A stretch of 64,000 nucleotides of DNA from Alphaproteobacteria bacterium (GTDB lineage: Bacteria > Pseudomonadota > Alphaproteobacteria > Rhodobacterales > Rhodobacteraceae): NCBI GenBank assembly GCA_003331935.1, contig QOQE01000001.1, positions 124,001-188,000 on the forward strand, given 5' to 3'. Positions 1 to 64,000 of this stretch are shown one piece after another (position 1 is the first letter of the stretch; every line of letters begins with the position of its first letter). The position numbers and the translations under genes are program-made. Under the pieces are notes generated by a model that saw only the letters and a list, made by a program, of their open reading frames with translations, ran no database searches and was not told where the DNA came from.

Positions 1-702
1 CCATTTCAAGTTTGACATAGATATATCTTCACCTATGGCTAAACCTTCAATCTGATGGAACATCGGGGTATGGGTCAGATCGTAGTCCGATCGATATACT
101 CTTCCTGGAGCAATAATTCTACAAGGCGCTCCATGTTTTTCCATAAATCTTACTTGTACTGGGCTGGTATGCGTCCTTAATACGTTGGGTGAAATATTTC
201 CTTTCAAACCCTTATCATCAGGTTTGATATAAAAAGTATCAAACTCCTGACGCGCTGGGTGGTCAGGAGGAATATTTAATGAATCAAAATTGTACCAGTC
301 GCTTTCAATTTGGGGCCCTTCAGCTACCGAAAATCCAAGATCTGAGAAAATAGATACTATTTCCTCTGTAACTCGGCTTACAGGGTGTATTAGGCCTGAA
401 CTAATCTCTCTAGGATCTTGAGATATATCAAGCCATTCTGAGTCCATTCTGGCTTCAATCTCTTTGTTCAGTAACATCTCCCTGCTTTCTTTGAAAGCCT
501 CCTCTAAAATTTGCTTGAGTTTGTTATATTGTGGAGATTTTATTTGTCTCTCTTCAGCTTCCATCTGACCCAGTGATCTCAAAAGGTTAGTGATCTCACC
601 CTTTTTACCAAGCAGGCTTACCCTTATCTCCTCGAGATCGCTTACAGACTTAGCTTCTTTAATTAGATCCAAAAATTTGATATTTTCTACTTCAATTTCC
701 AT
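1..702 (-). CDS. pheS: Phenylalanine-tRNA ligase alpha subunit (3' end cut by window)
   Basis: Charges tRNA-Phe with phenylalanine as the alpha chain of the cytoplasmic alpha2-beta2 enzyme. The 234 visible residues begin at an ATG (complement of 700-702). They comprise the N-terminal coiled-coil arm (about residues 1-90), then the start of the class II catalytic domain. Motif 2 is readable: a TFY stretch, then THTSPVQVRFM and the IAPGRVYRSDYDLTHTPMFHQ region, cut to pieces of that block at about residues 180-222. It lies 59 bp downstream of rplT in the same direction, the usual rpmI-rplT-pheS order. The reading frame runs off the left edge, so the last third and pheT are outside. Identification is secure. 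Confidence 0.96.
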   Translation of the reverse strand, partial: MEIEVENIKFLDLIKEAKSVSDLEEIRVSLLGKKGEITNLLRSLGQMEAEERQIKSPQYNKLKQILEEAFKESREMLLNKEIEARMDSEWLDISQDPREISSGLIHPVSRVTEEIVSIFSDLGFSVAEGPQIESDWYNFDSLNIPPDHPARQEFDTFYIKPDDKGLKGNISPNVLRTHTSPVQVRFMEKHGAPCRIIAPGRVYRSDYDLTHTPMFHQIEGLAIGEDISMSNLKW

Positions 703-760
703 AGATAGATCGTAGACTTATCAAACGCACTTTTTGTACCGAATGAGCTCGGCCATATTA

Positions 761-1123
761 CTAGTTTAGCGCGCCTTGCGCGCGAGATACAATCTGTCCG
801 AAAGCTTTTGGGTCATGCACCGCGATATCAGCTAGAACCTTCCTATCAAGATTTATGCCCGCCTTATCCAATCCATGTATAAACCTCGAGTAATTGAGTT
901 TGCTGTCTATTTGCCTTACAGCAGCATTCAACCTCTGTATCCAGAGTGCTCTAAATACGCGTTTTCTTACTTTACGATCTCTAGTTGCATATTGCATCGC
1001 TCTATCTACAGCTTGTTTAGCCGTTCTGAAGTTTCGGCTCCTTGCGCCATAGTAACCCTTCGCCGCCTTGACTACCTTCCGATGTCTTGCATGCGTAACT
1101 ACCCCTGATTTAACTCTAGTCAA
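761..1123 (-). CDS. rplT: 50S ribosomal protein L20
   Basis: L20 binds 23S rRNA early and is needed for assembly of the large subunit. The 120-residue product has the normal family length and the very basic N-terminal extension ([20 protein letters not shown]), followed by the globular RNA-binding domain with [10 protein letters not shown]. It starts 12 bp after rpmI ends, so the two are surely co-transcribed, with pheS after them. In many bacteria L20 represses its own operon through the leader upstream of infC or rpmI. I see no obvious pseudoknot-like leader in the 78 bp ahead of rpmI. Confidence 0.97.
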
Positions 1124-1135
1124 CTATCAACCCTC

Positions 1136-1336
1136 CTACCTAGAATAAGGCATATAAGATTTAACTATATTTTCATCTGCCTTACATAAAGTTGTTGTGC
1201 CTCTAGCATTCCGTATGAACTTGCTGGATCTTTTTATCATACCGTGTCTTTTTCCAGCCTGCGCCGACTTTACACGCCCAGATGCTGTAACTTTGAACCG
1301 CTTTTTTGCGCCTGATTTTGTTTTCATCTTGGGCAT
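1136..1336 (-). CDS. rpmI: 50S ribosomal protein L35
   Basis: Small structural protein of the large ribosomal subunit. The 66-residue product matches the family in length and sequence ([20 protein letters not shown] at the start, HGMIKRS in the middle). It opens the rpmI-rplT-pheS run. The usual upstream partner infC is absent. Pyruvate kinase lies 78 bp upstream in the same direction instead, an arrangement also known in other alphaproteobacteria. Confidence 0.97.
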
Positions 1337-1414
1337 AGTTTTCTCAACATATTGTTTATCAACGTGTTTATAGGGATATTCTAATGACTATACAAGCATT
1401 TCTTTATATTTTTC

Positions 1415-2860
1415 TCAAAAATCGTCAAAGTTTTCTTCAAGGGACACTACTCTTAGTATATTCGTCGACCCAGGTGTATTAAATGGTACTCCCGCGATAA
1501 CAATAATCAAATCTTTCCCGGAAGCAAAGTCAAACAATTTAGCGGCTTTTACAGCATTCATGACTGCTCTCTTAAATCGATCGACAGGTGTGGTAACGAC
1601 ACAATGCAAGCCCCAAAATAATGTAAGTTTCCTTGCCGTTTCTACATATGGAGTTAGCGCAATTATTGGAGCTCTAGGTCTTTCTCTAGACGCAAGTTCA
1701 GCTGTTGTTCCACCGTGCGTAAAGCAACAAATAACCTTCACATTAATGTTGTCGGCCACCTCTCTTGCTGCAACTGTTATGGCGTTAGAAACCCCTTCTT
1801 TGGAAGAAGTTCTGGAAGTTTCCAGATTTTGGAAATATAGGGGATCTTTTTCGGTTTCAATGGCAATTTTATCCACTGCTCGTATCACTTTCTCTGGATG
1901 AGCTCCTATTGCAGTTTCAGCAGACAGCATTACCGCATCTACACCATCATATATTGCTTGTGCAACATCCGACACTTCAGCTCGAGTTGGCGTAGTCGAA
2001 TGAATCATACTTTCCATCATTTGTGTTGCTACAATCACAGGTTTTCCCATCTGACGTGATTTCATTACTAGCCTTTTTTGAATAGGCGGGACTGCTTCAA
2101 TTGGTAATTCAACGCCAAGATCTCCTCGTGCGACCATAATTCCATCGGAGGCCTCAATGATCGAGTCAAAAACTTTCACAGCCGAAGGCTTCTCAATTTT
2201 TGCGATAATGCCTGCCCTTCCGCTCAATAACTTTTTTACCTCGTGCACATCTTTAGTTCTTTGCACAAAAGATAACCCAATCCAATCAACTCCAAGCTTA
2301 CAAACAAACTCTAGGTCTTTCTTATCTTTTTCCGTTAAAGAAGCGAGCTCCAAAATACTATCTGGGCAATTAACCCCTTTTTTGTCAGAAATAATACCTC
2401 CATTCAATACAGTGCACTCTATTTTCTCTTCAGATGCTTTTATTACTTCCAAAGAAAGTTTACCATCATCAATCAGTAATTTATCCCCTTTTTTTACTGA
2501 TTGAAAGATCTGGGGATGTGGTAGGCAGACGCGTTCTTTATCCCCTTGCCTTTCTATTAAATCGAAACAAAATTTTTGTCCATCCTCTAAAGTCGACTTA
2601 GTTCCCTCAAAATCACCACATCTAAGCTTTGGTCCCTGTAGGTCAGCCAATATACATATTGGTCTCGAAAACTCTTTTTCTAAGTTCCTCAAAATAGTAT
2701 GTCGATTTTCCACAGCTAAGTGATCGCCGTGCGACATGTTTAATCTGAAAATGTCTGCACCAGCTAAAAACATTTTTTTTATTTCTGATTTAGTGTCTGA
2801 TGCAGGACCCAGGGTCGCTACGATCTTTACCTTGCGGTTTCTATGAAGTTGCTTATCCAT
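1415..2860 (-). CDS. pyk: Pyruvate kinase
   Basis: Catalyses the last step of glycolysis: phosphoenolpyruvate plus ADP gives pyruvate plus ATP. The 481-residue product has the full A-B-A-C layout. The N-terminal barrel carries KIVATLGPAS (about 12-21) and RLNMSHGD, the B lid spans about 78-172, the catalytic Lys and metal-binding Glu are K221 and E223 in AKIEKPSAV, and ARGDLGVELP follows at about 244. The C-terminal allosteric domain is present (FTHGGTTAELASRERP). Start is an ATG. DUF1244 is divergent upstream, a pairing common in alphaproteobacteria. A type II, allosteric-type enzyme is likely. Confidence 0.97.
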   Translation of the reverse strand: MDKQLHRNRKVKIVATLGPASDTKSEIKKMFLAGADIFRLNMSHGDHLAVENRHTILRNLEKEFSRPICILADLQGPKLRCGDFEGTKSTLEDGQKFCFDLIERQGDKERVCLPHPQIFQSVKKGDKLLIDDGKLSLEVIKASEEKIECTVLNGGIISDKKGVNCPDSILELASLTEKDKKDLEFVCKLGVDWIGLSFVQRTKDVHEVKKLLSGRAGIIAKIEKPSAVKVFDSIIEASDGIMVARGDLGVELPIEAVPPIQKRLVMKSRQMGKPVIVATQMMESMIHSTTPTRAEVSDVAQAIYDGVDAVMLSAETAIGAHPEKVIRAVDKIAIETEKDPLYFQNLETSRTSSKEGVSNAITVAAREVADNINVKVICCFTHGGTTAELASRERPRAPIIALTPYVETARKLTLFWGLHCVVTTPVDRFKRAVMNAVKAAKLFDFASGKDLIIVIAGVPFNTPGSTNILRVVSLEENFDDF

Positions 2861-2944
2861 TTAAATGCTCGATATTCGTTTTTTTTGTGTAGGATAGAGA
2901 AATATGAGAAATAAAAAACTTTTTTTTAATTTAGAGTGAAAAAA

Positions 2945-3190
2945 ATGAATATTAAAAACTTAGAAAAAATTGAAAGCCAAACTTTCAGAAGATTAATCTC
3001 TCATTTGCAGAATAGAACTGACGTTCAAAATATAGACATAATGAACTTGGCTGGATTTTGTAGAAATTGCTTATACAAATGGATGCATGAGGAAGCCCGC
3101 GGATCGGATGAAGACTTTTCAATTGAGGAGGCACAGCAACACATCTATGGTATGCCTTATGATGAATGGAAAAAAAAGTTCCAAAAATAA
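2945..3190 (+). CDS. DUF1244 family protein
   Basis: Small conserved protein of unknown function, 81 residues from the ATG at 2945. A GTG at 2936 would add three residues, and neither start has a strong ribosome site. The family signature is plain: FRRLISHLQNRTDVQN followed by NLAGFCRNCLYKWM, with two cysteines three residues apart (CRNC), then a conserved acidic C-terminal half with YGMPYDEWK. The CxxC pair could bind metal, but that is inference. It stands between divergent pyk and convergent dat. The pyk-DUF1244 neighbourhood is shared by many alphaproteobacteria. Confidence 0.88.
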   Translation: MNIKNLEKIESQTFRRLISHLQNRTDVQNIDIMNLAGFCRNCLYKWMHEEARGSDEDFSIEEAQQHIYGMPYDEWKKKFQK

Positions 3191-3206
3191 CTTGATAAAT
3201 TAAACT

Positions 3207-4073
3207 CTATGAAAGTTTCGATTTAATCTGTTCTATATATATTCGCTGGATTTCCTTAACCTTATCCCCAACTAATCCGTTTCCCACCTGTCTTCCATCA
3301 ATATCAATAACAGGAAGCACGAAGCCAGTAGATGAGGTAAGAAAAACCTCTTGCGCACCCATCATATCGTCAACACTGATCTTCTGCTCTTTGATTTCGA
3401 TATTATTTTTTTTACAAAATTTGATTAAGGAAGACCTGGTAATACCTCCCAAGATATCATTTGATAAATTCGGTGTTATAATATTTTTTTCTTTGATTAT
3501 AAATACATTACTTGATGAGCACTCATTGATAAAACCGTCTTGGACCAGTAAACTATCATCTACACCTTTTTGGATCGCATACGTTTTTGCTAATGATTGC
3601 GCAAGAAGTTGAGTAGTCTTTATATCCCTTCTTCGCCACCTATCGTCAGGCACCGTAATAATTTTAATACCCTTTTTACTAGCAGGATTACTTAAAATTA
3701 ATTTTTCTTGAGTAAATATAACTACAGTAGGTGATAGTGAGTTGGTTGCAAAGTTAAAGTCTCTCTCTGCAACACCTCTTGTGACTTGAACATAACAGAG
3801 TCCTTCATTAAGCTCATTTTCCTTTATTAATTTTTTTTGGATTTTATAAAAGTCTTCCTCTTGAAAATTATTTACAAGATTTAATTTATCCATCGATCTT
3901 ATAAGCCTTGCAAAATGCTCTTGCCAATCTACTAAATCTCCTCCTATAACCGCTGATACCTCGTATACAGAATCAGAAAACAGAAACCCTCTATCAAATA
4001 CTGAGATACTGGCTTCCTTTTTTGAAAAGAATTGTCCATTCACATAAACCTTTTGACTATTTGTTTCTAGCAA
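3207..4073 (-). CDS. dat: D-amino-acid aminotransferase (class IV, PLP)
   Basis: PLP enzyme of fold type IV that most likely transaminates D-alanine or D-glutamate. Branched-chain aminotransferase and aminodeoxychorismate lyase share the fold. The 288-residue product has the D-AAT-type N-terminus VYVNGQF and FDRGFLFSDSVYEV. The PLP lysine is K152 in RRDIKTTQLL. Glu in the INECSSSNVF segment and GGITRSSLI also match the family. The only start before an in-frame stop that keeps the first strand is a TTG, with AGAGGA about 13 nt upstream. Exact substrate cannot be read from sequence. It ends 17 bp from the convergent DUF1244 gene. Confidence 0.88.
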   Translation of the reverse strand: MLETNSQKVYVNGQFFSKKEASISVFDRGFLFSDSVYEVSAVIGGDLVDWQEHFARLIRSMDKLNLVNNFQEEDFYKIQKKLIKENELNEGLCYVQVTRGVAERDFNFATNSLSPTVVIFTQEKLILSNPASKKGIKIITVPDDRWRRRDIKTTQLLAQSLAKTYAIQKGVDDSLLVQDGFINECSSSNVFIIKEKNIITPNLSNDILGGITRSSLIKFCKKNNIEIKEQKISVDDMMGAQEVFLTSSTGFVLPVIDIDGRQVGNGLVGDKVKEIQRIYIEQIKSKLS

Positions 4074-4090
4074 TGAAGCTTAAAGTCCTC

Positions 4091-4423
4091 TCAGCCCTTA
4101 CATAAACTTTCAAATACGTAATCTGAAGGTTGTGTTGTCTTGGAAGGCGTATATCTTTTATACTCGTACTTTGTGATGTACTCGTTGCTTTCCATCATCA
4201 CCAATAATCCTTGTGCAAAAAATTTATCACGCTTATAGATATCCACTAATCCTCGCAAGTTTGGTGCGACACTTGTTTCTACTTCCAAAATATGTTCATC
4301 GAAAAAAGAAATTGGATATTTTTTCCCATCGAATTTTATAAAGAAATAAACTTGTTCCTTAGTTCGTGATAAGCCTTTTTTAGGGCTAAAATTTTTAATC
4401 GATTTCACTAAATAATCATCCAT
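4091..4423 (-). CDS. Unrecognised conserved-looking protein, 110 residues
   Basis: I do not recognise this family. It is an open frame with an ATG start, 17 bp upstream of dat and 24 bp downstream of the alpha/beta hydrolase, all on the same strand, so it is probably translated. The product is soluble-looking, with no signal peptide or membrane segment. It is basic at the N-terminus and predicted to be mainly beta-strand (VYFFIKFDGKKYPISFF, then LEVETSVAPNLRGLVDIY, then a YEYKRYTPS turn). The layout vaguely recalls small PilZ-like barrels, but the RxxxR and DxSxxG motifs of PilZ are missing, so I give no function. Confidence 0.65.
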   Translation of the reverse strand: MDDYLVKSIKNFSPKKGLSRTKEQVYFFIKFDGKKYPISFFDEHILEVETSVAPNLRGLVDIYKRDKFFAQGLLVMMESNEYITKYEYKRYTPSKTTQPSDYVFESLCKG

Positions 4424-4447
4424 ATTTTCTATATTCCTTGGTCTATT

Positions 4448-5224
4448 CTAATCCGTTTTTAAAAATTTTGTAACTATTTCTAGAAATTTTGTTGGCTTTT
4501 CAACATGGACCCAATGACCGGCTTTTTTTAGAGGAGCAAACTCACTCAAGGGAAAATGTTCTTTAATAATATCAATGTGATCGGCTACACGATATTCTGA
4601 CGATTCACCATATAAAAAAAGAGTATCTGTGTAAGAGACGCTATTTATGGCGGGAAACTCACTGATATCGACTGCATTTTTAATCAGAGATTTTAAGTTT
4701 ACACGCCAATAATAGCTTTTGCTATCGTCTAGCTTTAAGTTTTGCATCAAAAAACATCTAAAACTGATTTCCTTGAAAAATTTAGATAGCATGCTGTCAA
4801 TTTCAGGCCTCGATTCAAAAATCCCAAGATCAATCGACAATAAAACCTTTAAATAATTTTCAAAATTTCTCGAATAGGTTACTGGTGCTATATCTACTAC
4901 GACCAATTTCGATACTAAACCTTGATGGAGTTTGTCTAAAACCATAGCAGCCTTTCCGCCCATTGAATGCCCTATAAGAGCGCTGCCCTCTATTCCATGT
5001 TCTTTAAAAAAATTTTTAATGTCTTCTGCTAAATCAAAATAAGTATGTTTATCATTCCATTCTGTATCACCGTGGTTTCTAAGGTCAACAAGCCAAACAT
5101 TGAACCCAAGATCTGATAAAGCTTTTCCAACACCAAACCAATTTCTTTTTGATCCTAAAAGCCCATGCAGAATAACAATATTGCTCGCATTATGCTCCCC
5201 AAAACGACTGAATGCTAAACGCAT
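4448..5224 (-). CDS. Alpha/beta-fold hydrolase (YbfF-like esterase)
   Basis: Cytoplasmic serine hydrolase of the alpha/beta fold, 258 residues, closest in pattern to YbfF/abhydrolase-11 esterases. Visible elements are the oxyanion-hole HGLLGSKRNW (H20), the nucleophile elbow GHSMGG with S87, a lid region at about 110-190, and the catalytic His in KAGHWVHVEKP (H237). The acid is probably Glu or Asp in the LFLYGESSEYR strand. There is no signal peptide. It starts 6 bp after the alcohol dehydrogenase ends, so the two are likely co-transcribed. The physiological ester is unknown. Confidence 0.87.
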   Translation of the reverse strand: MRLAFSRFGEHNASNIVILHGLLGSKRNWFGVGKALSDLGFNVWLVDLRNHGDTEWNDKHTYFDLAEDIKNFFKEHGIEGSALIGHSMGGKAAMVLDKLHQGLVSKLVVVDIAPVTYSRNFENYLKVLLSIDLGIFESRPEIDSMLSKFFKEISFRCFLMQNLKLDDSKSYYWRVNLKSLIKNAVDISEFPAINSVSYTDTLFLYGESSEYRVADHIDIIKEHFPLSEFAPLKKAGHWVHVEKPTKFLEIVTKFLKTD

Positions 5225-5230
5225 GTATTC

Positions 5231-6406
5231 TTACCAAATCGAGTGATATATATCGTAAGCATCTCGCTCACTAAGCTCTCTTGGATTATTTATTAACAAT
5301 CTAGTTTGCTTCATAGCATCTTTAGCCATTGACGCACAAGCATCCTCAGGAATGGAAACTTCTCGCAATTTTTGTGGAAGCCCTAACTCTTTAGATAAAA
5401 CAGTCAGTTTTTCTATAAATAGCGAAGCATTTGTTTGATTATTATTTCCCATCTCCTCATTAGGGAAAAGGAAAGGGAAAAGCTCAGCATACTTTTTAGC
5501 TGCCCACGCATCTACCGCATTGAACCGTAACACTGCTGGAAGAACAAGTGCATTCGATAATCCGTGCGTTATATGAAAACTCCCACCGAGTGGATAGGCC
5601 AGAGCATGGACTGCAGCCACAGGAGAGTTCGCAAAAGCCATTCCAGCTAGCATTGATCCTAGTAACATTTTTCCTCTCGCTTGCAAGTTCTTTGGGTCTG
5701 AGACAGCCGTTCTAATGGATCCTCCCAAGAGAACCAATGCTTCCTTTGCAAGGATACCAGACATGGGATTATTATTTTTATTTTTTGACGCATAAGCTTC
5801 GATAGCATGCACCATTGCATCAATTCCAGTAGCGGCAGTAGTTGCTGCCGGTAGTCCTAAGGTTAGAGTAGGATCTAATACTGCGAAGTCTGGAAGGATA
5901 ATTGGTGAAGAAACCCCTCTTTTTTCATCACCATCCACAGTGATAATTGAAACGGGGGTGACTTCCGACCCAGTTCCTGCTGTGGTCGGGATTAAACATA
6001 GAGGTAATCTGGGGCCTTTGGCGTTTGCAACTCCCCACGCGCTTTCTAAATCTTCTCCTGACCCCAAAACTAAAGCCGTCAGTTTGGCTACATCCATTGA
6101 AGACCCTCCTCCAAATCCAACTACGCCAGTACACGCTATGTCTTTTCCAAAACTTATTGCTTTTTCCAAAGTTTTTAGTGAAGGGTCTGCCTCCACGTCA
6201 TCAAATACTGTTACCTTGACATTATTCTTTTCAAGGTCTTTTAAAAAGTCTCCATAAAGTCCTAAATTGGTTAATCCTTTATCAGTAATAAGAAGAATTC
6301 TATCCCCCATTAATTTAGAAAATGGACTGGCATCTTTTGCCACGTCTGCTCCATAAATAATTCTAGGCGTCGTATTGAAATTAAATGAGGTAATATCTTC
6401 AATCAT
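5231..6406 (-). CDS. Iron-containing alcohol dehydrogenase
   Basis: NAD(P)-dependent group III dehydrogenase that interconverts alcohols and aldehydes or ketones. The 391-residue product has the nucleotide site GGGSSMD (residues 99-105) and all four metal ligands of the family: D196 and H200 in GIDAMVHAIEAY, then H267 and H281 in HALAYPLGGSFHITHG. Length is normal. ATG start. First gene of a likely minus-strand unit with the alpha/beta hydrolase, the 110-residue protein and dat. Substrate is not predictable; short-chain alcohols, lactaldehyde and 4-hydroxybutyrate are all used by relatives. Confidence 0.92.
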   Translation of the reverse strand: MIEDITSFNFNTTPRIIYGADVAKDASPFSKLMGDRILLITDKGLTNLGLYGDFLKDLEKNNVKVTVFDDVEADPSLKTLEKAISFGKDIACTGVVGFGGGSSMDVAKLTALVLGSGEDLESAWGVANAKGPRLPLCLIPTTAGTGSEVTPVSIITVDGDEKRGVSSPIILPDFAVLDPTLTLGLPAATTAATGIDAMVHAIEAYASKNKNNNPMSGILAKEALVLLGGSIRTAVSDPKNLQARGKMLLGSMLAGMAFANSPVAAVHALAYPLGGSFHITHGLSNALVLPAVLRFNAVDAWAAKKYAELFPFLFPNEEMGNNNQTNASLFIEKLTVLSKELGLPQKLREVSIPEDACASMAKDAMKQTRLLINNPRELSERDAYDIYHSIW

Positions 6407-6526
6407 GGTAAACCTTTCTAATCTTGTTTATAATATTTTACACAATTTAATATTTTTGTTCTAAGTTTGAATAGATAGACAAACAGTGTCAATCACAGAA
6501 ATTTTTGGAAGGAAAGGAAGCCACAC

Positions 6527-7747
6527 ATGGGACAGAAGAAAAGAGTAGTTCTTGCTTTTTCTGGTGGGCTTGACACCTCGGTTATATTGAAGTGGCTACA
6601 AACTGAGTTGGATTATGAGGTAATTTGTTTTACTGCTGACCTTGGGCAGGGTGAAGAACTGCAGGCTGCTCGAGATAAGGCTCTCTTACTCGGCATTAAA
6701 CCAGAACATATCTTTATCGAAGATCTTACTGAGGCATTCGTCAAAGATTATGTTTTTCCAATGTTTAGATGTAACACAGTGTATGAAGGACAGTACTTGC
6801 TAGGAACATCTATAGCAAGACCACTGATCTCTAAAAGACTAATAGAGATTGCTGATATTGTAGGTGCGGACTCGATAAGTCATGGAGCTACGGGGAAAGG
6901 AAATGATCAGGTGCGCTTTGAATTAGCAGCGTACTCTCTTAACCCAGATATAAAAATTATAGCCCCTTGGAGAGAATGGGACCTCAGTAGTAGAACAAAA
7001 CTGATAGACTTTGCCGAAAAACACCAAATTCCCATAGCGGCAAATAAAGTGGGGGAGCCTCCTTTTTCCGTAGATGCTAATTTATTACATACATCGTCAG
7101 AGGGATTAATTCTGGAAGATCCAGCAGAAGAAGCCCCAGAATATGTTTATCAAAGGACAAATAACCCAGAAACAGCCCCTGATAAACCCGACTATATAAG
7201 TATCCAATTTAATAAGGGAGATCCAACCAGGATTAATGGGAAAGATTACTCCCCTGCAAATTTACTTATAAAACTTAACGAGCTTGGAAAACTTCACGGA
7301 ATTGGAAGACTCGATCTGGTTGAGAATAGATTTGTTGGGATGAAATCAAGAGGTATTTATGAAACACCAGGAGGGACTATACTTCTGCAAGCCCATAGGG
7401 GAATTGAGAGTCTAACCCTGGATAGTGGATCTGCGCATCTCAAAGATGACATAATGCCGAGATATGCTGAGTTAATTTATAATGGCCTTTGGTTTACCCC
7501 TGAAAGAGACCTATTGCAGACCTTAATAGATAAAAGTCAGGAGAATGTAGAAGGAACCGTTAGGCTTAAATTATACAAAGGGAATGTCTTTGTTGTAAGT
7601 AGATCTTCACCGAAAAGCTTGTATTCCCAACAACTAGTAACGTTTGAGGACGATGAGGGATACTACAATCAAGGTGATGCGGAAGGGTTCATAAAGCTTA
7701 ATGCGTTGCGCTTGCGCGAATTAGCACAAAGAAATAAAAGAGGTTAG
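6527..7747 (+). CDS. argG: Argininosuccinate synthase
   Basis: Joins citrulline and aspartate with ATP to give argininosuccinate, the penultimate step of arginine synthesis. The 406-residue product has the N-terminal PP-loop AFSGGLDTS (residues 10-18), the [15 protein letters not shown] citrulline/aspartate segment and the C-terminal oligomerisation domain, all at standard length. The ATG follows a purine-rich GGAAGGAAAGGAAG ribosome site. It stands alone, with a 120 bp spacer upstream shared with the divergent dehydrogenase. The last four bases overlap the end of yggT, which converges on it. Confidence 0.97.
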
Positions 7748-8031
7748 TAAAAATTGCCTATGTTATTTCTTATGATTATTTGTAGTGCCAAAATTGCAAT
7801 AAAAACAATTAAGGGAGCAAAGTCGATTGCCCCAGTATAGGGCATTCGCCTTCTAATTGGCCTATAGAGGGGCTCTAAAACTTGGTTTATACCACGCCAA
7901 ATCTGATTGATAAGTGGTTGATGTATATTGAGAATATTAAAGCTTATTAGCCAACTTAAAACAATTTGAGCTATAATGACGTACTTCAACACTTCAAGTA
8001 ACATGTGGACAATCTGAAGTATAGAGACCAA
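7744..8031 (-). CDS. YggT family membrane protein
   Basis: Integral membrane protein of 95 residues with two hydrophobic stretches (about 5-30 and 70-92) separated by the conserved cytoplasmic-looking loop with the [10 protein letters not shown] motif. The family is linked to osmotic or potassium tolerance in E. coli and to cell division or organelle shape in relatives, but its mechanism is unresolved. The start is a TTG: AGGAG lies 7 nt upstream and the resulting N-terminus has the family's usual length before the [11 protein letters not shown] segment. It overlaps argG tail to tail by four bases. Confidence 0.88.
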
Positions 8032-8057
8032 AAAAAACTCCTGAAAAACGGATTACA

Positions 8058-8086
8058 TTGTAAAGATAGTTAATAATTTATAAAAT
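8058..8086 (+). promoter_or_regulatory. Probable sigma70-type promoter of the UMF1 transporter operon
   Basis: A -35-like TTGTAA at 8058-8063, a 17-base spacer and a -10-like TAAAAT at 8081-8086, 18 bases before the ATG at 8104. It lies in the divergent gap between yggT and the transporter. Call based on consensus match and position only. Confidence 0.5.
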
Positions 8087-8103
8087 AAAAGAAGAAAAAT
8101 TTG

Positions 8104-9444
8104 ATGAATGGCAGGCTGCAATTGAAAGATAAGTTAAAGGTATACTCATGGATGTTATTTGATTGGGCATGCCAGCCTATTCATACTTTGATTGCCACTT
8201 TTATATTTGGTCCCTATTTTGTGCAGGCTGTGGTAGATAATCCTGTCGAAGGGCAAGCATTAATTGGAATGGCCGTTACAGTTTCTGGAATAGTCGTGGC
8301 TATATTTTCGCCAATTTTAGGAGCGGTAGCTGATCAAACCCAGAAAAGAAAGCCCTGGATTCTTATGTTTTCAGTTTTTTTTGTAATTTCTACTCTTTCT
8401 TTATGGTTTGCTGAACCAAACCTAGAGAATACATTTTGGGTTTTATTAGCGTATACAATTGGTTTCATTGCAGCTGACTTTTCGACCGTTTTTACTAACG
8501 CGATGATGCCAAGTCTTGAAAAACCAGAGAAGCTTGGGAAGCTATCAGGGGCAGGCTGGGGGCTAGGTTATTTAGGCGGATTAGTCTCCCTTATCATCAT
8601 GTTGAGCTTATTCGTTGAACAAGAAAACGGTTTAACACTACTTGGTAACAGTCCAGCACTTGGATTAGACCCTGGTGAAAGAGAGGGTACAAGAATTGTG
8701 GGGCCATTAACGGCCCTTTGGTACGTAATCTTTATGATACCATTTTTTGTATTTGTCCCAGATGTAAAAATGACAACTCCATCTCAACTAGATGTAAAAA
8801 AAGCAATTGGAGACTTACTTTTAAACATCGTTAACTTGAGAAAACAACCATCTTTAGGTTGGTTTTTAGTAGCCTCTATGTTCTATAGAGATGCTATGAA
8901 TGGCATTTTTTTCTTTGGTGGTATTTATGCAGCAGGCGTATTAGAGATGAATACGGTGCAACTCGGTATTTTTGGAGTTTTGGCTGCAGCAACCGGTACA
9001 GTCGGCGCCTATTGGGGTGGTGCTTTGGACAGCAAATATGGCTCCAAATTTTGCATCAGCTTTATGCTTGGAGGTCTCGTTATTGTGACCTTAGTTATAT
9101 TCGGTCTTAGTAGATCAGAATTCTATGGAATTGCATTAGATCCAAAGTCGTACACACCAGATATAATTTTTTATATAGCCGGAGGCTTACTTGGCTTTGT
9201 AAGTGGACCAATCCAGTCTGCTTCGCGTACATTATTAGTTTTCCTAGCTGATGAAAGACAAATAACTGAAAACTTTGGTCTTTACGCTCTTGTTGGGAGA
9301 GCAACTGCGTTTTTGGCGCCAGCTCTTATCACTTGGTTTACTTTGGCAAGTGGCTCGCAGCAAATTGGTTTAGTACCGATTATTTTTCTACTGTTAATTG
9401 GATGGTATCTACTCCGTTTTGTTAATGTCAAAAAAAGAGTGTAA
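8104..9444 (+). CDS. UMF1 family major facilitator transporter
   Basis: Polytopic inner-membrane transporter of about 12 hydrophobic segments, 446 residues. The family resembles fungal Atg22 vacuolar effluxers. Signs are the N-terminal SWMLFDWACQP helix, the motif-A-like LGAVADQTQKRKPWI after helix 2, and GGLLGFVSGPIQSASRTL in the second half. Substrate unknown; Atg22 exports amino acids, which is only a hint. I take the ATG at 8104 over the adjacent TTG at 8101 because of its purine-rich AAGAAGAAAAA. Its TAA overlaps the ATG of the phytase-like esterase, so the two are coupled. Confidence 0.88.
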   Translation: MNGRLQLKDKLKVYSWMLFDWACQPIHTLIATFIFGPYFVQAVVDNPVEGQALIGMAVTVSGIVVAIFSPILGAVADQTQKRKPWILMFSVFFVISTLSLWFAEPNLENTFWVLLAYTIGFIAADFSTVFTNAMMPSLEKPEKLGKLSGAGWGLGYLGGLVSLIIMLSLFVEQENGLTLLGNSPALGLDPGEREGTRIVGPLTALWYVIFMIPFFVFVPDVKMTTPSQLDVKKAIGDLLLNIVNLRKQPSLGWFLVASMFYRDAMNGIFFFGGIYAAGVLEMNTVQLGIFGVLAAATGTVGAYWGGALDSKYGSKFCISFMLGGLVIVTLVIFGLSRSEFYGIALDPKSYTPDIIFYIAGGLLGFVSGPIQSASRTLLVFLADERQITENFGLYALVGRATAFLAPALITWFTLASGSQQIGLVPIIFLLLIGWYLLRFVNVKKRV

Positions 9445-10337
9445 TGAAATACATCATTTTAATCCTACTAATTTTTTTTGGGGCGCAACTTACACTCAAA
9501 GCCGATGTTAAGAATTGGACGTTAGAACAAGTTGGATTTTTGAATATTGATAAAAATGAGGCAGATTACGGTGGGTTTTCTGGCCTTGTAATTCATAAAC
9601 AGGGTTCTGAGGCTTTACTTGTGACTGATAAATCATTTTATTTTGTTTTAGAGTTGCTTCGTAACGAAGATGACAATTTAACAGGCTTCTCTGTTTCAAA
9701 GAAAGGTCGAATACTGTCTAGCAAGGGTGAGAAGTTGACTGGTCGCAATACTGATAGTGAGTCAATCGTGATAGATGCAAACAATAATTATTTTATTTCA
9801 TTTGAGTCAAATCACAGAATAATGATGCATGCAGAAGTTGGAGGGAAAGGATCTTTTGTTCCCAAACACCCATTGTTCAGAAAACTTTATGTGAATAAAG
9901 GTATAGAGACTCTGGCAATTGATAATGACAATCGGTTGATAGCCATACCCGAAAAACCTCCATCAGGCATTTCTAATATTCCGATATTTAGACTACAAAA
10001 TAATAAATGGGAGATTATCAAATATATTGAAATTAAAGACAGCTTTCTGGTAACTGATGCGGTAGTCCTACCTCAGGGACTTTTATTAATTCTGGAACGT
10101 AAATTCTCATGGACCCAAGGTTTCAAGACGAGATTTAGGTTAATTTCTTTGGATAAGTTTGATAATAGAGCGCCTATAACAGTCTTTACTTCAACAGCTA
10201 ATCAATTTGACAATTTAGAGGGCATGACTCTATGGAAAGATAAAAAAGGTGCAGTGCGTATTTTGACAGTATCTGATGATAATTTTCATCCCTTGCAGCA
10301 AAGTGAGCTGAGGGAATTTTTTTTAAAATATGAATAA
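9444..10337 (+). CDS. Secreted esterase-like/phytase-like protein (PF13449 type)
   Basis: Exported protein of 297 residues. The first ~20 residues form a signal peptide (MK, then a hydrophobic run ending near LTLKAD). The rest is a probable beta-propeller of the family annotated as 'esterase-like activity of phytase'. Diagnostic segments are GGFSGLVI near residue 43, DSESIVID (about 105), KGIETLAID, and the C-terminal DNLEGMTLW followed by [11 protein letters not shown]. Acidic residues in these loops would bind metal. Start overlaps the transporter stop (TAATG), and its end overlaps the upstream possible start of dapD. Substrate unknown; phosphate ester release is a family guess. Confidence 0.82.
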
Positions 10338-10353
10338 ATTGAGAGGAACCATT

Positions 10354-11181
10354 ATGGACAATAAAGAACTAGAAAAAGTAATAGAAAACTCCTGGGAAAG
10401 CAGAGATGAAATAAACGAAAAAACAGTTGGAACAACTAAAGAAGCGGTTGAACAAACTTTAAATCTTTTAGGAAACGGTAGCTTGAGGGTAGCGGAAAAA
10501 AAGGCATCAGGTGAATGGGTAGTAAATCAATGGACAAAAAAAGCGGTTCTATTGAGTTTTAGACTTAGAGACATGGAATTGCAAAAAGGTGGCCCGCAAA
10601 ATTCAACATGGTGGGACAAAGTGGATAGTAAATTCAAAGACTGGGGTGAACCAGAATGGAGACAAAAGAATTTCCGAGCAGTTCCGAACACGGTTGTTAG
10701 AGCGTCGGCCTTTATTGGCGAAAATGTAGTTCTAATGCCGTCATTTGTAAATCTTGGTGCGTACGTCGATAGTGGGACAATGGTCGATACGTGGGCAACT
10801 GTTGGATCTTGTGCTCAGATAGGAAAAAACGTGCACCTCTCAGGTGGAGTTGGAATAGGAGGGGTATTAGAGCCGATGCAGGCATCACCCACAATTATCG
10901 AAGACAACTGTTTTATAGGAGCCAGATCAGAAATTGTAGAAGGCTGCATAATCAGAGAGGGGGCTGTAATCGGTATGGGAGTTTTCATTGGAAAATCTAC
11001 AAAAATTTTTAATAGGGAAACCGGTGAAACGACGTATGGAGAAATACCTCCTTACTCGGTAGTGGTCTCAGGCTCTATTCCATCTAAAGGAGGAGTAAAC
11101 CTTTATTGCGCGGTAATAGTCAAGCAGGTCGATGAAAAAACAAGAAGTAAAACCTCCATAAATGATTTATTACGGGACTAG
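10354..11181 (+). CDS. dapD: Tetrahydrodipicolinate N-succinyltransferase
   Basis: Transfers succinyl from succinyl-CoA to tetrahydrodipicolinate in the succinylase branch of lysine and diaminopimelate synthesis. The product has 275 residues: an N-terminal helical domain, then a left-handed beta-helix of hexapeptide repeats (about 100-230, e.g. [10 protein letters not shown] and [13 protein letters not shown]). I use the ATG at 10354, which has GAGAGGAA just upstream and gives the family's N-terminus. An upstream ATG at 10330 would add eight residues and overlap the esterase gene. dapE follows after 2 bp, so the two consecutive-pathway enzymes share a transcript. Confidence 0.95.
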
Positions 11182-11183
11182 GC

Positions 11184-12350
11184 ATGACTAAATTGATAGA
11201 TGATCCTATATTATTGACAAAAAAACTTATTGGTTTTAGGTCAATTACCCCAGACGATGGTGGATCTCTAAAGTTCATTGCTTCATTTGTTGAGCAACTA
11301 GGTTTCCAAACAAATATCTTCACTACTCAAGGTGTGACAAACCTTTTTGCGCGATGGTCTCCCAAGTCGGGTCACAAGAGAACCCTAGCCTTTAATGGTC
11401 ATGTGGATGTAGTACCACCAGGTAAGGAAAGTTTATGGGATAGCAATCCATTCATTGGTGACATTCGAAACGAACGAATTTTTGGGAGAGGCTCAGTAGA
11501 TATGAAATCTTCTGTCGCAGCTTATCTTATTGCTCTTAAAGAAGCAATTAAAGAAGAGGAGCTTAATTGTTCTTTCGTACTTTTAATTACCAGTGATGAG
11601 GAAGGTGATGCTGAATTCGGTACAAAAGAACTATTGAAGTGGGTTGTGAAAAATAAAGAAGTTGTTGACGACTGTCTCGTCGGTGAGCCTACCTGCTCTA
11701 AATTGGTGGGTGACACTATAAAGATCGGAAGACGCGGTTCGTTGAGCGGATTTATCGTTTGCAAAGGAAAGCAGGGGCATATAGCTTACCCAGAAAAAGC
11801 AGTTAATCCAGTTGAAGCATTAATAGACTTTCTTGGCAAATTAAAGTCTCTTAAGCTAGACGACGGTAGTGAGTTTTTTGAGCCCTCTAGTTTGAATATC
11901 TCGACAATAGACACAAATAATGAAGCATTAAACGTTATACCGGCGGATTGCCGTGCTAATTTCAACGTTCGCTTTAATGATCAACATTCAAGTTCATCGC
12001 TAGTAAAAAAATTAGAGATGCTTGTTTCAGATTATAATGAAGGATCTAACGCGACGCTGGAAATGAATTATAAATGTTCTGGCGAAAGCTTTTTGACTGA
12101 GCCAGGGCTACTATCAGATCTGTTAACTACTTCTATAAAAGAAACAGTCGGTATAGACTGTAGACTTTCTACTGGAGGCGGCACATCCGATGCTCGATTT
12201 ATACGAGATTACTGCCCTGTGATAGAGTTTGGTTTGGTTGGAGATACCATGCATCAGATTAATGAAAATACGAAGGTTGATGATATTGTTTTACTGAAAA
12301 ATATTTATAGAAATTTTTTGAAAAACTACAATAAGGAATTTTTAAAATGA
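11184..12350 (+). CDS. dapE: Succinyl-diaminopimelate desuccinylase
   Basis: Di-zinc M20 peptidase-family enzyme that removes succinate from N-succinyl-LL-diaminopimelate. The 388-residue product shows the metal ligands H73 (NGHVDVVPPG), D106 (GRGSVDMKSS), E140 next to the catalytic E139 (TSDEEGD), E168 (VGEPT) and a C-terminal His in GDTMHQINE. The lid/dimerisation domain lies between about 180 and 295. Start is 2 bp after dapD stops. Its own end overlaps mce by four bases (ATGA), pointing to one operon. Confidence 0.95.
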   Translation: MTKLIDDPILLTKKLIGFRSITPDDGGSLKFIASFVEQLGFQTNIFTTQGVTNLFARWSPKSGHKRTLAFNGHVDVVPPGKESLWDSNPFIGDIRNERIFGRGSVDMKSSVAAYLIALKEAIKEEELNCSFVLLITSDEEGDAEFGTKELLKWVVKNKEVVDDCLVGEPTCSKLVGDTIKIGRRGSLSGFIVCKGKQGHIAYPEKAVNPVEALIDFLGKLKSLKLDDGSEFFEPSSLNISTIDTNNEALNVIPADCRANFNVRFNDQHSSSSLVKKLEMLVSDYNEGSNATLEMNYKCSGESFLTEPGLLSDLLTTSIKETVGIDCRLSTGGGTSDARFIRDYCPVIEFGLVGDTMHQINENTKVDDIVLLKNIYRNFLKNYNKEFLK

Positions 12351-12757
12351 TCGGCAAATTGAACCACATTGCTATAGCTACACCCAACTTAGATGAGGCG
12401 ACAAAAACCTATGCGAATATATTGGGAGTAAAAATAAGCGCTCCACAAGATCAATTTGAGCATGGCGTTAGGGTGGTCTTTATTGAAATACCAAATACCA
12501 AGATAGAGTTGCTAGAACCACTAGGAGAAAATAGTCCAGTAGAAAAATTTCTTGAAAAGAATAAAAAGGGGGGAATACATCATATTTGCTTTGAAGTTGA
12601 AGACATAGATCACGCTATTTTGAGACTAGAAAAAGATGGGGCAACCGTACTTGGAGATGGGAAAGCAAAAATAGGTGCGCATGGTAAACCAGTAATTTTC
12701 CTTCATCCTAAGGATTTTAATGGCACTCTTATCGAGCTAGAGGAAGTCTCGAAATGA
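12347..12757 (+). CDS. mce: Methylmalonyl-CoA epimerase
   Basis: Interconverts the (R) and (S) forms of methylmalonyl-CoA on the route from propionyl-CoA to succinyl-CoA. The 136-residue vicinal-oxygen-chelate protein has paired beta-alpha-beta modules with metal ligands H7 (LNHIAIA), H79 (GGIHHICFEV) and E130 (NGTLIELEEV). The ATG overlaps the dapE stop. DUF1467 follows with another ATGA overlap, which is the standard alphaproteobacterial mce-DUF1467 pair. The mutase and propionyl-CoA carboxylase are not in the window. Confidence 0.93.
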   Translation: MIGKLNHIAIATPNLDEATKTYANILGVKISAPQDQFEHGVRVVFIEIPNTKIELLEPLGENSPVEKFLEKNKKGGIHHICFEVEDIDHAILRLEKDGATVLGDGKAKIGAHGKPVIFLHPKDFNGTLIELEEVSK

Positions 12758-12981
12758 CAATAACATCTGCACTAGTTTTGCTATCTGTATACTGGTTTAT
12801 TATTTTATTCATTGTTTTACCAATAAATGTTACCACTCAGAATGATAAAAAAGATATCATTGAAGGAACCGCTCCTTCATCACCTATAAATCCTAACCTT
12901 AAACACAAGTTTTCTATTACTACGATAGTCTCTATTATTCTTTGGATACCAACCTGTTTGGTAATTAACCTATTTTACTAA
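12754..12981 (+). CDS. DUF1467 family membrane protein
   Basis: Small membrane protein of 75 residues with two hydrophobic helices (about 3-26 and 51-74). A short polar loop between them contains the family's IxGTAPSSPxNPNLKHK segment. Function unknown. It overlaps mce by four bases and has AGAGGAAG before its ATG. In many alphaproteobacteria this pair is followed by proS and lolCD; here aspS on the opposite strand follows instead, so the conserved cluster is broken right after this gene. Confidence 0.88.
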   Translation: MTITSALVLLSVYWFIILFIVLPINVTTQNDKKDIIEGTAPSSPINPNLKHKFSITTIVSIILWIPTCLVINLFY

Positions 12982-12987
12982 GTGGGC

Positions 12988-14769
12988 TTATAGATCATGA
13001 TCAATTATTTGTATTTTCAGCTCATCTAATTGTTCTGTGGTTGGAGTCCTAGGAGACTCTAGCATTGGGTCTTCTGCTCTTTGGTTCATAGGAAACATTA
13101 TAACTTCCCTTATATTTTCTTGCTTAGCCAAAAGCATTACTATCCTATCAATTCCAGCGGCACATCCTCCATGAGGGGGCGCACCATACTTTAAAGCATT
13201 AACTAAACCTGCAAACTGACTCTCAACCGCCTCTTGTGTATAACCGGCAATTTCAAATGCCTTAAACAAGTTGTCGAGTTTATGATTTCTAATCGCGCCA
13301 GACAAAATCTCATATCCGTTACACGATAAATCATACTGCATTCCTAATACGCTTAATGGATCGATATCTTCATCCAACAGGTCCACCTTGGGCATTGAAA
13401 AAGGGTTATGCGAAAACTCAATTTTTTTGGTCTCTTTATCTATTTCATACATTGGGAAATCGGTAATCCAACAAAACTCGTAAGAATTTGAATTTGTAAT
13501 CCCTAACTCAAGCCCTACGATATCTCTAGACTTGCCAGCAATATCATTAAAATGATTAGGTACGCCTCCCAAGAAAAAGGCAGCATCTCCTTTTTCAAGC
13601 CCAATAAAATTTCTTATTGCTTCTGTCTTTTCCTTGCCTAAGTTTTTTGCAATTGGGCCAGCTGCTTCTAACTCACCATTATCATCCGACCGCCAAAAGA
13701 TATATCCCATACCCGGCAATCCTTGCTCTTGTGCAAACTTATTCATTCTGTCACAAAATTTCCTACTACCGCCACCCTTTGCTGGTATTGCTTTAATCTG
13801 TGTTCCATCCTTTGTCAAAATGTCAGAAAATATTTTAAATCCGGACGATACGAAAAATTCTGAAACATCCATCATCTTTATTGGATTTCTTAAATCTGGT
13901 TTGTCAGTGCCGTACCACTCAATGGATTGGGCAAAACTAATAATTGGGAACTTGTTATTGACCGTGTAACCATCCGAGAAATTTTCAAAGAGTTTAACAA
14001 ATACTTTTTCTATCAATCGAAATACATCATGTTGCTCAACAAAAGACATTTCTATATCCAGCTGATAAAAGTCGGTAGGGGATCTATCAGATCTAGGGTC
14101 CTCGTCTCGAAAGCATGGCGCAATCTGGAAATATTTATCAAATCCGCCAACCATTATCAACTGTTTGTAAATTTGAGGAGCTTGTGGTAGCGCGTAAAAC
14201 TTTCCCGGATGTAGCCTTGATGGAATTAAAAAATCTCGTGCTCCTTCCGGGGAAGATGATGATATTATTGGCGTTTGAAATTCATGAAATCCATTATCCC
14301 ACATTTCTTTTCGTATAAACTCGATTATCTTTGATCTCAGAATCATATTCTGATGTATCCCGTCTCTCCTTAAATCAAGGAAACGGTATTTTAGTCTTGT
14401 TTCTTCTGGATATGGAAGATCTCCAAAAACGGGTAAAGGCAGTTCCTCCGAGGCCCCTAAGATATTTATTTTTGATATAAAAATCTCAATCTCCCCTGTA
14501 GGCAATTTTTCATTTACTAAAGAACTATCCCTCTTTCTCACAATTCCTTCAATTGATATACACCACTCTGCTCTAACATTTTCCACATCTTTGAAAACGG
14601 GACTATCGGGATCGGCTAAAACCTGGGTAAGACCAAAGTGATCTCTGAGATCAATGAAGAGTACCCCCCCATGATCACGTACTCTATGTACCCAACCTGC
14701 GAGTTTTACGACTTCTCCATCGTCTACTGCCCGTAACTCATTACAGTTGTGTGATCTGTACAAATGCAT
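12988..14769 (-). CDS. aspS: Aspartate-tRNA ligase
   Basis: Class II synthetase that loads aspartate on tRNA-Asp, and probably also tRNA-Asn. The 593-residue product has the N-terminal OB-fold anticodon domain (1-~110), catalytic core with [19 protein letters not shown], the bacterial GAD insertion (~290-420) and a C-terminal motif 3 with [10 protein letters not shown]33 in VRDHGG is the residue that, in Pseudomonas aeruginosa AspRS (H31, from memory), goes with relaxed tRNA choice; the second such position (G82 there) is Ser here. Start is an ATG. It is divergent from carB and meets DUF1467 tail to tail after 6 bp. Confidence 0.96.
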
Positions 14770-14887
14770 CTGTTTTACCTATTAGCTAACCAAAAACTTA
14801 TTGATTTTATTAGTGACAGTTTTAAAAAGGGTCATGTTTATGAATTCTTGTACACTTATAGTTTCACGAATTAAAGAAAAAATTTAA

Positions 14888-17800
14888 ATGCCAAAACGAA
14901 TTGATATTAAATCAGTTTTGATCATCGGTGCGGGACCCATAGTTATAGGTCAAGCTTGCGAGTTTGATTACAGCGGCGCTCAGGCATGTAAGGCACTAAA
15001 AGAAGAAGGTCTTAAAGTTATTCTAGTTAATTCAAATCCTGCCACAATAATGACAGATCCAGATCTCGCCGATGTTACCTATATAGAGCCTATAAACGCG
15101 GACATAATTGAGAATATTATTAAGATAGAGAGACCAGATGCTATTTTACCAACGATGGGCGGACAAACAGCACTTAATATTGCGATCGAATTGGATAAGG
15201 CAGGAACGCTTAAGAATTATAATGTTGCGCTTATCGGAGCTAATAGGGAGGCAATAGAAAAAGCGGAGGATCGAAAGCTTTTCAAGCAGTCAATGGAAAG
15301 TATTGGAATTAATAGTCCAAAATCAGAAATTGCTAATTCATTAGATGAAGCTATGAAAGCGTTAGATGTAATTGGCTTGCCTGCTGTAATACGTCCAGGT
15401 TTTACTCTGGGAGGAAAAGGCGGAGGCGTCGCATATAACGAAAGTGACTTCAAAGAAATCTGCATCAATGGTTTAGACGCATCTCCTGCCAATCAAATTC
15501 TTATTGATCAAAGCCTTCTAGGTTGGAAAGAGTTTGAGATGGAAGTAATTAGAGATAAAAATGATAATTCCATTATCGTCTGCTCAATTGAAAACTTCGA
15601 TCCAATGGGGGTTCATACAGGGGATAGCATAACGATAGCTCCAGCGATGACACTTACCGACAAAGAGTTTCAAAAAATGCGCAACAAATCCTTAGAAGTA
15701 TTAAGAGAGATAGGTGTTGAAACCGGAGGGTCTAATGTTCAATGGGCAGTGAGTCCACAAAATGGAGAAATGCTGATTATAGAAATGAACCCCCGCGTGT
15801 CCAGATCATCTGCACTTGCGTCAAAAGCAACAGGATTTCCAATAGCTAAAGTTGCTGCTAAATTAGCCATTGGCTATACACTTGACGAGTTACAAAATGA
15901 TATAACAAAAACTACTCCCGCGAGCTTCGAACCAACCATCGATTATGTTGTTACGAAAATACCCCGTTTCGCTTTCGAAAAATTTCCCTCGGTATCAAAT
16001 GAACTTGGTACTTCAATGAAATCAGTTGGAGAGGTTATGGCTATTGGATCAACGTTCCAGGAAAGTCTGCAAAAAGCTTTAAACTCCCTTGAAAATAAAA
16101 CTACTGGGCTTAGAGTTATTCATAGCAACATGGATAAACCTGCGCTTCACAAAAAATTATCTGCAAATACCCCTGACAAAATCTTTCTTATCGGACAGGC
16201 TTTCAGAATTGGTTTCACCACCGAAGAAATATACGAGATAACATTCATTGATAAGTGGTTTTTATGTCAAATCGAGGAACTTATTCTATTTGAAAAAAGT
16301 ATTTTAGCCTCTGGTCCTGATATTTGTCAGGAGGTCTTGAGCGAAGCTAAGTCTAGAGGTTTTAGCGATGAAAGATTAGCTGAATTGTTGTCTACTTCTT
16401 TAGACGATGTCCAAGATAAGAGACAAAAGTACGGTATATTTCCAGTTTATAAGCGAATTGATACCTGCGGTGGCGAGTTCCAATCTGAGGCCGCATATTT
16501 ATACTCCACCTATGACTTATCCACTTTTACTACCCAAATATGTGAATCTCATCCATCTAATAAAGATAAAGTAATTATCCTTGGCAGCGGCCCTAATAGA
16601 ATAGGTCAAGGCATTGAGTTCGATTACTGTTGCTGTCATGCTTGTTTCTCGCTCAGCGAAGAGGGCATTGAAACTATCATGATTAATTGTAATCCTGAGA
16701 CTGTCTCCACTGACTTCGATACCTCTGAAAAACTTTACTTCGAACCTTTAAACCTTGAGTCGGTTATTAATGTAATTGAAAAAGAAAAGAAAAAGGGCAA
16801 TTTGATTGGAGTAATTGTTCAGTATGGAGGGCAAACACCACTCAAACTAGCCGATGATCTTGACGCTAGAGATATTAAAATTTTAGGAACACAACCGAGC
16901 TCTATAGAAATATCAGAAGATCGAAAACTTTTCAAAGAAGTTATAGAAAGGTTAGAACTAAAACAACCCAAAAATATAACGGTAAGTGAAAAATCAAATG
17001 CCATACGGGCTGCTGAGTCTATTAGTTATCCAATAATTGCTCGGCCCTCATTTGTCTTAGGTGGTAGTTCAATGGAAATAATTCATGACTCAGCGCAGTT
17101 AAAAAAATATTTAGAATTGGACATAGAAATTAGTAGTAAAACACCTCTTTTGCTAGATAGTTATTTGGGTGCCGCGATAGAAGTTGATGTAGACTTAATG
17201 AGCGATGGAAAAGATTGTTTTGTTGCAGGGATTATGGAGCATATCGAAGAAGCAGGTGTTCACTCGGGGGACAGCGCATGCTCTTTACCACCTCACTCTC
17301 TTGGAAAGGATATAATTGAGAGGATAAAGTTTCAATCTTCTCTCCTGGCCAAAGACTTAGAAGTAGTGGGGTTAATGAATATTCAATTTGCAGTGAAAGA
17401 TAGTGAAATATACATATTAGAGGTAAATCCGCGGGCAAGTAGAACAATACCGTTCATATCTAAAACAACAGGAATACCGCTAGCTAATCTAGCTGCAAAA
17501 TTAATGATAGGTCTTAAACTATCAAACTTATCTTTTCACAGAAAAGACTTGGATTACGTAGCCGTTAAGGAAGCTGTCTTACCCTTTGATCGGCTACCCG
17601 GTAGCGATACCGTTCTAACCCCTGAAATGCGTTCAACTGGAGAAGTGATGGGTATTGCGGACAACTTCGAGGAAGCCTTTTTCAAATCGCAGATTTCTGC
17701 AGGTATGCAGTTTCCCAAATCTGGGACTGTATTTTTATCGATTAGAAATGAAGATAAAACTAAAGAAATGGCCGACGCGTGTAAAACCCTTAAGAAGATT

Positions 17801-18133
17801 GGTTTTAAAATTATTGCAACAAAGGGGACAAAATCCTTTTTAAGTGGGGAGGGAGTTGACAGCGTGCCTGTAAAGAAAGTCTTTGAAGGTCGGCCAAATA
17901 TTGCAGATTTGCTGAGAGATAACAAAATAGATATTGTTATGAATACTACTGAGGGCAAACAATCGCTTGAGGATAGCAAAGACATTCGATATTTGGCATT
18001 GAATAATAAGCTCCCGTACTACACCACAGCTCGAGGAATTATTGCTACAATATACAGCCTAAAAGAGAATGTCAGGGGGGAAATATCTGTAAAGGCAATA
18101 CAAGAATATCATTCACAGCTTATAGCTCGTTAA
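14888..18133 (+). CDS. carB: Carbamoyl-phosphate synthase large chain
   Basis: Makes carbamoyl phosphate from bicarbonate, ATP and glutamine-derived ammonia for arginine and pyrimidine synthesis. At 1081 residues it is full length: two homologous ATP-grasp halves (1-~400 with [15 protein letters not shown] and [10 protein letters not shown]; ~550-930 with [15 protein letters not shown]), the oligomerisation domain between them, and a C-terminal MGS-like allosteric domain (~940-1081). ATG start; a divergent spacer of 118 bp separates it from aspS. carA is not adjacent. Its last 14 bases overlap the end of the hydroxyacid dehydrogenase on the other strand. Confidence 0.97.
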
Positions 18134-19076
18134 TAACCTGTTTTTTATTAAAAAACGCTATTAAATTTTCAACCGCCAACATTCCCATTTTTGTTCTTGT
18201 TTCATGAGTTGCCGACCCAATATGAGGATAAAGGGTAGTATTTGTTAATTGCCTCAACTCAGGAGGAACATTTGGTTCATTAATAAAGACATCTAGCCCT
18301 GCGCCTGCTAGTTTTTTCTTTGCCAGCATATCTGTAAGTGCCATTTGATCAATAACATCTCCCCTCGATGTATTAATTAAAAATGATGATGGCCTTATTT
18401 TCTTCAATCTGCTCTTAGAAATAAAGTTCTTATTTCCCTTGTCGCTTGAGAGATGCAAAGAAATTACATCACTTTCTTCCAGCAAGGCATCTAAATCAAA
18501 ACGAACACTCGCCTCAAATGTAAGATCCTTAACTGGGGAACGATTGTAGTAAAGGACTTTCATGCCAAATATCTCATGGGCACGCTTTGCGAAAGATTTA
18601 CCTATTCTTCCCATTCCTACAATTCCGAGAATTTTTCCGCGAACATCTACTCCTAGATTCTCTGTCAACGAAAAACCTTTCCATTCATCCTGTCGCAACA
18701 TTTTTTCGACTAGAAATGCATTTCGAGTAACAGATAAAAGTAAAAGTGTAGCTACATCGACAGTAGACTCCGTTAGTACGTCAGGAGTATTCGTGATAAT
18801 AACATTATTTTCTTTGGCTGATTGTAAATCTATGTGGTCCACACCTACGCCGATATTTGCAATTATTTTCACTTTTTTGTTAGGGAGAGTGAGAAGCTCA
18901 TCTGTAATACTGTCTGTTACAGTACAAACTATTCCGTCAGCACTTTCCATTGCTTTTCTTAATATATCGTTACTAAAAACTTTATCTTCACGATTGAATG
19001 AAACTTGAAAATATTCCTTTAGCTTTAACTCTACTTCATCAGGTATATCTCTAGTGACGATTACTTTTGGTTTCAT
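18120..19076 (-). CDS. D-2-hydroxyacid dehydrogenase (glyoxylate/hydroxypyruvate reductase type)
   Basis: NAD(P)-dependent reductase of 2-keto acids. The 318-residue product has the Rossmann motif [13 protein letters not shown] (151-163) and the catalytic triad R238 (NTSRGD), E267 (FINEP) and H285 (YPHIGSAT). N178-R179-S180 at the end of the second strand favours NADPH, as in GRHPR-type glyoxylate/hydroxypyruvate reductases. ATG start. Second half of a minus-strand run from ubiK to here. The exact keto acid is an inference. Confidence 0.9.
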
Positions 19077-19090
19077 TTAGTTTGTCTCTC

Positions 19091-19417
19091 TTAATGAACT
19101 CTGTTACCAATATCAGCTTTATCGTCAGGTGCGATCAAAATAATATCACCATCATTTTTGCCATCAACTCCAAGTAGCAAGACTTCTGAAATAAATGGTC
19201 CAACTTGCTTAGGCTCGAGATTTGTCACAGCTATTACTAACTTTCCTATTAGCATTTGAGTTGTATATAGAGATGTGATCTGAGCAGATGAAGTCTTAAT
19301 CCCCAGTGCAGCTCCAAAATTTATCCATAGTTTATATGCTGGTTTTTTAGCTTCTGCAAAAGTTTCAGCTTTTACGATTTCTCCCACTCTCAATTCTATA
19401 TCAAAAAAATCTGGCAT
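19091..19417 (-). CDS. CsaA-like tRNA-binding domain protein
   Basis: Small OB-fold protein of 108 residues. It matches the CsaA/EMAP-like family: FFDIELRVGEIVKAETF at the start, KLWINFG, then the TNLEPKQVGPFISEVLLLG core. CsaA in Bacillus acts as an export-related chaperone and relatives bind tRNA; the function here is open. I use the ATG at 19417, which gives the family's usual N-terminus; the longer reading from a TTG at 19432 adds five residues. It is 14 bp ahead of the dehydrogenase and 45 bp after proC, on the same strand. Confidence 0.87.
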   Translation of the reverse strand: MPDFFDIELRVGEIVKAETFAEAKKPAYKLWINFGAALGIKTSSAQITSLYTTQMLIGKLVIAVTNLEPKQVGPFISEVLLLGVDGKNDGDIILIAPDDKADIGNRVH

Positions 19418-19462
19418 ACCTAAAAGTATCAAAATTTCAGATGTAAAGCATTAATAAAAAGG

Positions 19463-20287
19463 TTAAGCTTTACTTAATTCTTTTGATTTTTGCGCTGCAG
19501 CTTTTATGGCTGCTGAAAAAATTTTTTGCAGACCATTGTCCTTATTCATCATTACAGCCAATGCTTCATGTGTTGTTCCACCAGGACTGGTCACGTTTTC
19601 CCTCAATTTTTGGGGCCTCAATGATGAATTAACTATTAAACTTCCAGCACCATCGATCGTATGCTTTACCAATTTAAAAGCTTCATCGTAAGTTAGACCC
19701 AAATTTATACCAACCTCTGTCATCAACTCAGCAATCAGAAAAATGTAGGCAGGTCCCGAGCCTGAAATCGCCGTGACAGCGTCAAATTTATTCTCCTCAA
19801 CAAATTTTACAGTTTCTCCAAAAGCCTCTAATAATATAGCCAAATTCTCTGACTGTTCTGCCTCAACCATTCCATTTTCTTTAAATGCTGTTACCCCTTT
19901 AAGTATCTCTGCAGGTAAGTTAGGCATAATCCTTACAATCGACTCCTCCTTTCCAACTATAGCTTCGAGTCTATTGATTTTTATCCCTGCAAGCATTGAA
20001 ACGAAAGTAACGTTTTTTTTTGAAAGTGTTTTTAGCTTTAATCCAATTTCATCGAGAGTCTGGGGTTTTACTCCTATAAAGCAATAATCAAATAATACAT
20101 CTGTTTTGGTATTAATATTCAACCCGTCTTTTTTTTTCTCAAGTAGCCACTTGGAGGGTTTAGGGTCATCCACATAAATGTTTTGAGGTGATATTGATTT
20201 TTTTAACCACGCATCCAAGATTGCAGACGCCATCTTACCGCAACCAATAATTTTAATCCGTTTATTAATTTTCTTTTCTGCGGTCAC
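19463..20287 (-). CDS. proC: Pyrroline-5-carboxylate reductase
   Basis: Last step of proline synthesis, reducing pyrroline-5-carboxylate with NAD(P)H. The 274-residue product has the N-terminal Rossmann motif IIGCGKMASAIL (13-24), the middle IVRIMPNLPA segment and the C-terminal signature SGSGPAYIF with VTSPGGTTHEAL. GTG start with TAGGT 8 nt upstream, 10 bp after ybjN. In the run ubiK-ybjN-proC-csaA, shared with other alphaproteobacteria. Confidence 0.95.
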   Translation of the reverse strand: MTAEKKINKRIKIIGCGKMASAILDAWLKKSISPQNIYVDDPKPSKWLLEKKKDGLNINTKTDVLFDYCFIGVKPQTLDEIGLKLKTLSKKNVTFVSMLAGIKINRLEAIVGKEESIVRIMPNLPAEILKGVTAFKENGMVEAEQSENLAILLEAFGETVKFVEENKFDAVTAISGSGPAYIFLIAELMTEVGINLGLTYDEAFKLVKHTIDGAGSLIVNSSLRPQKLRENVTSPGGTTHEALAVMMNKDNGLQKIFSAAIKAAAQKSKELSKA

Positions 20288-20297
20288 TTATAAATAC

Positions 20298-20801
20298 CTA
20301 AGCATGACCTGCTATTTTTCCAAAAGCTGCTGACATAGCATCTTTTGGCATTACATCTCCCCAGCAGCTCTTTTGGAAAGTTGGATAAAATTTTTCCGTT
20401 GTTTCAACAGAAGATTTTATCCAATCTCTTAGTTCTGTATTCGAAATAATTAATTCGTCTGAAAATAATATGTTCGTATTGTAATTCATTAACTGTTCAC
20501 CACTATTGTAGGTAAAGCTACCATCAACACCACTGCTATTAACTAAATTGATAATTTCATAAAGCTTTACAAGCTTTTTTCTTGGTGGCATCATTTCAAA
20601 AGTACAAATCGTTGTAAAGAGTTTTCGCGATTCATTCCAGCTGGCACTGACAGTATACTTTTTCCAACCCCCGTCTATACTAACGATTATCTCATTATCG
20701 TCATCTCTAGCGAATTCCCAATTTTCCTCATGCGCGATTAGTTCCAACGCATCTATTGGATGCGTTTCATCTAAAAATATAATTGAGTTTTCTCGTGTCA
20801 T
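20298..20801 (-). CDS. YbjN domain protein
   Basis: Cytoplasmic alpha/beta protein of 167 residues, matching the YbjN (DUF1790) family: an N-terminal HPIDALELIAHEENWEF segment, a beta-sheet with YTVSASW and FTTICTFEM, then helices including LYEIINLVN. The C-terminal YPTFQKSCWGDVMPKDAM stretch is typical of alphaproteobacterial members. Function is unclear; E. coli YbjN affects motility and stress phenotypes. AGGAG precedes the ATG. Directly upstream of proC. Confidence 0.85.
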   Translation of the reverse strand: MTRENSIIFLDETHPIDALELIAHEENWEFARDDDNEIIVSIDGGWKKYTVSASWNESRKLFTTICTFEMMPPRKKLVKLYEIINLVNSSGVDGSFTYNSGEQLMNYNTNILFSDELIISNTELRDWIKSSVETTEKFYPTFQKSCWGDVMPKDAMSAAFGKIAGHA

Positions 20802-20827
20802 TGGGTTACTGCTCCTCTTTTTTTGTC

Positions 20828-20833
20828 AGTATA
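20828..20833 (-). promoter_or_regulatory. Possible -10 element before ybjN
   Basis: On the minus strand a TATACT hexamer sits 26 bases before the ybjN ATG, inside the 101 bp ubiK-ybjN spacer. No good -35 is seen at 16-18 bases. This spacer otherwise holds nothing I can name. Confidence 0.25.
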
Positions 20834-20902
20834 CCCACAAAATTTAGAAATCTCTACTACAATTAGACATTCCCGCCTCATATACGCTATATATTGTAAC
20901 TA

Positions 20903-21139
20903 TTAGCTTTTTAAATTTTTCTTTCTTTTTGTAGCTGGCTTACTTTTATTCCTTAATTCCTCCACGCTAAGCTTAAGTGCTTCAAATTCTTCTCTTGTTA
21001 CAAAGTCTCTATCAGCCAACCAGCCATCTAACCAGCTTTTAAAAACGTTCTCTGCTTCGTTTTTAGCTGAGTGCGCTGCGCCAAATGCATCCGCCATAAC
21101 TTTAGAAAGATTATCAATAAACGGGTTTTTAAGTTGCAT
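20903..21139 (-). CDS. ubiK: Accessory factor UbiK family protein (BMFP, DUF526)
   Basis: Short helical protein of 78 residues. An amphipathic N-terminal part (NPFIDNLSKVMADAFGAAHS) is followed by a C-terminal coiled coil (FVTREEFEALKLSVEELRNK) and a lysine-rich tail. Relatives in E. coli and Salmonella trimerise, bind membranes and help UbiJ in aerobic ubiquinone synthesis. No ubi genes lie nearby. ATG with AAAAGGAGAATCG ahead of it. Divergent from lgt, whose spacer carries a palindrome. Confidence 0.85.
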   Translation of the reverse strand: MQLKNPFIDNLSKVMADAFGAAHSAKNEAENVFKSWLDGWLADRDFVTREEFEALKLSVEELRNKSKPATKRKKNLKS

Positions 21140-21163
21140 CGATTCTCCTTTTGTTTTTTATAT

Positions 21164-21175
21164 TTTAACGTTAAA
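21164..21175. promoter_or_regulatory. 12-bp perfect palindrome between ubiK and lgt
   Basis: TTTAACGTTAAA lies in the 63 bp divergent spacer, 6 bases before a perfect TATAAT (21182-21187) that could serve lgt. Its position suits an operator, but a short AT-rich palindrome can arise by chance. Confidence 0.3.
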
Positions 21176-21202
21176 CAAAAATATAATTAGATTTTTATTT
21201 TT

Positions 21203-22108
21203 TTGGAGGAAAAAATCTTTCAATATCCAAATATAAGTGAAACCGCCTTTTCCATAAATTTATTAGGTTTTAATCTTAACATTCAATGGTATGGGTTATC
21301 TTATATAGCCGGCATACTTTTAGCCTGGCTTTTAATGGCAAAGCTCGTGCAAAATAAAGATCTATGGTTTACCGGCAAGAGTATCATTGAAAGAAGTGAG
21401 GTAGATGATCTAATAACCTACATGATTGTGGGAATCATTATCGGGGGCCGGTTAGGGTATTGCTTGTTCTACGCACCTTCATATTATTTTGATAATCCCA
21501 TTAGAACTATATATGTATGGGAAGGGGGCATGTCATTTCATGGAGGTTTTTTAGGGGTATTAATATCTGGGATTCTATTTGGCATTAGAAAAAAAGTCAG
21601 CTTGATGTCTTTAGGTGACTTGATTGCATTTGCATCGCCTCCAGGATTATTTTTTGGAAGAATTGCAAATTTTATTAATGGAGAGCTCTGGGGCAAACCA
21701 ACAAACTCGACATTTGGAATTCAGTTTACAAAAGGTCAGGGGCAATACTGTCCAAGCTCAAATGACATACCCTGCTTCAGGCATCCGTCACAATTGTATG
21801 AAGCGTTCTTTGAGGGTATTGTATTAATGTTGATTCTTTATTATCTCGTTTTTTTCAGAAAAGCGCTTAAAATACCTGGGATCATTTTTGGCTCTTTTTT
21901 GCTTGGATATGGAGTCATAAGGTTTTCAATTGAATTCCTAAGAGAGCCTGACGCTTTTTTTATCACGAATGAAAATCCGTATGGATATGTTATTGAGTTT
22001 TTCCCAGGTATAGGAATATCAATGGGACAACTTCTAACAATTCCAATGATTATTTTTGGGCTTTTAATGATTTTTGTGGTGACCAAGCGAAATTTTGATG
22101 CAAATTGA
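21203..22108 (+). CDS. lgt: Prolipoprotein diacylglyceryl transferase
   Basis: Inner-membrane enzyme that moves diacylglycerol from phosphatidylglycerol to the lipobox cysteine of prolipoproteins. About seven membrane helices. Signature residues are HGG in GGMSFHGGFLG (about 108-118) and FFGRIANFINGELWGKPT (about 150-166). Length is normal. The start is odd: the in-frame TTG at 21203 has no ribosome site. A strong GGAGG (21205-21209) lies inside that reading, 5 bases before an ATC codon (21215) that would give IFQYPNIS, the family's normal beginning. Heads a tight operon with midA, pgeF, trxB, purE and purK. Confidence 0.95.
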   Translation: MEEKIFQYPNISETAFSINLLGFNLNIQWYGLSYIAGILLAWLLMAKLVQNKDLWFTGKSIIERSEVDDLITYMIVGIIIGGRLGYCLFYAPSYYFDNPIRTIYVWEGGMSFHGGFLGVLISGILFGIRKKVSLMSLGDLIAFASPPGLFFGRIANFINGELWGKPTNSTFGIQFTKGQGQYCPSSNDIPCFRHPSQLYEAFFEGIVLMLILYYLVFFRKALKIPGIIFGSFLLGYGVIRFSIEFLREPDAFFITNENPYGYVIEFFPGIGISMGQLLTIPMIIFGLLMIFVVTKRNFDAN

Positions 22109-23156
22109 AACAAAGATAAAAGATTTAATCAAAAAAAGTGGTCCAATAAGCCTGTCCCGATATATGGAAATATGCCTATGGGATGACGAAAACGGGTATT
22201 ACACCTCCAATCAAGTATTAGGGAGACATGGTGATTTCATCACATCTCCAGAAATCTCTCAAACATTTGGTGAGCTTATAGGGCTATGGGCATTGAGTTT
22301 TTACCAGAAATTCATAGATAATAAACGTTTATGTATAACAGAGCTTGGATCTGGGAGAGGAACGCTGCTGAGGGACGCTATTAGAACTATTTGTATGGTT
22401 AGCAAAAATAAAGTTGACCTTGAGATAACAATTTTGGAAAAATCTGAGAGATTAATAGCTCTACAGAAAGAAAATCTCAAAAATAAAAATATCAAATGGA
22501 TATCTGATATTAAAGGCTTGAGTTTTGAACCACAAATAATTATTGCGAATGAATTTTTTGATGCCCTTCCTATAAACCAATACGTAAGAAATAACAAAGG
22601 CTGGTACGAAAAAAAAATAACGACAAAAAATGGTAAACTCTGTTTCACTCTAGGTAATAAAATCTGGGTGCCTAGTAACAGTATTTTTTCAAATTTCAAA
22701 ATAGGGGATACACTAGAGCATTCCGAACAGACCATCTCGATTTTTTCAAATATTTGCAATCATTTAATGCGATATGATGGTGTTTTGCTAGTGGTCGATT
22801 ATGGAAATATTTCAGGTATTGGGGACACCCTTCAAGCAGTAAGCGACCATAAATTTAGTAGTATTTTGGAAAAACCAGGGAAAAGTGATTTAACCTCGCA
22901 CGTTAATTTCAAGCTCCTAAAAGAAATAGCCATTAAAAAAAATTTGTATGTTTCGCCAGTCAAAGAGCAGCAAAACTTTCTTCTGGAGCTTGGAATAAAG
23001 GAACGCTTAAAAAGCTTAACCAAAAATGTCAGCTCGACCATAGCAGAAAGAGTCGAAACCGAAGTAAAGAGACTAATTGATCCTGACAAAATGGGTTCCC
23101 TTTTTAAAGTTATTGCGATAACAAAAACAAAAAGACATCTAGAAGGCCTGAACTAG
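22098..23156 (+). CDS. Class I SAM-dependent methyltransferase, MidA/NDUFAF7 family (DUF185)
   Basis: Methyltransferase of 352 residues. The family includes mitochondrial NDUFAF7, which methylates an arginine in complex I subunit NDUFS2, so a role in Nuo maturation is plausible. Visible are GPISLSRYMEICLWDDENGYY (family N-terminus), GDFITSPEISQTFGELIG, the SAM-binding TELGSGRGTLLRD (about 75-87), NEFFDALPINQY and VDYGN. I choose the ATG at 22098 over the adjacent TTG at 22095. It overlaps the end of lgt by 11 bases. The lgt-DUF185-pgeF order is common in alphaproteobacteria. Confidence 0.92.
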   Translation: MQIETKIKDLIKKSGPISLSRYMEICLWDDENGYYTSNQVLGRHGDFITSPEISQTFGELIGLWALSFYQKFIDNKRLCITELGSGRGTLLRDAIRTICMVSKNKVDLEITILEKSERLIALQKENLKNKNIKWISDIKGLSFEPQIIIANEFFDALPINQYVRNNKGWYEKKITTKNGKLCFTLGNKIWVPSNSIFSNFKIGDTLEHSEQTISIFSNICNHLMRYDGVLLVVDYGNISGIGDTLQAVSDHKFSSILEKPGKSDLTSHVNFKLLKEIAIKKNLYVSPVKEQQNFLLELGIKERLKSLTKNVSSTIAERVETEVKRLIDPDKMGSLFKVIAITKTKRHLEGLN

Positions 23157-23157
23157 T

Positions 23158-23919
23158 ATGGTTAATATGTTCAAAAGTAAAAACTTGCAATCTGTTAAGC
23201 ATGGTTTTTTTAGTAGACTTGGTGGAGTCTCTACGGGCTTATATTCAAGTTTGAACTTGTCGGAGAAAACAACCGATAGCAAGGCTAATATTTTTGCAAA
23301 TAGGGCGTTAGTTATGGATGAGCTGGATATTTCGAGTCAAAAAGTTTTCTTTCCAAACCAACAACATACAAGCAATGTGGTACTCATTGATAAGACAACT
23401 GACTTTAATACAGTAAGTCGTAAACCGGTAGATGCCGTAATTACCAATCTAAAGGGTACTGGGGTCGGAATACTTACCGCTGACTGCTCTCCTATCTTGG
23501 CTCATGAAAGCGAAAGCGGTTATATCTTGGCTATTCACGCAGGTTGGAAAGGAGCTCTTGCAGGAATTTGTGAAAATGCCTTAAATTCTCTTAAAGATCT
23601 TGGCGTCGATATAAAGAAAATTTCAGTTGCGATTGGTCCAACAATTTCCACTAAGTGCTATGAAGTAAAGTTAGACTTTATTGAAGCCTTTATAAGGACT
23701 AATCCATATTTCGAAAACTTTTTTTTCAAAGAAGATGGTACTTATTTTTTTGATCTTACTTTATTTATCGAAAGTAGATTCAATCTGTTTGGAGTTTATG
23801 ATATACATAATCTTGGTCTGTGTACATATGGAAATCCTGAATTATTTTTTTCAAATAGAAGGGCCTATCATAAATCTGAGAGAGACTTTGGTCGAATGGC
23901 TTCAATAATTTGTTTGTAA
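23158..23919 (+). CDS. pgeF: Laccase-domain protein PgeF/YfiH
   Basis: Family formerly called multicopper polyphenol oxidase. Members act as peptidoglycan editing factor (YfiH in E. coli) or purine nucleoside phosphorylase (FAMIN-like). The zinc/catalytic set is complete: H70 (FPNQQHTS), C110 (LTADCSPIL) and H127 (AIHAGWKGAL). The 253-residue length is normal and the C-terminus has SNRRAYHKSERDFGRMA. ATG one base after midA stops. In a neighbourhood with lgt, an envelope role fits, but that is inference. Confidence 0.92.
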   Translation: MVNMFKSKNLQSVKHGFFSRLGGVSTGLYSSLNLSEKTTDSKANIFANRALVMDELDISSQKVFFPNQQHTSNVVLIDKTTDFNTVSRKPVDAVITNLKGTGVGILTADCSPILAHESESGYILAIHAGWKGALAGICENALNSLKDLGVDIKKISVAIGPTISTKCYEVKLDFIEAFIRTNPYFENFFFKEDGTYFFDLTLFIESRFNLFGVYDIHNLGLCTYGNPELFFSNRRAYHKSERDFGRMASIICL

Positions 23920-23943
23920 CCTATGAAAAAAATTGAGGATAAT

Positions 23944-24891
23944 ATGTCTCCAAAAAAAAGTAAACTTTTAATAATTGGTTCAGGTCCAGCTGGCTATACG
24001 GCCGCAGTGTATGCTTCGCGCGCGATGTTATCACCAATTCTCTTTCAGGGAATACAGCCAGGTGGACAGCTTACAATAACTACAGAGGTTGAGAATTGGC
24101 CAGGAGAAAAAGAAATACTTGGGCCAGACTTAATGAAAAATATGGAAGACCATGCGCGTAATCTGGGATGTGAAATAATTTCCGAACATGTTTCAAAAGT
24201 AAATCTTACAGAACGACCCTTCTTTGTTGAAACGGATAGTGGTGCACAATATTTGACAGAGTCAGTAATTTTAGCGACAGGGGCACAAGCAAACTGGCTA
24301 GGACTCGATAATGAAGAAAAATATAAAGGCTTTGGCGTTTCGGCGTGTGCAACATGTGATGGTTTTTTCTATAGAGATAAGATAGTTGCGGTAATAGGTG
24401 GAGGAAATATGGCTGTTGAAGAGGCAATATTTCTAACAAAGTTCGCCTCGAAAGTTTATTTAATCCATAGAAGAGATGAGCTAAGGGCAGAAAAAATCTT
24501 ACAAAAACGTCTCTTTGAAAATGAAAAAATAGAAGTCATGTGGAATAAGCAAGTAACGGACGTATTGGGGGAAGATAACCCTCTAGGAGTGACCGGAATT
24601 CAGATAAAAGACACGTTAAGCAACCAATTATCTGAAATAGCTTGCTCAGGAGTCTTTGTAGCAATCGGGCATTCCCCATCATCAAATCTTATTAAGAATC
24701 AGCTAAAGACTTTTGATACTGGTTATGTGTCTACTGTTCCTGGAACTACAAAAACTTCTATTCCTGGAGTTTTCGCGGCTGGAGATTTAGTGGATAATGT
24801 TTACAGGCAAGCGGTAACTTCTGCTGCGATGGGATGTATGGCCGCTTTAGATGCTGAAAAATACCTCAGTGGTATCAACAATGAAAGTTGA
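23944..24891 (+). CDS. trxB: Thioredoxin-disulfide reductase
   Basis: FAD enzyme that passes electrons from NADPH to thioredoxin. With the ATG at 23944, which has TTGAGGA at good spacing, the product is 315 residues. It has the FAD site IIGSGPAGYTAA (10-21), redox cysteines C135 and C138 (ACATCDGFFY), the NADPH site GGGNMAVEEA and the C-terminal FAD segment GVFAAGDLVD. An upstream ATG at 23923 would add seven residues. It overlaps purE by 11 bases within the lgt operon. Confidence 0.95.
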   Translation: MSPKKSKLLIIGSGPAGYTAAVYASRAMLSPILFQGIQPGGQLTITTEVENWPGEKEILGPDLMKNMEDHARNLGCEIISEHVSKVNLTERPFFVETDSGAQYLTESVILATGAQANWLGLDNEEKYKGFGVSACATCDGFFYRDKIVAVIGGGNMAVEEAIFLTKFASKVYLIHRRDELRAEKILQKRLFENEKIEVMWNKQVTDVLGEDNPLGVTGIQIKDTLSNQLSEIACSGVFVAIGHSPSSNLIKNQLKTFDTGYVSTVPGTTKTSIPGVFAAGDLVDNVYRQAVTSAAMGCMAALDAEKYLSGINNES

Positions 24892-25372
24892 GAAAGGCAT
24901 CCAAATATCCGTAGTGATGGGAAGCCAATCAGATTGGCAAACCATGCAAGAGGCATGCGATTTATTGGAAAAGCTTGACGTTTCTTTCGAAAAGAAAATA
25001 GTATCTGCGCACAGAACTCCAGACAGGTTGTATGATTACGCTAATTCGTTAAGGAAACGAAGAGTAAAAGTTGTGATTGCTGGTGCTGGAGGCGCAGCAC
25101 ATCTACCGGGAATGATTGCTTCAAAAACTAATATCCCAGTAATCGGAGTACCTATAAGCGCGACCGACCTTAGAGGAGTTGATAGTCTTTATTCAATAGT
25201 ACAAATGCCGAGAGGTTACCCAGTTGCAACTATGGCAATTGGTGCACCAGGCGCTTTCAACGCTGCCATCTTTGCTATACAGATTTTAGCACTTTCTGAT
25301 AAGATCATTAGCCAGAAAATTCAAGATTGGCGTAATGATATAACAACCAGAGTAAAAGATGCGCCTGAATAA
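24881..25372 (+). CDS. purE: N5-carboxyaminoimidazole ribonucleotide mutase
   Basis: Moves the carboxylate of N5-CAIR to give CAIR in purine synthesis. It is 163 residues from the ATG at 24881, matching class I PurE length. It has the phosphate-binding GSQSDW segment near residue 14, the catalytic SAHRTP, and AGAGGAAHLPGM. Starts inside the trxB 3' end and overlaps purK by 14 bases, so the two consecutive-step enzymes are translationally coupled. Confidence 0.95.
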   Translation: MKVEKGIQISVVMGSQSDWQTMQEACDLLEKLDVSFEKKIVSAHRTPDRLYDYANSLRKRRVKVVIAGAGGAAHLPGMIASKTNIPVIGVPISATDLRGVDSLYSIVQMPRGYPVATMAIGAPGAFNAAIFAIQILALSDKIISQKIQDWRNDITTRVKDAPE

Positions 25373-26414
25373 GACTATTGGCATTCTCGGCGGAGGACAA
25401 TTAGCGAAAATGCTTGCGATAGCTGCAGCTAACTTAGGTTTTAATATAAATATATATTGTCCTGATAGAGACTGTCCTGCAGCACAAGTGGCTAGCAAAG
25501 TGATATTTGGTAACTATGACGACTCTGACAACCTAGTCGCTTTTGCAAAAAATGTAGATATTCTAACCTATGAATTTGAAAACATAGATACAAAAGCATT
25601 AGAAGAATTAGATCAGCAAGTTGAGATAAGACCTTCTATAAAAGCACTTAAAATCTCACAGGATCGCTATACTGAAAAAAGTTATCTTAATTCTTTAGGG
25701 ATTAAAACTACACAATTTTACAAAATTGATTCGGTTGCTGATATAGAAAAACTTCTAAATAGACTTAAGAAACCAATTCTTATAAAGACACGTAGGCTAG
25801 GTTACGATGGGAAGGGACAAGTTTTAATCAAAAATCAAGATGACATAAACAAATATTTTCTTGGGAAGAGCCTTGCTCCATCCATAGCTGAGGAAGTAAT
25901 AAGTTTTGATAGGGAATTATCCATAATAATAGTACGAGATAAAAAAGGAAACATTAAAGCTTTTGAACCTGGAGAAAATGTGCATGAACATGGAATTTTG
26001 CTAACTACAACACTACCCACTTCAACGAGTGAAGTGCTTAAAAATAACGCTACTATCATCGCAAAAAAAATAGTGAACGATCTAGGTTATATCGGAGTTA
26101 TGGGAGTAGAATTTTTTTTAAAAGAACAAGGACTTTATGTTAATGAAATCGCACCAAGAGTACATAACTCTGGGCATTGGACGATGGATGGCAGTTACTC
26201 CAGCCAATTTCAGCAACACATCCGGGCAATTATGGACTTGCCCCTGCTATCAACCGAGAGACATTCTGACGTTATAATGTATAACTTAATTGGAACAGTA
26301 ACTAGCAATCTCGTAAACAATGAATTAGCAAAAGTTTATATCTATGGAAAGAAAGATGTACTTCCTGGAAGAAAAATGGGTCATGTAAATTTAATAAAAA
26401 AAAAGGGGAGCTGA
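25359..26414 (+). CDS. purK: N5-carboxyaminoimidazole ribonucleotide synthase
   Basis: ATP-grasp enzyme that carboxylates AIR with bicarbonate, feeding PurE. The 351-residue product begins with the ATP-grasp N-domain (IGILGGGQLAKM), has KTRRLGYDGKGQ in the ATP lid and metal-binding NEIAPRVHNSGHWT near residue 265. Start overlaps purE. The last codons (KKKGS and the TGA) are part of the stem-loop of the transcription terminator, so coding and terminator overlap. Last gene of the lgt operon. Confidence 0.95.
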   Translation: MRLNKTIGILGGGQLAKMLAIAAANLGFNINIYCPDRDCPAAQVASKVIFGNYDDSDNLVAFAKNVDILTYEFENIDTKALEELDQQVEIRPSIKALKISQDRYTEKSYLNSLGIKTTQFYKIDSVADIEKLLNRLKKPILIKTRRLGYDGKGQVLIKNQDDINKYFLGKSLAPSIAEEVISFDRELSIIIVRDKKGNIKAFEPGENVHEHGILLTTTLPTSTSEVLKNNATIIAKKIVNDLGYIGVMGVEFFLKEQGLYVNEIAPRVHNSGHWTMDGSYSSQFQQHIRAIMDLPLLSTERHSDVIMYNLIGTVTSNLVNNELAKVYIYGKKDVLPGRKMGHVNLIKKKGS

Positions 26415-26426
26415 ACTCCCCTTTTT
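26400..26426. terminator. Bidirectional intrinsic terminator between purK and groL
   Basis: Perfect 11-bp inverted repeat: AAAAAGGGGAG (26400-26410), five-base loop, CTCCCCTTTTT (26416-26426). On plus it ends in five T; on minus the GC stem is followed by about nine T. The purK stop codon (26412-26414) lies in the loop, and groL stops 22 bases away on the other side, so one hairpin serves both convergent units. Confidence 0.88.
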
Positions 26427-26448
26427 CAATAGTGACATTTTCTAAAGC

Positions 26449-28128
<1,680 letters not shown>

Positions 28129-28140
28129 TTAAAAAATTTC

Positions 28141-28428
28141 TTAGGAAATTAATCCCAAAATATCACTTTCCTTCATGATGAGTAATTCCTCACCATCGAT
28201 CTTTACTTCAGTTCCTGACCATTTGCCGAATAAGATCTTGTCGCCTGATTTCAATTCCATCGGAATTAATTTTCCCGCATCATCTCTAGCACCGGCGCCA
28301 ACTGATACAACCTCACCTTCTGCAGGTTTTTCTTGTGCAGAGTCAGGGATGATTAGTCCACCAGATGTTTTGTCTTCACTATCAACTCTACGAACCACAA
28401 CACGGTCGTGCAAAGGTTTAAAAGCCAT
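28141..28428 (-). CDS. groS: 10 kDa co-chaperonin GroES
   Basis: Heptameric lid of the GroEL chamber. It is 95 residues from the ATG at 28428, which has AGGAG upstream; an earlier start adds five unlikely residues. [16 protein letters not shown], the mobile loop with [10 protein letters not shown] (about 20-32) and the [22 protein letters not shown]-terminus are all typical. First gene of the groES-groEL operon. Confidence 0.98.
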
Positions 28429-28504
28429 TAAGAATCTCCTCATATAAAATATAAAACAAGGGTATGTTAACCTCTAGAAGAGTGACATCCCCACCTTGCG
28501 GTCT

Positions 28505-28532
28505 TATTTATGCAAGATTTCTTGCTTGTCAA
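28505..28532 (-). promoter_or_regulatory. Probable groES promoter with an inverted repeat in its spacer
   Basis: On the minus strand: consensus -35 TTGACA (complement of 28527-28532), 16 bases, then a weaker TAAATA (28505-28510). The spacer is almost wholly filled by the inverted repeat GCAAGA-TT-TCTTGC (28512-28525). No CIRCE element is seen anywhere in the 231 bp between groS and the HAD gene. An RpoH-type promoter with the usual CCCCAT box is not evident either. Regulation by a protein bound to the repeat is inference. Confidence 0.45.
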
Positions 28533-28659
28533 TATCTCTAATCAATTTTTTTCAAATTTTTTTCAAATTTTATGAGATTGAGGTTCTTGCATTTTCTATT
28601 TTTATATTTTATGACCTCAAAAGGAAAAATTTGGCGCTCAATTTGAAAGTTCAGTTCCT

Positions 28660-29544
28660 TTGACAAAGTTTATAAAAACCTTCTCTGAAATATCAGATAA
28701 ATATTCTGCCGTTATCTGTGACCTGTGGGGGTGTTTACATAACGGGGTTAAAAGCTTTCCGGCAGCTCTTAAAGCACTTGAGGATTTCAAGACTTCAAAA
28801 GGCATCGTTATACTGGTAACGAATGCACCTAGACCAATTGCAAACGTGGAATATCAAATAGCAAATCTTGGGATCAAAAAAAATCATTATGATATGCTTT
28901 TAACATCTGGAGAGCTCACATCTGCGTATATAAATAAAACTTCTAAGAATAAGTTAAACATTTTTCATATCGGAGGAAAACGACACCACAGTGTTTACAA
29001 AGATATGATTAATGAACAAAAGATATCGATTAATATCAAAACCATTGTTGATGCTGATCTAATTGTTTGCACCGAACCATTCGATCCATCAAAAGATCAG
29101 CTTTCTGATTACGAGAGTACCTTTAAGGCCGGAATAGATAAAAACCTGACCCTCTTATGTGCAAATCCTGACTTGGTGGTCGATGTAGGTGAAATAAGAG
29201 AAATGTGTGCAGGTTCACTCGCATCAATGTATGAGAAAATGGGTGGTAAAGTAATTTATTTTGGAAAACCTTATAATAATGTCTACCAAGAGGTATATTC
29301 TTTTTTGAATAAAGGTGACAAGACCAAAGAAGGATCGGTTTTATGCATAGGAGATGGACTAAATACCGATATTAGAGGAGCAAATAATGAGAAACTTGAT
29401 TCCCTTCTAGTAGTTGGAGGGCTACTAAAAAATAGGCATTTGATAAAAAAAAAAAACCGCACATTTATCGATGAAATAAAATTAAGTCAAACCATAAACG
29501 AACATAAAGTGCACGTAGATTATGCCATCAAATTTTTTGAGTAA
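28660..29544 (+). CDS. Class IIA HAD-family hydrolase (NagD-like)
   Basis: Predicted Mg-dependent phosphatase of the haloacid dehalogenase superfamily, 294 residues, of the alphaproteobacterial NagD-like group (TIGR01459). Motif I is VICDLWGCLHNG with nucleophile D21, then VTNAPRP (motif II, about 51) and CIGDGLNTDIRGAN (motif IV, about 230), with a class IIA cap between. Substrate unknown. The only start that keeps motif I is a TTG without a clear ribosome site. About 230 bp separate it from groS; besides the groES promoter I see only AT-rich runs there, including a repeated TTTTTTTCAAA near 28546-28567. Confidence 0.87.
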   Translation: MTKFIKTFSEISDKYSAVICDLWGCLHNGVKSFPAALKALEDFKTSKGIVILVTNAPRPIANVEYQIANLGIKKNHYDMLLTSGELTSAYINKTSKNKLNIFHIGGKRHHSVYKDMINEQKISINIKTIVDADLIVCTEPFDPSKDQLSDYESTFKAGIDKNLTLLCANPDLVVDVGEIREMCAGSLASMYEKMGGKVIYFGKPYNNVYQEVYSFLNKGDKTKEGSVLCIGDGLNTDIRGANNEKLDSLLVVGGLLKNRHLIKKKNRTFIDEIKLSQTINEHKVHVDYAIKFFE

Positions 29545-29592
29545 AAACGCATATGTTTTTGTTAGTCATTTAACAGTCTTAGCCGTCCAAGT

Positions 29593-30036
29593 ATGAAAAA
29601 CATTATACAAAAAGGAACAATATGTGTAGAGGACTTGGAAATTGGAATGAGTAGAATGCTTAAACGGAAAATAACGCAAAACGATATTCTACTATTTTCA
29701 AAAGTCTCCGGTGATGAAAACCCAGTGCACTTAGATGAAGAATATGCTCAGCAAACAATATTTGGTAGGCGAATTGCACACGGTATGCTAACTGCAAGCT
29801 TAATTTCAGCAGTAATTGCAGAGCAGTTGCCTGGGCATGGAACTGTCTATTTAAGTCAAACTCTGAGATTCGTAAGACCAGTACTCCCTGGTCAATTCGT
29901 CACAACCACAGTATTAGTAACCCACATAGAATACTCAAATAGACGTGTTACTTTAGATTGTGCGTGTAAAGTGGATGAAAAAATAGTATTAGCTGGAGAA
30001 GCACTTGTCTTAGCTCCAAGTAGAAAGTTTGACTAG
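29593..30036 (+). CDS. MaoC-like hydratase ((R)-specific enoyl-CoA hydratase type)
   Basis: Single hot-dog domain of 147 residues with the hydratase 2 motif: the catalytic Asp and His are in SGDENPVHLDEEYA, followed by RIAHGMLTASL. Such enzymes hydrate trans-2-enoyl-CoA to (R)-3-hydroxyacyl-CoA, linking beta-oxidation with other pathways. No PHA synthase or fatty-acid genes are nearby, so the role is open. ATG start without a strong ribosome site, 48 bp after the HAD gene; ribF follows after 8 bp. Confidence 0.88.
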   Translation: MKNIIQKGTICVEDLEIGMSRMLKRKITQNDILLFSKVSGDENPVHLDEEYAQQTIFGRRIAHGMLTASLISAVIAEQLPGHGTVYLSQTLRFVRPVLPGQFVTTTVLVTHIEYSNRRVTLDCACKVDEKIVLAGEALVLAPSRKFD

Positions 30037-30044
30037 GAACGAAC

Positions 30045-30977
30045 ATGTTGATTTTTAACAGTATAGAAAACATTCCAAAAGATGATAATGGTTATTCTGT
30101 TGCTATAGGTAACTTTGATGGCATGCATTTAGGTCATCAGTCAGTTATCGATATTGCAAGAAAAACACGTGGTAAATCTTCTGTGGGCGTAGTAACATTC
30201 GAACCTCACCCTAGACAATACTTTCAAAAAAATCATTCCATATTTAGGCTAATGAAATCAGAAACACGAAAGAGGTTCTTAGAATCTTTCAAAGTCGATG
30301 CTCTTTTTGAACTGCCCTTTGACTATTCTTTAGCAAACTTATCACCAAAGGATTTTGTGGAGACCGTATTACTAGAAAAGTTAAATGTAAGAAATATTGT
30401 GGTTGGTCCAGATTTCAGGTTTGGAAAGAACAGGGAAGGGTCTGTAAATTTATTGAAGAGCTATCAAGAAAAGAAAAAACTGGGCTTGCATATCGCTAAT
30501 CCTTTTATGATTGAAGGTAAAGTCGTATCTTCAAGTGAACTAAGAAAAAAGCTAGCTGAGGGTTCCGTTATTGAAGTAACTAGGATGCTCTCCCGTTATT
30601 ATGAAATTGATGGCATAGTAGAAAAGGGTTTTCAGAGAGGCAGAAAGCTTGGTTTTCCAACAATAAATATTGGGTTGAAAAATACAATTGTCCCCAAACA
30701 CGGTGTATATGCCGTATTAATTAAGATTTTATCTAACAATAAGCAAAGAACTTTAAAAGGAGCAGCATCAATAGGATCAAGACCAACCTACGGAGACTAT
30801 GAGCCCAATATTGAGGTTTTTATATTTGATTTTGATGAAAATATATATGGAGCATATGTTTCTATTTCACTAGTTAAATTCATCAGACCTGAACTGAAGT
30901 TTAACTCAGAGGTTGAACTGATTTCACAAATGAAAGAAGATTGTAGAATAATAAAAGATTATCTTGATAATGACTAA
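30045..30977 (+). CDS. ribF: Bifunctional riboflavin kinase / FAD synthetase
   Basis: Phosphorylates riboflavin to FMN and adenylylates FMN to FAD. The 310-residue product has the N-terminal nucleotidyltransferase domain (AIGNFDGMHLGHQ at about 21-33; VVGPDFRFGKNR at about 119) and the C-terminal kinase barrel (KGFQRGRKLGFPTINI at about 195; PNIEVFIFDFDENIYG). ATG with AGGAAC just upstream. The HAD-ribF neighbourhood is known from other alphaproteobacteria; here ileS, another common partner, is far away. Confidence 0.96.
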   Translation: MLIFNSIENIPKDDNGYSVAIGNFDGMHLGHQSVIDIARKTRGKSSVGVVTFEPHPRQYFQKNHSIFRLMKSETRKRFLESFKVDALFELPFDYSLANLSPKDFVETVLLEKLNVRNIVVGPDFRFGKNREGSVNLLKSYQEKKKLGLHIANPFMIEGKVVSSSELRKKLAEGSVIEVTRMLSRYYEIDGIVEKGFQRGRKLGFPTINIGLKNTIVPKHGVYAVLIKILSNNKQRTLKGAASIGSRPTYGDYEPNIEVFIFDFDENIYGAYVSISLVKFIRPELKFNSEVELISQMKEDCRIIKDYLDND

Positions 30978-31425
30978 TTTAAGAAAACTCTTCTGGGAAA
31001 AGTATACCCTTGATCAGTTAAACTCTGCTGAGTGGGAAGCTTTGTGTGATGGTTGCGCAAAGTGCTGTTTGTTGAAAATTACAGATGAGAAGAATATTTT
31101 TATCACAAACATATCATGTAAAAAGCTTAAAGTTGATAGTTGTAGGTGTAGTGATTACCCAAACAGAGAAAAAAATGTAAAAGACTGCTTAAAACTTACC
31201 AAAGACAATTTACACAAAAATGCAAAATTTTTACCTTCGAGTTGTAGTTATAGGTTGATAGCTGAAGGAAAGTCTTTGCCTCGGTGGCACTATCTAATAA
31301 GTAATGAAAAAGAGCGCGTTCATAAGCTGAATCATTCAATTCAAAGTTATTGCATCTCAGAAACCGTGGTTGAAAAAGAAAATTATGAAGATCATATTCT
31401 GGCTGAAATCACTGAGGAGTGTTGA
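30970..31425 (+). CDS. YcgN/UPF0260 cysteine-cluster protein
   Basis: Cytoplasmic protein of 151 residues from the ATG at 30970, which lies inside the ribF end. Matches the YcgN (UPF0260) family: FWEKYTLDQLNSAEWEALCDGCAKCC at the start (first part), then CKKLKVDSCRCSDYPNRE and LPSSCSYRLIAEGKSLP(R)WH. Eight or so conserved cysteines suggest a metal or Fe-S site, fitting the CxxCxxCC-type zinc/iron families, but function is unknown. Probably co-transcribed with ribF. Confidence 0.88.
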   Translation: MTNLRKLFWEKYTLDQLNSAEWEALCDGCAKCCLLKITDEKNIFITNISCKKLKVDSCRCSDYPNREKNVKDCLKLTKDNLHKNAKFLPSSCSYRLIAEGKSLPRWHYLISNEKERVHKLNHSIQSYCISETVVEKENYEDHILAEITEEC

Positions 31426-31460
31426 TTTTATAAATCCTTAAAAAATTATAAAAAAGACCA

Positions 31461-31484
31461 AAGAAAGGTTATCCTTTTTCTTTT
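31461..31484 (+). terminator. Possible weak intrinsic terminator after the ycgN-like gene
   Basis: AAAGG (31464-31468), loop TTAT, CCTTT (31473-31477), then TTCTTTT. The stem is short and AT-rich. It lies in the 107 bp gap before prs, where little else is visible. Confidence 0.35.
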
Positions 31485-31532
31485 ATAAAAATTAAAAAGG
31501 TATAGGATATTTCTCAGAAAAAGGTAGTTCAA

Positions 31533-32546
31533 ATGATCCCAAATGGAAAGCTCAAGATTATATCTGGAAACTCTAATGTTTCATTAGGAAAAAGTATTTG
31601 TAAAAGAATAGGCTTATTGTTTGGGACTAAAGTCAAACCGGTTAAGGCTCGCGTGGAAAGATTCAGCGACCAGGAAGTTTTTGTAGAGGTTTTCGAAAAC
31701 GTCCGTGGTGAAGATATGTTTATAGTGCAGTCAACTTCTAACCCTGCAAATGATAATCTTATGGAACTACTTATAATTGCCGATGCGCTTAAGAGATCTA
31801 GTGCAAGTAGAGTTACGGCAATAATCCCATATTTTGGGTATGCAAGACAAGATAGAAGAACAAAAGCTAGGACCCCTATAAGCGCAAAACTAGTCGCAAA
31901 TCTTCTTGCACAAGCTGGAATAAATAGGGTGCTTACATTAGACTTGCATGCCGCCCAAATTCAGGGTTTCTTCGATATCCCAGTAGATAATCTCTACGCA
32001 TCACCGATTTTTGCAATTGATATACGACATAACTTTGCAAAAAACAAAAACATTACCATCGTTTCACCAGATGTTGGTGGCGTGTCTCGTGCAAGAGAGC
32101 TTGCTGAAAAAATAGACGTCGATTTAGCGGTGGTAGATAAGAGAAGAAGCGCTCCTGGCGAAATCAACTCCATGACTATTATTGGAGAAGTATCAGGCCA
32201 AACTTGCATTCTGGTTGATGATATTTGTGATACAGCGGGTACTTTAATCAAATCAGCCGAACTACTTATTGAAAAGGGTGCAAAAGAGGTTCATGCATAT
32301 ATTACTCATGGAGTTCTGTCCGGAGAAGCAATAGATAGAATTTCGAACTCCAACCTTAGTTCAATGGTTATAACGGATACCATTGAACCAACCGAAGTTG
32401 TATCAAAATGTCCTAAAATTCGTATAATCACTGCTGCGCCTCTTTTGGCTCACGCAATGTTAAATATATCTAACGAAAGCTCTGTTTCTTCGCTGTTTAG
32501 CGAAGAGTCTCTAAAACCTATTTATGAGGGTCTTTATTCAAACTGA
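31533..32546 (+). CDS. prs: Ribose-phosphate pyrophosphokinase
   Basis: Makes PRPP from ribose 5-phosphate and ATP for purine, pyrimidine, histidine and tryptophan synthesis. The 337-residue product contains FSDQEVFVEVFENVRGED, YFGYARQDRR (ATP flexible loop region), the divalent cation site LTLDLHAAQIQGFF, and the PRPP loop LVDDICDTAGT. It is slightly longer than the usual ~315 because of short additions at both ends. ATG with AAAAAGG upstream. Meets the MFS gene tail to tail after 9 bp. Confidence 0.96.
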   Translation: MIPNGKLKIISGNSNVSLGKSICKRIGLLFGTKVKPVKARVERFSDQEVFVEVFENVRGEDMFIVQSTSNPANDNLMELLIIADALKRSSASRVTAIIPYFGYARQDRRTKARTPISAKLVANLLAQAGINRVLTLDLHAAQIQGFFDIPVDNLYASPIFAIDIRHNFAKNKNITIVSPDVGGVSRARELAEKIDVDLAVVDKRRSAPGEINSMTIIGEVSGQTCILVDDICDTAGTLIKSAELLIEKGAKEVHAYITHGVLSGEAIDRISNSNLSSMVITDTIEPTEVVSKCPKIRIITAAPLLAHAMLNISNESSVSSLFSEESLKPIYEGLYSN

Positions 32547-32555
32547 CCAAAGCAG

Positions 32556-33758
32556 TTAAGGTAGAAATCGCCTTATAAAGATTAGAGAAGCAAAAAATAA
32601 ACACCCAGCAAACAGAAATGGTGCACCAGGAATATAAAAAAACGACTCCTGAGAGGCTCCTTTGCTGAAGATATAACTCATGGAAATAGGACCAATTATA
32701 GAGGTTAACCCGACAATACTATTTAAAATTCCTTGTAGCAAACCCTGGTCCATTTCAGGAATTTGATTTGACAAAAATGCTTTTAATGTCGGGCTAACCA
32801 TTTCAGACAAAGCCGCTATAGGTATTATGGCAAAAACGAATAATTCAAACCTTATGAAACCAAATGAAAATAACGCAAAAATTCCACACACTAACGATAG
32901 GGACATAAGATTCTTTGTTGAAAGCCTATCAAAAAATTGCAATCGTATTACAAATGCTTGGACAATAAATAATAAGAACCCGTAACATGCCAAAGTAAAG
33001 CCTATCATCCCTGAAGACCATCCAAACACTTCTCTCCCCCAAAAACTCCATGTCGCCGGATAAACTGTATTTGCAAAAGCGATAAGGAAGAAAGAAAAAA
33101 ATAACCCTTTCAGAGCGCGTATCTTGAATATGTTTAATATGTTAAAAAAAGGATTTAGTTTTTTAAGAGCGAAGTTTTTTGACCGAAACTTAAGTGTCTC
33201 CGGAAGTAAAAATAGGCATAGAAAAAAGTTGAGAAACGATAATAATGCCGATAGGAAGAAGGGAGCCCTGACGCTGATCTCACCCATTAATCCTCCGACA
33301 ACTGGGCCTAATATGAAACCCAATCCAAAAGCTGCTCCAATAATAGCAAAGTTCTTCTTCTTATCTCTAGCATTTGAGATGTCTGCTAGATAGGCAGTGC
33401 CTGTAGCTATTGTTCCCCCTGCTATACCTCCAATTATTCTCCCAATAAACAAGATCCAAATAGTTTCGGCAAATCCCATCACCAAATAATCCAGAGCCAG
33501 TAGTAAAGACGCTAAGAGCAATACAGGACGTCTTCCAAAAATATCTGATAAACTCCCAATCGTGGGTGAAAAAAAAAATTGCATCAGAGCGTAGGACGAG
33601 GATAGTAAACCTCCCCAAAAAGCAGCTTTTGCATTTTCATTGATACCAACCTCACTCAACAGATCTGGTATTATAGGGAATATTATTCCGATACCTATGA
33701 TATCGAGTAAAACAACACTGAAAATGAGAGCGATTCTTATATCTTTAAACAAGGGCAA
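32556..33758 (-). CDS. TetA-like MFS efflux transporter
   Basis: Inner-membrane drug/proton antiporter-type protein, 400 residues, about 12 helices. Motif A (GSLSDIFGRRPVLL, about 71-84) and the N-terminal LLDIIGIGIIFPIIPDLL are typical of the 12-TM TetA/Bcr group. Substrate cannot be told; such genes are often general exporters. The start is a TTG with only GAGA upstream. It follows atpC on the same strand after 30 bp that hold a 14-bp palindrome (33766-33779), so it may be read through from the ATP synthase operon. Confidence 0.87.
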   Translation of the reverse strand: MPLFKDIRIALIFSVVLLDIIGIGIIFPIIPDLLSEVGINENAKAAFWGGLLSSSYALMQFFFSPTIGSLSDIFGRRPVLLLASLLLALDYLVMGFAETIWILFIGRIIGGIAGGTIATGTAYLADISNARDKKKNFAIIGAAFGLGFILGPVVGGLMGEISVRAPFFLSALLSFLNFFLCLFLLPETLKFRSKNFALKKLNPFFNILNIFKIRALKGLFFSFFLIAFANTVYPATWSFWGREVFGWSSGMIGFTLACYGFLLFIVQAFVIRLQFFDRLSTKNLMSLSLVCGIFALFSFGFIRFELFVFAIIPIAALSEMVSPTLKAFLSNQIPEMDQGLLQGILNSIVGLTSIIGPISMSYIFSKGASQESFFYIPGAPFLFAGCLFFASLIFIRRFLP

Positions 33759-33765
33759 TTCTCAT

Positions 33766-33779
33766 TTTCTTTAAAGAAA
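33766..33779. repeat. 14-bp perfect palindrome between atpC and the MFS gene
   Basis: TTTCTTTAAAGAAA fills much of the 30 bp spacer. It lacks a GC stem and loop, so it is unlikely to be a terminator. It could be an operator for the exporter or chance AT richness. Confidence 0.35.
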
Positions 33780-33788
33780 TTTTAATGG

Positions 33789-34184
33789 CTAGGCTTGTTT
33801 TAATGCCTCTTCAAGGTCATTTTTTCTTAATCCCAAGTCATCTATATTAACAGTGTCTCCAGCAGATAATTTATTATCAATTTCAGAAATAAGAGCTAAT
33901 ATATCTTCCTTCCCTACTTTATCGCCTTCAATAGCCAAGTCCACCAGTACCGATACCATGTTATTAGTAACCTCCACAATTCCTCCTGAAACAAAATATT
34001 TTTGTTTCTTGCTGGTTCCATCGGAAAATTCCAAAAAGCCAGGACGGATACTGCTAATACAAGGTGCATGATCAGACAGAACTAAAAAATCACCAACCAT
34101 TCCAGGCACTAAAACATTTTCAACTTCACCTTCGAAAACTTTACTCTCTGCCGATATTACAGATAACTGGAATTTGTTTATCAT
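33789..34184 (-). CDS. atpC: F1 ATP synthase epsilon subunit
   Basis: Central-stalk subunit that couples rotation and can restrain ATP hydrolysis. 131 residues: an N-terminal beta-sandwich (FQLSVISAESKVFEGEVENV; GDFLVLSDHAPCISSIRPG) and a short C-terminal helical part ending in LRKNDLEEALKQA. Last gene of atpHAGDC, 20 bp after atpD. ATG start. Confidence 0.95.
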   Translation of the reverse strand: MINKFQLSVISAESKVFEGEVENVLVPGMVGDFLVLSDHAPCISSIRPGFLEFSDGTSKKQKYFVSGGIVEVTNNMVSVLVDLAIEGDKVGKEDILALISEIDNKLSAGDTVNIDDLGLRKNDLEEALKQA

Positions 34185-34204
34185 GTTCTTTGCCTTTGAA
34201 GATT

Positions 34205-36527
<2,323 letters not shown>

Positions 36528-36541
36528 TTTTTTATTTTTGA

Positions 36542-38080
36542 CTAAATCTGTTTATTTAAAAAATTATCTAAAAGTGATTTGATGTTGCTTTCAATTTCAC
36601 CTTCTATTTTTTGGTCATTCGTTGTCAACTCCTCGACCAGTGATTTCCCCTCTGATCTTAAATAGTTCACTAAGTTTTTCTCAAAACTTGTAACTTCCTT
36701 TACATCTATTTTATCTAAGTAACCTTTTGTTCCCGCATAAATAACGATGACTTGCTCCGCGTTAGTTAACGGAGAGTATTGAGGCTGCTTTAATAATTCT
36801 GTCAACCTGGCTCCTCTATTTAAAAGTGCTTGTGTGCTTGCATCTAAATCTGACCCAAATTGAGCAAACGCTGCCATCTCTCTATACTGAGCTAACTCAA
36901 GTTTAATTGAACCAGCCACTGATTTCATAGATTTCGTTTGCGCTGATGATCCAACTCGGGAGACAGAGAGCCCTGTATTAACGGCGGGACGGATACCTTG
37001 ATAAAATAACTCGGTTTCCAAGAATATTTGACCATCTGTAATGGAGATCACGTTAGTAGGTATGAATGCTGACACATCACCTCCTTGCGTTTCAATTATT
37101 GGCAAAGCCGTTAACGACCCTGATCCATTATCTTCATTCAGTTTTGCAGATCTTTCGAGTAGTCGGGAGTGTAAGTAAAATACGTCCCCAGGATAAGCTT
37201 CTCTACCAGGTGGCCTTCTCAGAAGAAGGGACATCTGCCTGTAAGCAACGGCTTGCTTTGAAAGATCATCATATATGATTAGAGCATGCTTACCATTATC
37301 ACGAAAAAACTCTGCCATGGCTGTTGCTGAATATGGTGCTAAAAACTGCATCGGAGCGGGATCAGAAGCTGTTGCTGCTACCACAATAGAATACTCAATG
37401 GCGCCTGTTTCTTCTAATTTTTTTACCAGTTGTGCTACAGTTGACCTTTTTTGCCCTATCGCTACGTAAACGCAATACAGTTTTTTACTCTCATCCGTTC
37501 CTGCAGATTCATTATAGGTTTTTTGATTAAGGATAGCGTCTACCGCAACAGCGGTTTTCCCGGTCTGTCTATCTCCTATTATTAGTTCTCTTTGCCCTCT
37601 TCCGATAGGGATCAATGAGTCCACCGACTTTAGCCCTGTTGCCATTGGTTCGTGCACGGATTTGCGGGGAATAATTCCTGGAGCCTTAACGTCAGCCACT
37701 GATCTCTTTTTAGATTTTATAGGCCCTTTTCCATCAAGCGGATTACCTAACCCGTCAACAACTCTTCCCAGCAACTCCATACCTACAGGAACATCCACAA
37801 TCGAACTGGTTCTCTTGACAAGATCTCCTTCTTTTATGTCTCTATCAGAACCAAAAATAACTACTCCGACATTATCGATCTCTAGGTTTAGCGCCATCCC
37901 CATTGTACCGCCCGGGAACTCAACCATTTCACCAGCTTGAACTTTCTCGAGGCCATACACGCGTGCTATTCCATCCCCAACAGATAAAACTTTTCCAACT
38001 TCTGCTACTTCAGTATCGTTACCGAAGTTTTTTATCTGTTCCTTTAATATCTTCGATATCTCAGATGCTTGAATGTTCAT
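36542..38080 (-). CDS. atpA: F1 ATP synthase alpha subunit
   Basis: Non-catalytic nucleotide-binding subunit of F1. It is 512 residues from the ATG at 38080 ([16 protein letters not shown]); a TTG nine bases earlier would begin right on the ribosome site AGAGG. Walker A is [11 protein letters not shown] (about 170) and the family signature is [14 protein letters not shown]. Begins 5 bp after the atpH stop. Confidence 0.98.
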
Positions 38081-38085
38081 AGTAA

Positions 38086-38652
38086 TCAACCTCTTTTCAA
38101 AATATTTTTTATACTCTCAAGTTTTGAATTTACACTCGAGTTAAACAAAAATGATCCAACTTTCAATTCGAGTCCAGCAATTATATCAGGATCGTTCTCT
38201 GCCTCAAGCCTTACAACTCGCTTTGTAATCTTTTCTATGGATTTTTTTATTTCTTCTACATTTTCACTGCTCACTTTTTTTGCTGTCCTGATTTGAACTA
38301 TCAGTTCGTTCTTGCTCATTGAACAGAGACTCAAAAAATCCTCACTAAAATTCACCAAATCGTAACCTCGGCCTTTTTTTATCATCAGACATATCGTATT
38401 ATAAAGATGCTTAGGTAGCTTTAATTTCTTACTAACTGCATTGAATACATTTTCTTGATCGCTTGATGAAAAAGTTGGATTTCTCAAGAAATCATTTAAC
38501 CCGTTATTCGATTTTAAAATCTTAAGAAGATTGAGCACATGTTTTTCTAGCTCGTTATTAGTCTTTCCCTCCGTACCTAAAGAAAACAGGGCGAGTGCAT
38601 ATCTTGCCGATGGCTTTGAGTTTATCTCACTGACTTCTTGCAAATAGATCAC
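38086..38652 (-). CDS. atpH: F1 ATP synthase delta subunit
   Basis: Peripheral-stalk subunit that caps F1, 188 residues. It has the [12 protein letters not shown]-terminal motif, six-helix N-domain and the C-terminal [19 protein letters not shown] with the conserved G(S)xxxDxS-like helix in degenerate form. The start is a GTG with AAG immediately ahead; a TTG nine bases later is the alternative. First gene of atpHAGDC; F0 genes are elsewhere, as usual in the class. Confidence 0.93.
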
Positions 38653-38679
38653 CTTGAGTTGATTTATAGTACGAATGGT

Positions 38680-38693
38680 GTCGTAAAAACGAC
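38680..38693 (-). other. Small hairpin in the atpH leader
   Basis: GTCGT-AAAA-ACGAC, a perfect 5-bp stem, 10 bases downstream of the proposed atpH -10 box and 28 bases before the GTG. There is no T run after it on the coding strand, so it is not a terminator; it may protect the transcript 5' end. Confidence 0.35.
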
Positions 38694-38702
38694 TGCAACT
38701 CC

Positions 38703-38731
38703 TAAATAACAGAGCATATCAAATATGACAA
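38703..38731 (-). promoter_or_regulatory. Probable promoter of the atpHAGDC operon
   Basis: Minus strand: TTGTCA (38726-38731), 17 bases, TATTTA (38703-38708), about 50 bases before the atpH GTG. The -35 is one base from consensus; the -10 is weaker. The rest of the 124 bp gap to the methyltransferase shows nothing I can name. Confidence 0.45.
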
Positions 38732-38776
38732 GTTGTTGGTTGCTCTTTTTTGAATTTTTTTAAATATGGTTTGGCG

Positions 38777-39523
38777 TCAAGATTTAGACATTGTGGAAAC
38801 TGGAACTTTAACTGCGCTAAAATAGCGGCTTACCTTAGATGATTTTACTTTCTTTACCGCATAAATGTCTTTTCTTGCCTCTACAACAAGGAGGCCTCCT
38901 AAAAAGAAACTATTTAACTTCCTTCCCAGTTTTTCCCATAAAAATAGTGATTTCAGCCAATACCCCCCCTTTGCAGGAAACCCATAAAGATTTGGGGTTA
39001 TACTATCGATTTGAAATTGATTTTTTCGAAGTAATGAAGTCAGTTGTGAGATTGAATAAGGTTTGCCGTATCCAAATGGAGTGCTATCTGACCTTGCCCA
39101 AAAACCTGTTCTGTTCGGCACGAGGATAACAAGCTTCCCACTATCTTTTAATACACGACGCACCTCTTGTAACAAAAGATCTTGATTATCACTCATCTCT
39201 AAGCCATGCGATATCAAAATCAAATCTGCCGAAGACGTATTCACGGGCCAAGATACTTCATCTACAAGAGCACTAACGCTTTTGGACTTTTCTGGCCAAG
39301 AAACAACGCCTTGTTCACTTGGCATCAACAAGAGGAAATCTTTGTTTTCCCCTTCTGTAAATTTATTTTCAAGAAATGGACATGCAAAGCCAAAGCCGAT
39401 AGTCAAAGATCCCGCATCAGTCTCAATTTTTGCTCCCAAAACTCTATTTATTAATTCCTTCGTGGTTCTCCCTAACTCGGAACCACTATAGAACTCTTGC
39501 AATTCAATAACATCCAATCTCAT
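38777..39523 (-). CDS. SAM-dependent methyltransferase (UbiE/SmtA-like)
   Basis: Predicted small-molecule or protein methyltransferase, 248 residues. The SAM fold is visible but motif I is degenerate (TIGFGFACPFLE, about 41-52). Motif post-I to IV is clearer: DLILISHGLEMSDNQDLLLQEVRRVLKDSG... (first part about 100-120), and GKLVILVPNRTGFWARSDSTP follows. Relatives beside gloB are conserved in alphaproteobacteria and annotated only as methyltransferases. ATG start; divergent from gloB. Substrate unknown. Confidence 0.85.
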   Translation of the reverse strand: MRLDVIELQEFYSGSELGRTTKELINRVLGAKIETDAGSLTIGFGFACPFLENKFTEGENKDFLLLMPSEQGVVSWPEKSKSVSALVDEVSWPVNTSSADLILISHGLEMSDNQDLLLQEVRRVLKDSGKLVILVPNRTGFWARSDSTPFGYGKPYSISQLTSLLRKNQFQIDSITPNLYGFPAKGGYWLKSLFLWEKLGRKLNSFFLGGLLVVEARKDIYAVKKVKSSKVSRYFSAVKVPVSTMSKS

Positions 39524-39559
39524 TATTAGTATTCCAACATTGCTATATCTGTGAAGTTC

Positions 39560-39588
39560 TTGCTAATATGTTAATCCATAAATAAAAA
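39560..39588 (+). promoter_or_regulatory. Possible gloB promoter
   Basis: TTGCTA (39560-39565), 17 bases, TAAAAA (39583-39588), only 13 bases before the ATG, so the leader would be very short. Moderate consensus match. Confidence 0.35.
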
Positions 39589-39601
39589 GGATCCGAAAAA
39601 T

Positions 39602-40366
39602 ATGTCTTCTATTGAAATTATTCCCTGCCTATCTGATAACTATGCTTATATCATAAGAGATGAACAAACAAATAAGAATATTTTGGTAGATGCACCGGAA
39701 CACGTATCCATCGAAAGGTATCTGGATGATAAAGATATGAGCCTCGATTTTATACTAATCACCCATCATCATAGTGACCACATAGACGGAATAAATCATT
39801 TAAAACTTAAATATTCACCCAGGGTTATTGGCGCGAAGAGAGATAGGCATAGGCTCCCACAATTAGACATTGAAGTAGAAGAAGGTAAGCAATTAACAAT
39901 AGGATCAAAAACGTTTGATATTTATGATGTTGACGGACATACGATGGGGCACATAGCTTACAGCTTGTTAGAGGACAAAGCACTATTTACAGGCGACTCA
40001 TTAATGGTAATGGGCTGTGGAAGACTATTTGAGGGAAGTCCAGAGGATATGTGGAAAAGCCTTGAAAAGCTCAAGCAACTTCCAGAAGACTTTATGGTTT
40101 ATTCAGGGCATGAGTATACAAAATCAAACCTTGAATTTGCTGTAACAGTAGATCCACAAAATGAAAAACTAATATCCAGAAGAACAAAGGAATTAGAACT
40201 GCTCCAAAAAGGGCTCCCTACAATACCCTCGACACTGAGAGAAGAATTGGACACTAATCCTTTTTTAAGAGAAAGCGAGCTGTCAATTATAGATCACTTG
40301 GACATGGCAAATCTAGATCCAATCTCTAGATTTGCCAAAATAAGAGCGTTAAAAGATAACTTTTAA
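39602..40366 (+). CDS. gloB: Hydroxyacylglutathione hydrolase (glyoxalase II)
   Basis: Hydrolyses S-lactoylglutathione to lactate and glutathione in methylglyoxal detoxification. The 254-residue metallo-beta-lactamase protein has THHHSDH (metal ligands H55, H57, D59, H60), DGHTMGH (~114), FTGDS and YSGHEYT, and the C-terminal substrate domain with NPFLR. ATG with AAAAAGGA upstream. Divergent from the methyltransferase; implies glutathione use. Confidence 0.95.
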   Translation: MSSIEIIPCLSDNYAYIIRDEQTNKNILVDAPEHVSIERYLDDKDMSLDFILITHHHSDHIDGINHLKLKYSPRVIGAKRDRHRLPQLDIEVEEGKQLTIGSKTFDIYDVDGHTMGHIAYSLLEDKALFTGDSLMVMGCGRLFEGSPEDMWKSLEKLKQLPEDFMVYSGHEYTKSNLEFAVTVDPQNEKLISRRTKELELLQKGLPTIPSTLREELDTNPFLRESELSIIDHLDMANLDPISRFAKIRALKDNF

Positions 40367-40373
40367 TATTTTT

Positions 40374-40403
40374 TTGAATTTTGGTTTAAATGAATAATAA
40401 TAT
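40374..40403 (+). promoter_or_regulatory. Possible clpA promoter
   Basis: TTGAAT (40374-40379), 18 bases, TAATAT (40398-40403), 29 bases before the ATG in the 66 bp gloB-clpA gap. Moderate match. Confidence 0.4.
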
Positions 40404-40432
40404 AGGTTAAAGATTATTTAGAAAGGATTCAT

Positions 40433-42745
40433 ATGCCCTCATTTTCGAGTTCTCTTGAAAAAAGCATACATAGTGCTCTTAAGTTAGCAAATGAAAGGAA
40501 TCATGAGCTCGCAACACTAGAACATCTACTTCTTGCGTTGCTTGATGAAAAAGACGCATCAAATGTATTAAATGCGTGTAATGTCAATGTAGACTTGCTC
40601 AGGAATAACATAGAGAATTTTCTAAATAATGAACTAGGCAGTTTAGTTACCGAAGTCGAAGGCAGCGAAGCAGTTCCGACAACTGGGTTTCAAAGAGTAA
40701 TCCAACGCGCTGCAATTCACGTACAGAGTTCTGGAAGGAATGAAGTAACAGGAGCTAATGTTTTGGTAGCGATTTTTGCAGAAAGAGAAAGTCACGCAGC
40801 CTTTTTTCTCCAAGAGCAAGAAATGACTAGGTACGATGCAGTGAATTTCATTGCACACGGTGTATCGAAAAATCCCAACTTTGAAGAAACGAAGGAGCTA
40901 GAAGAGGGAGATCAAAAGGATGCTACTGATAACCCTAATCATAACGCTGAAAAGGAAACTGCTCTCTCAAAATACTGTGTTAACCTTAATGAAAAATCCA
41001 AGAAAGGTGATATAGATCCGCTGATAGGAAGAAATTTAGAGGTTGAAAGATGCATCCAGATTCTTTGCAGAAGAAGAAAAAATAACCCCATACTCGTAGG
41101 AGACCCTGGCGTTGGTAAGACTGCTATTGCTGAAGGTTTAGCTCGAAAGGTGATTTCTGATCAAACACCAGAAATACTTAAAGGATCAACGATTTACTCT
41201 TTAGATATGGGAGCCCTTTTAGCTGGCACACGTTACAGAGGTGATTTTGAAGAGCGTCTAAAGTTAGTTATGAAAGAATTAGAGAAAGACCCAAAGGCAG
41301 TTCTGTTTATCGATGAAATACACACAGTTATCGGGGCAGGAGCAACTTCTGGAGGAGCTATGGATGCTTCAAATCTGTTAAAGCCCTCACTTCAAAGCGG
41401 CACACTAAGGTGCATGGGATCAACAACCTACAAAGAGTATAGAAACCACTTTGAAAAAGATAGAGCTTTAGCTAGGCGCTTTCAAAAAATTGATGTAGTT
41501 GAACCAACCACAGAGGATAGTATTAAAATATTGAATGGACTAAAACAGTATTTTGAAGACCATCATAAAATAAAATACTCTGCTGATTGCTTGAAAACTG
41601 CTGTTGAACTTGCAAATAAATATATCCATGACAGAAAACTTCCCGACAAAGCTATTGATGTTATTGATGAAGCAGGTGCGGCTCAAAGTCTACTGCCACC
41701 CAGTAAAAAGAAGAAAGTAATAGGTGTAAAAGAGATTGAAGAGATAATTGCAAAAATTGCAAGAATACCCTCTAAGCGAATTTCAAAAAATGACTCAGAA
41801 GTATTAAAAGATTTAGAGAAATCGCTTAAAAGGGTTGTGTTTGGACAGGAAACCGCTATTGAAATGCTCGCTTCATCCATCAAGCTATCGAGAGCGGGAT
41901 TGCGTGAGCCAGAAAAACCAATCGGATGCTACCTGTTTGCTGGCCCTACAGGAGTTGGAAAAACGGAGGTATGCAAACAATTAGCCGATATTTTAGGCAT
42001 TTCCATGCTGAGGTTTGATATGTCTGAGTATATGGAGAAGCATTCGGTTTCTCGACTTATTGGCGCTCCTCCAGGTTATGTGGGCTTTGATCAAGGAGGG
42101 TTGCTTACTGATGGCGTTGATCAACAACCATATTGTGTACTTTTACTGGATGAAATAGAAAAAGCTCATCCAGACGTATTTAACATTTTACTACAGGTAA
42201 TGGACCATGGAAAACTTACAGACCACAATGGCAAATCTGTTGACTTCAGAAATGTGATCCTTGTTATGACATCAAATGCAGGCGCGAGCGAGCAAGCAAA
42301 AGAGGCAATTGGATTCAATCGAACGAAAAGAGAAGGGGAAGCAGATGCAGCAATTGTCAAGATGTTCACCCCTGAGTTTAGGAACAGGTTAGATTCAGTA
42401 ATCACATTCAATTCACTATCGCTCGAGATAATTTTACAAGTTGTGGAAAAGTTTATTTTGCAACTAGAGGGGCAGCTTATCGATAGAAATGTAACGATAG
42501 AATTTTCTGAAGATACATTGAAGTGGTTGGCTGAGGAAGGCTATGACGACAAAATGGGGGCTAGACCCATATCGAGAAAAATTCAAGAGCATATTAAAAA
42601 GCCACTCTCCGAAGCATTACTTTTTGGGGAGCTGAAGAAGGGTGGTATAGTTAAATTATCAGTTAATAAAAATAACCTTGATTTAGACTTTAAGCCTATA
42701 GGCGAAAAGCCATCAAAAAAGATTAAAGCTAATATTCTTTCGTAA
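40433..42745 (+). CDS. clpA: ATP-dependent Clp protease ATP-binding subunit ClpA
   Basis: AAA+ unfoldase that feeds substrates to ClpP. The 770-residue product has the N-terminal double Clp repeat (1-~145), first AAA+ module with GDPGVGKTAIAEGLARK (~222) and FIDEIHTVIGAGA, second with GPTGVGKTEVCKQLA (~505) and LLLDEIEKAHPD, and the ClpP-docking IGF tripeptide (EAIGFNRTK, ~625). It lacks the ClpB middle coiled coil, so it is ClpA not ClpB. ATG with AAAGGATT upstream. The adaptor gene clpS, usually just upstream, is missing here. Ends directly against the OmpA-like gene. Confidence 0.96.
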   Translation: MPSFSSSLEKSIHSALKLANERNHELATLEHLLLALLDEKDASNVLNACNVNVDLLRNNIENFLNNELGSLVTEVEGSEAVPTTGFQRVIQRAAIHVQSSGRNEVTGANVLVAIFAERESHAAFFLQEQEMTRYDAVNFIAHGVSKNPNFEETKELEEGDQKDATDNPNHNAEKETALSKYCVNLNEKSKKGDIDPLIGRNLEVERCIQILCRRRKNNPILVGDPGVGKTAIAEGLARKVISDQTPEILKGSTIYSLDMGALLAGTRYRGDFEERLKLVMKELEKDPKAVLFIDEIHTVIGAGATSGGAMDASNLLKPSLQSGTLRCMGSTTYKEYRNHFEKDRALARRFQKIDVVEPTTEDSIKILNGLKQYFEDHHKIKYSADCLKTAVELANKYIHDRKLPDKAIDVIDEAGAAQSLLPPSKKKKVIGVKEIEEIIAKIARIPSKRISKNDSEVLKDLEKSLKRVVFGQETAIEMLASSIKLSRAGLREPEKPIGCYLFAGPTGVGKTEVCKQLADILGISMLRFDMSEYMEKHSVSRLIGAPPGYVGFDQGGLLTDGVDQQPYCVLLLDEIEKAHPDVFNILLQVMDHGKLTDHNGKSVDFRNVILVMTSNAGASEQAKEAIGFNRTKREGEADAAIVKMFTPEFRNRLDSVITFNSLSLEIILQVVEKFILQLEGQLIDRNVTIEFSEDTLKWLAEEGYDDKMGARPISRKIQEHIKKPLSEALLFGELKKGGIVKLSVNKNNLDLDFKPIGEKPSKKIKANILS

Positions 42746-44428
42746 TTATCTTTCAGTTAGCTTAAATTCTATCCGCCTGTTTTTAGCGAGAGCCTCCTTT
42801 GAATTGGAAAACGAGATCGGTTGATGCTCTCCAAAACCTGCCGCAGACATTCTCTTTGGGTCGATTTTGTGGGTGTTGATCATATATTTAACTACAGACA
42901 GAGACCTAGCTTGGCTAAGTTCCCAATTATCGTTAAAAACACTGTTCTGACTCACAGGTGTTTTATCTGTATGTCCATCTACTCTAAGAACCCAATTTAT
43001 ATCTTTTGGAATCTTCTTTGAGATATCTTTAAGGACATTTGATATGGTATCTAACTGCACTTTGCCTGCCATCCCTATATCAGCAGAACCTCTATCAAAT
43101 AACACTTCAGACGAAAAAACAAACCTGTCGCCAACAACATCAATGCCTTCAATGTCTCCAAGGATTTTTTTTAACCTCCCAAAAAAGACAGATCTATATT
43201 CCCGAAGGTTCTTTGTTTCGGTTTCTAATCTCTTTCGTTCCTTTTCCTCTAGCTGCGCTCTTATTTTTTGTTCAGATGCAACTTTTGCTAAGGCAGCATT
43301 TAATTTTGCCCCTAGTGATTTGATTTCTACATTGTTAGAAAAATCCTTTTCGATGGTTGCATCTAATATTCCTGTTAATTCCTTTAATCTTTCTTTAAGC
43401 GAATTTGTTTGGAGTGTTAGATTAGCAACCTCTTGCATTGAGGCTTTGGCTTTTTCTTCTTGAACGCTCAACCTCAGCCTGGCTTCCCTTAGCGCTAGAT
43501 CCTTTTCTTTCAGGATATTGTCATTCCCTATCAGTTTTTTCTCAAATTTAGCAGCCTGTTCTTTTAGAATTTTTTGAGCCTCTCTTGAGGCTGCTAGAAG
43601 TTTAAGGGTCTCAAGCGCTTTTTTTCTCTCCTCCTCAATGGTGAGAGTTATAAGAACTAACTCTTCTTTCTTCTCCAAGAGATTTTCTTGAAGATTGCGT
43701 ATTGCATACTGTTCCATGACCCGCTGCTTCTCTGCATCAGTCAAATCTTCATTAATCGCTTTCATCTTTTCTTTGACCATACTAAGCTCGCTTGCCTTTT
43801 TCTCGGTTAAGTTTTCTAGCGACTGATTTTCCAATTTAAGTTTTTGTATTAATTGCTCCAAAGCTTCATTGGATGCTGCCATCATTTTTTCTTTAGAAAT
43901 TTTCTGGCTGATGGTATCTCTCGCAGCAGCTAAAGCCAGCTCCGCTGCTTCTCTATTGGAAACCTCTTTAGATATTTTTTTTTTCTCAATTTTTAGTTTT
44001 TCATCAAGCTCCAAACGTTTAGCTATCAAAGATGCAACTTGGGATTTAAAATCTGTTATTTTTGTTTCTGCGACTTTCATATCATTTCGTAATCTTGTAA
44101 GTAGATTAATTTTTTCTTGTAACTCAGTTTCCTGAGCAGTCAGTTGTGCCTTTTGCTTGTTCGATAAAGTTTGCAACTTTGACTTCTCACTTTTCAGCAT
44201 ACCTAGCTCATTTTTTAAATCTTCAAGGTTATTTCCCAGTTGCGAAAGCTCTGTCTGTTGCTCATCAAGCTCAATTTTTTGAGAGGAGATCGTGTCCCTT
44301 AAAACTGACTGTACTATCATAAATATTGACAGAATAAACATTAAGATAAGCAATATGGCTGTCATAGCATCTACAAATCCAGGCCATATATTTGCAGTGA
44401 ATCGTTCTCCACTCCTTCTGGTAAGCAT
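42746..44428 (-). CDS. OmpA/MotB-domain protein with long coiled coil (stator-like B subunit)
   Basis: 560 residues in three parts. Residues ~12-40 form one membrane helix starting WPGFVDAMTAILLILMF, whose D20 sits where MotB, ExbD and ZorB carry the proton-handling aspartate. About 45-430 is an almost unbroken heptad-rich coiled coil of Lys, Glu and Leu. About 435-560 is an OmpA-type peptidoglycan-binding domain (LFDRGSADI; VDGHTDKTPV; NWELSQARSLSVVKYM; AAGFGEHQPI; NRRIEFKL). It follows the ExbB-like gene after 2 bp. The likely role is the cell-wall-anchored half of an ion-driven inner-membrane motor; what it drives is unknown. Confidence 0.85.
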   Translation of the reverse strand: MLTRRSGERFTANIWPGFVDAMTAILLILMFILSIFMIVQSVLRDTISSQKIELDEQQTELSQLGNNLEDLKNELGMLKSEKSKLQTLSNKQKAQLTAQETELQEKINLLTRLRNDMKVAETKITDFKSQVASLIAKRLELDEKLKIEKKKISKEVSNREAAELALAAARDTISQKISKEKMMAASNEALEQLIQKLKLENQSLENLTEKKASELSMVKEKMKAINEDLTDAEKQRVMEQYAIRNLQENLLEKKEELVLITLTIEEERKKALETLKLLAASREAQKILKEQAAKFEKKLIGNDNILKEKDLALREARLRLSVQEEKAKASMQEVANLTLQTNSLKERLKELTGILDATIEKDFSNNVEIKSLGAKLNAALAKVASEQKIRAQLEEKERKRLETETKNLREYRSVFFGRLKKILGDIEGIDVVGDRFVFSSEVLFDRGSADIGMAGKVQLDTISNVLKDISKKIPKDINWVLRVDGHTDKTPVSQNSVFNDNWELSQARSLSVVKYMINTHKIDPKRMSAAGFGEHQPISFSNSKEALAKNRRIEFKLTER

Positions 44429-44430
44429 AG

Positions 44431-45654
44431 TTAACCCTTGCTGCTATTTCTTGCCAAATCAATCATAGCCTTACTGAGTTGAGCGAGATCTGACCTTAGT
44501 TCCGAGAGGGCATCTTTACGTGCATTGGCCAATTCATCAACCAGTCTTGACAGTTGCACCTCAATATTCCTAAGACGGGTCAAGTTTTCTAAATCTCTAG
44601 TACTTCTCTCCCCAAACTGCCCTTTTATCAAGGTATTCAAATCTTGTTGCGAAGAAACCAACTTTTCGATGGAATTTTTATCAAATCCATCAATGCTACT
44701 CACTGTTTTTGAACTTGTGAGCTGAGAACCTGCGACCTCTTCAATAGCCTTAGATAGGCTATTTATCTGATTGTTTGTTGTAGAGTTATTCTCAATCGAT
44801 TTTTCAAACATTTGTCCAAGTTCTGATATTTGTGCTCCTATCGCAGATATAATTGGACTAGTGTTGCCATTGCTGGTTGATTCATCCACGTTTTCGGAAT
44901 CTCCAAAAATTCCTATACTTGTGAAGGAAGATAGCCATTCTTCTAATTGCATATAGAATCTGTTTTGACCATGGTTGGCAAACAGCTCTAAGAGACCAAC
45001 CACCAAACTACCGGCCAACCCAAGAAGAGATGAGGCAAATGCGGTACCCATACCACCAAGTTGACCTTCCAAACCTGCCATCAAGTTATCAAATACCTCT
45101 ATTCCAGTTTGACCTTCTTTCGGTACTAAACTTTTTATAGTGTTTACAACCTCAGGAACAGTGATCGCGAGGCCATAAAAGGTGCCTAGAAGACCTAAGA
45201 AAATGAGCAGATTTATAACATAACGCGTTATATCTCTTGCCTCGTTTAATCTAGTTGCCACCGAATCCAGTATCGAATTTAAAGAACTTGAAGTTAAGAT
45301 GGTTTTCGATTTTTTTCCCTTTAAAAGAGATGCTAGGGGTATCAATAATCTAGGTGGATCTGAAAATTCGTGTCCCGGCCTATCAAGAGCGAAGTTTTCA
45401 ACCCAATTGACAGCCGCTATTATTACAAAGATTTGCCAAAAACAACATAGTATCCCAAAAAAGAAAACTGTTAAAATTATCCCATTTAAATATGGAGAAG
45501 ATAGGAAAATAGGTGCAACCGAGGGAAACATGAAGTAACTCCCTACCATCACAAGCAATAATGAAGTCAGCATTAGTACAACCTGCTGTATAGGTTGACT
45601 AAACCCCTGTGTTTCTGCTCTTATTAACTTGAGCGACTGTTTTTTCTTTGCCAA
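44431..45654 (-). CDS. MotA/TolQ/ExbB-type proton channel protein (stator-like A subunit)
   Basis: 407 residues. Four hydrophobic segments (~24-45, 56-82, 143-166, 203-232). The third and fourth carry the family pattern: LLGTFYGLAITV and GGMGTAFASSLLGLAGSL. A polar cytoplasmic loop separates helices 2 and 3. The last ~170 residues are hydrophilic and mostly helical, ending in a coiled coil. This fits a pentameric ion channel around dimeric OmpA-like partners encoded 2 bp downstream. The start is a TTG with GGA six bases ahead. Pairs like this recur in alphaproteobacterial genomes annotated only as biopolymer transporter plus peptidoglycan-binding protein. Confidence 0.82.
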   Translation of the reverse strand: MAKKKQSLKLIRAETQGFSQPIQQVVLMLTSLLLVMVGSYFMFPSVAPIFLSSPYLNGIILTVFFFGILCCFWQIFVIIAAVNWVENFALDRPGHEFSDPPRLLIPLASLLKGKKSKTILTSSSLNSILDSVATRLNEARDITRYVINLLIFLGLLGTFYGLAITVPEVVNTIKSLVPKEGQTGIEVFDNLMAGLEGQLGGMGTAFASSLLGLAGSLVVGLLELFANHGQNRFYMQLEEWLSSFTSIGIFGDSENVDESTSNGNTSPIISAIGAQISELGQMFEKSIENNSTTNNQINSLSKAIEEVAGSQLTSSKTVSSIDGFDKNSIEKLVSSQQDLNTLIKGQFGERSTRDLENLTRLRNIEVQLSRLVDELANARKDALSELRSDLAQLSKAMIDLARNSSKG

Positions 45655-45758
45655 TATAAATCCAAAAATTAATTAAAATCTTGTTATTTCTTCTTAGCGA
45701 CAAAAAAAAGCATTACTATTGAAGAAACCAAATCACAGCTTATGTATACCAAATTTTC

Positions 45759-46739
45759 ATGAGAAAAAAAATATATACCTTTACATTTATCCTATTTGTG
45801 ATCTCAACTTCATTATACTTAGTATGGGCGATAGCTGCAAATATTCAAAAAGAAGCTTTTAAGCAGTATTTAAGTGAGGTATGGTCTATTGATTTAAATG
45901 ATGAGAACATCACGACTGATGGGTTCCCTTTTAAATTCGGAATAAAGGTATCAAATTTCCGATCTCCGCTTAAGCATATTCCACTTAGTTTGCAATTCAT
46001 AAAACTAGAAATCGTAAAATTAATTTACAATTTTTCTGATGTTATTCTTTTTGTAGAGAAACCCATGGTTGCCAGTACAGACTATCCAAAATTCAATAGC
46101 TCAGCGAATAAATTGAAGATCAGCATATCTGACAGACCTTTTTCAGGCAGATTTAAGTTGATCACTGAACAAGAAGATTGGCAAATATCCGACGACAGAA
46201 ACATTAAAAGGTTTGAGGCGAAGGAAGTAATTTTTGCGCTAAAGGATGTGGACAGAATGACACTAGATTTTTATCTTGCAGCAAATAATTTAAATTCTAG
46301 TTTTTTGAAAAAAATTCAGGCGATGGACTCTGAGACATCAAACAAACTAATTCTTAAAGGTACAGTTTCAAATAGCTATGTAAGTAACCCCAAGGCCCCC
46401 TATCAGGCAATCAAGCTTGAATCGATCAATTTGGAGCAGATAGATATTGATATTGGGGTTTTAAAGCTACGTTGTGATGATATGGTTTTTTTAAACTTGA
46501 TAGAACTGACTACTGAAGGCAATATTGATTGTCTATTAAGACTCAGCTCTAAGGACATCTCACGAATAAAAACTGATACTGGAGCACTCAAAAGCATCAT
46601 AAATTTGATTAACTTAATCCTAATCATCAAAGACCCGGCAAATACCGGTGAACCACAAATAGTTCCCGTTAAGCTTAGCTTAGATAAAGGATTGTTTTTT
46701 ATAAATGCAATTCCCATTTACCATTTTAAAAAATACTAG
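45759..46739 (+). CDS. DUF2125 family protein
   Basis: 326 residues with an N-terminal hydrophobic anchor (~5-28), so periplasmic and attached to the inner membrane. It has the family's GFPFKFGIKVSNFRSP segment and a repeated beta pattern reminiscent of AsmA-like lipid-handling proteins. Function unknown. ATG start without a clear ribosome site; a weak TTGAAG / TATGTA pair is seen in the 104 bp upstream. Ends four bases inside the convergent prephenate dehydrogenase gene, a neighbour it keeps in other alphaproteobacteria. Confidence 0.85.
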   Translation: MRKKIYTFTFILFVISTSLYLVWAIAANIQKEAFKQYLSEVWSIDLNDENITTDGFPFKFGIKVSNFRSPLKHIPLSLQFIKLEIVKLIYNFSDVILFVEKPMVASTDYPKFNSSANKLKISISDRPFSGRFKLITEQEDWQISDDRNIKRFEAKEVIFALKDVDRMTLDFYLAANNLNSSFLKKIQAMDSETSNKLILKGTVSNSYVSNPKAPYQAIKLESINLEQIDIDIGVLKLRCDDMVFLNLIELTTEGNIDCLLRLSSKDISRIKTDTGALKSIINLINLILIIKDPANTGEPQIVPVKLSLDKGLFFINAIPIYHFKKY

Positions 46740-47641
46740 TCTCTCCCAAAATTCGGTGTGCCAGTATCTTGACCAGCAGCTACTATACCTTTCCTAATAC
46801 TTCTAGTTCTTTCAAAATATTTTAACAAATATTCCCCGTCTTTTTTGCGTATAGCACGCTGTAATGAAAATAGTTCCTCGGTAAATCGTCCCAATACTTC
46901 CAAATGCGCATCTTGATTATTTAAAAAAATATCTCTCCACATCACAGGATCAGATGCTGCGATTCTAGTAAAATCTCTAAATCCTGCTGCAGAATAATTT
47001 ATTATTTCCGACTTTGTAACAGCTTCTAAGTCATCGACAACCCCTACCATCGTATATGCAATTAGGTGGGGTGCATGAGATGTAACAGCTAGAACTAGAT
47101 CATGGTGTTCGGGTGTCATGATTTTAGTTTGCATACCTAAAAACTTCCAAAAAGTCTCAACACTTTTCAACGCTCTCTTGTTGGTTTTTTTCGTCGGGGT
47201 CAGTATACACCAGCGACCTTCAAAAAGTCCGGCGTAACCGGCGTCTGGTCCCGATCTTTCAGTTCCAGCTATAGGGTGAGAGGGAACAAATTTACCCTTA
47301 GCGTCCGCTATGGTAAACTCTAACTCTTCAATAACAGATAGCTTTACCGACCCTACATCTGTAATTATTGTACCCGGCTTAATATACTTCTTTAATCTCT
47401 GTAGCACAGCTTGCATTTGGCCGACGGGCACACAAAGTATAATGAGCTCAGAGCCACTTGTTGCGTTCTTAATGTTGCTTTTGATTTCGCATAAACCAAT
47501 CTTCTTCGCCCTCTTTCTTACTTCTTTGTCTTTGTCATATCCAACTATTTGAATTCCTGGATTTTTCTTTCTTATAGTTAAACATATTGAGGACGCGATT
47601 AAACCTAAACCGATAACGGATATTTTTCTAAACTCGGTCAT
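46736..47641 (-). CDS. tyrA: Prephenate/arogenate dehydrogenase
   Basis: Oxidative decarboxylation of prephenate or arogenate toward tyrosine. 301 residues from the ATG at 47641; a TTG nine bases upstream is the alternative. Rossmann motif is VIGLGLIASSI (9-19), where the usual third glycine is Ala16. The dimerisation helices hold the catalytic HPIAGTERSGPDAGYAGLF region and TSHAPHLIAYTM. Overlaps hisC by 14 bases, the usual alphaproteobacterial hisC-tyrA pair; in such species tyrosine and histidine enzymes share an aminotransferase. TyrC-type broad (cyclohexadienyl) specificity is plausible. Confidence 0.92.
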   Translation of the reverse strand: MTEFRKISVIGLGLIASSICLTIRKKNPGIQIVGYDKDKEVRKRAKKIGLCEIKSNIKNATSGSELIILCVPVGQMQAVLQRLKKYIKPGTIITDVGSVKLSVIEELEFTIADAKGKFVPSHPIAGTERSGPDAGYAGLFEGRWCILTPTKKTNKRALKSVETFWKFLGMQTKIMTPEHHDLVLAVTSHAPHLIAYTMVGVVDDLEAVTKSEIINYSAAGFRDFTRIAASDPVMWRDIFLNNQDAHLEVLGRFTEELFSLQRAIRKKDGEYLLKYFERTRSIRKGIVAAGQDTGTPNFGRD

Positions 47642-48731
47642 TATCTTCAAAACACTCTGCTAGGGTAAGATATATCTTTTCACATATCTCTTTATTGCCA
47701 ATGGACAGTCTAAGGCACTTTGGAAGACCGTAAGAACTGACCTTTCTTAAAATAAATCCTTTTTCCTTTAAAAATAAATCAATTTTGTTTGCTTGCTCTT
47801 CGCTTTCAAATCTTAGGAGCAAAAAATTTGCAAATGACTGATCTATCTTTAGCCCAAGACCAAGCAAATTATTTCTCAGCTTATCTCTATTTACATTGTT
47901 AAGATCTCTTTGCTCATTTACGAAATTTACATCTGCAAGGCTTAATTCTGCCATTTTTAAACCCAAAGATGAGACGTTAAATGGTGATCGAACTGAATTT
48001 AAAACATCCGTTATATCTTTGGCACCGTAGCCCCACCCAACTCGCAACCCACCTAGTCCAAAAATCTTAGAGAATGTCCTTGTTACAAAAAGATTCGCAA
48101 ACTTATTTACCAGTGAAATCCCTCCATCAAAAGAATTTACATATTCTGCATAAGCTCCATCCAAAACAAGTAAGATATTATTAGGGATTTTATTTAGAAG
48201 CTTCTCTATTTCAATTTCTGAAATCATTGTTCCAGTTGGATTATTTGGGTTCGCCAAAAAAATTATCTTTGTTCTATTTGTGATGCCTGCATATATATTC
48301 TCCACCGATGCGGTACGGTTGTTTTCTTCTATTTTTATAGGTCTCGCTCCAGCAGCTAATGCAGATAACTTGTACATTAAAAAGCCATGCTCCGTATAAA
48401 TAACCTCGTCATTGTTCTCACAGAAGCAACGACATAACAACTGGATAATCTCATCTGAACCAGCTCCGCAAATTATTCTATTAGGATCAATATCATGGAG
48501 CTCACCTATTTTTCTTCTTAGTGCAAAGTGATCGCTATCTGGATACTCAAAAATATTCTTGGAATAATAAGCGAGCTGAGTTACCACCTCATTACATGGG
48601 CCATTCATGTTTTCGTTCGCACTCAACTTCACTACATTATCTTTCCCCAAAATTGTGCTTTCTCCACTTTTATACAAAGGCATATTGTAGAAATGGGAAA
48701 GGGGTTTAATGTTACTTCTAAAGTTTTCCAT
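47628..48731 (-). CDS. hisC: Histidinol-phosphate aminotransferase
   Basis: PLP enzyme of fold type I that transaminates imidazole-acetol phosphate; relatives next to tyrA also act on aromatic amino acids. The 367-residue product has LSANENMNGP near residue 35, FLANPNNPTGT (~155), DGAYAEY (~188) and the PLP lysine in RTFSKIFGLGGLRVGWG (~215). ATG; 29 bp after priA on the same strand. Confidence 0.94.
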   Translation of the reverse strand: MENFRSNIKPLSHFYNMPLYKSGESTILGKDNVVKLSANENMNGPCNEVVTQLAYYSKNIFEYPDSDHFALRRKIGELHDIDPNRIICGAGSDEIIQLLCRCFCENNDEVIYTEHGFLMYKLSALAAGARPIKIEENNRTASVENIYAGITNRTKIIFLANPNNPTGTMISEIEIEKLLNKIPNNILLVLDGAYAEYVNSFDGGISLVNKFANLFVTRTFSKIFGLGGLRVGWGYGAKDITDVLNSVRSPFNVSSLGLKMAELSLADVNFVNEQRDLNNVNRDKLRNNLLGLGLKIDQSFANFLLLRFESEEQANKIDLFLKEKGFILRKVSSYGLPKCLRLSIGNKEICEKIYLTLAECFEDNDRV

Positions 48732-48760
48732 CAGTCCTTCTTAACAATAATTTCTCAGAA

Positions 48761-50932
48761 CTAATAGAAATTATATGGGTCAATGTCTATACTAAAGTAG
48801 ATATTATTTGGTACTGAAATATTTCTTAGCCAGTCTCGCACCTCACTCTGCGATATTTTTTTCATTTTATTAGATTTTATCAATAGACGTACTCTCGTTT
48901 TATTTTTTATTCTTGAAATTGGTGCAACTGCAGGACCAAAAATCTCAAAATCATGTAAATTAAGGGAATAAAATTGATTTTTTAGTTTAATACCGAAATC
49001 AATTAGTTGACGTTCTTTTTTTCCTGAAATTATCAAAGAAATAAATTTTCCATGGGGTGGCACATTGGCTTCTATTCTCTGCTCTAGCTCTGCGTTAAGA
49101 AATTTTTCTCCATGATCCTTCAGTAATGCCTGTAAAACAGGATGTCTAGGCATCCAAGTTTGGATTAATGCTCTTCCGTCAGAGGCATACCGACCAGCTC
49201 TTCCTACAACCTGTTTAATTACCTGATAACTCTTTTCGATTACCCTATGATCCCCAGCATTGAGACCCATATCTGCATCAATTACCGCTACAAGTTTTAA
49301 ATGCGGAAAATTGTAACCTTTAGAGACCAATTGAGTACCTATAATGATATTAATTTCCCCAGACTTTATTTTATCCATTTCTTCTAAATTTTTTTCTCCC
49401 TTTAATAAGTTATCTGAAGAAAAAATCATTGATGTTGCATCAGGAAATAATTTTGAAACCTCATCTCTAATTCTTTCAACTCCCGGCCCAATTGGTATGA
49501 AGTTATCAGATGATTTACACTTGACACACTCTGTCGTTTCCGAAACTCTGTACCCGCATATATGGCACATGTAGCATTTTTTTGTCTTATGATAAACAAG
49601 CTTTGTACTGCAATTCTTGCACTCTAAAGAAATTCTGCATGTCGTACAAAATGCAATGGGTGCATAACCCCTTCTGTTTAAAAAAATAAGAATCTGCTCT
49701 TTTTTTTCCAAACTTAACCTTATCTGATCAATTATTGGAACAGATATCCAACTATTTTTTGAGGTTTCTTCAACATTCATATCGATTAAAGTTACTCTCG
49801 GTTCATAGACTTCTCCAAACCGTTTAAGAAGATTAACCTTATGATACTTGCCTAATTTACAGTTATGCCACGTCTCTATGCTCGGAGTGGCTGAAGATAG
49901 AATAACTTGCGATTTCAAAATTGAAGCTCTAAGGACTGCAAGATCTCTTGCATTGTAAATAGGGGCTTCCTCCTGCTTGTAGGATGAGTCATGCTCCTCG
50001 TCGACAATGATAAGATTTAAATTTTTAAATGGCAAAAATAGTGCTGATCTAGCCCCTACCAGAAGTTTTAAGCAACCGTTTGCTACATTCTTAAAAACAC
50101 TTCGTCTTTCGTTTAAAGATAGTTGTGAATGCCATTCGCCTGCAATTGCTCCGTATCTTTTCATGATGCGTTGCTTGAAATCGACGGTTAGAGAAATTTC
50201 AGGCAGTAGAATAAGAACTTGTTCTCCTTTTCCTATGCGCTCACTTGCTAGGTTCAAATAGACCTCAGTTTTACCTGACCCTGTAACACCATATAATAAC
50301 CATGACTGAAACTCATTCTCAACATATTTTTCTCTTATTTGCGACGCAGCTCGACTCTGTTCAAGAGATAAGGTGATCGGTTCATGAGACATTTTTTCCT
50401 GTTTAGATTTGTTCTCAACAATCTGCGATAACACTCCTTTTTTTTCTAAACTTTTTACAACTGACAAACTAACGCCTAGATCTTTTTTTATTTTGCTATA
50501 TTGAGCAGTTTCCGCAGGTTGCTCTTTTATGTACTTAACGAGTTCTTTTTGCCGAGGTGTGATTTGAAAATAGTCGTAGTGATTAAGCTTATAGGCAATA
50601 GGCATCTTCTGGTCTTTATGAAATTGTAGACTTTGGACAGCCATTTTTAAGAAAGATTGTATTGGGGACAAAGTGTAAGCATGTGCTCTTTTCAAGAATG
50701 AGATAAACTCAGACCGTAATTTTATATTGTTAACAGTTCCGATTATCTGCTTGAGTCGTGTATGATCAAATTTTGTATCTCCAGCACTCCACACAATACC
50801 GATAACAACTTTAGAACCTAAGGGAACTTCAACTAAACTACCAATTTCAATATTCTCATCTAAAGTACGGTAGTCCAAAACTGGAAGCTTTGGATTAGTA
50901 AAAATAACACCAAACTGTTTTTCAAATGACAT
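48761..50932 (-). CDS. priA: Primosomal protein N' (replication restart helicase)
   Basis: Superfamily 2 3'-5' helicase that reloads the replisome at stalled forks. The 723-residue product has an N-terminal DNA-binding domain, Walker A GVTGSGKTEVYL (~218), DEEH box LIIVDEEHDSSYKQEE (~313), and eight zinc-binding cysteines between about 430 and 475 (CTTC, CKNC, CYMCHICG, CVKCKSSD pairs). C-terminal helicase motif VVGRAGRYASDG is intact. ATG start; divergent from the aldolase gene. Confidence 0.96.
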   Translation of the reverse strand: MSFEKQFGVIFTNPKLPVLDYRTLDENIEIGSLVEVPLGSKVVIGIVWSAGDTKFDHTRLKQIIGTVNNIKLRSEFISFLKRAHAYTLSPIQSFLKMAVQSLQFHKDQKMPIAYKLNHYDYFQITPRQKELVKYIKEQPAETAQYSKIKKDLGVSLSVVKSLEKKGVLSQIVENKSKQEKMSHEPITLSLEQSRAASQIREKYVENEFQSWLLYGVTGSGKTEVYLNLASERIGKGEQVLILLPEISLTVDFKQRIMKRYGAIAGEWHSQLSLNERRSVFKNVANGCLKLLVGARSALFLPFKNLNLIIVDEEHDSSYKQEEAPIYNARDLAVLRASILKSQVILSSATPSIETWHNCKLGKYHKVNLLKRFGEVYEPRVTLIDMNVEETSKNSWISVPIIDQIRLSLEKKEQILIFLNRRGYAPIAFCTTCRISLECKNCSTKLVYHKTKKCYMCHICGYRVSETTECVKCKSSDNFIPIGPGVERIRDEVSKLFPDATSMIFSSDNLLKGEKNLEEMDKIKSGEINIIIGTQLVSKGYNFPHLKLVAVIDADMGLNAGDHRVIEKSYQVIKQVVGRAGRYASDGRALIQTWMPRHPVLQALLKDHGEKFLNAELEQRIEANVPPHGKFISLIISGKKERQLIDFGIKLKNQFYSLNLHDFEIFGPAVAPISRIKNKTRVRLLIKSNKMKKISQSEVRDWLRNISVPNNIYFSIDIDPYNFY

Positions 50933-50960
50933 TTAACTGAGTTTATACTTTTCTCTTCCT

Positions 50961-50989
50961 TTGAAATAAATCACCATATAGACTAAAGT
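50961..50989 (+). promoter_or_regulatory. Probable promoter of the transaldolase-DUF484-xerC unit
   Basis: TTGAAA (50961-50966), 17 bases, TAAAGT (50984-50989), 31 bases before the ATG at 51021, in the divergent gap with priA. Good spacing and fair match. Confidence 0.5.
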
Positions 50990-51020
50990 CCAAGAAAATA
51001 TATTAACTTGGATAAATTTC

Positions 51021-51674
51021 ATGCAGCTTTTTTTGGACGGTTCAGACATTGAAAAGATACGTAAATTCAGCAAGCTGGGTCTTATAGACGGTGTAACAAC
51101 AAATCCATCTATAATATTAAAGTCAGGAAAAAACATGATAGAGGTCATATCTGAATTGGCAGAAATAGTATCTGGCTCTGTCAGTGCTGAAGTATCAGCA
51201 CTAGACTCAGAAACAATGATTGAGGAGGGGATAAAGCTTTCCGAGATAGCAAAAAACGTTACCGTTAAACTACCAATTACTTGGGATGGATTGGCGGCAT
51301 GCAATGCATTATATAAAAAAGACATAAGCGTAAATATGACCCTTTGTTTTTCAGTATCTCAAGCTCTTTTGGCGGCAAAAGCCGGTGCAGAGTATGTCAG
51401 CCCTTTTATAGGCCGTTTAGATGATTTAAATCTAAAAGGGGTAGAATTGATTTCTGATATAAAGTTAGTCTATTCAAACTACAAATTTCCAACGAAAATC
51501 CTGGCGGCTTCTATACGTACAATTAATCATGTAAAAGAATGCGCACGCCATGGATCGGATGTTGCAACAATCCCAATAGATATTTTTGAAAGGCTTGTAA
51601 AGCATCCTCTAACTGACTCAGGTTTAAGCCAATTTACGGCTGACTGGGAAAAAACTGGTCAATCTATAATTTAA
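51021..51674 (+). CDS. Fructose-6-phosphate aldolase / small transaldolase
   Basis: Class I aldolase of the short transaldolase (TalC/Fsa) group, 217 residues. It has DGVTTNPSII (23-32), the Schiff-base lysine K83 in VTVKLPIT, and the C-terminal half ILAASIRTINHVKECARHGSD. It shifts dihydroxyacetone units in the pentose phosphate pathway or cleaves fructose 6-phosphate; which reaction dominates cannot be read here. First of three plus-strand genes with DUF484 and xerC. Confidence 0.93.
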   Translation: MQLFLDGSDIEKIRKFSKLGLIDGVTTNPSIILKSGKNMIEVISELAEIVSGSVSAEVSALDSETMIEEGIKLSEIAKNVTVKLPITWDGLAACNALYKKDISVNMTLCFSVSQALLAAKAGAEYVSPFIGRLDDLNLKGVELISDIKLVYSNYKFPTKILAASIRTINHVKECARHGSDVATIPIDIFERLVKHPLTDSGLSQFTADWEKTGQSII

Positions 51675-51680
51675 AAATAA

Positions 51681-52379
51681 ATGAATAAAATCGAATTAGT
51701 TGCTGAAGAAAGGCAAAAAATAATAGAAAACCCAGACCTTATTTTACTGGATAGGGAATTATTGCTTGCTCTTTTAAACAACTCAGATTTTCCTGATGAA
51801 GAAAACCTAATTGATATAAGAAATATTTTCCTAAAAAGACTCGGGGATAAAGTCGAGAAGTTAAAAACCACCAACAGTAAAATTATTCAATATGCTTACG
51901 AAAACCAATTAGGAATTAAGAAAATTCATAAATGTTGTTTAGAAGCTATTGAAACAAAAGATGTAGATACTCTTTTAAAATTTTTATGTTTAAAAGCTGC
52001 AGAAATATTAGGCGTAGATGTTATAAAAATAGTTCTTAGCAAGAATACCTTCTCTGGTAACAATATTGAAAATTGTATATTGAAACCTGATAAAGAAATC
52101 ATGGCATTTTCTCAGAAAGTTGGAATAACGAAAGAGAAGGCTGTCCGTCTTAAAAATGTAGTTGACGGAAAAAAACGAGAAGACAAAGAGATAATAACTA
52201 AAGAAGAAAGCACAAAATCTGAAGCCATTATAGCCCTTTTCTTTAATAACAACTTTAACGGTTTAGTTTTTTTTGAGTCAGATGATAAATCTACTTTTTC
52301 TGTTGATCAGTCAACAGACTATCTAGATTTCTTTGCTCAGGTTATATCCAAGCACATGGAAAGCTTATTACTAAAATGA
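51681..52379 (+). CDS. DUF484 family protein
   Basis: 232 residues, soluble. N-terminal helical part (IIENPDLILLDRELLLALL, typical) then a GAF-like domain (~85-230) with FFAQVISKHMESLL at the end. Function unknown, though it is nearly always found before xerC, as here, where the ATG of xerC overlaps its stop. ATG start, 6 bp after the aldolase gene. Confidence 0.88.
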   Translation: MNKIELVAEERQKIIENPDLILLDRELLLALLNNSDFPDEENLIDIRNIFLKRLGDKVEKLKTTNSKIIQYAYENQLGIKKIHKCCLEAIETKDVDTLLKFLCLKAAEILGVDVIKIVLSKNTFSGNNIENCILKPDKEIMAFSQKVGITKEKAVRLKNVVDGKKREDKEIITKEESTKSEAIIALFFNNNFNGLVFFESDDKSTFSVDQSTDYLDFFAQVISKHMESLLLK

Positions 52380-53293
52380 AGATACAGTTAAATTCCTTAA
52401 TAAAAGAGTGGGCATCATATAATATAAATTTGAGAAATCTCTCTGAGAACTCTGTTAAAGCGTATTCACTGGACTTAAGGGATTTTCTGAATTTTTCATT
52501 TAAAGAATCTGTAGTTGTTTTAAAGTCTGATCTTTCCGACATAAGTGCCCATACAATCAGGTTATGGATTTTAAGTCTACGGAATAAGTCAGTAAAAGCT
52601 TCATCACTTTCCAGAAAAATATCTAGCTTAAAAAACTTTTTCCATTGGTTAGAGAACTCCCACAATATTTTCAATTCAGCCATTTCAAAATTAGACTCTC
52701 CCAAAAAAGATAGTAAACTTCCCAGACCAATAGCAGTTAATGATATAAAAAACCTATTTAGCGCATTTGAAAACAAAAAAGAAAAGCGCTGGATAATATC
52801 CAGAAACCAAGCCATCTTTCTCTTATTATATACTTGTGGCCTTAGGATTTCAGAAGCAATAAACATGAAAACAAATGAATTGCCTTTAAATTCAAGTGTC
52901 TTGGTTAAGGGAAAAGGAAAAAAAGAACGGATGGTTCCAATACTTAATATTGCTAACCAAGCAATTGAAAATTATACAAAACAGTGTCCATACCCTATTT
53001 CAAATAGCGAATATGTTTTTTTAGGAATTAGGGGTAATAGAATGCTGCCTAGATCTTTTCAGAAGGCTATGGAAAGAGCAAGGAATTCAATTGGTCTCCC
53101 CTCATCCACTACACCACACTCCTTAAGACACTCCTACGCAACCCACTTATTAAATGCTGGTACAGACTTACGCAGCATTCAAAAGCTTCTTGGTCACTCT
53201 TCTTTAAGTAGCACACAAATATATACTCAAATAGAGCAAAAGAGGTTACTACAAGTTTACAAGTCAACTCATCCCAGAGAGAAAGCGAGCTAA
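52376..53293 (+). CDS. xerC: Tyrosine recombinase XerC
   Basis: Resolves chromosome dimers at dif with XerD. 305 residues: N-terminal SAM-like core-binding domain (~5-98) and the catalytic domain with R157 (CGLRISE), the beta-hairpin Lys near K181 (GKGKKER), H248 and R251 (HSLRHSYATHLL), H274 (LLGHSSL) and nucleophile Y283. All active-site residues are intact. Neighbour genes are chromosomal, so this is the housekeeping enzyme, not a phage integrase. Confidence 0.94.
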   Translation: MKIQLNSLIKEWASYNINLRNLSENSVKAYSLDLRDFLNFSFKESVVVLKSDLSDISAHTIRLWILSLRNKSVKASSLSRKISSLKNFFHWLENSHNIFNSAISKLDSPKKDSKLPRPIAVNDIKNLFSAFENKKEKRWIISRNQAIFLLLYTCGLRISEAINMKTNELPLNSSVLVKGKGKKERMVPILNIANQAIENYTKQCPYPISNSEYVFLGIRGNRMLPRSFQKAMERARNSIGLPSSTTPHSLRHSYATHLLNAGTDLRSIQKLLGHSSLSSTQIYTQIEQKRLLQVYKSTHPREKAS

Positions 53294-53300
53294 TACATCA

Positions 53301-56204
53301 TTAAGAGTTTGAATTTACAGCTTGGTAACAACGATCGCACAAGTCATTATCACTCTTGTCGAGAGATAAGTTGAGCGTCCAGCAACGTTGACACTTTTTT
53401 CCTTGAGCAGTTTTACAAATCACTCCAACGTCATGAACATCATCAAGCGTGAAACAAGAATCAGCGATGACAGTTTCTGAAAATTCGATATTGATGCCCG
53501 ATGTAATACACACTTCACTCATATCTACTGACTTTATTATTTCAAAAAGCTCTTTATCTTTTATATAGATGACAGGACACGCCTCTAAACTTGAGCCTAT
53601 TATCTTTTCTTGTCTTAGTACTTCAATAGCTCCTGTTACGACCCTTCTGACGTCTCTAATTTTATCCCAGTGCTTGAAATATTCGGGACTATACCAGTCT
53701 TTATCGTTACTAGGAATATCCAACAGGTGTACCGAATTCTCTTCTCCAGGGAATCTCTCTAAATACACCTCTTCCATGGTAAATGGCAAAATTGCAGAAA
53801 ACCAAGTTGTCAATCTGAAGAACAAAATATCAAGAATTTTAAGTGTGGCTTTTCTTTTTACACTTGTCTCCGGGTCGCAGTACAAAACATCTTTTCGAAT
53901 ATCGAAATAAAAAGATGAAAGATCTTGGGTACAGAATTGAAAATAAGTCTGAAACACCGATTGGAAAGAATACTTTTCATAAGAGGATCTTATTTTTTTA
54001 TCTACTTCACAGACTCTGTAAAGAATGTACTTTTCAAGGTCAGGTAACTCGTTATATGTAATATCGTCTTGATCGGAATATGTGCCTAAATTTCCCAGTA
54101 AAAATCTTGCTGTATTCCTGAGTTTTCGATAACTATCAGTCACCCCTTTTAGAATTTCGTCACCTATCCTCAAGTCTACTGTATAGTCACTCTGGGCAAC
54201 CCACAGTCTAAGTATATCAGCTCCAAACTGCTTTATTACCTGTTGAGGGCTCACTGTATTACCAAGTGATTTAGACATCTTAAAACCCTTTTCATCAAGG
54301 ATAAAACCATGAGTTAAAACTCCTAAATATGGTGCTTTACCCTGAGTTCCACATGATTGTAGGAGAGAGGAATGAAAAAAACCTCTGTGCTGATCTGTTC
54401 CCTCAAGATACAAGTCAGCAGGCCACTTCCCATCGGATCTGTCTCGGAGAACGTAAGCATGTGTCGACCCCGAGTCGAACCATACATCGAGAATGTCTGT
54501 CACTTGCTCATATTCATCTGCTGGGTATAACCCCTCTAATAATCGTTCTTTAGCTCCCGCCTGAAACCAAGCATCAGCTCCCTCTTTCTTCAGTATGTCT
54601 GCTATTCTCTCATTAAGTTTTTTATCCTTAAGAATGAAATCCTCATGATCAGGGCTCAATCCTTTTTTTACGAAGCAAGTTAAGGGAACACCCCACGCCC
54701 TTTGTCTAGATAATACCCAGTCGGGTCTTGTAGATACCATGCTGTAAAGCCTATTCCTACCACTTTTAGGGATCCACTCAACCAATTTATTAATGGATTG
54801 GAGTGCTCTTTCTCTTATTGTTTTACCATGTTCGTCTTTACTATCTTTGAGATCCTTATCTATATCAACAAACCATTGAGGAGTGTTTCTGAAAATTACT
54901 GGTGCCCTCGATCGCCAGCTATGGGGATACGAGTGCTCCAAGACACCTCTTGCAATTAGCTTATTTGCTTCTATTAATTTCTGTATTACCGCCCTATTTC
55001 CTTCTCCCTCCTTTCCCTTTTTGTTAAATATTTGAAGGCCTTTAAAAAATGGAACAAAAGACGCAAAGCTACTATCATCCTCAACATTATTTGTCATGCG
55101 AGATAACCATCCACGTTTAAGGAAAACTTCAAAATCTTCTGCTCCATGGCTTGGTGCAATGTGTACGAAACCTGTCCCCGCCTCGTCGGTAACGTGGTCA
55201 GCTTCGACTAAGGGAACAGTGTAGTCCCAAAAAGTTTCAGCACCTTCAAGGTTTGAAAATGGGTGACTTAAAGAGATTTGGTTCAGATCTTCGAAGTTCA
55301 GCTCTCTTATTTTTTTATATTTTGTGACCCTAGCTTTTGTCATGGTGTCTTCTGCAAGTTTATCAGCCAGTATTATGGTGTTTCTAGGCATAGCCCAACT
55401 TTCATCCTGAACTTCTTCTATCTCATAAAGCCCGTATTGGATTGATTTATTGAAAGCTACTGCTTTATTTGAAGGTATCGTCCAGGGTGTTGTCGTCCAT
55501 ATTATAATATCAGAACCCTGCAACTCCCCGGAGACTATGCTGAACCTAACCCATATCGTCGTACTACGGTGATCTTTATATTCTATCTCTGCCTCAGCAA
55601 GAGCCGTTTTCTCAACAGGAGACCACATCACTGGCTTTGACCCTCTGTATACAACTCCTTTCATCACCAGTTTTACAAACTCTTCAGCGATTACCGCTTC
55701 GCTATTAAAGTCCATGGTAGAGTAGGGATTATCCCAATCACCTGTTACTCCTAATCTTTTAAATTCTTCTTTCTGAATTTCTATCCAGTGTTTTGCAAAG
55801 TCTCTACAGTCTTCACGAAGTTTATTAATGGGTACATCTTCTTTAGATTTACCTTTCTCTCTGTATTTCTCTTCAATTTTCCATTCAATAGGCAATCCAT
55901 GACAATCCCACCCAGGAACATATATGCTGTTGTTGCCCAAAACTTGCTGACTCCTCACCACAAAATCCTTCAAAATTTTGTTCAACGCATGCCCAATATG
56001 CAAGTTTCCATTCGCATAAGGGGGGCCATCATGAAGAACAAAATCTTTTCGATTGCTTGAGTCCTGCCTAAGTTTTTTATAAATTTTTAATTCTTCCCAA
56101 CGGTTGAGCCACTCTTTTTCCCTTTCAGGTAGATTAGCTCTCATTGGAAACGTTGTGGTTGGTAAGAATAAGGTTTCTTTATAATCTATTTCGCTTGATG
56201 ACAT
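53301..56204 (-). CDS. ileS: Isoleucine-tRNA ligase
   Basis: Class I synthetase for isoleucine, 967 residues. HIGH is at 69-72 (GNLHIGHALN), the editing domain spans ~200-400, and FKMSKSLGN is at ~630. The C-terminal zinc finger is present (CQRCW and CDRCYQ, ~939-963), so it is the bacterial long form. ATG start. It stands alone; partners lspA and ribF found in other bacteria are absent. Ends 8 bp from xerC on the other strand. Confidence 0.97.
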   Translation of the reverse strand: MSSSEIDYKETLFLPTTTFPMRANLPEREKEWLNRWEELKIYKKLRQDSSNRKDFVLHDGPPYANGNLHIGHALNKILKDFVVRSQQVLGNNSIYVPGWDCHGLPIEWKIEEKYREKGKSKEDVPINKLREDCRDFAKHWIEIQKEEFKRLGVTGDWDNPYSTMDFNSEAVIAEEFVKLVMKGVVYRGSKPVMWSPVEKTALAEAEIEYKDHRSTTIWVRFSIVSGELQGSDIIIWTTTPWTIPSNKAVAFNKSIQYGLYEIEEVQDESWAMPRNTIILADKLAEDTMTKARVTKYKKIRELNFEDLNQISLSHPFSNLEGAETFWDYTVPLVEADHVTDEAGTGFVHIAPSHGAEDFEVFLKRGWLSRMTNNVEDDSSFASFVPFFKGLQIFNKKGKEGEGNRAVIQKLIEANKLIARGVLEHSYPHSWRSRAPVIFRNTPQWFVDIDKDLKDSKDEHGKTIRERALQSINKLVEWIPKSGRNRLYSMVSTRPDWVLSRQRAWGVPLTCFVKKGLSPDHEDFILKDKKLNERIADILKKEGADAWFQAGAKERLLEGLYPADEYEQVTDILDVWFDSGSTHAYVLRDRSDGKWPADLYLEGTDQHRGFFHSSLLQSCGTQGKAPYLGVLTHGFILDEKGFKMSKSLGNTVSPQQVIKQFGADILRLWVAQSDYTVDLRIGDEILKGVTDSYRKLRNTARFLLGNLGTYSDQDDITYNELPDLEKYILYRVCEVDKKIRSSYEKYSFQSVFQTYFQFCTQDLSSFYFDIRKDVLYCDPETSVKRKATLKILDILFFRLTTWFSAILPFTMEEVYLERFPGEENSVHLLDIPSNDKDWYSPEYFKHWDKIRDVRRVVTGAIEVLRQEKIIGSSLEACPVIYIKDKELFEIIKSVDMSEVCITSGINIEFSETVIADSCFTLDDVHDVGVICKTAQGKKCQRCWTLNLSLDKSDNDLCDRCYQAVNSNS

Positions 56205-56320
56205 ATTTATTTTTCAATTTTTTAATTATTTTTTAGTGGAAAAATGTTTTATATACAAATGAATATTTTTTCTGGAATTTTCCTTCTTCGTCAATTAAAC
56301 ATTTTTAAAAATCTAATGTA

Positions 56321-57079
56321 ATGTACAGATATGCTCTAACTATAGAATACGATGGGTCACCATTCCATGGTTGGCAGGTACAAAACAATATTTCTACGGT
56401 ACAAGGGGTAATTTTTAACGCAATAAGAAAACTTGATAAAAATTGTGAAAATTTTGTTGGAGCAGGTAGGACAGATGCCGGCGTTCATGCTATTGGCCAA
56501 GTTGCTCACGTTGACTTGGGAACTGATCGTGATTGTAAGACTGTTGAAAAGGCTATTAACTATTACCTTAATAAATATCCAATTTCGATATTGGGCGCTA
56601 AAAAAGTGAGTAAAGACTTTCATGCGCGCTACTCTGCTATAAAGCGTTGTTATACCTATAAGATTTTTTCTAGAACAACAGATTTAACATTTGAAAGAAG
56701 TCAATTTTGGCACGTGAGGCACCTCTTAGATATATCGAAGATGGAATTGGCTGCTAGTTATCTAGTTGGCAAGCATGATTTTACAGCCTTTCGTTCCTCG
56801 ATTTGTCAAGCGCCAAGCCCAATAAAAACAATAGATTCTATTAAAATTAAGTCTGAAAAAATAAGAGATGGGATTATCTATGAGTTTGATTTGTCAGCTA
56901 GATCCTTTTTGCATAATCAGGTTCGAAGCATTGTAGGTTGCTTAGAAAAAGTTGGTTGTGGAAAGTGGGAACCACAAAAGATGCAAAAAGTTCTCTTATC
57001 TAAAGAACGGAGCAAATGTGCTGCATTGGCTCCACCTCGTGGTCTTTACCTTTCAAAGATTAAATACGAAAATTTATGA
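56321..57079 (+). CDS. truA: tRNA pseudouridine(38-40) synthase
   Basis: Modifies uridines 38-40 in the anticodon stem of many tRNAs. 252 residues, with catalytic D52 in GAGRTDAGVHA and the family's EYDGSPFHGWQ near the start, plus DLSARSFLHNQVRSIVGCL. ATG start. The 116 bp gap to divergent ileS is AT-rich with no convincing promoter or RNA. Ends six bases inside the convergent ychF gene. Confidence 0.95.
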   Translation: MYRYALTIEYDGSPFHGWQVQNNISTVQGVIFNAIRKLDKNCENFVGAGRTDAGVHAIGQVAHVDLGTDRDCKTVEKAINYYLNKYPISILGAKKVSKDFHARYSAIKRCYTYKIFSRTTDLTFERSQFWHVRHLLDISKMELAASYLVGKHDFTAFRSSICQAPSPIKTIDSIKIKSEKIRDGIIYEFDLSARSFLHNQVRSIVGCLEKVGCGKWEPQKMQKVLLSKERSKCAALAPPRGLYLSKIKYENL

Positions 57080-58171
57080 ACTGAATAAAAAGTTCATAAT
57101 ATCTCCGTCTTTAACTAAATATTCTTTACCTTCACTTCTTACCTTTCCTGACTCTTTAGCTTTCAACCAACCACCAGCTGATAAGAAGTCAGAATAGCTC
57201 ACTGTTTCTGCTCGTATAAAACCTTTTTTAAAGTCAGTATGAATTTTTCCAGCCGCGTCCGGAGCTAAAGTAGAATTTGCAATTGTCCACGCTCTAGTTT
57301 CCTTTGGACCAGAAGTAAAATATGTACACAATCCTAAAAGGCTATATCCAGTCTGTATTAATTTCTCTAGTCCAGTAGAATCCATTCCCATTTCAAATAA
57401 AAATTCTTTGAGTTCTTTTTCATCGGATATTTCGCTAAGCTCTTGCTCAATTGAAACTGAAATATTGAGCGTAGGTGCTTCTAAATTATTTGCTAAAGCC
57501 TCCACTTTTTTTGAGTGCTCATTACCTTCTCGAATACTATTTTCATCCACGTTACATATAAACAATATAGGTTTTGAGGTTAAAAACTGAGATAAATAAA
57601 GCATTCTCGATTCCTCTTCAGAGAAAGTGCCTTGTCTTACAGGTGTACCACTCTCTAAAAGGCCAAGAACCTTTTCTAAAAATGCAAGGCTAAGCATTTC
57701 ATCATTTTTCTTCGCACTTCTTTTTTTAAAGTTTTCAATTTGCTTTGTTACGCTTTCTAAATCTGCCAGTAAAAGCTCAGTGTTGATGATATCGATATCT
57801 GCTACTGGATCAATAATGTTGTTAACATGTGTTACATTTTCGTCCTCAAAACATCTTGTTACATGTGCTAACGCATCACATTCTCGTATATTTGCCAAAA
57901 ACTTATTTCCTAAGCCTTCTCCTTTTGAGGCCCCCTTTACTAAACCGGCAATATCAATGAAAGTCATTTTTGTTGGTATTGTTTCTTTAGAAATAGAGAT
58001 TTTTGACAGCTGTAGAAGTCTTTCATCTGGAACCATAACTTCTCCAATATTCGGGTCTATTGTACAGAACGGGAAATTTGCAGCTTGTGCACTTTTAGAT
58101 TTTGTTAAAGCATTAAATAATGTTGACTTCCCCACATTAGGCAAACCGATAATTCCCGTCTTAAAACCCAT
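57074..58171 (-). CDS. ychF: Ribosome-binding ATPase YchF
   Basis: Obg-related P-loop NTPase of the OLA1/YchF group, preferring ATP, that binds ribosomes and affects stress tolerance. 365 residues: G1 GLPNVGKST (9-17), G3 DIAGLVKGASKG (~72), coiled-coil insertion, and C-terminal TGS domain (LLGLCTYFTSGPKETRAWTI onward in pieces). ATG start. Usually rplY-pth-ychF run together; here ychF faces the opposite way, with trpA in between. Confidence 0.95.
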   Translation of the reverse strand: MGFKTGIIGLPNVGKSTLFNALTKSKSAQAANFPFCTIDPNIGEVMVPDERLLQLSKISISKETIPTKMTFIDIAGLVKGASKGEGLGNKFLANIRECDALAHVTRCFEDENVTHVNNIIDPVADIDIINTELLLADLESVTKQIENFKKRSAKKNDEMLSLAFLEKVLGLLESGTPVRQGTFSEEESRMLYLSQFLTSKPILFICNVDENSIREGNEHSKKVEALANNLEAPTLNISVSIEQELSEISDEKELKEFLFEMGMDSTGLEKLIQTGYSLLGLCTYFTSGPKETRAWTIANSTLAPDAAGKIHTDFKKGFIRAETVSYSDFLSAGGWLKAKESGKVRSEGKEYLVKDGDIMNFLFSS

Positions 58172-58198
58172 TTTAACTATTTCCTTATCAAGTTAATT

Positions 58199-58234
58199 AT
58201 TATAAAAAACTTTAACTAACTATTTTTTGTTAGT
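58199..58234 (-). promoter_or_regulatory. Probable ychF promoter with overlapping inverted repeat
   Basis: Minus strand: perfect TATAAT (complement of 58199-58204), 28 bases before the ychF ATG. The inverted repeat ACTAAC-8 nt-GTTAGT (58215-58234) covers the region where the -35 would sit. The repeat also lies in the leader region of divergent trpA, so a bound protein could act on both genes. Confidence 0.35.
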
Positions 58235-58276
58235 CTAAAAAGAACGAGTTTTGTGAATAATTTAAATAGAGCAACC

Positions 58277-59068
58277 ATGTCAAGGCTTAATAAAAAATTC
58301 TACGAATTGGCTTATGAAAATCAAAAAGCGTTTATACCATTTATAATGGCAGGATTCCCAAACATCAGTTACTCAAAAAGTTTACTGAATAAATTACCAG
58401 CTCTTGGGGCAGATATTATCGAAATTGGAATGCCTTTTACTGACCCAATGGCTGATGGAAAAATTATTCAAGACGCTGGGCATGAAGCATTAGAGGCTGG
58501 GTTTAAGATGAACTTATTATACGAAATGATTGAGGATTTCAGGAGGGCTGACACTAACACTCCAATAATTCTTATGGGATACTACAACCCTATACACAAG
58601 TTTGGGTCAGAAAATTTCATAAAAAAAATCAAAGCCCTTGGAGTTGATGGACTTATAATTGTTGATTTGCCACCTGAAGAAGATAATGAATTGTGTGTTT
58701 TTTGTTTAAATCATAAACTTCATTTTATTAGATTACTTACACCTACTAGTGATAACGATAGACTGCCCGCACTTTTAAATAATTCAAGTGGTTTTCTTTA
58801 CTATGTATCAGTAGCAGGCGTTACCGGAACCAAGGTGCCAGTCAAGCAACTTGTTGCAAATGAGATAAATAGAATAAAAACACATACTGATCTACCTGTG
58901 TGTGTTGGATTTGGAATAAAAACTCCAGAAGACGCAAAAGCAATTTCTACTGCAGCTGATGGAGTTGTAGTTGGATCAGCCATTATTGAAACAATTCAAA
59001 AGGGGGCAACGGATAGTGAGGTGTCTGCCTTTATAACTGCCCTCTCACAATCCGTTCACTTAAAATAA
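58277..59068 (+). CDS. trpA: Tryptophan synthase alpha chain
   Basis: Cleaves indole-glycerol phosphate to indole, which passes to TrpB. From the ATG at 58277 the product has 263 residues and the catalytic acids fall at E49 and D60 (IIEIGMPFTDPMADG), the same numbers as in Salmonella, which supports this start over the GTG at 58253. VSVAGVTGTK and GFGIKTPEDA (phosphate site) are present. Separated from trpB by rplY and pth and on the opposite strand, unlike the usual trpF-trpB-trpA order. Confidence 0.94.
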   Translation: MSRLNKKFYELAYENQKAFIPFIMAGFPNISYSKSLLNKLPALGADIIEIGMPFTDPMADGKIIQDAGHEALEAGFKMNLLYEMIEDFRRADTNTPIILMGYYNPIHKFGSENFIKKIKALGVDGLIIVDLPPEEDNELCVFCLNHKLHFIRLLTPTSDNDRLPALLNNSSGFLYYVSVAGVTGTKVPVKQLVANEINRIKTHTDLPVCVGFGIKTPEDAKAISTAADGVVVGSAIIETIQKGATDSEVSAFITALSQSVHLK

Positions 59069-59075
59069 AAAAATT

Positions 59076-59104
59076 TTGACCTAAAGACCGAACTAATATA
59101 TTAA
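59076..59104 (+). promoter_or_regulatory. Probable rplY promoter
   Basis: TTGACC (59076-59081), 17 bases, TATTAA (59099-59104), 30 bases before the ATG, in the 66 bp after trpA. -35 one base from consensus. Confidence 0.45.
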
Positions 59105-59134
59105 CTCTAGTAGATTTTATTAAGGATTATTAAA

Positions 59135-59791
59135 ATGGGCGACAACTTGTCTTTATCAGCGACTGTCAGAGAGAATATTGGAAAAGGCGCCGCAAGAGAA
59201 GCGAGGAGGAACGACCTTGTTCCTGGCGTTATTTATGGAGGGTCAGAAGAGCCTTTAAACATCAATGTCAAGTTCAATGAACTATTAAAAAAGCTTAATG
59301 CAGGTAGATTTATGTCGACGTTAATTAACCTGACAATAGAAGGGAAAACTGTACAAGTAATTTGTAGAGAAATTCAAAAACATGTTGTAAAAGACCTCCC
59401 TACCCACCTAGATTTTATGCGCCTTTCAAAAACAGCCCGCATTAAATTGTTTATACCCGTTGTTTTTAACAACCAAGATATATGTAAGGGCATTAAAAGA
59501 GGGGGTGTTTTGACTGTCGTTAGGCCTGAAGTGGAATTGCTCGTAAATGCTATGGAAATCCCATCAGTTTTAGAGGTAGACATAGAAGACTTTGAGGTTG
59601 GCGATACTATAACTATATCAAACATTGTTCTTCCATCTGGTACCGAAACTACAATAAAGGGAAGAGATTTTGTTATTGCGAATATCCAGGCTCCAAGCGG
59701 ATTGAAGTCAAGTGAAAATGAAGGTGGGGACTCCGAAGACTCAGCCACTGATGCAAGCGAAGAAGAAAAAGAAGACAACGCTCCAGAGTAA
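59135..59791 (+). CDS. rplY: 50S ribosomal protein L25 (CTC form)
   Basis: Binds 5S rRNA in the large subunit. The 218-residue long form joins the L25 domain (1-~95, with GKGAAREARRNDLVPGVIYG) to a C-terminal TL5-like beta domain (~96-185). It ends in an acidic, low-complexity tail rich in Glu, Asp and Ser. ATG with TTAAGGA upstream. pth follows after 18 bp. Confidence 0.95.
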   Translation: MGDNLSLSATVRENIGKGAAREARRNDLVPGVIYGGSEEPLNINVKFNELLKKLNAGRFMSTLINLTIEGKTVQVICREIQKHVVKDLPTHLDFMRLSKTARIKLFIPVVFNNQDICKGIKRGGVLTVVRPEVELLVNAMEIPSVLEVDIEDFEVGDTITISNIVLPSGTETTIKGRDFVIANIQAPSGLKSSENEGGDSEDSATDASEEEKEDNAPE

Positions 59792-59809
59792 ATTGGGTAT
59801 CCTTAGCAA

Positions 59810-60346
59810 GTGAAGTTAATCATTGGTCTCGGTAATCCTGGTTCAGAATATCTGAATAACAGACACAATGTAGGTTTTATGGCATTAGACAATTTGTATG
59901 CCCACTATTTATTTGAGAGTTGGAGAGCCAAACTTGGTGGATTGTTTTCAACTGCATCCCTTGGCTCTGAGAAGATACTCCTGGTAAAGCCGCAAACTTT
60001 CATGAACCTATCCGGCATTTGTGTAGCAAAGTTTAAGCATTTCTTCAAAATTAATGTAGCTGATATATTTGTCATATATGATGACATTGATTTGGGGTTT
60101 GGAGAGGTAAAAATAAAGCAAGGTGGTGGAGACGCAGGGCACAAGGGAGTTAGATCTATATCACAGCACTTGCAAACAAAAGATTTTAATAGAATCCGTT
60201 TGGGCATCGGACGCCCAATCACTAAGGAAGAAGTGTCTCATTTTGTCTTGTCAAATTTTTCAAAGACTGAAAAAGATAAACTTTTAATTTTATTTCAGAG
60301 CCTCAGTGAAGATATCGTGAAAATAATTCAAAAAAGAACCCCTTAG
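59810..60346 (+). CDS. pth: Peptidyl-tRNA hydrolase
   Basis: Frees tRNA from peptidyl-tRNA dropped by stalled ribosomes. 178 residues, slightly short of the ~190 norm at the C-terminus. It has [13 protein letters not shown], the catalytic His in NNRHNVGF (H20), and the conserved [24 protein letters not shown] region (first part about 83-95). The start is a GTG, fixed by the family's first strand. Overlaps trpB tail to tail by four bases. Confidence 0.95.
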
Positions 60347-61581
60347 CTATCCAGAGAAACGTTTAATCTTTCAGCCACAGTGAAAATATCTTTGTCTCCC
60401 CTTCCACACATGTTAAGCAGAATGATTTTGTCATCAGTTAATGCAGGGGCAATTTTAAGTACATGAGCCAATGCGTGACTAGGTTCTAGAGCTGGAATAA
60501 TTCCTTCTAACTTACAACATAACTTAAAGGCATCAAGTGCCTCAAAGTCAGTTACAGAAACATATCTTACTCGGCCAAGATCATTAAGCCATGCATGCTC
60601 CGGACCTATTCCCGGGTAGTCAAGGCCAGCAGATATTGAGTGTCCCTCAATTATCTGTCCCTCAGTGTCTTGCAACAAATATGTTTTGTTACCATGAAGT
60701 ACACCAGGAGAGCCTCCCGTCAATGAAGCAGCGTGCTTCATTCTATTATCTATACCTTCTCCTCCAGCCTCAACACCTATTATATCAATCGCTTCGTCAT
60801 CCAAAAATTCATGAAAAAGTCCTATAGCATTTGATCCACCACCTATACAAGCTACTATGATATCTGGAGCTCTTCCCTCCATTTCTTTCAACTGAGCTCT
60901 TGCTTCTCGTCCAATTATCGATTGAAAATCTCTTACCATTTTAGGGTAAGGATGAGGGCCAGCAACTGTTCCAATGCAATAGAACGTATTATCGACATTT
61001 GAGACCCAATCTCTTAAAGCTTCGTTCATAGCATCCTTAAGTGTTCCTCTACCTGATGTAACGGATCTAATTTTTGCACCCAATAATTTCATCCTAAAGA
61101 CATTTGGGGCCTGTCTCTTCACATCAGTTTCTCCCATAAAGACAATACACTCTAACCCGAATCTGGCACAGACTGTTGCAGTTGCCACACCATGCTGACC
61201 AGCTCCAGTTTCAGCGATAATCCTTTTTTTTCCCATTCTTTTTGCTAATAAGATTTGTCCAATTACATTATTGATTTTGTGCGCTCCAGTATGGTTCAAT
61301 TCATCTCGTTTGAAGTAAATTTTCGGCCCATTCAGATACGAAGTAAGTCTCTCCGCAAAATACATCGGACTTGGTCTGCCAACATAATTGTTCAATAGTT
61401 CTTCATATTCTTTCCAAAAATCATCGTCTTGTTTTAGTTCTTCGTAACTTTTCTCTAGTTTTAAAATCAGAGGCATAAGTGTTTCTGAAACAAATCGACC
61501 TCCATAATCCCCAAACCGACCCTTGTCATCAGGTCCATTACGAAAACTATTTGATCCCGTGTCTTTAAATAAATTCTCCAT
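60343..61581 (-). CDS. trpB: Tryptophan synthase beta chain
   Basis: PLP enzyme that condenses indole with serine. It is 412 residues from the ATG at 61581, preceded by GGAAGGG; a TTG at 61593 would add four. K102 in [10 protein letters not shown] binds PLP, with [12 protein letters not shown] and the phosphate loop GGGSNAIG downstream. Overlaps the trpF end by 17 bases, so trpF-trpB are coupled. TrpA is on the other strand about 1.3 kb away. Confidence 0.96.
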
Positions 61582-62212
61582 TAGCCCTTCCAATAAATTT
61601 TCTCATTTTATCAAAACTTTTTTTACCTGGCTTAGTCTCTACTCCTGTTGAAACATCCAACATTTTTGCACCGGTTGTCCTCATCGCATCTATAACATTA
61701 TTCGTATTCAGTCCTCCAGCCAAAAACCAGGGCTTGTTGAAATTAAACCCCTTAATAATGTTCCAATTAAAGCTAATTCCTCTTCCCCCCTTTAAATTCC
61801 CGCTTTCTTTCGATTTGGAGTCCAATAAAATATAGTCTACGGAGTTCTCATAGCTTCTAACACTATGCAGATCAGTTTCCTTTTCAACTCCAATAGCTTT
61901 TATCAAAGGAATTTTTGTTTTCTTGGCTATCTGTTCTACTCTCTGCGGGGATTCTTCACCATGTAACTGTATATAGTCTACTTTAGAACTCATAAGCAGC
62001 ATTTCAAGGAAATCATCAGAAGGATCGACCACTAATGCGACTGACTTCAAAGGTTTACGAATTATCATAGAAAGTGACTTTAATCTTTTTAAGTTAATAT
62101 ATCTCTTTGATTTTTCTTCAAGTACGAAACCCACAAAATTTGCTCCAAGATCTTGAGCGGCCTTTAGGTCTTTTTCGGAGGTAATACCACAAATTTTTAC
62201 TAAACATTCCAT
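61565..62212 (-). CDS. trpF: Phosphoribosylanthranilate isomerase
   Basis: Amadori rearrangement step in tryptophan synthesis. 215-residue TIM barrel with the catalytic Cys in VKICGI (C8), [10 protein letters not shown]-type strand 1, LHGEESP, and the catalytic Asp in [15 protein letters not shown] (~185). ATG start, 3 bp after lapA. The lapA-trpF-trpB run is the usual alphaproteobacterial arrangement downstream of ihfB. Confidence 0.94.
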
Positions 62213-62215
62213 AGG

Positions 62216-62548
62216 TTAATCTAAAAGGTTAAAAATCTTTTCTTCTTCGGTTAAAAACTTTTCTTTTGTTTTCTTAAGTTCTCTTTCAACTTTTAATAGT
62301 TTTTTATTCTTTTCATTAAAATCCCTTCGAAATCTTATATTTCTTAAATGTTCGATAATGACCCCAATTATTATCCCAACAAAAAGTACTGACGAGATCA
62401 ATAAATAAAGTGGCAAATATATACTCTTTTCAATATTTAAACTCAGCACTTCAGGAAAGTTTATCGTTACAATTTCGTCATTAGCTATCGCAAATAAAAT
62501 AAAGAGTGATAACAAAATAACAATAGTAGTGTAACGCCCAAGCTTCAT
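62216..62548 (-). CDS. lapA: LapA domain protein (DUF1049)
   Basis: Inner-membrane protein of 110 residues: two hydrophobic helices (~7-25 and ~44-66) with a short loop (NDEIVTINFPEVLSLNIEKS), then a charged C-terminal coiled coil (NEKNKKLLKVERELKKTKEK). In E. coli LapA with LapB influences lipopolysaccharide assembly by controlling LpxC. Between ihfB and trpF with 3 bp gaps, so one operon. Note that this LapA is unrelated to the large adhesin of the same name. Confidence 0.87.
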   Translation of the reverse strand: MKLGRYTTIVILLSLFILFAIANDEIVTINFPEVLSLNIEKSIYLPLYLLISSVLFVGIIIGVIIEHLRNIRFRRDFNEKNKKLLKVERELKKTKEKFLTEEEKIFNLLD

Positions 62549-62551
62549 AAA

Positions 62552-62833
62552 CTAGGCTTCGTTTAGTTTCTGCCTTAGGCCCTTACCACACTTAAAAAAA
62601 GGAACGGTTTTTTGATCTACATCTACGCCAGAACCGGTTTTTGGGTTTCTTGCTCTCCTAGCTTTCCTATCTTTTGTTGAAAATGCTCCGAAACCTCTCA
62701 GTTCAACCCTATTTCCATTTTCTAATGCTATAATGATCTCATCAAAGATAGTACCAACAATTTTTTCAACATCTCTATAATACAGGTGCGGGTTGTCCTC
62801 TGCCAATTTTTTTATCAGGTCCGACTTGATCAT
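62552..62833 (-). CDS. ihfB: Integration host factor beta subunit
   Basis: Half of the DNA-bending heterodimer IHF, 93 residues. The HU/IHF fold is clear: [37 protein letters not shown] and the beta-arm RNPKTGSGV that inserts in the minor groove. ATG start; 47 bp after sppA. The rpsA-sppA-ihfB-lapA order is classical, with IHF-beta rather than HU expected here. Confidence 0.94.
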
Positions 62834-62880
62834 ATTCTACCTATTATAGCCAATATCTAAGTATACTAAAATAATATCGA

Positions 62881-63789
62881 TCAGAAAAGAATTGAATATA
62901 ACCTAAAGCCACTATTTGATAAAAGGCTTTTTCCTAGATTAGATATATTACCTCCTCGGAAAATTAAGTCGAGCAATGATGCACTTTCCTTACTAGAATC
63001 CCAATCCACTAGGGGTACATCTTTGATATCTATTTTTTCTTCTAAATATTTGACAGCCTCTCTTTCTCCTCCAATGAGATCGACTAGACCTAATTTTTTT
63101 GCTTTCCTCCCTGTGAAAACACCTCCCTGAGATACTTTTTTTAAATTAATCTCTGTTAGCTTCCTTCTTTCAGCAACTAATTCTTTAAACCATAAAAAAG
63201 TTTCTTCTATGACTTTTTTATGCTCTTCGATGGCTTTAGGCGTTGGCTTTTCAAAAAAATTAATTGATGCCTTTAGATCAGATGATCTAAGAGTATTTAT
63301 GTCAATTCCAATATTTTTGAGGAGTTTTGATAAATTTGGGTACTGTAGAATCACCCCTATAGATCCCGTTAATGTATTCGACCGTGAGATTATTTGGTCT
63401 GCCGCTACCGCTATTAAATATCCTCCAGAAGTAGCTGTCTCTCCCAACACAGCTACTGATGGCTTTTCCTCACTCAGTTTAGATAGAGCAACAAAGGTAG
63501 CCTCTGCCCCTACAACAGAACCACCTGGGCTATTAATATGAACTATCACTGCTTTTACGTTTGGATCTAGACCTAATTTATAAATAAGTCTATTTAAATC
63601 GAAATCATCAAAAATTGGACCATCGATCTTTATTCTTGCTATATGTGGGCTTTTTTTGTCGTAATCGAATACACTGCTGAGGGTAATCAGCGTTATTAAC
63701 GCTAGTGCAATTAACAGTAATGCAAATAAAAACCCTTTTCTCCTAGCTCTTTTTTTTGCTTGTTCGAAGACCTCTGCCTCAATGGACAT
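62881..63789 (-). CDS. sppA: Signal peptide peptidase SppA (short form)
   Basis: Membrane-anchored serine protease that degrades cleaved signal peptides. 302 residues: a cytoplasmic basic start, one membrane helix (~20-40), and one S49 domain with the Ser-Lys dyad S121 (ATSGGYLIA) and K173 (SSDLKAS), plus VIVHINSPGG at ~81. This is the single-domain form, about half the length of E. coli SppA and comparable to Bacillus SppA. ATG 3 bp after the rpsA stop. Confidence 0.93.
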   Translation of the reverse strand: MSIEAEVFEQAKKRARRKGFLFALLLIALALITLITLSSVFDYDKKSPHIARIKIDGPIFDDFDLNRLIYKLGLDPNVKAVIVHINSPGGSVVGAEATFVALSKLSEEKPSVAVLGETATSGGYLIAVAADQIISRSNTLTGSIGVILQYPNLSKLLKNIGIDINTLRSSDLKASINFFEKPTPKAIEEHKKVIEETFLWFKELVAERRKLTEINLKKVSQGGVFTGRKAKKLGLVDLIGGEREAVKYLEEKIDIKDVPLVDWDSSKESASLLDLIFRGGNISNLGKSLLSNSGFRLYSILF

Positions 63790-63792
63790 TTA

Positions 63793-64000
63793 TCAGCTTT
63801 TATTGTCTTGGTCTTTAAGCGCAGCACCAAGAATGTCCCCTAAAGAAGCACCAGAATCTGTTGACCCGTATTGTTCAACTGCTTCTTTCTCTTCTGCCAG
63901 CTCTAATGCCTTAATTGAAAGATTAAACTTTCTGGAAGATTTGTCTAAATTTACAACCTTAGCATCGATTTTATCGCCTTCAGAAAACCTCTCTGGCCTT
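63793..64000 (-). CDS. rpsA: 30S ribosomal protein S1 (C-terminal end only)
   Basis: The last 69 codons, running off the right edge. They hold the end of the final S1 RNA-binding repeat (VNLDKSSRKFNLSIKALELA) and the acidic/Gly tail ending SLGDILGAALKDQ. S1 helps the 30S subunit bind mRNA. Stop is the complement of 63793-63795, 3 bp before sppA. Confidence 0.93.
   Translation of the reverse strand, partial: RPERFSEGDKIDAKVVNLDKSSRKFNLSIKALELAEEKEAVEQYGSTDSGASLGDILGAALKDQDNKS

Follow-up and report, generated by a model that had tools for sequence, protein, structure and literature searches.

Two adjacent genes in the genome of a marine alphaproteobacterium specify a channel protein of the MotA/ExbB superfamily and a wall-anchored partner, and they raise the question of what task such an apparatus performs in this cell. 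The genes, here called A and B, lie in a window of 64,000 nucleotides, which is the whole stretch of DNA that was analysed. To our knowledge, a job has been established for only a small number of such ion-driven motors, namely the flagellar stators and the Tol, Ton, gliding/type IX secretion, Zorya and Sii systems. Our literature search found no paper on the function or phenotype of the A-B family, which is represented in the NCBIfam collection by PRK09039. The function is directly testable, as A and B should be simple to delete in laboratory alphaproteobacteria.

Results

The A-B locus and its host

An earlier note on this DNA had described two genes 2 bp apart that encode an ExbB/MotA-type channel and an OmpA-containing partner. 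Both open reading frames were recovered at the coordinates given there, with B 2 bp downstream of A. The features of the locus are as follows.

40433-42745, plus strand: clpA, convergent, its end directly abutting B
42746-44428, minus strand: gene B, 560 aa, wall-anchored partner
42776-43102, minus strand: peptidoglycan-binding OmpA domain (residues 443-551 of B), which includes GHTD (D488) and R508
44369-44371, minus strand: Asp20 codon of B, putative ion-carrying residue in the motif WPGFVD
44431-45654, minus strand: gene A, 407 aa, MotA/ExbB-superfamily channel subunit
44434-44634, minus strand: conserved tail end of A, residues 341-407
45759-46739: DUF2125 gene, upstream of A and divergent from it
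Protein A, within residues of about 19-42, 54-91, 123-175 and 204-226: four predicted membrane helices (low-confidence single-chain model, pLDDT 45)
Protein A, residues ~227-407: cytoplasmic helical tail of ~180 residues

Because clpA converges on the end of B and the DUF2125 gene is divergent upstream, A and B constitute a stand-alone two-gene transcription unit. The DUF2125 gene is followed by tyrA and then by a hisC-like aminotransferase gene. Reading of the neighbouring genes detected no flagellar, Tol, Ton or zor-like gene adjacent to the pair, which bears out the earlier note on this point. The start codon of A is TTG, and that of its near relatives is ATG. The host genome comprises 1.56 Mb in 28 contigs and is about 90% complete; the nearest named relatives of A come from marine single-cell genomes and metagenome-assembled genomes called Alphaproteobacteria or Rhodobacteraceae.

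Properties of the channel subunit and its partner

The match of A to the Pfam MotA_ExbB family was below threshold (15.8 bits, with a cut-off of 22.9), and PDB sequence searches with A returned only chance coiled-coil matches. The tail of about 170 residues claimed in the earlier note is present, but it is somewhat longer than was thought. Its last part bears the class-wide consensus ..HLRNiD..L.RL.E...GR....EIR.EIrLLARTIAA.A.., and, among close relatives, the dN/dS of A was 0.016 in the channel, 0.137 in the middle of the tail (residues 251-340) and 0.037 in residues 341-407. Given the difference between the last two values, the tail end is a conserved module. Little tail is present in a few A proteins among the 51 (those of 243, 301 and 328 aa), so that a tail is not an absolute requirement in every lineage.

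B is composed of a short cytoplasmic N-terminus, a membrane helix with D20, a long coiled coil and an OmpA domain, the last of which was detected by Pfam (1.2e-17) and also matches MotB structures. B is a member of the NCBIfam PRK09039 family (PRK09039.1-1, an equivalog named 'peptidoglycan -binding protein' to which no function is assigned), as its score against NF006542 was 504.8 bits (5e-151) and the curated cut-off is 388 bits. The AlphaFold model of B (pLDDT 71.5) has helices at residues 15-183, 187-353 and 370-423 followed by an OmpA fold; it confirms the helix and the OmpA domain only. A helix rises by 0.15 nm per residue, and a single straight rod made of the modelled periplasmic helices would thus be some 50 nm long, which exceeds the normal periplasmic width. 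We therefore infer that the two helix breaks are turns, or that the coil lies along the wall. Across the class, B is between 327 and 728 aa long and varies mostly in the coil, with a weak and non-significant co-variation of the lengths of A and B (Spearman 0.26, p 0.06).

The Asp that the earlier note had singled out in the membrane helix of B does lie within the sequence W-P-G-F-V-D, and a check of its conservation found it invariant in 51/51 homologues, as are T158 and S209 of A. The wall-binding motif of B is GHTD in 49 of the 51, the other two having GHSD and GHAD, so that its Asp is retained in all. These residues bear on the possibility that there is no motor, and that B passively tethers the wall while A acts as its scaffold in the membrane. 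Such a role would suit a protein whose length varies more than two-fold, and it is homology that points to motor activity of A-B. However, the invariant residues, the Asp of the B helix and the Thr and Ser of A, are those of ion flow, for which a tether has no need, and we consider a tether unlikely.

Distribution and selection

A-B is a core system found in about two thirds of Alphaproteobacteria. Among 289 alphaproteobacterial genomes, 197 contain A and 198 contain B; both were present in 193, A only in 4 and B only in 5. The pair is near-universal in the window's own family. The earlier note had spoken of an uncharacterised motor, and this is apt in that the family has no assigned function; it is no isolated curiosity, however, given its frequency and the place of B in PRK09039. 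A survey of neighbours, also proposed in that note, showed that A and B are adjacent in all 51 loci read, and the median gap between them is 5 bp in the 47 alphaproteobacterial loci among these.

The dN/dS of B among close relatives was 0.021 in the membrane part, 0.091 in the coil and 0.044 in the OmpA part; for comparison, that of clpA was 0.020. A and B are thus under strong purifying selection, and they are intact and adjacent in every relative, far beyond what chance would allow. The DUF2125 gene, which is also near the A-B pair in several relatives, is fast evolving (dN/dS 0.277).

In a wider sample of the phylum the pair was also found in a few genomes outside the class. Four loci from other Pseudomonadota (L146-L149) carry A-B with no C (see below) alongside, and their channels form a group (100/93) within the A clade, which could reflect one transfer event or an older common origin.

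Relationship of A to known channels

In a tree of 68 sequences, the A proteins formed one clade (82/97), TolQ/ExbB another (100/98) and MotA a third (98/98). In the best tree, A shared a clade (98/91) with ZorA, two Sii-like channels and the channels of Zorya III. Profile-profile comparison ranked Zorya III ZorA first (2e-12), followed by TolQ (1e-6), ZorA of type I (3e-5) and MotA (8e-4). By these sequence comparisons, A is firmly placed outside TolQ/ExbB and outside MotA, which upholds the view of the earlier note that the pair is a motor-type system separate from TolQR, ExbBD and MotAB. That note had likened the layout to MotAB, TolQR and ZorAB; Zorya is probably among the nearest relatives, and so are the Sii-type channels, which its reader had not considered. 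The nearest kin of A are probably the Zor and Sii types. This affinity is favoured rather than proven, because AU tests rejected neither A as the sister of TolQ/ExbB (p 0.44) nor A as the sister of MotA (p 0.24).

We examined the host genome for other systems of this kind. Contig 14 carries tolQ, tolR, tolA, tolB, pal and cpoB in succession, the names being assigned from gene order, TolQ and OmpA-domain matches and reading-frame content. This TolQ, on another contig than A-B, is the one TolQ/ExbB-type gene of the genome, and no separate ExbB was detected. MotA_N (PF20560) was not among the Pfam matches of A and had none in the host genome. A-B and Tol are therefore the only systems of this kind that were detected in this streamlined genome, in which the absences may partly be an assembly gap, as the genome is about 90% complete. 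We rejected the idea that A-B is a copy of TolQR or ExbBD, since B carries an OmpA domain, A is outside the TolQ/ExbB clade and the true TolQ is elsewhere in the host. We also rejected a relic of a flagellar stator, given that A has no MotA_N and that MotA was its weakest profile match.

Gene C and the order of genes in other Alphaproteobacteria

Outside the window's family, the usual gene order is thiE, efp, inositol monophosphatase, C, A and B, with a convergent ABC transporter gene. C is directly upstream of A in 26/47 loci read (seen in L057-L091), at a median distance of 60 bp and as close as 2-3 bp. The C protein has a signal peptide without a lipobox, a proline-rich middle and an OmpA-like end, and all three C proteins tested matched Pfam OmpA. 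Its consensus reads AYA in place of GHTD, so that the wall-binding Asp of OmpA domains is replaced. In Sinorhizobium meliloti, where the gene order is that typical of most Alphaproteobacteria, the pair is annotated side by side as 'MotA/TolQ/ExbB proton channel family protein' and 'peptidoglycan -binding protein'. One record of 3.7 Mb that is labelled S. meliloti pSymB (L166, CP090106.1) carries purE, rpmE and thiE; it is chromosome-like and probably mislabelled.

C was not found in the window's family, where searches gave OmpA-level matches only. Conversely, in six genomes of four families (L160-L165) the flanking block is intact and C is kept, where it adjoins the ABC gene or closes the block, but A and B are cleanly missing. 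These genomes indicate that A and B were lost together and that C is independent of them, and the natural losses offer ready-made comparisons for the role of A-B. C as an obligatory third part was rejected on the grounds of its absence in the window's family and its retention without A and B elsewhere.

One could nevertheless envisage a Tol-like system that works outward, in which the ion gradient would move the coil of B, together with C where present, and so pull or organise the outer membrane or wall. C is the only closely linked related-looking gene in most Alphaproteobacteria and it is secreted, which points to an output outward rather than inward. The loss of its wall-binding Asp suggests that its ligand may not be peptidoglycan, and the great length of the B coil also speaks for this reading. 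Set against this are the separability of C, which is absent in the window's family and retained in at least four families without A/B, the failure of A to join TolQ in the best tree, and the Tol-Pal operon that the host already has. We regard an outward system as possible but doubtful.

Sii-type channels and type I secretion

The Salmonella SiiAB proteins have been reported to be a proton channel controlling SiiE retention (PMC6272769). Loci L150 and L152 contain an A-like channel and a B-like protein among HlyD, type I ABC and TolC/RTX genes; we call these pairs Sii-like on the strength of their gene context and a review, and not by comparison with the Salmonella sequences. No library names the two pairs (L150:4140-12264 and L152:472-10217), their best matches being sub-threshold ones to ZorA and PRK09039. 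Their B-like partners have WPGYVDA where B has WPGFVDA, giving the common membrane motif WPG[FY]VDA. Both the shared motif and the setting of these pairs among secretion genes, together with the reported action of SiiAB, would be consistent with A-B being an accessory channel of the Sii type, with a type I secretion system under its control. The window's host speaks against it: secretion genes are absent near A-B, the HlyD adaptor had no match in the host genome although 13/14 control genomes matched at the same threshold, and the OmpA match of B has no equivalent detected in the Sii-like partners of L150 and L152. A role as a Sii-type secretion accessory is unlikely in this host, and as a general account of the pair we consider it very unlikely.

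Comparison with Zorya loci

Cryo-EM of ZorAB revealed a 5:2 complex with an Asp placed against a Ser/Thr ring and a bundled C-terminal ZorA tail, and Zorya needs the ZorA tail, wall binding and ion flow (PMC11890865). A matched the PADLOC ZorA1 profile at 1.4e-11 and B matched ZorB3 at 1.3e-22, mostly through the OmpA part. These matches, and the Zorya III ZorA at the head of the profile ranking, would be expected if A-B were the sensor of a Zorya-type phage-defence system with effectors encoded elsewhere. Membership in a Zorya locus was rejected, as none of the PADLOC Zorya effectors (zorC/D/E/F/G) was found among the A-B neighbours, which are housekeeping genes. True Zorya is patchy, with ZorA1 in 4/299 genomes, whereas A-B is near-universal in the window's family, and in other families the pair lies within a conserved housekeeping block. 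A defence sensor is therefore very unlikely; A-B is best read as a vertically inherited housekeeping system and not a defence island.

A search for DUF3348 gave no match in the host genome, but as the control genomes gave none either, this result carries no information. The Zorya III label of L154 is backed by adjacent DUF3348 and DUF2894 genes and that of L151 by DUF2894.

Discussion

We propose that A-B is a housekeeping, Zor-like, ion-driven A5:B2 motor of the inner membrane that passes force or wall status inward through the A tail, a reading to which we assign a probability of roughly 0.5. The gene pair and its domains, the invariance of the motor residues, the conservation and the separate clade are observations; the 5:2 stoichiometry, the ion flow and the rotation are inferred by homology with ZorAB. 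In such a motor, five A subunits would surround two B subunits in the inner membrane, and ions would cross between A and B via Asp20 of B, which would face a polar ring including Thr158 and Ser209 of A. B would serve as a fixed axle, its OmpA domain holding the peptidoglycan through the long coiled coil. Around this axle the ring of A subunits would turn together with the bundled tail in the cytoplasm, or else ring and tail would be gated. The conserved last ~65 residues of the A tail would most probably bind a partner in the cytoplasm or the inner membrane, through which the tail could pass force or wall status inward, as the ZorA tail does in Zorya. It is the conservation of the tail end that suggests a docked partner inside, and no gene for a cytoplasmic partner is encoded near A-B in any lineage read; the inward output and its target are conjectural. 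Whether A-B is a wall-sensing rotary housekeeping transmitter from the stock of the ZorAB and Sii motors, with a cytoplasmic partner at the tail end and the secreted partner C in many lineages, is a tentative suggestion that we are more inclined to doubt than to accept.

The pair has been kept even in a streamlined marine genome with no detected MotA-type or separate ExbB-type motor. If A-B is a motor as proposed, it would exhibit a Zor-like chassis serving ordinary cell life, a counterpart of the Zorya chassis. A 2025 mBio survey stated that an OmpA-type domain for wall binding is absent from the partners outside flagellar motors (PMC12505986); A-B is an exception to this statement, since B is non-flagellar yet bears OmpA.

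The likeness of A-B to the known systems is partial in each case. With TolQ-TolR and ExbB-ExbD, A shares the channel fold of the superfamily, the conserved Thr and the Gly-rich helices; unlike them, it forms a separate clade and has four predicted membrane helices plus a tail, and its partner has an OmpA domain. The combination of a channel and an Asp-bearing, OmpA-anchored partner is that of flagellar MotA-MotB (and also of PomAB), but A lacks MotA_N and the MotA profile matched it least. The Sii-type pairs have a channel with a tail that falls in the same joint clade as A, and they differ in the OmpA domain. ZorAB of Zorya types I-III resembles A-B in having a channel with a long C-terminal tail and a single-helix partner with an Asp and an OmpA domain. 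The A tail is much shorter than that of Zorya, however (A is ~400 aa, compared with 675-958 aa), the partners of Zorya III measure 208-225 aa and do not approach the length that B owes to the extended coiled coil linking the membrane to its OmpA domain, and, in contrast to Zorya, A-B is a core, vertically inherited system that stands without effector genes.
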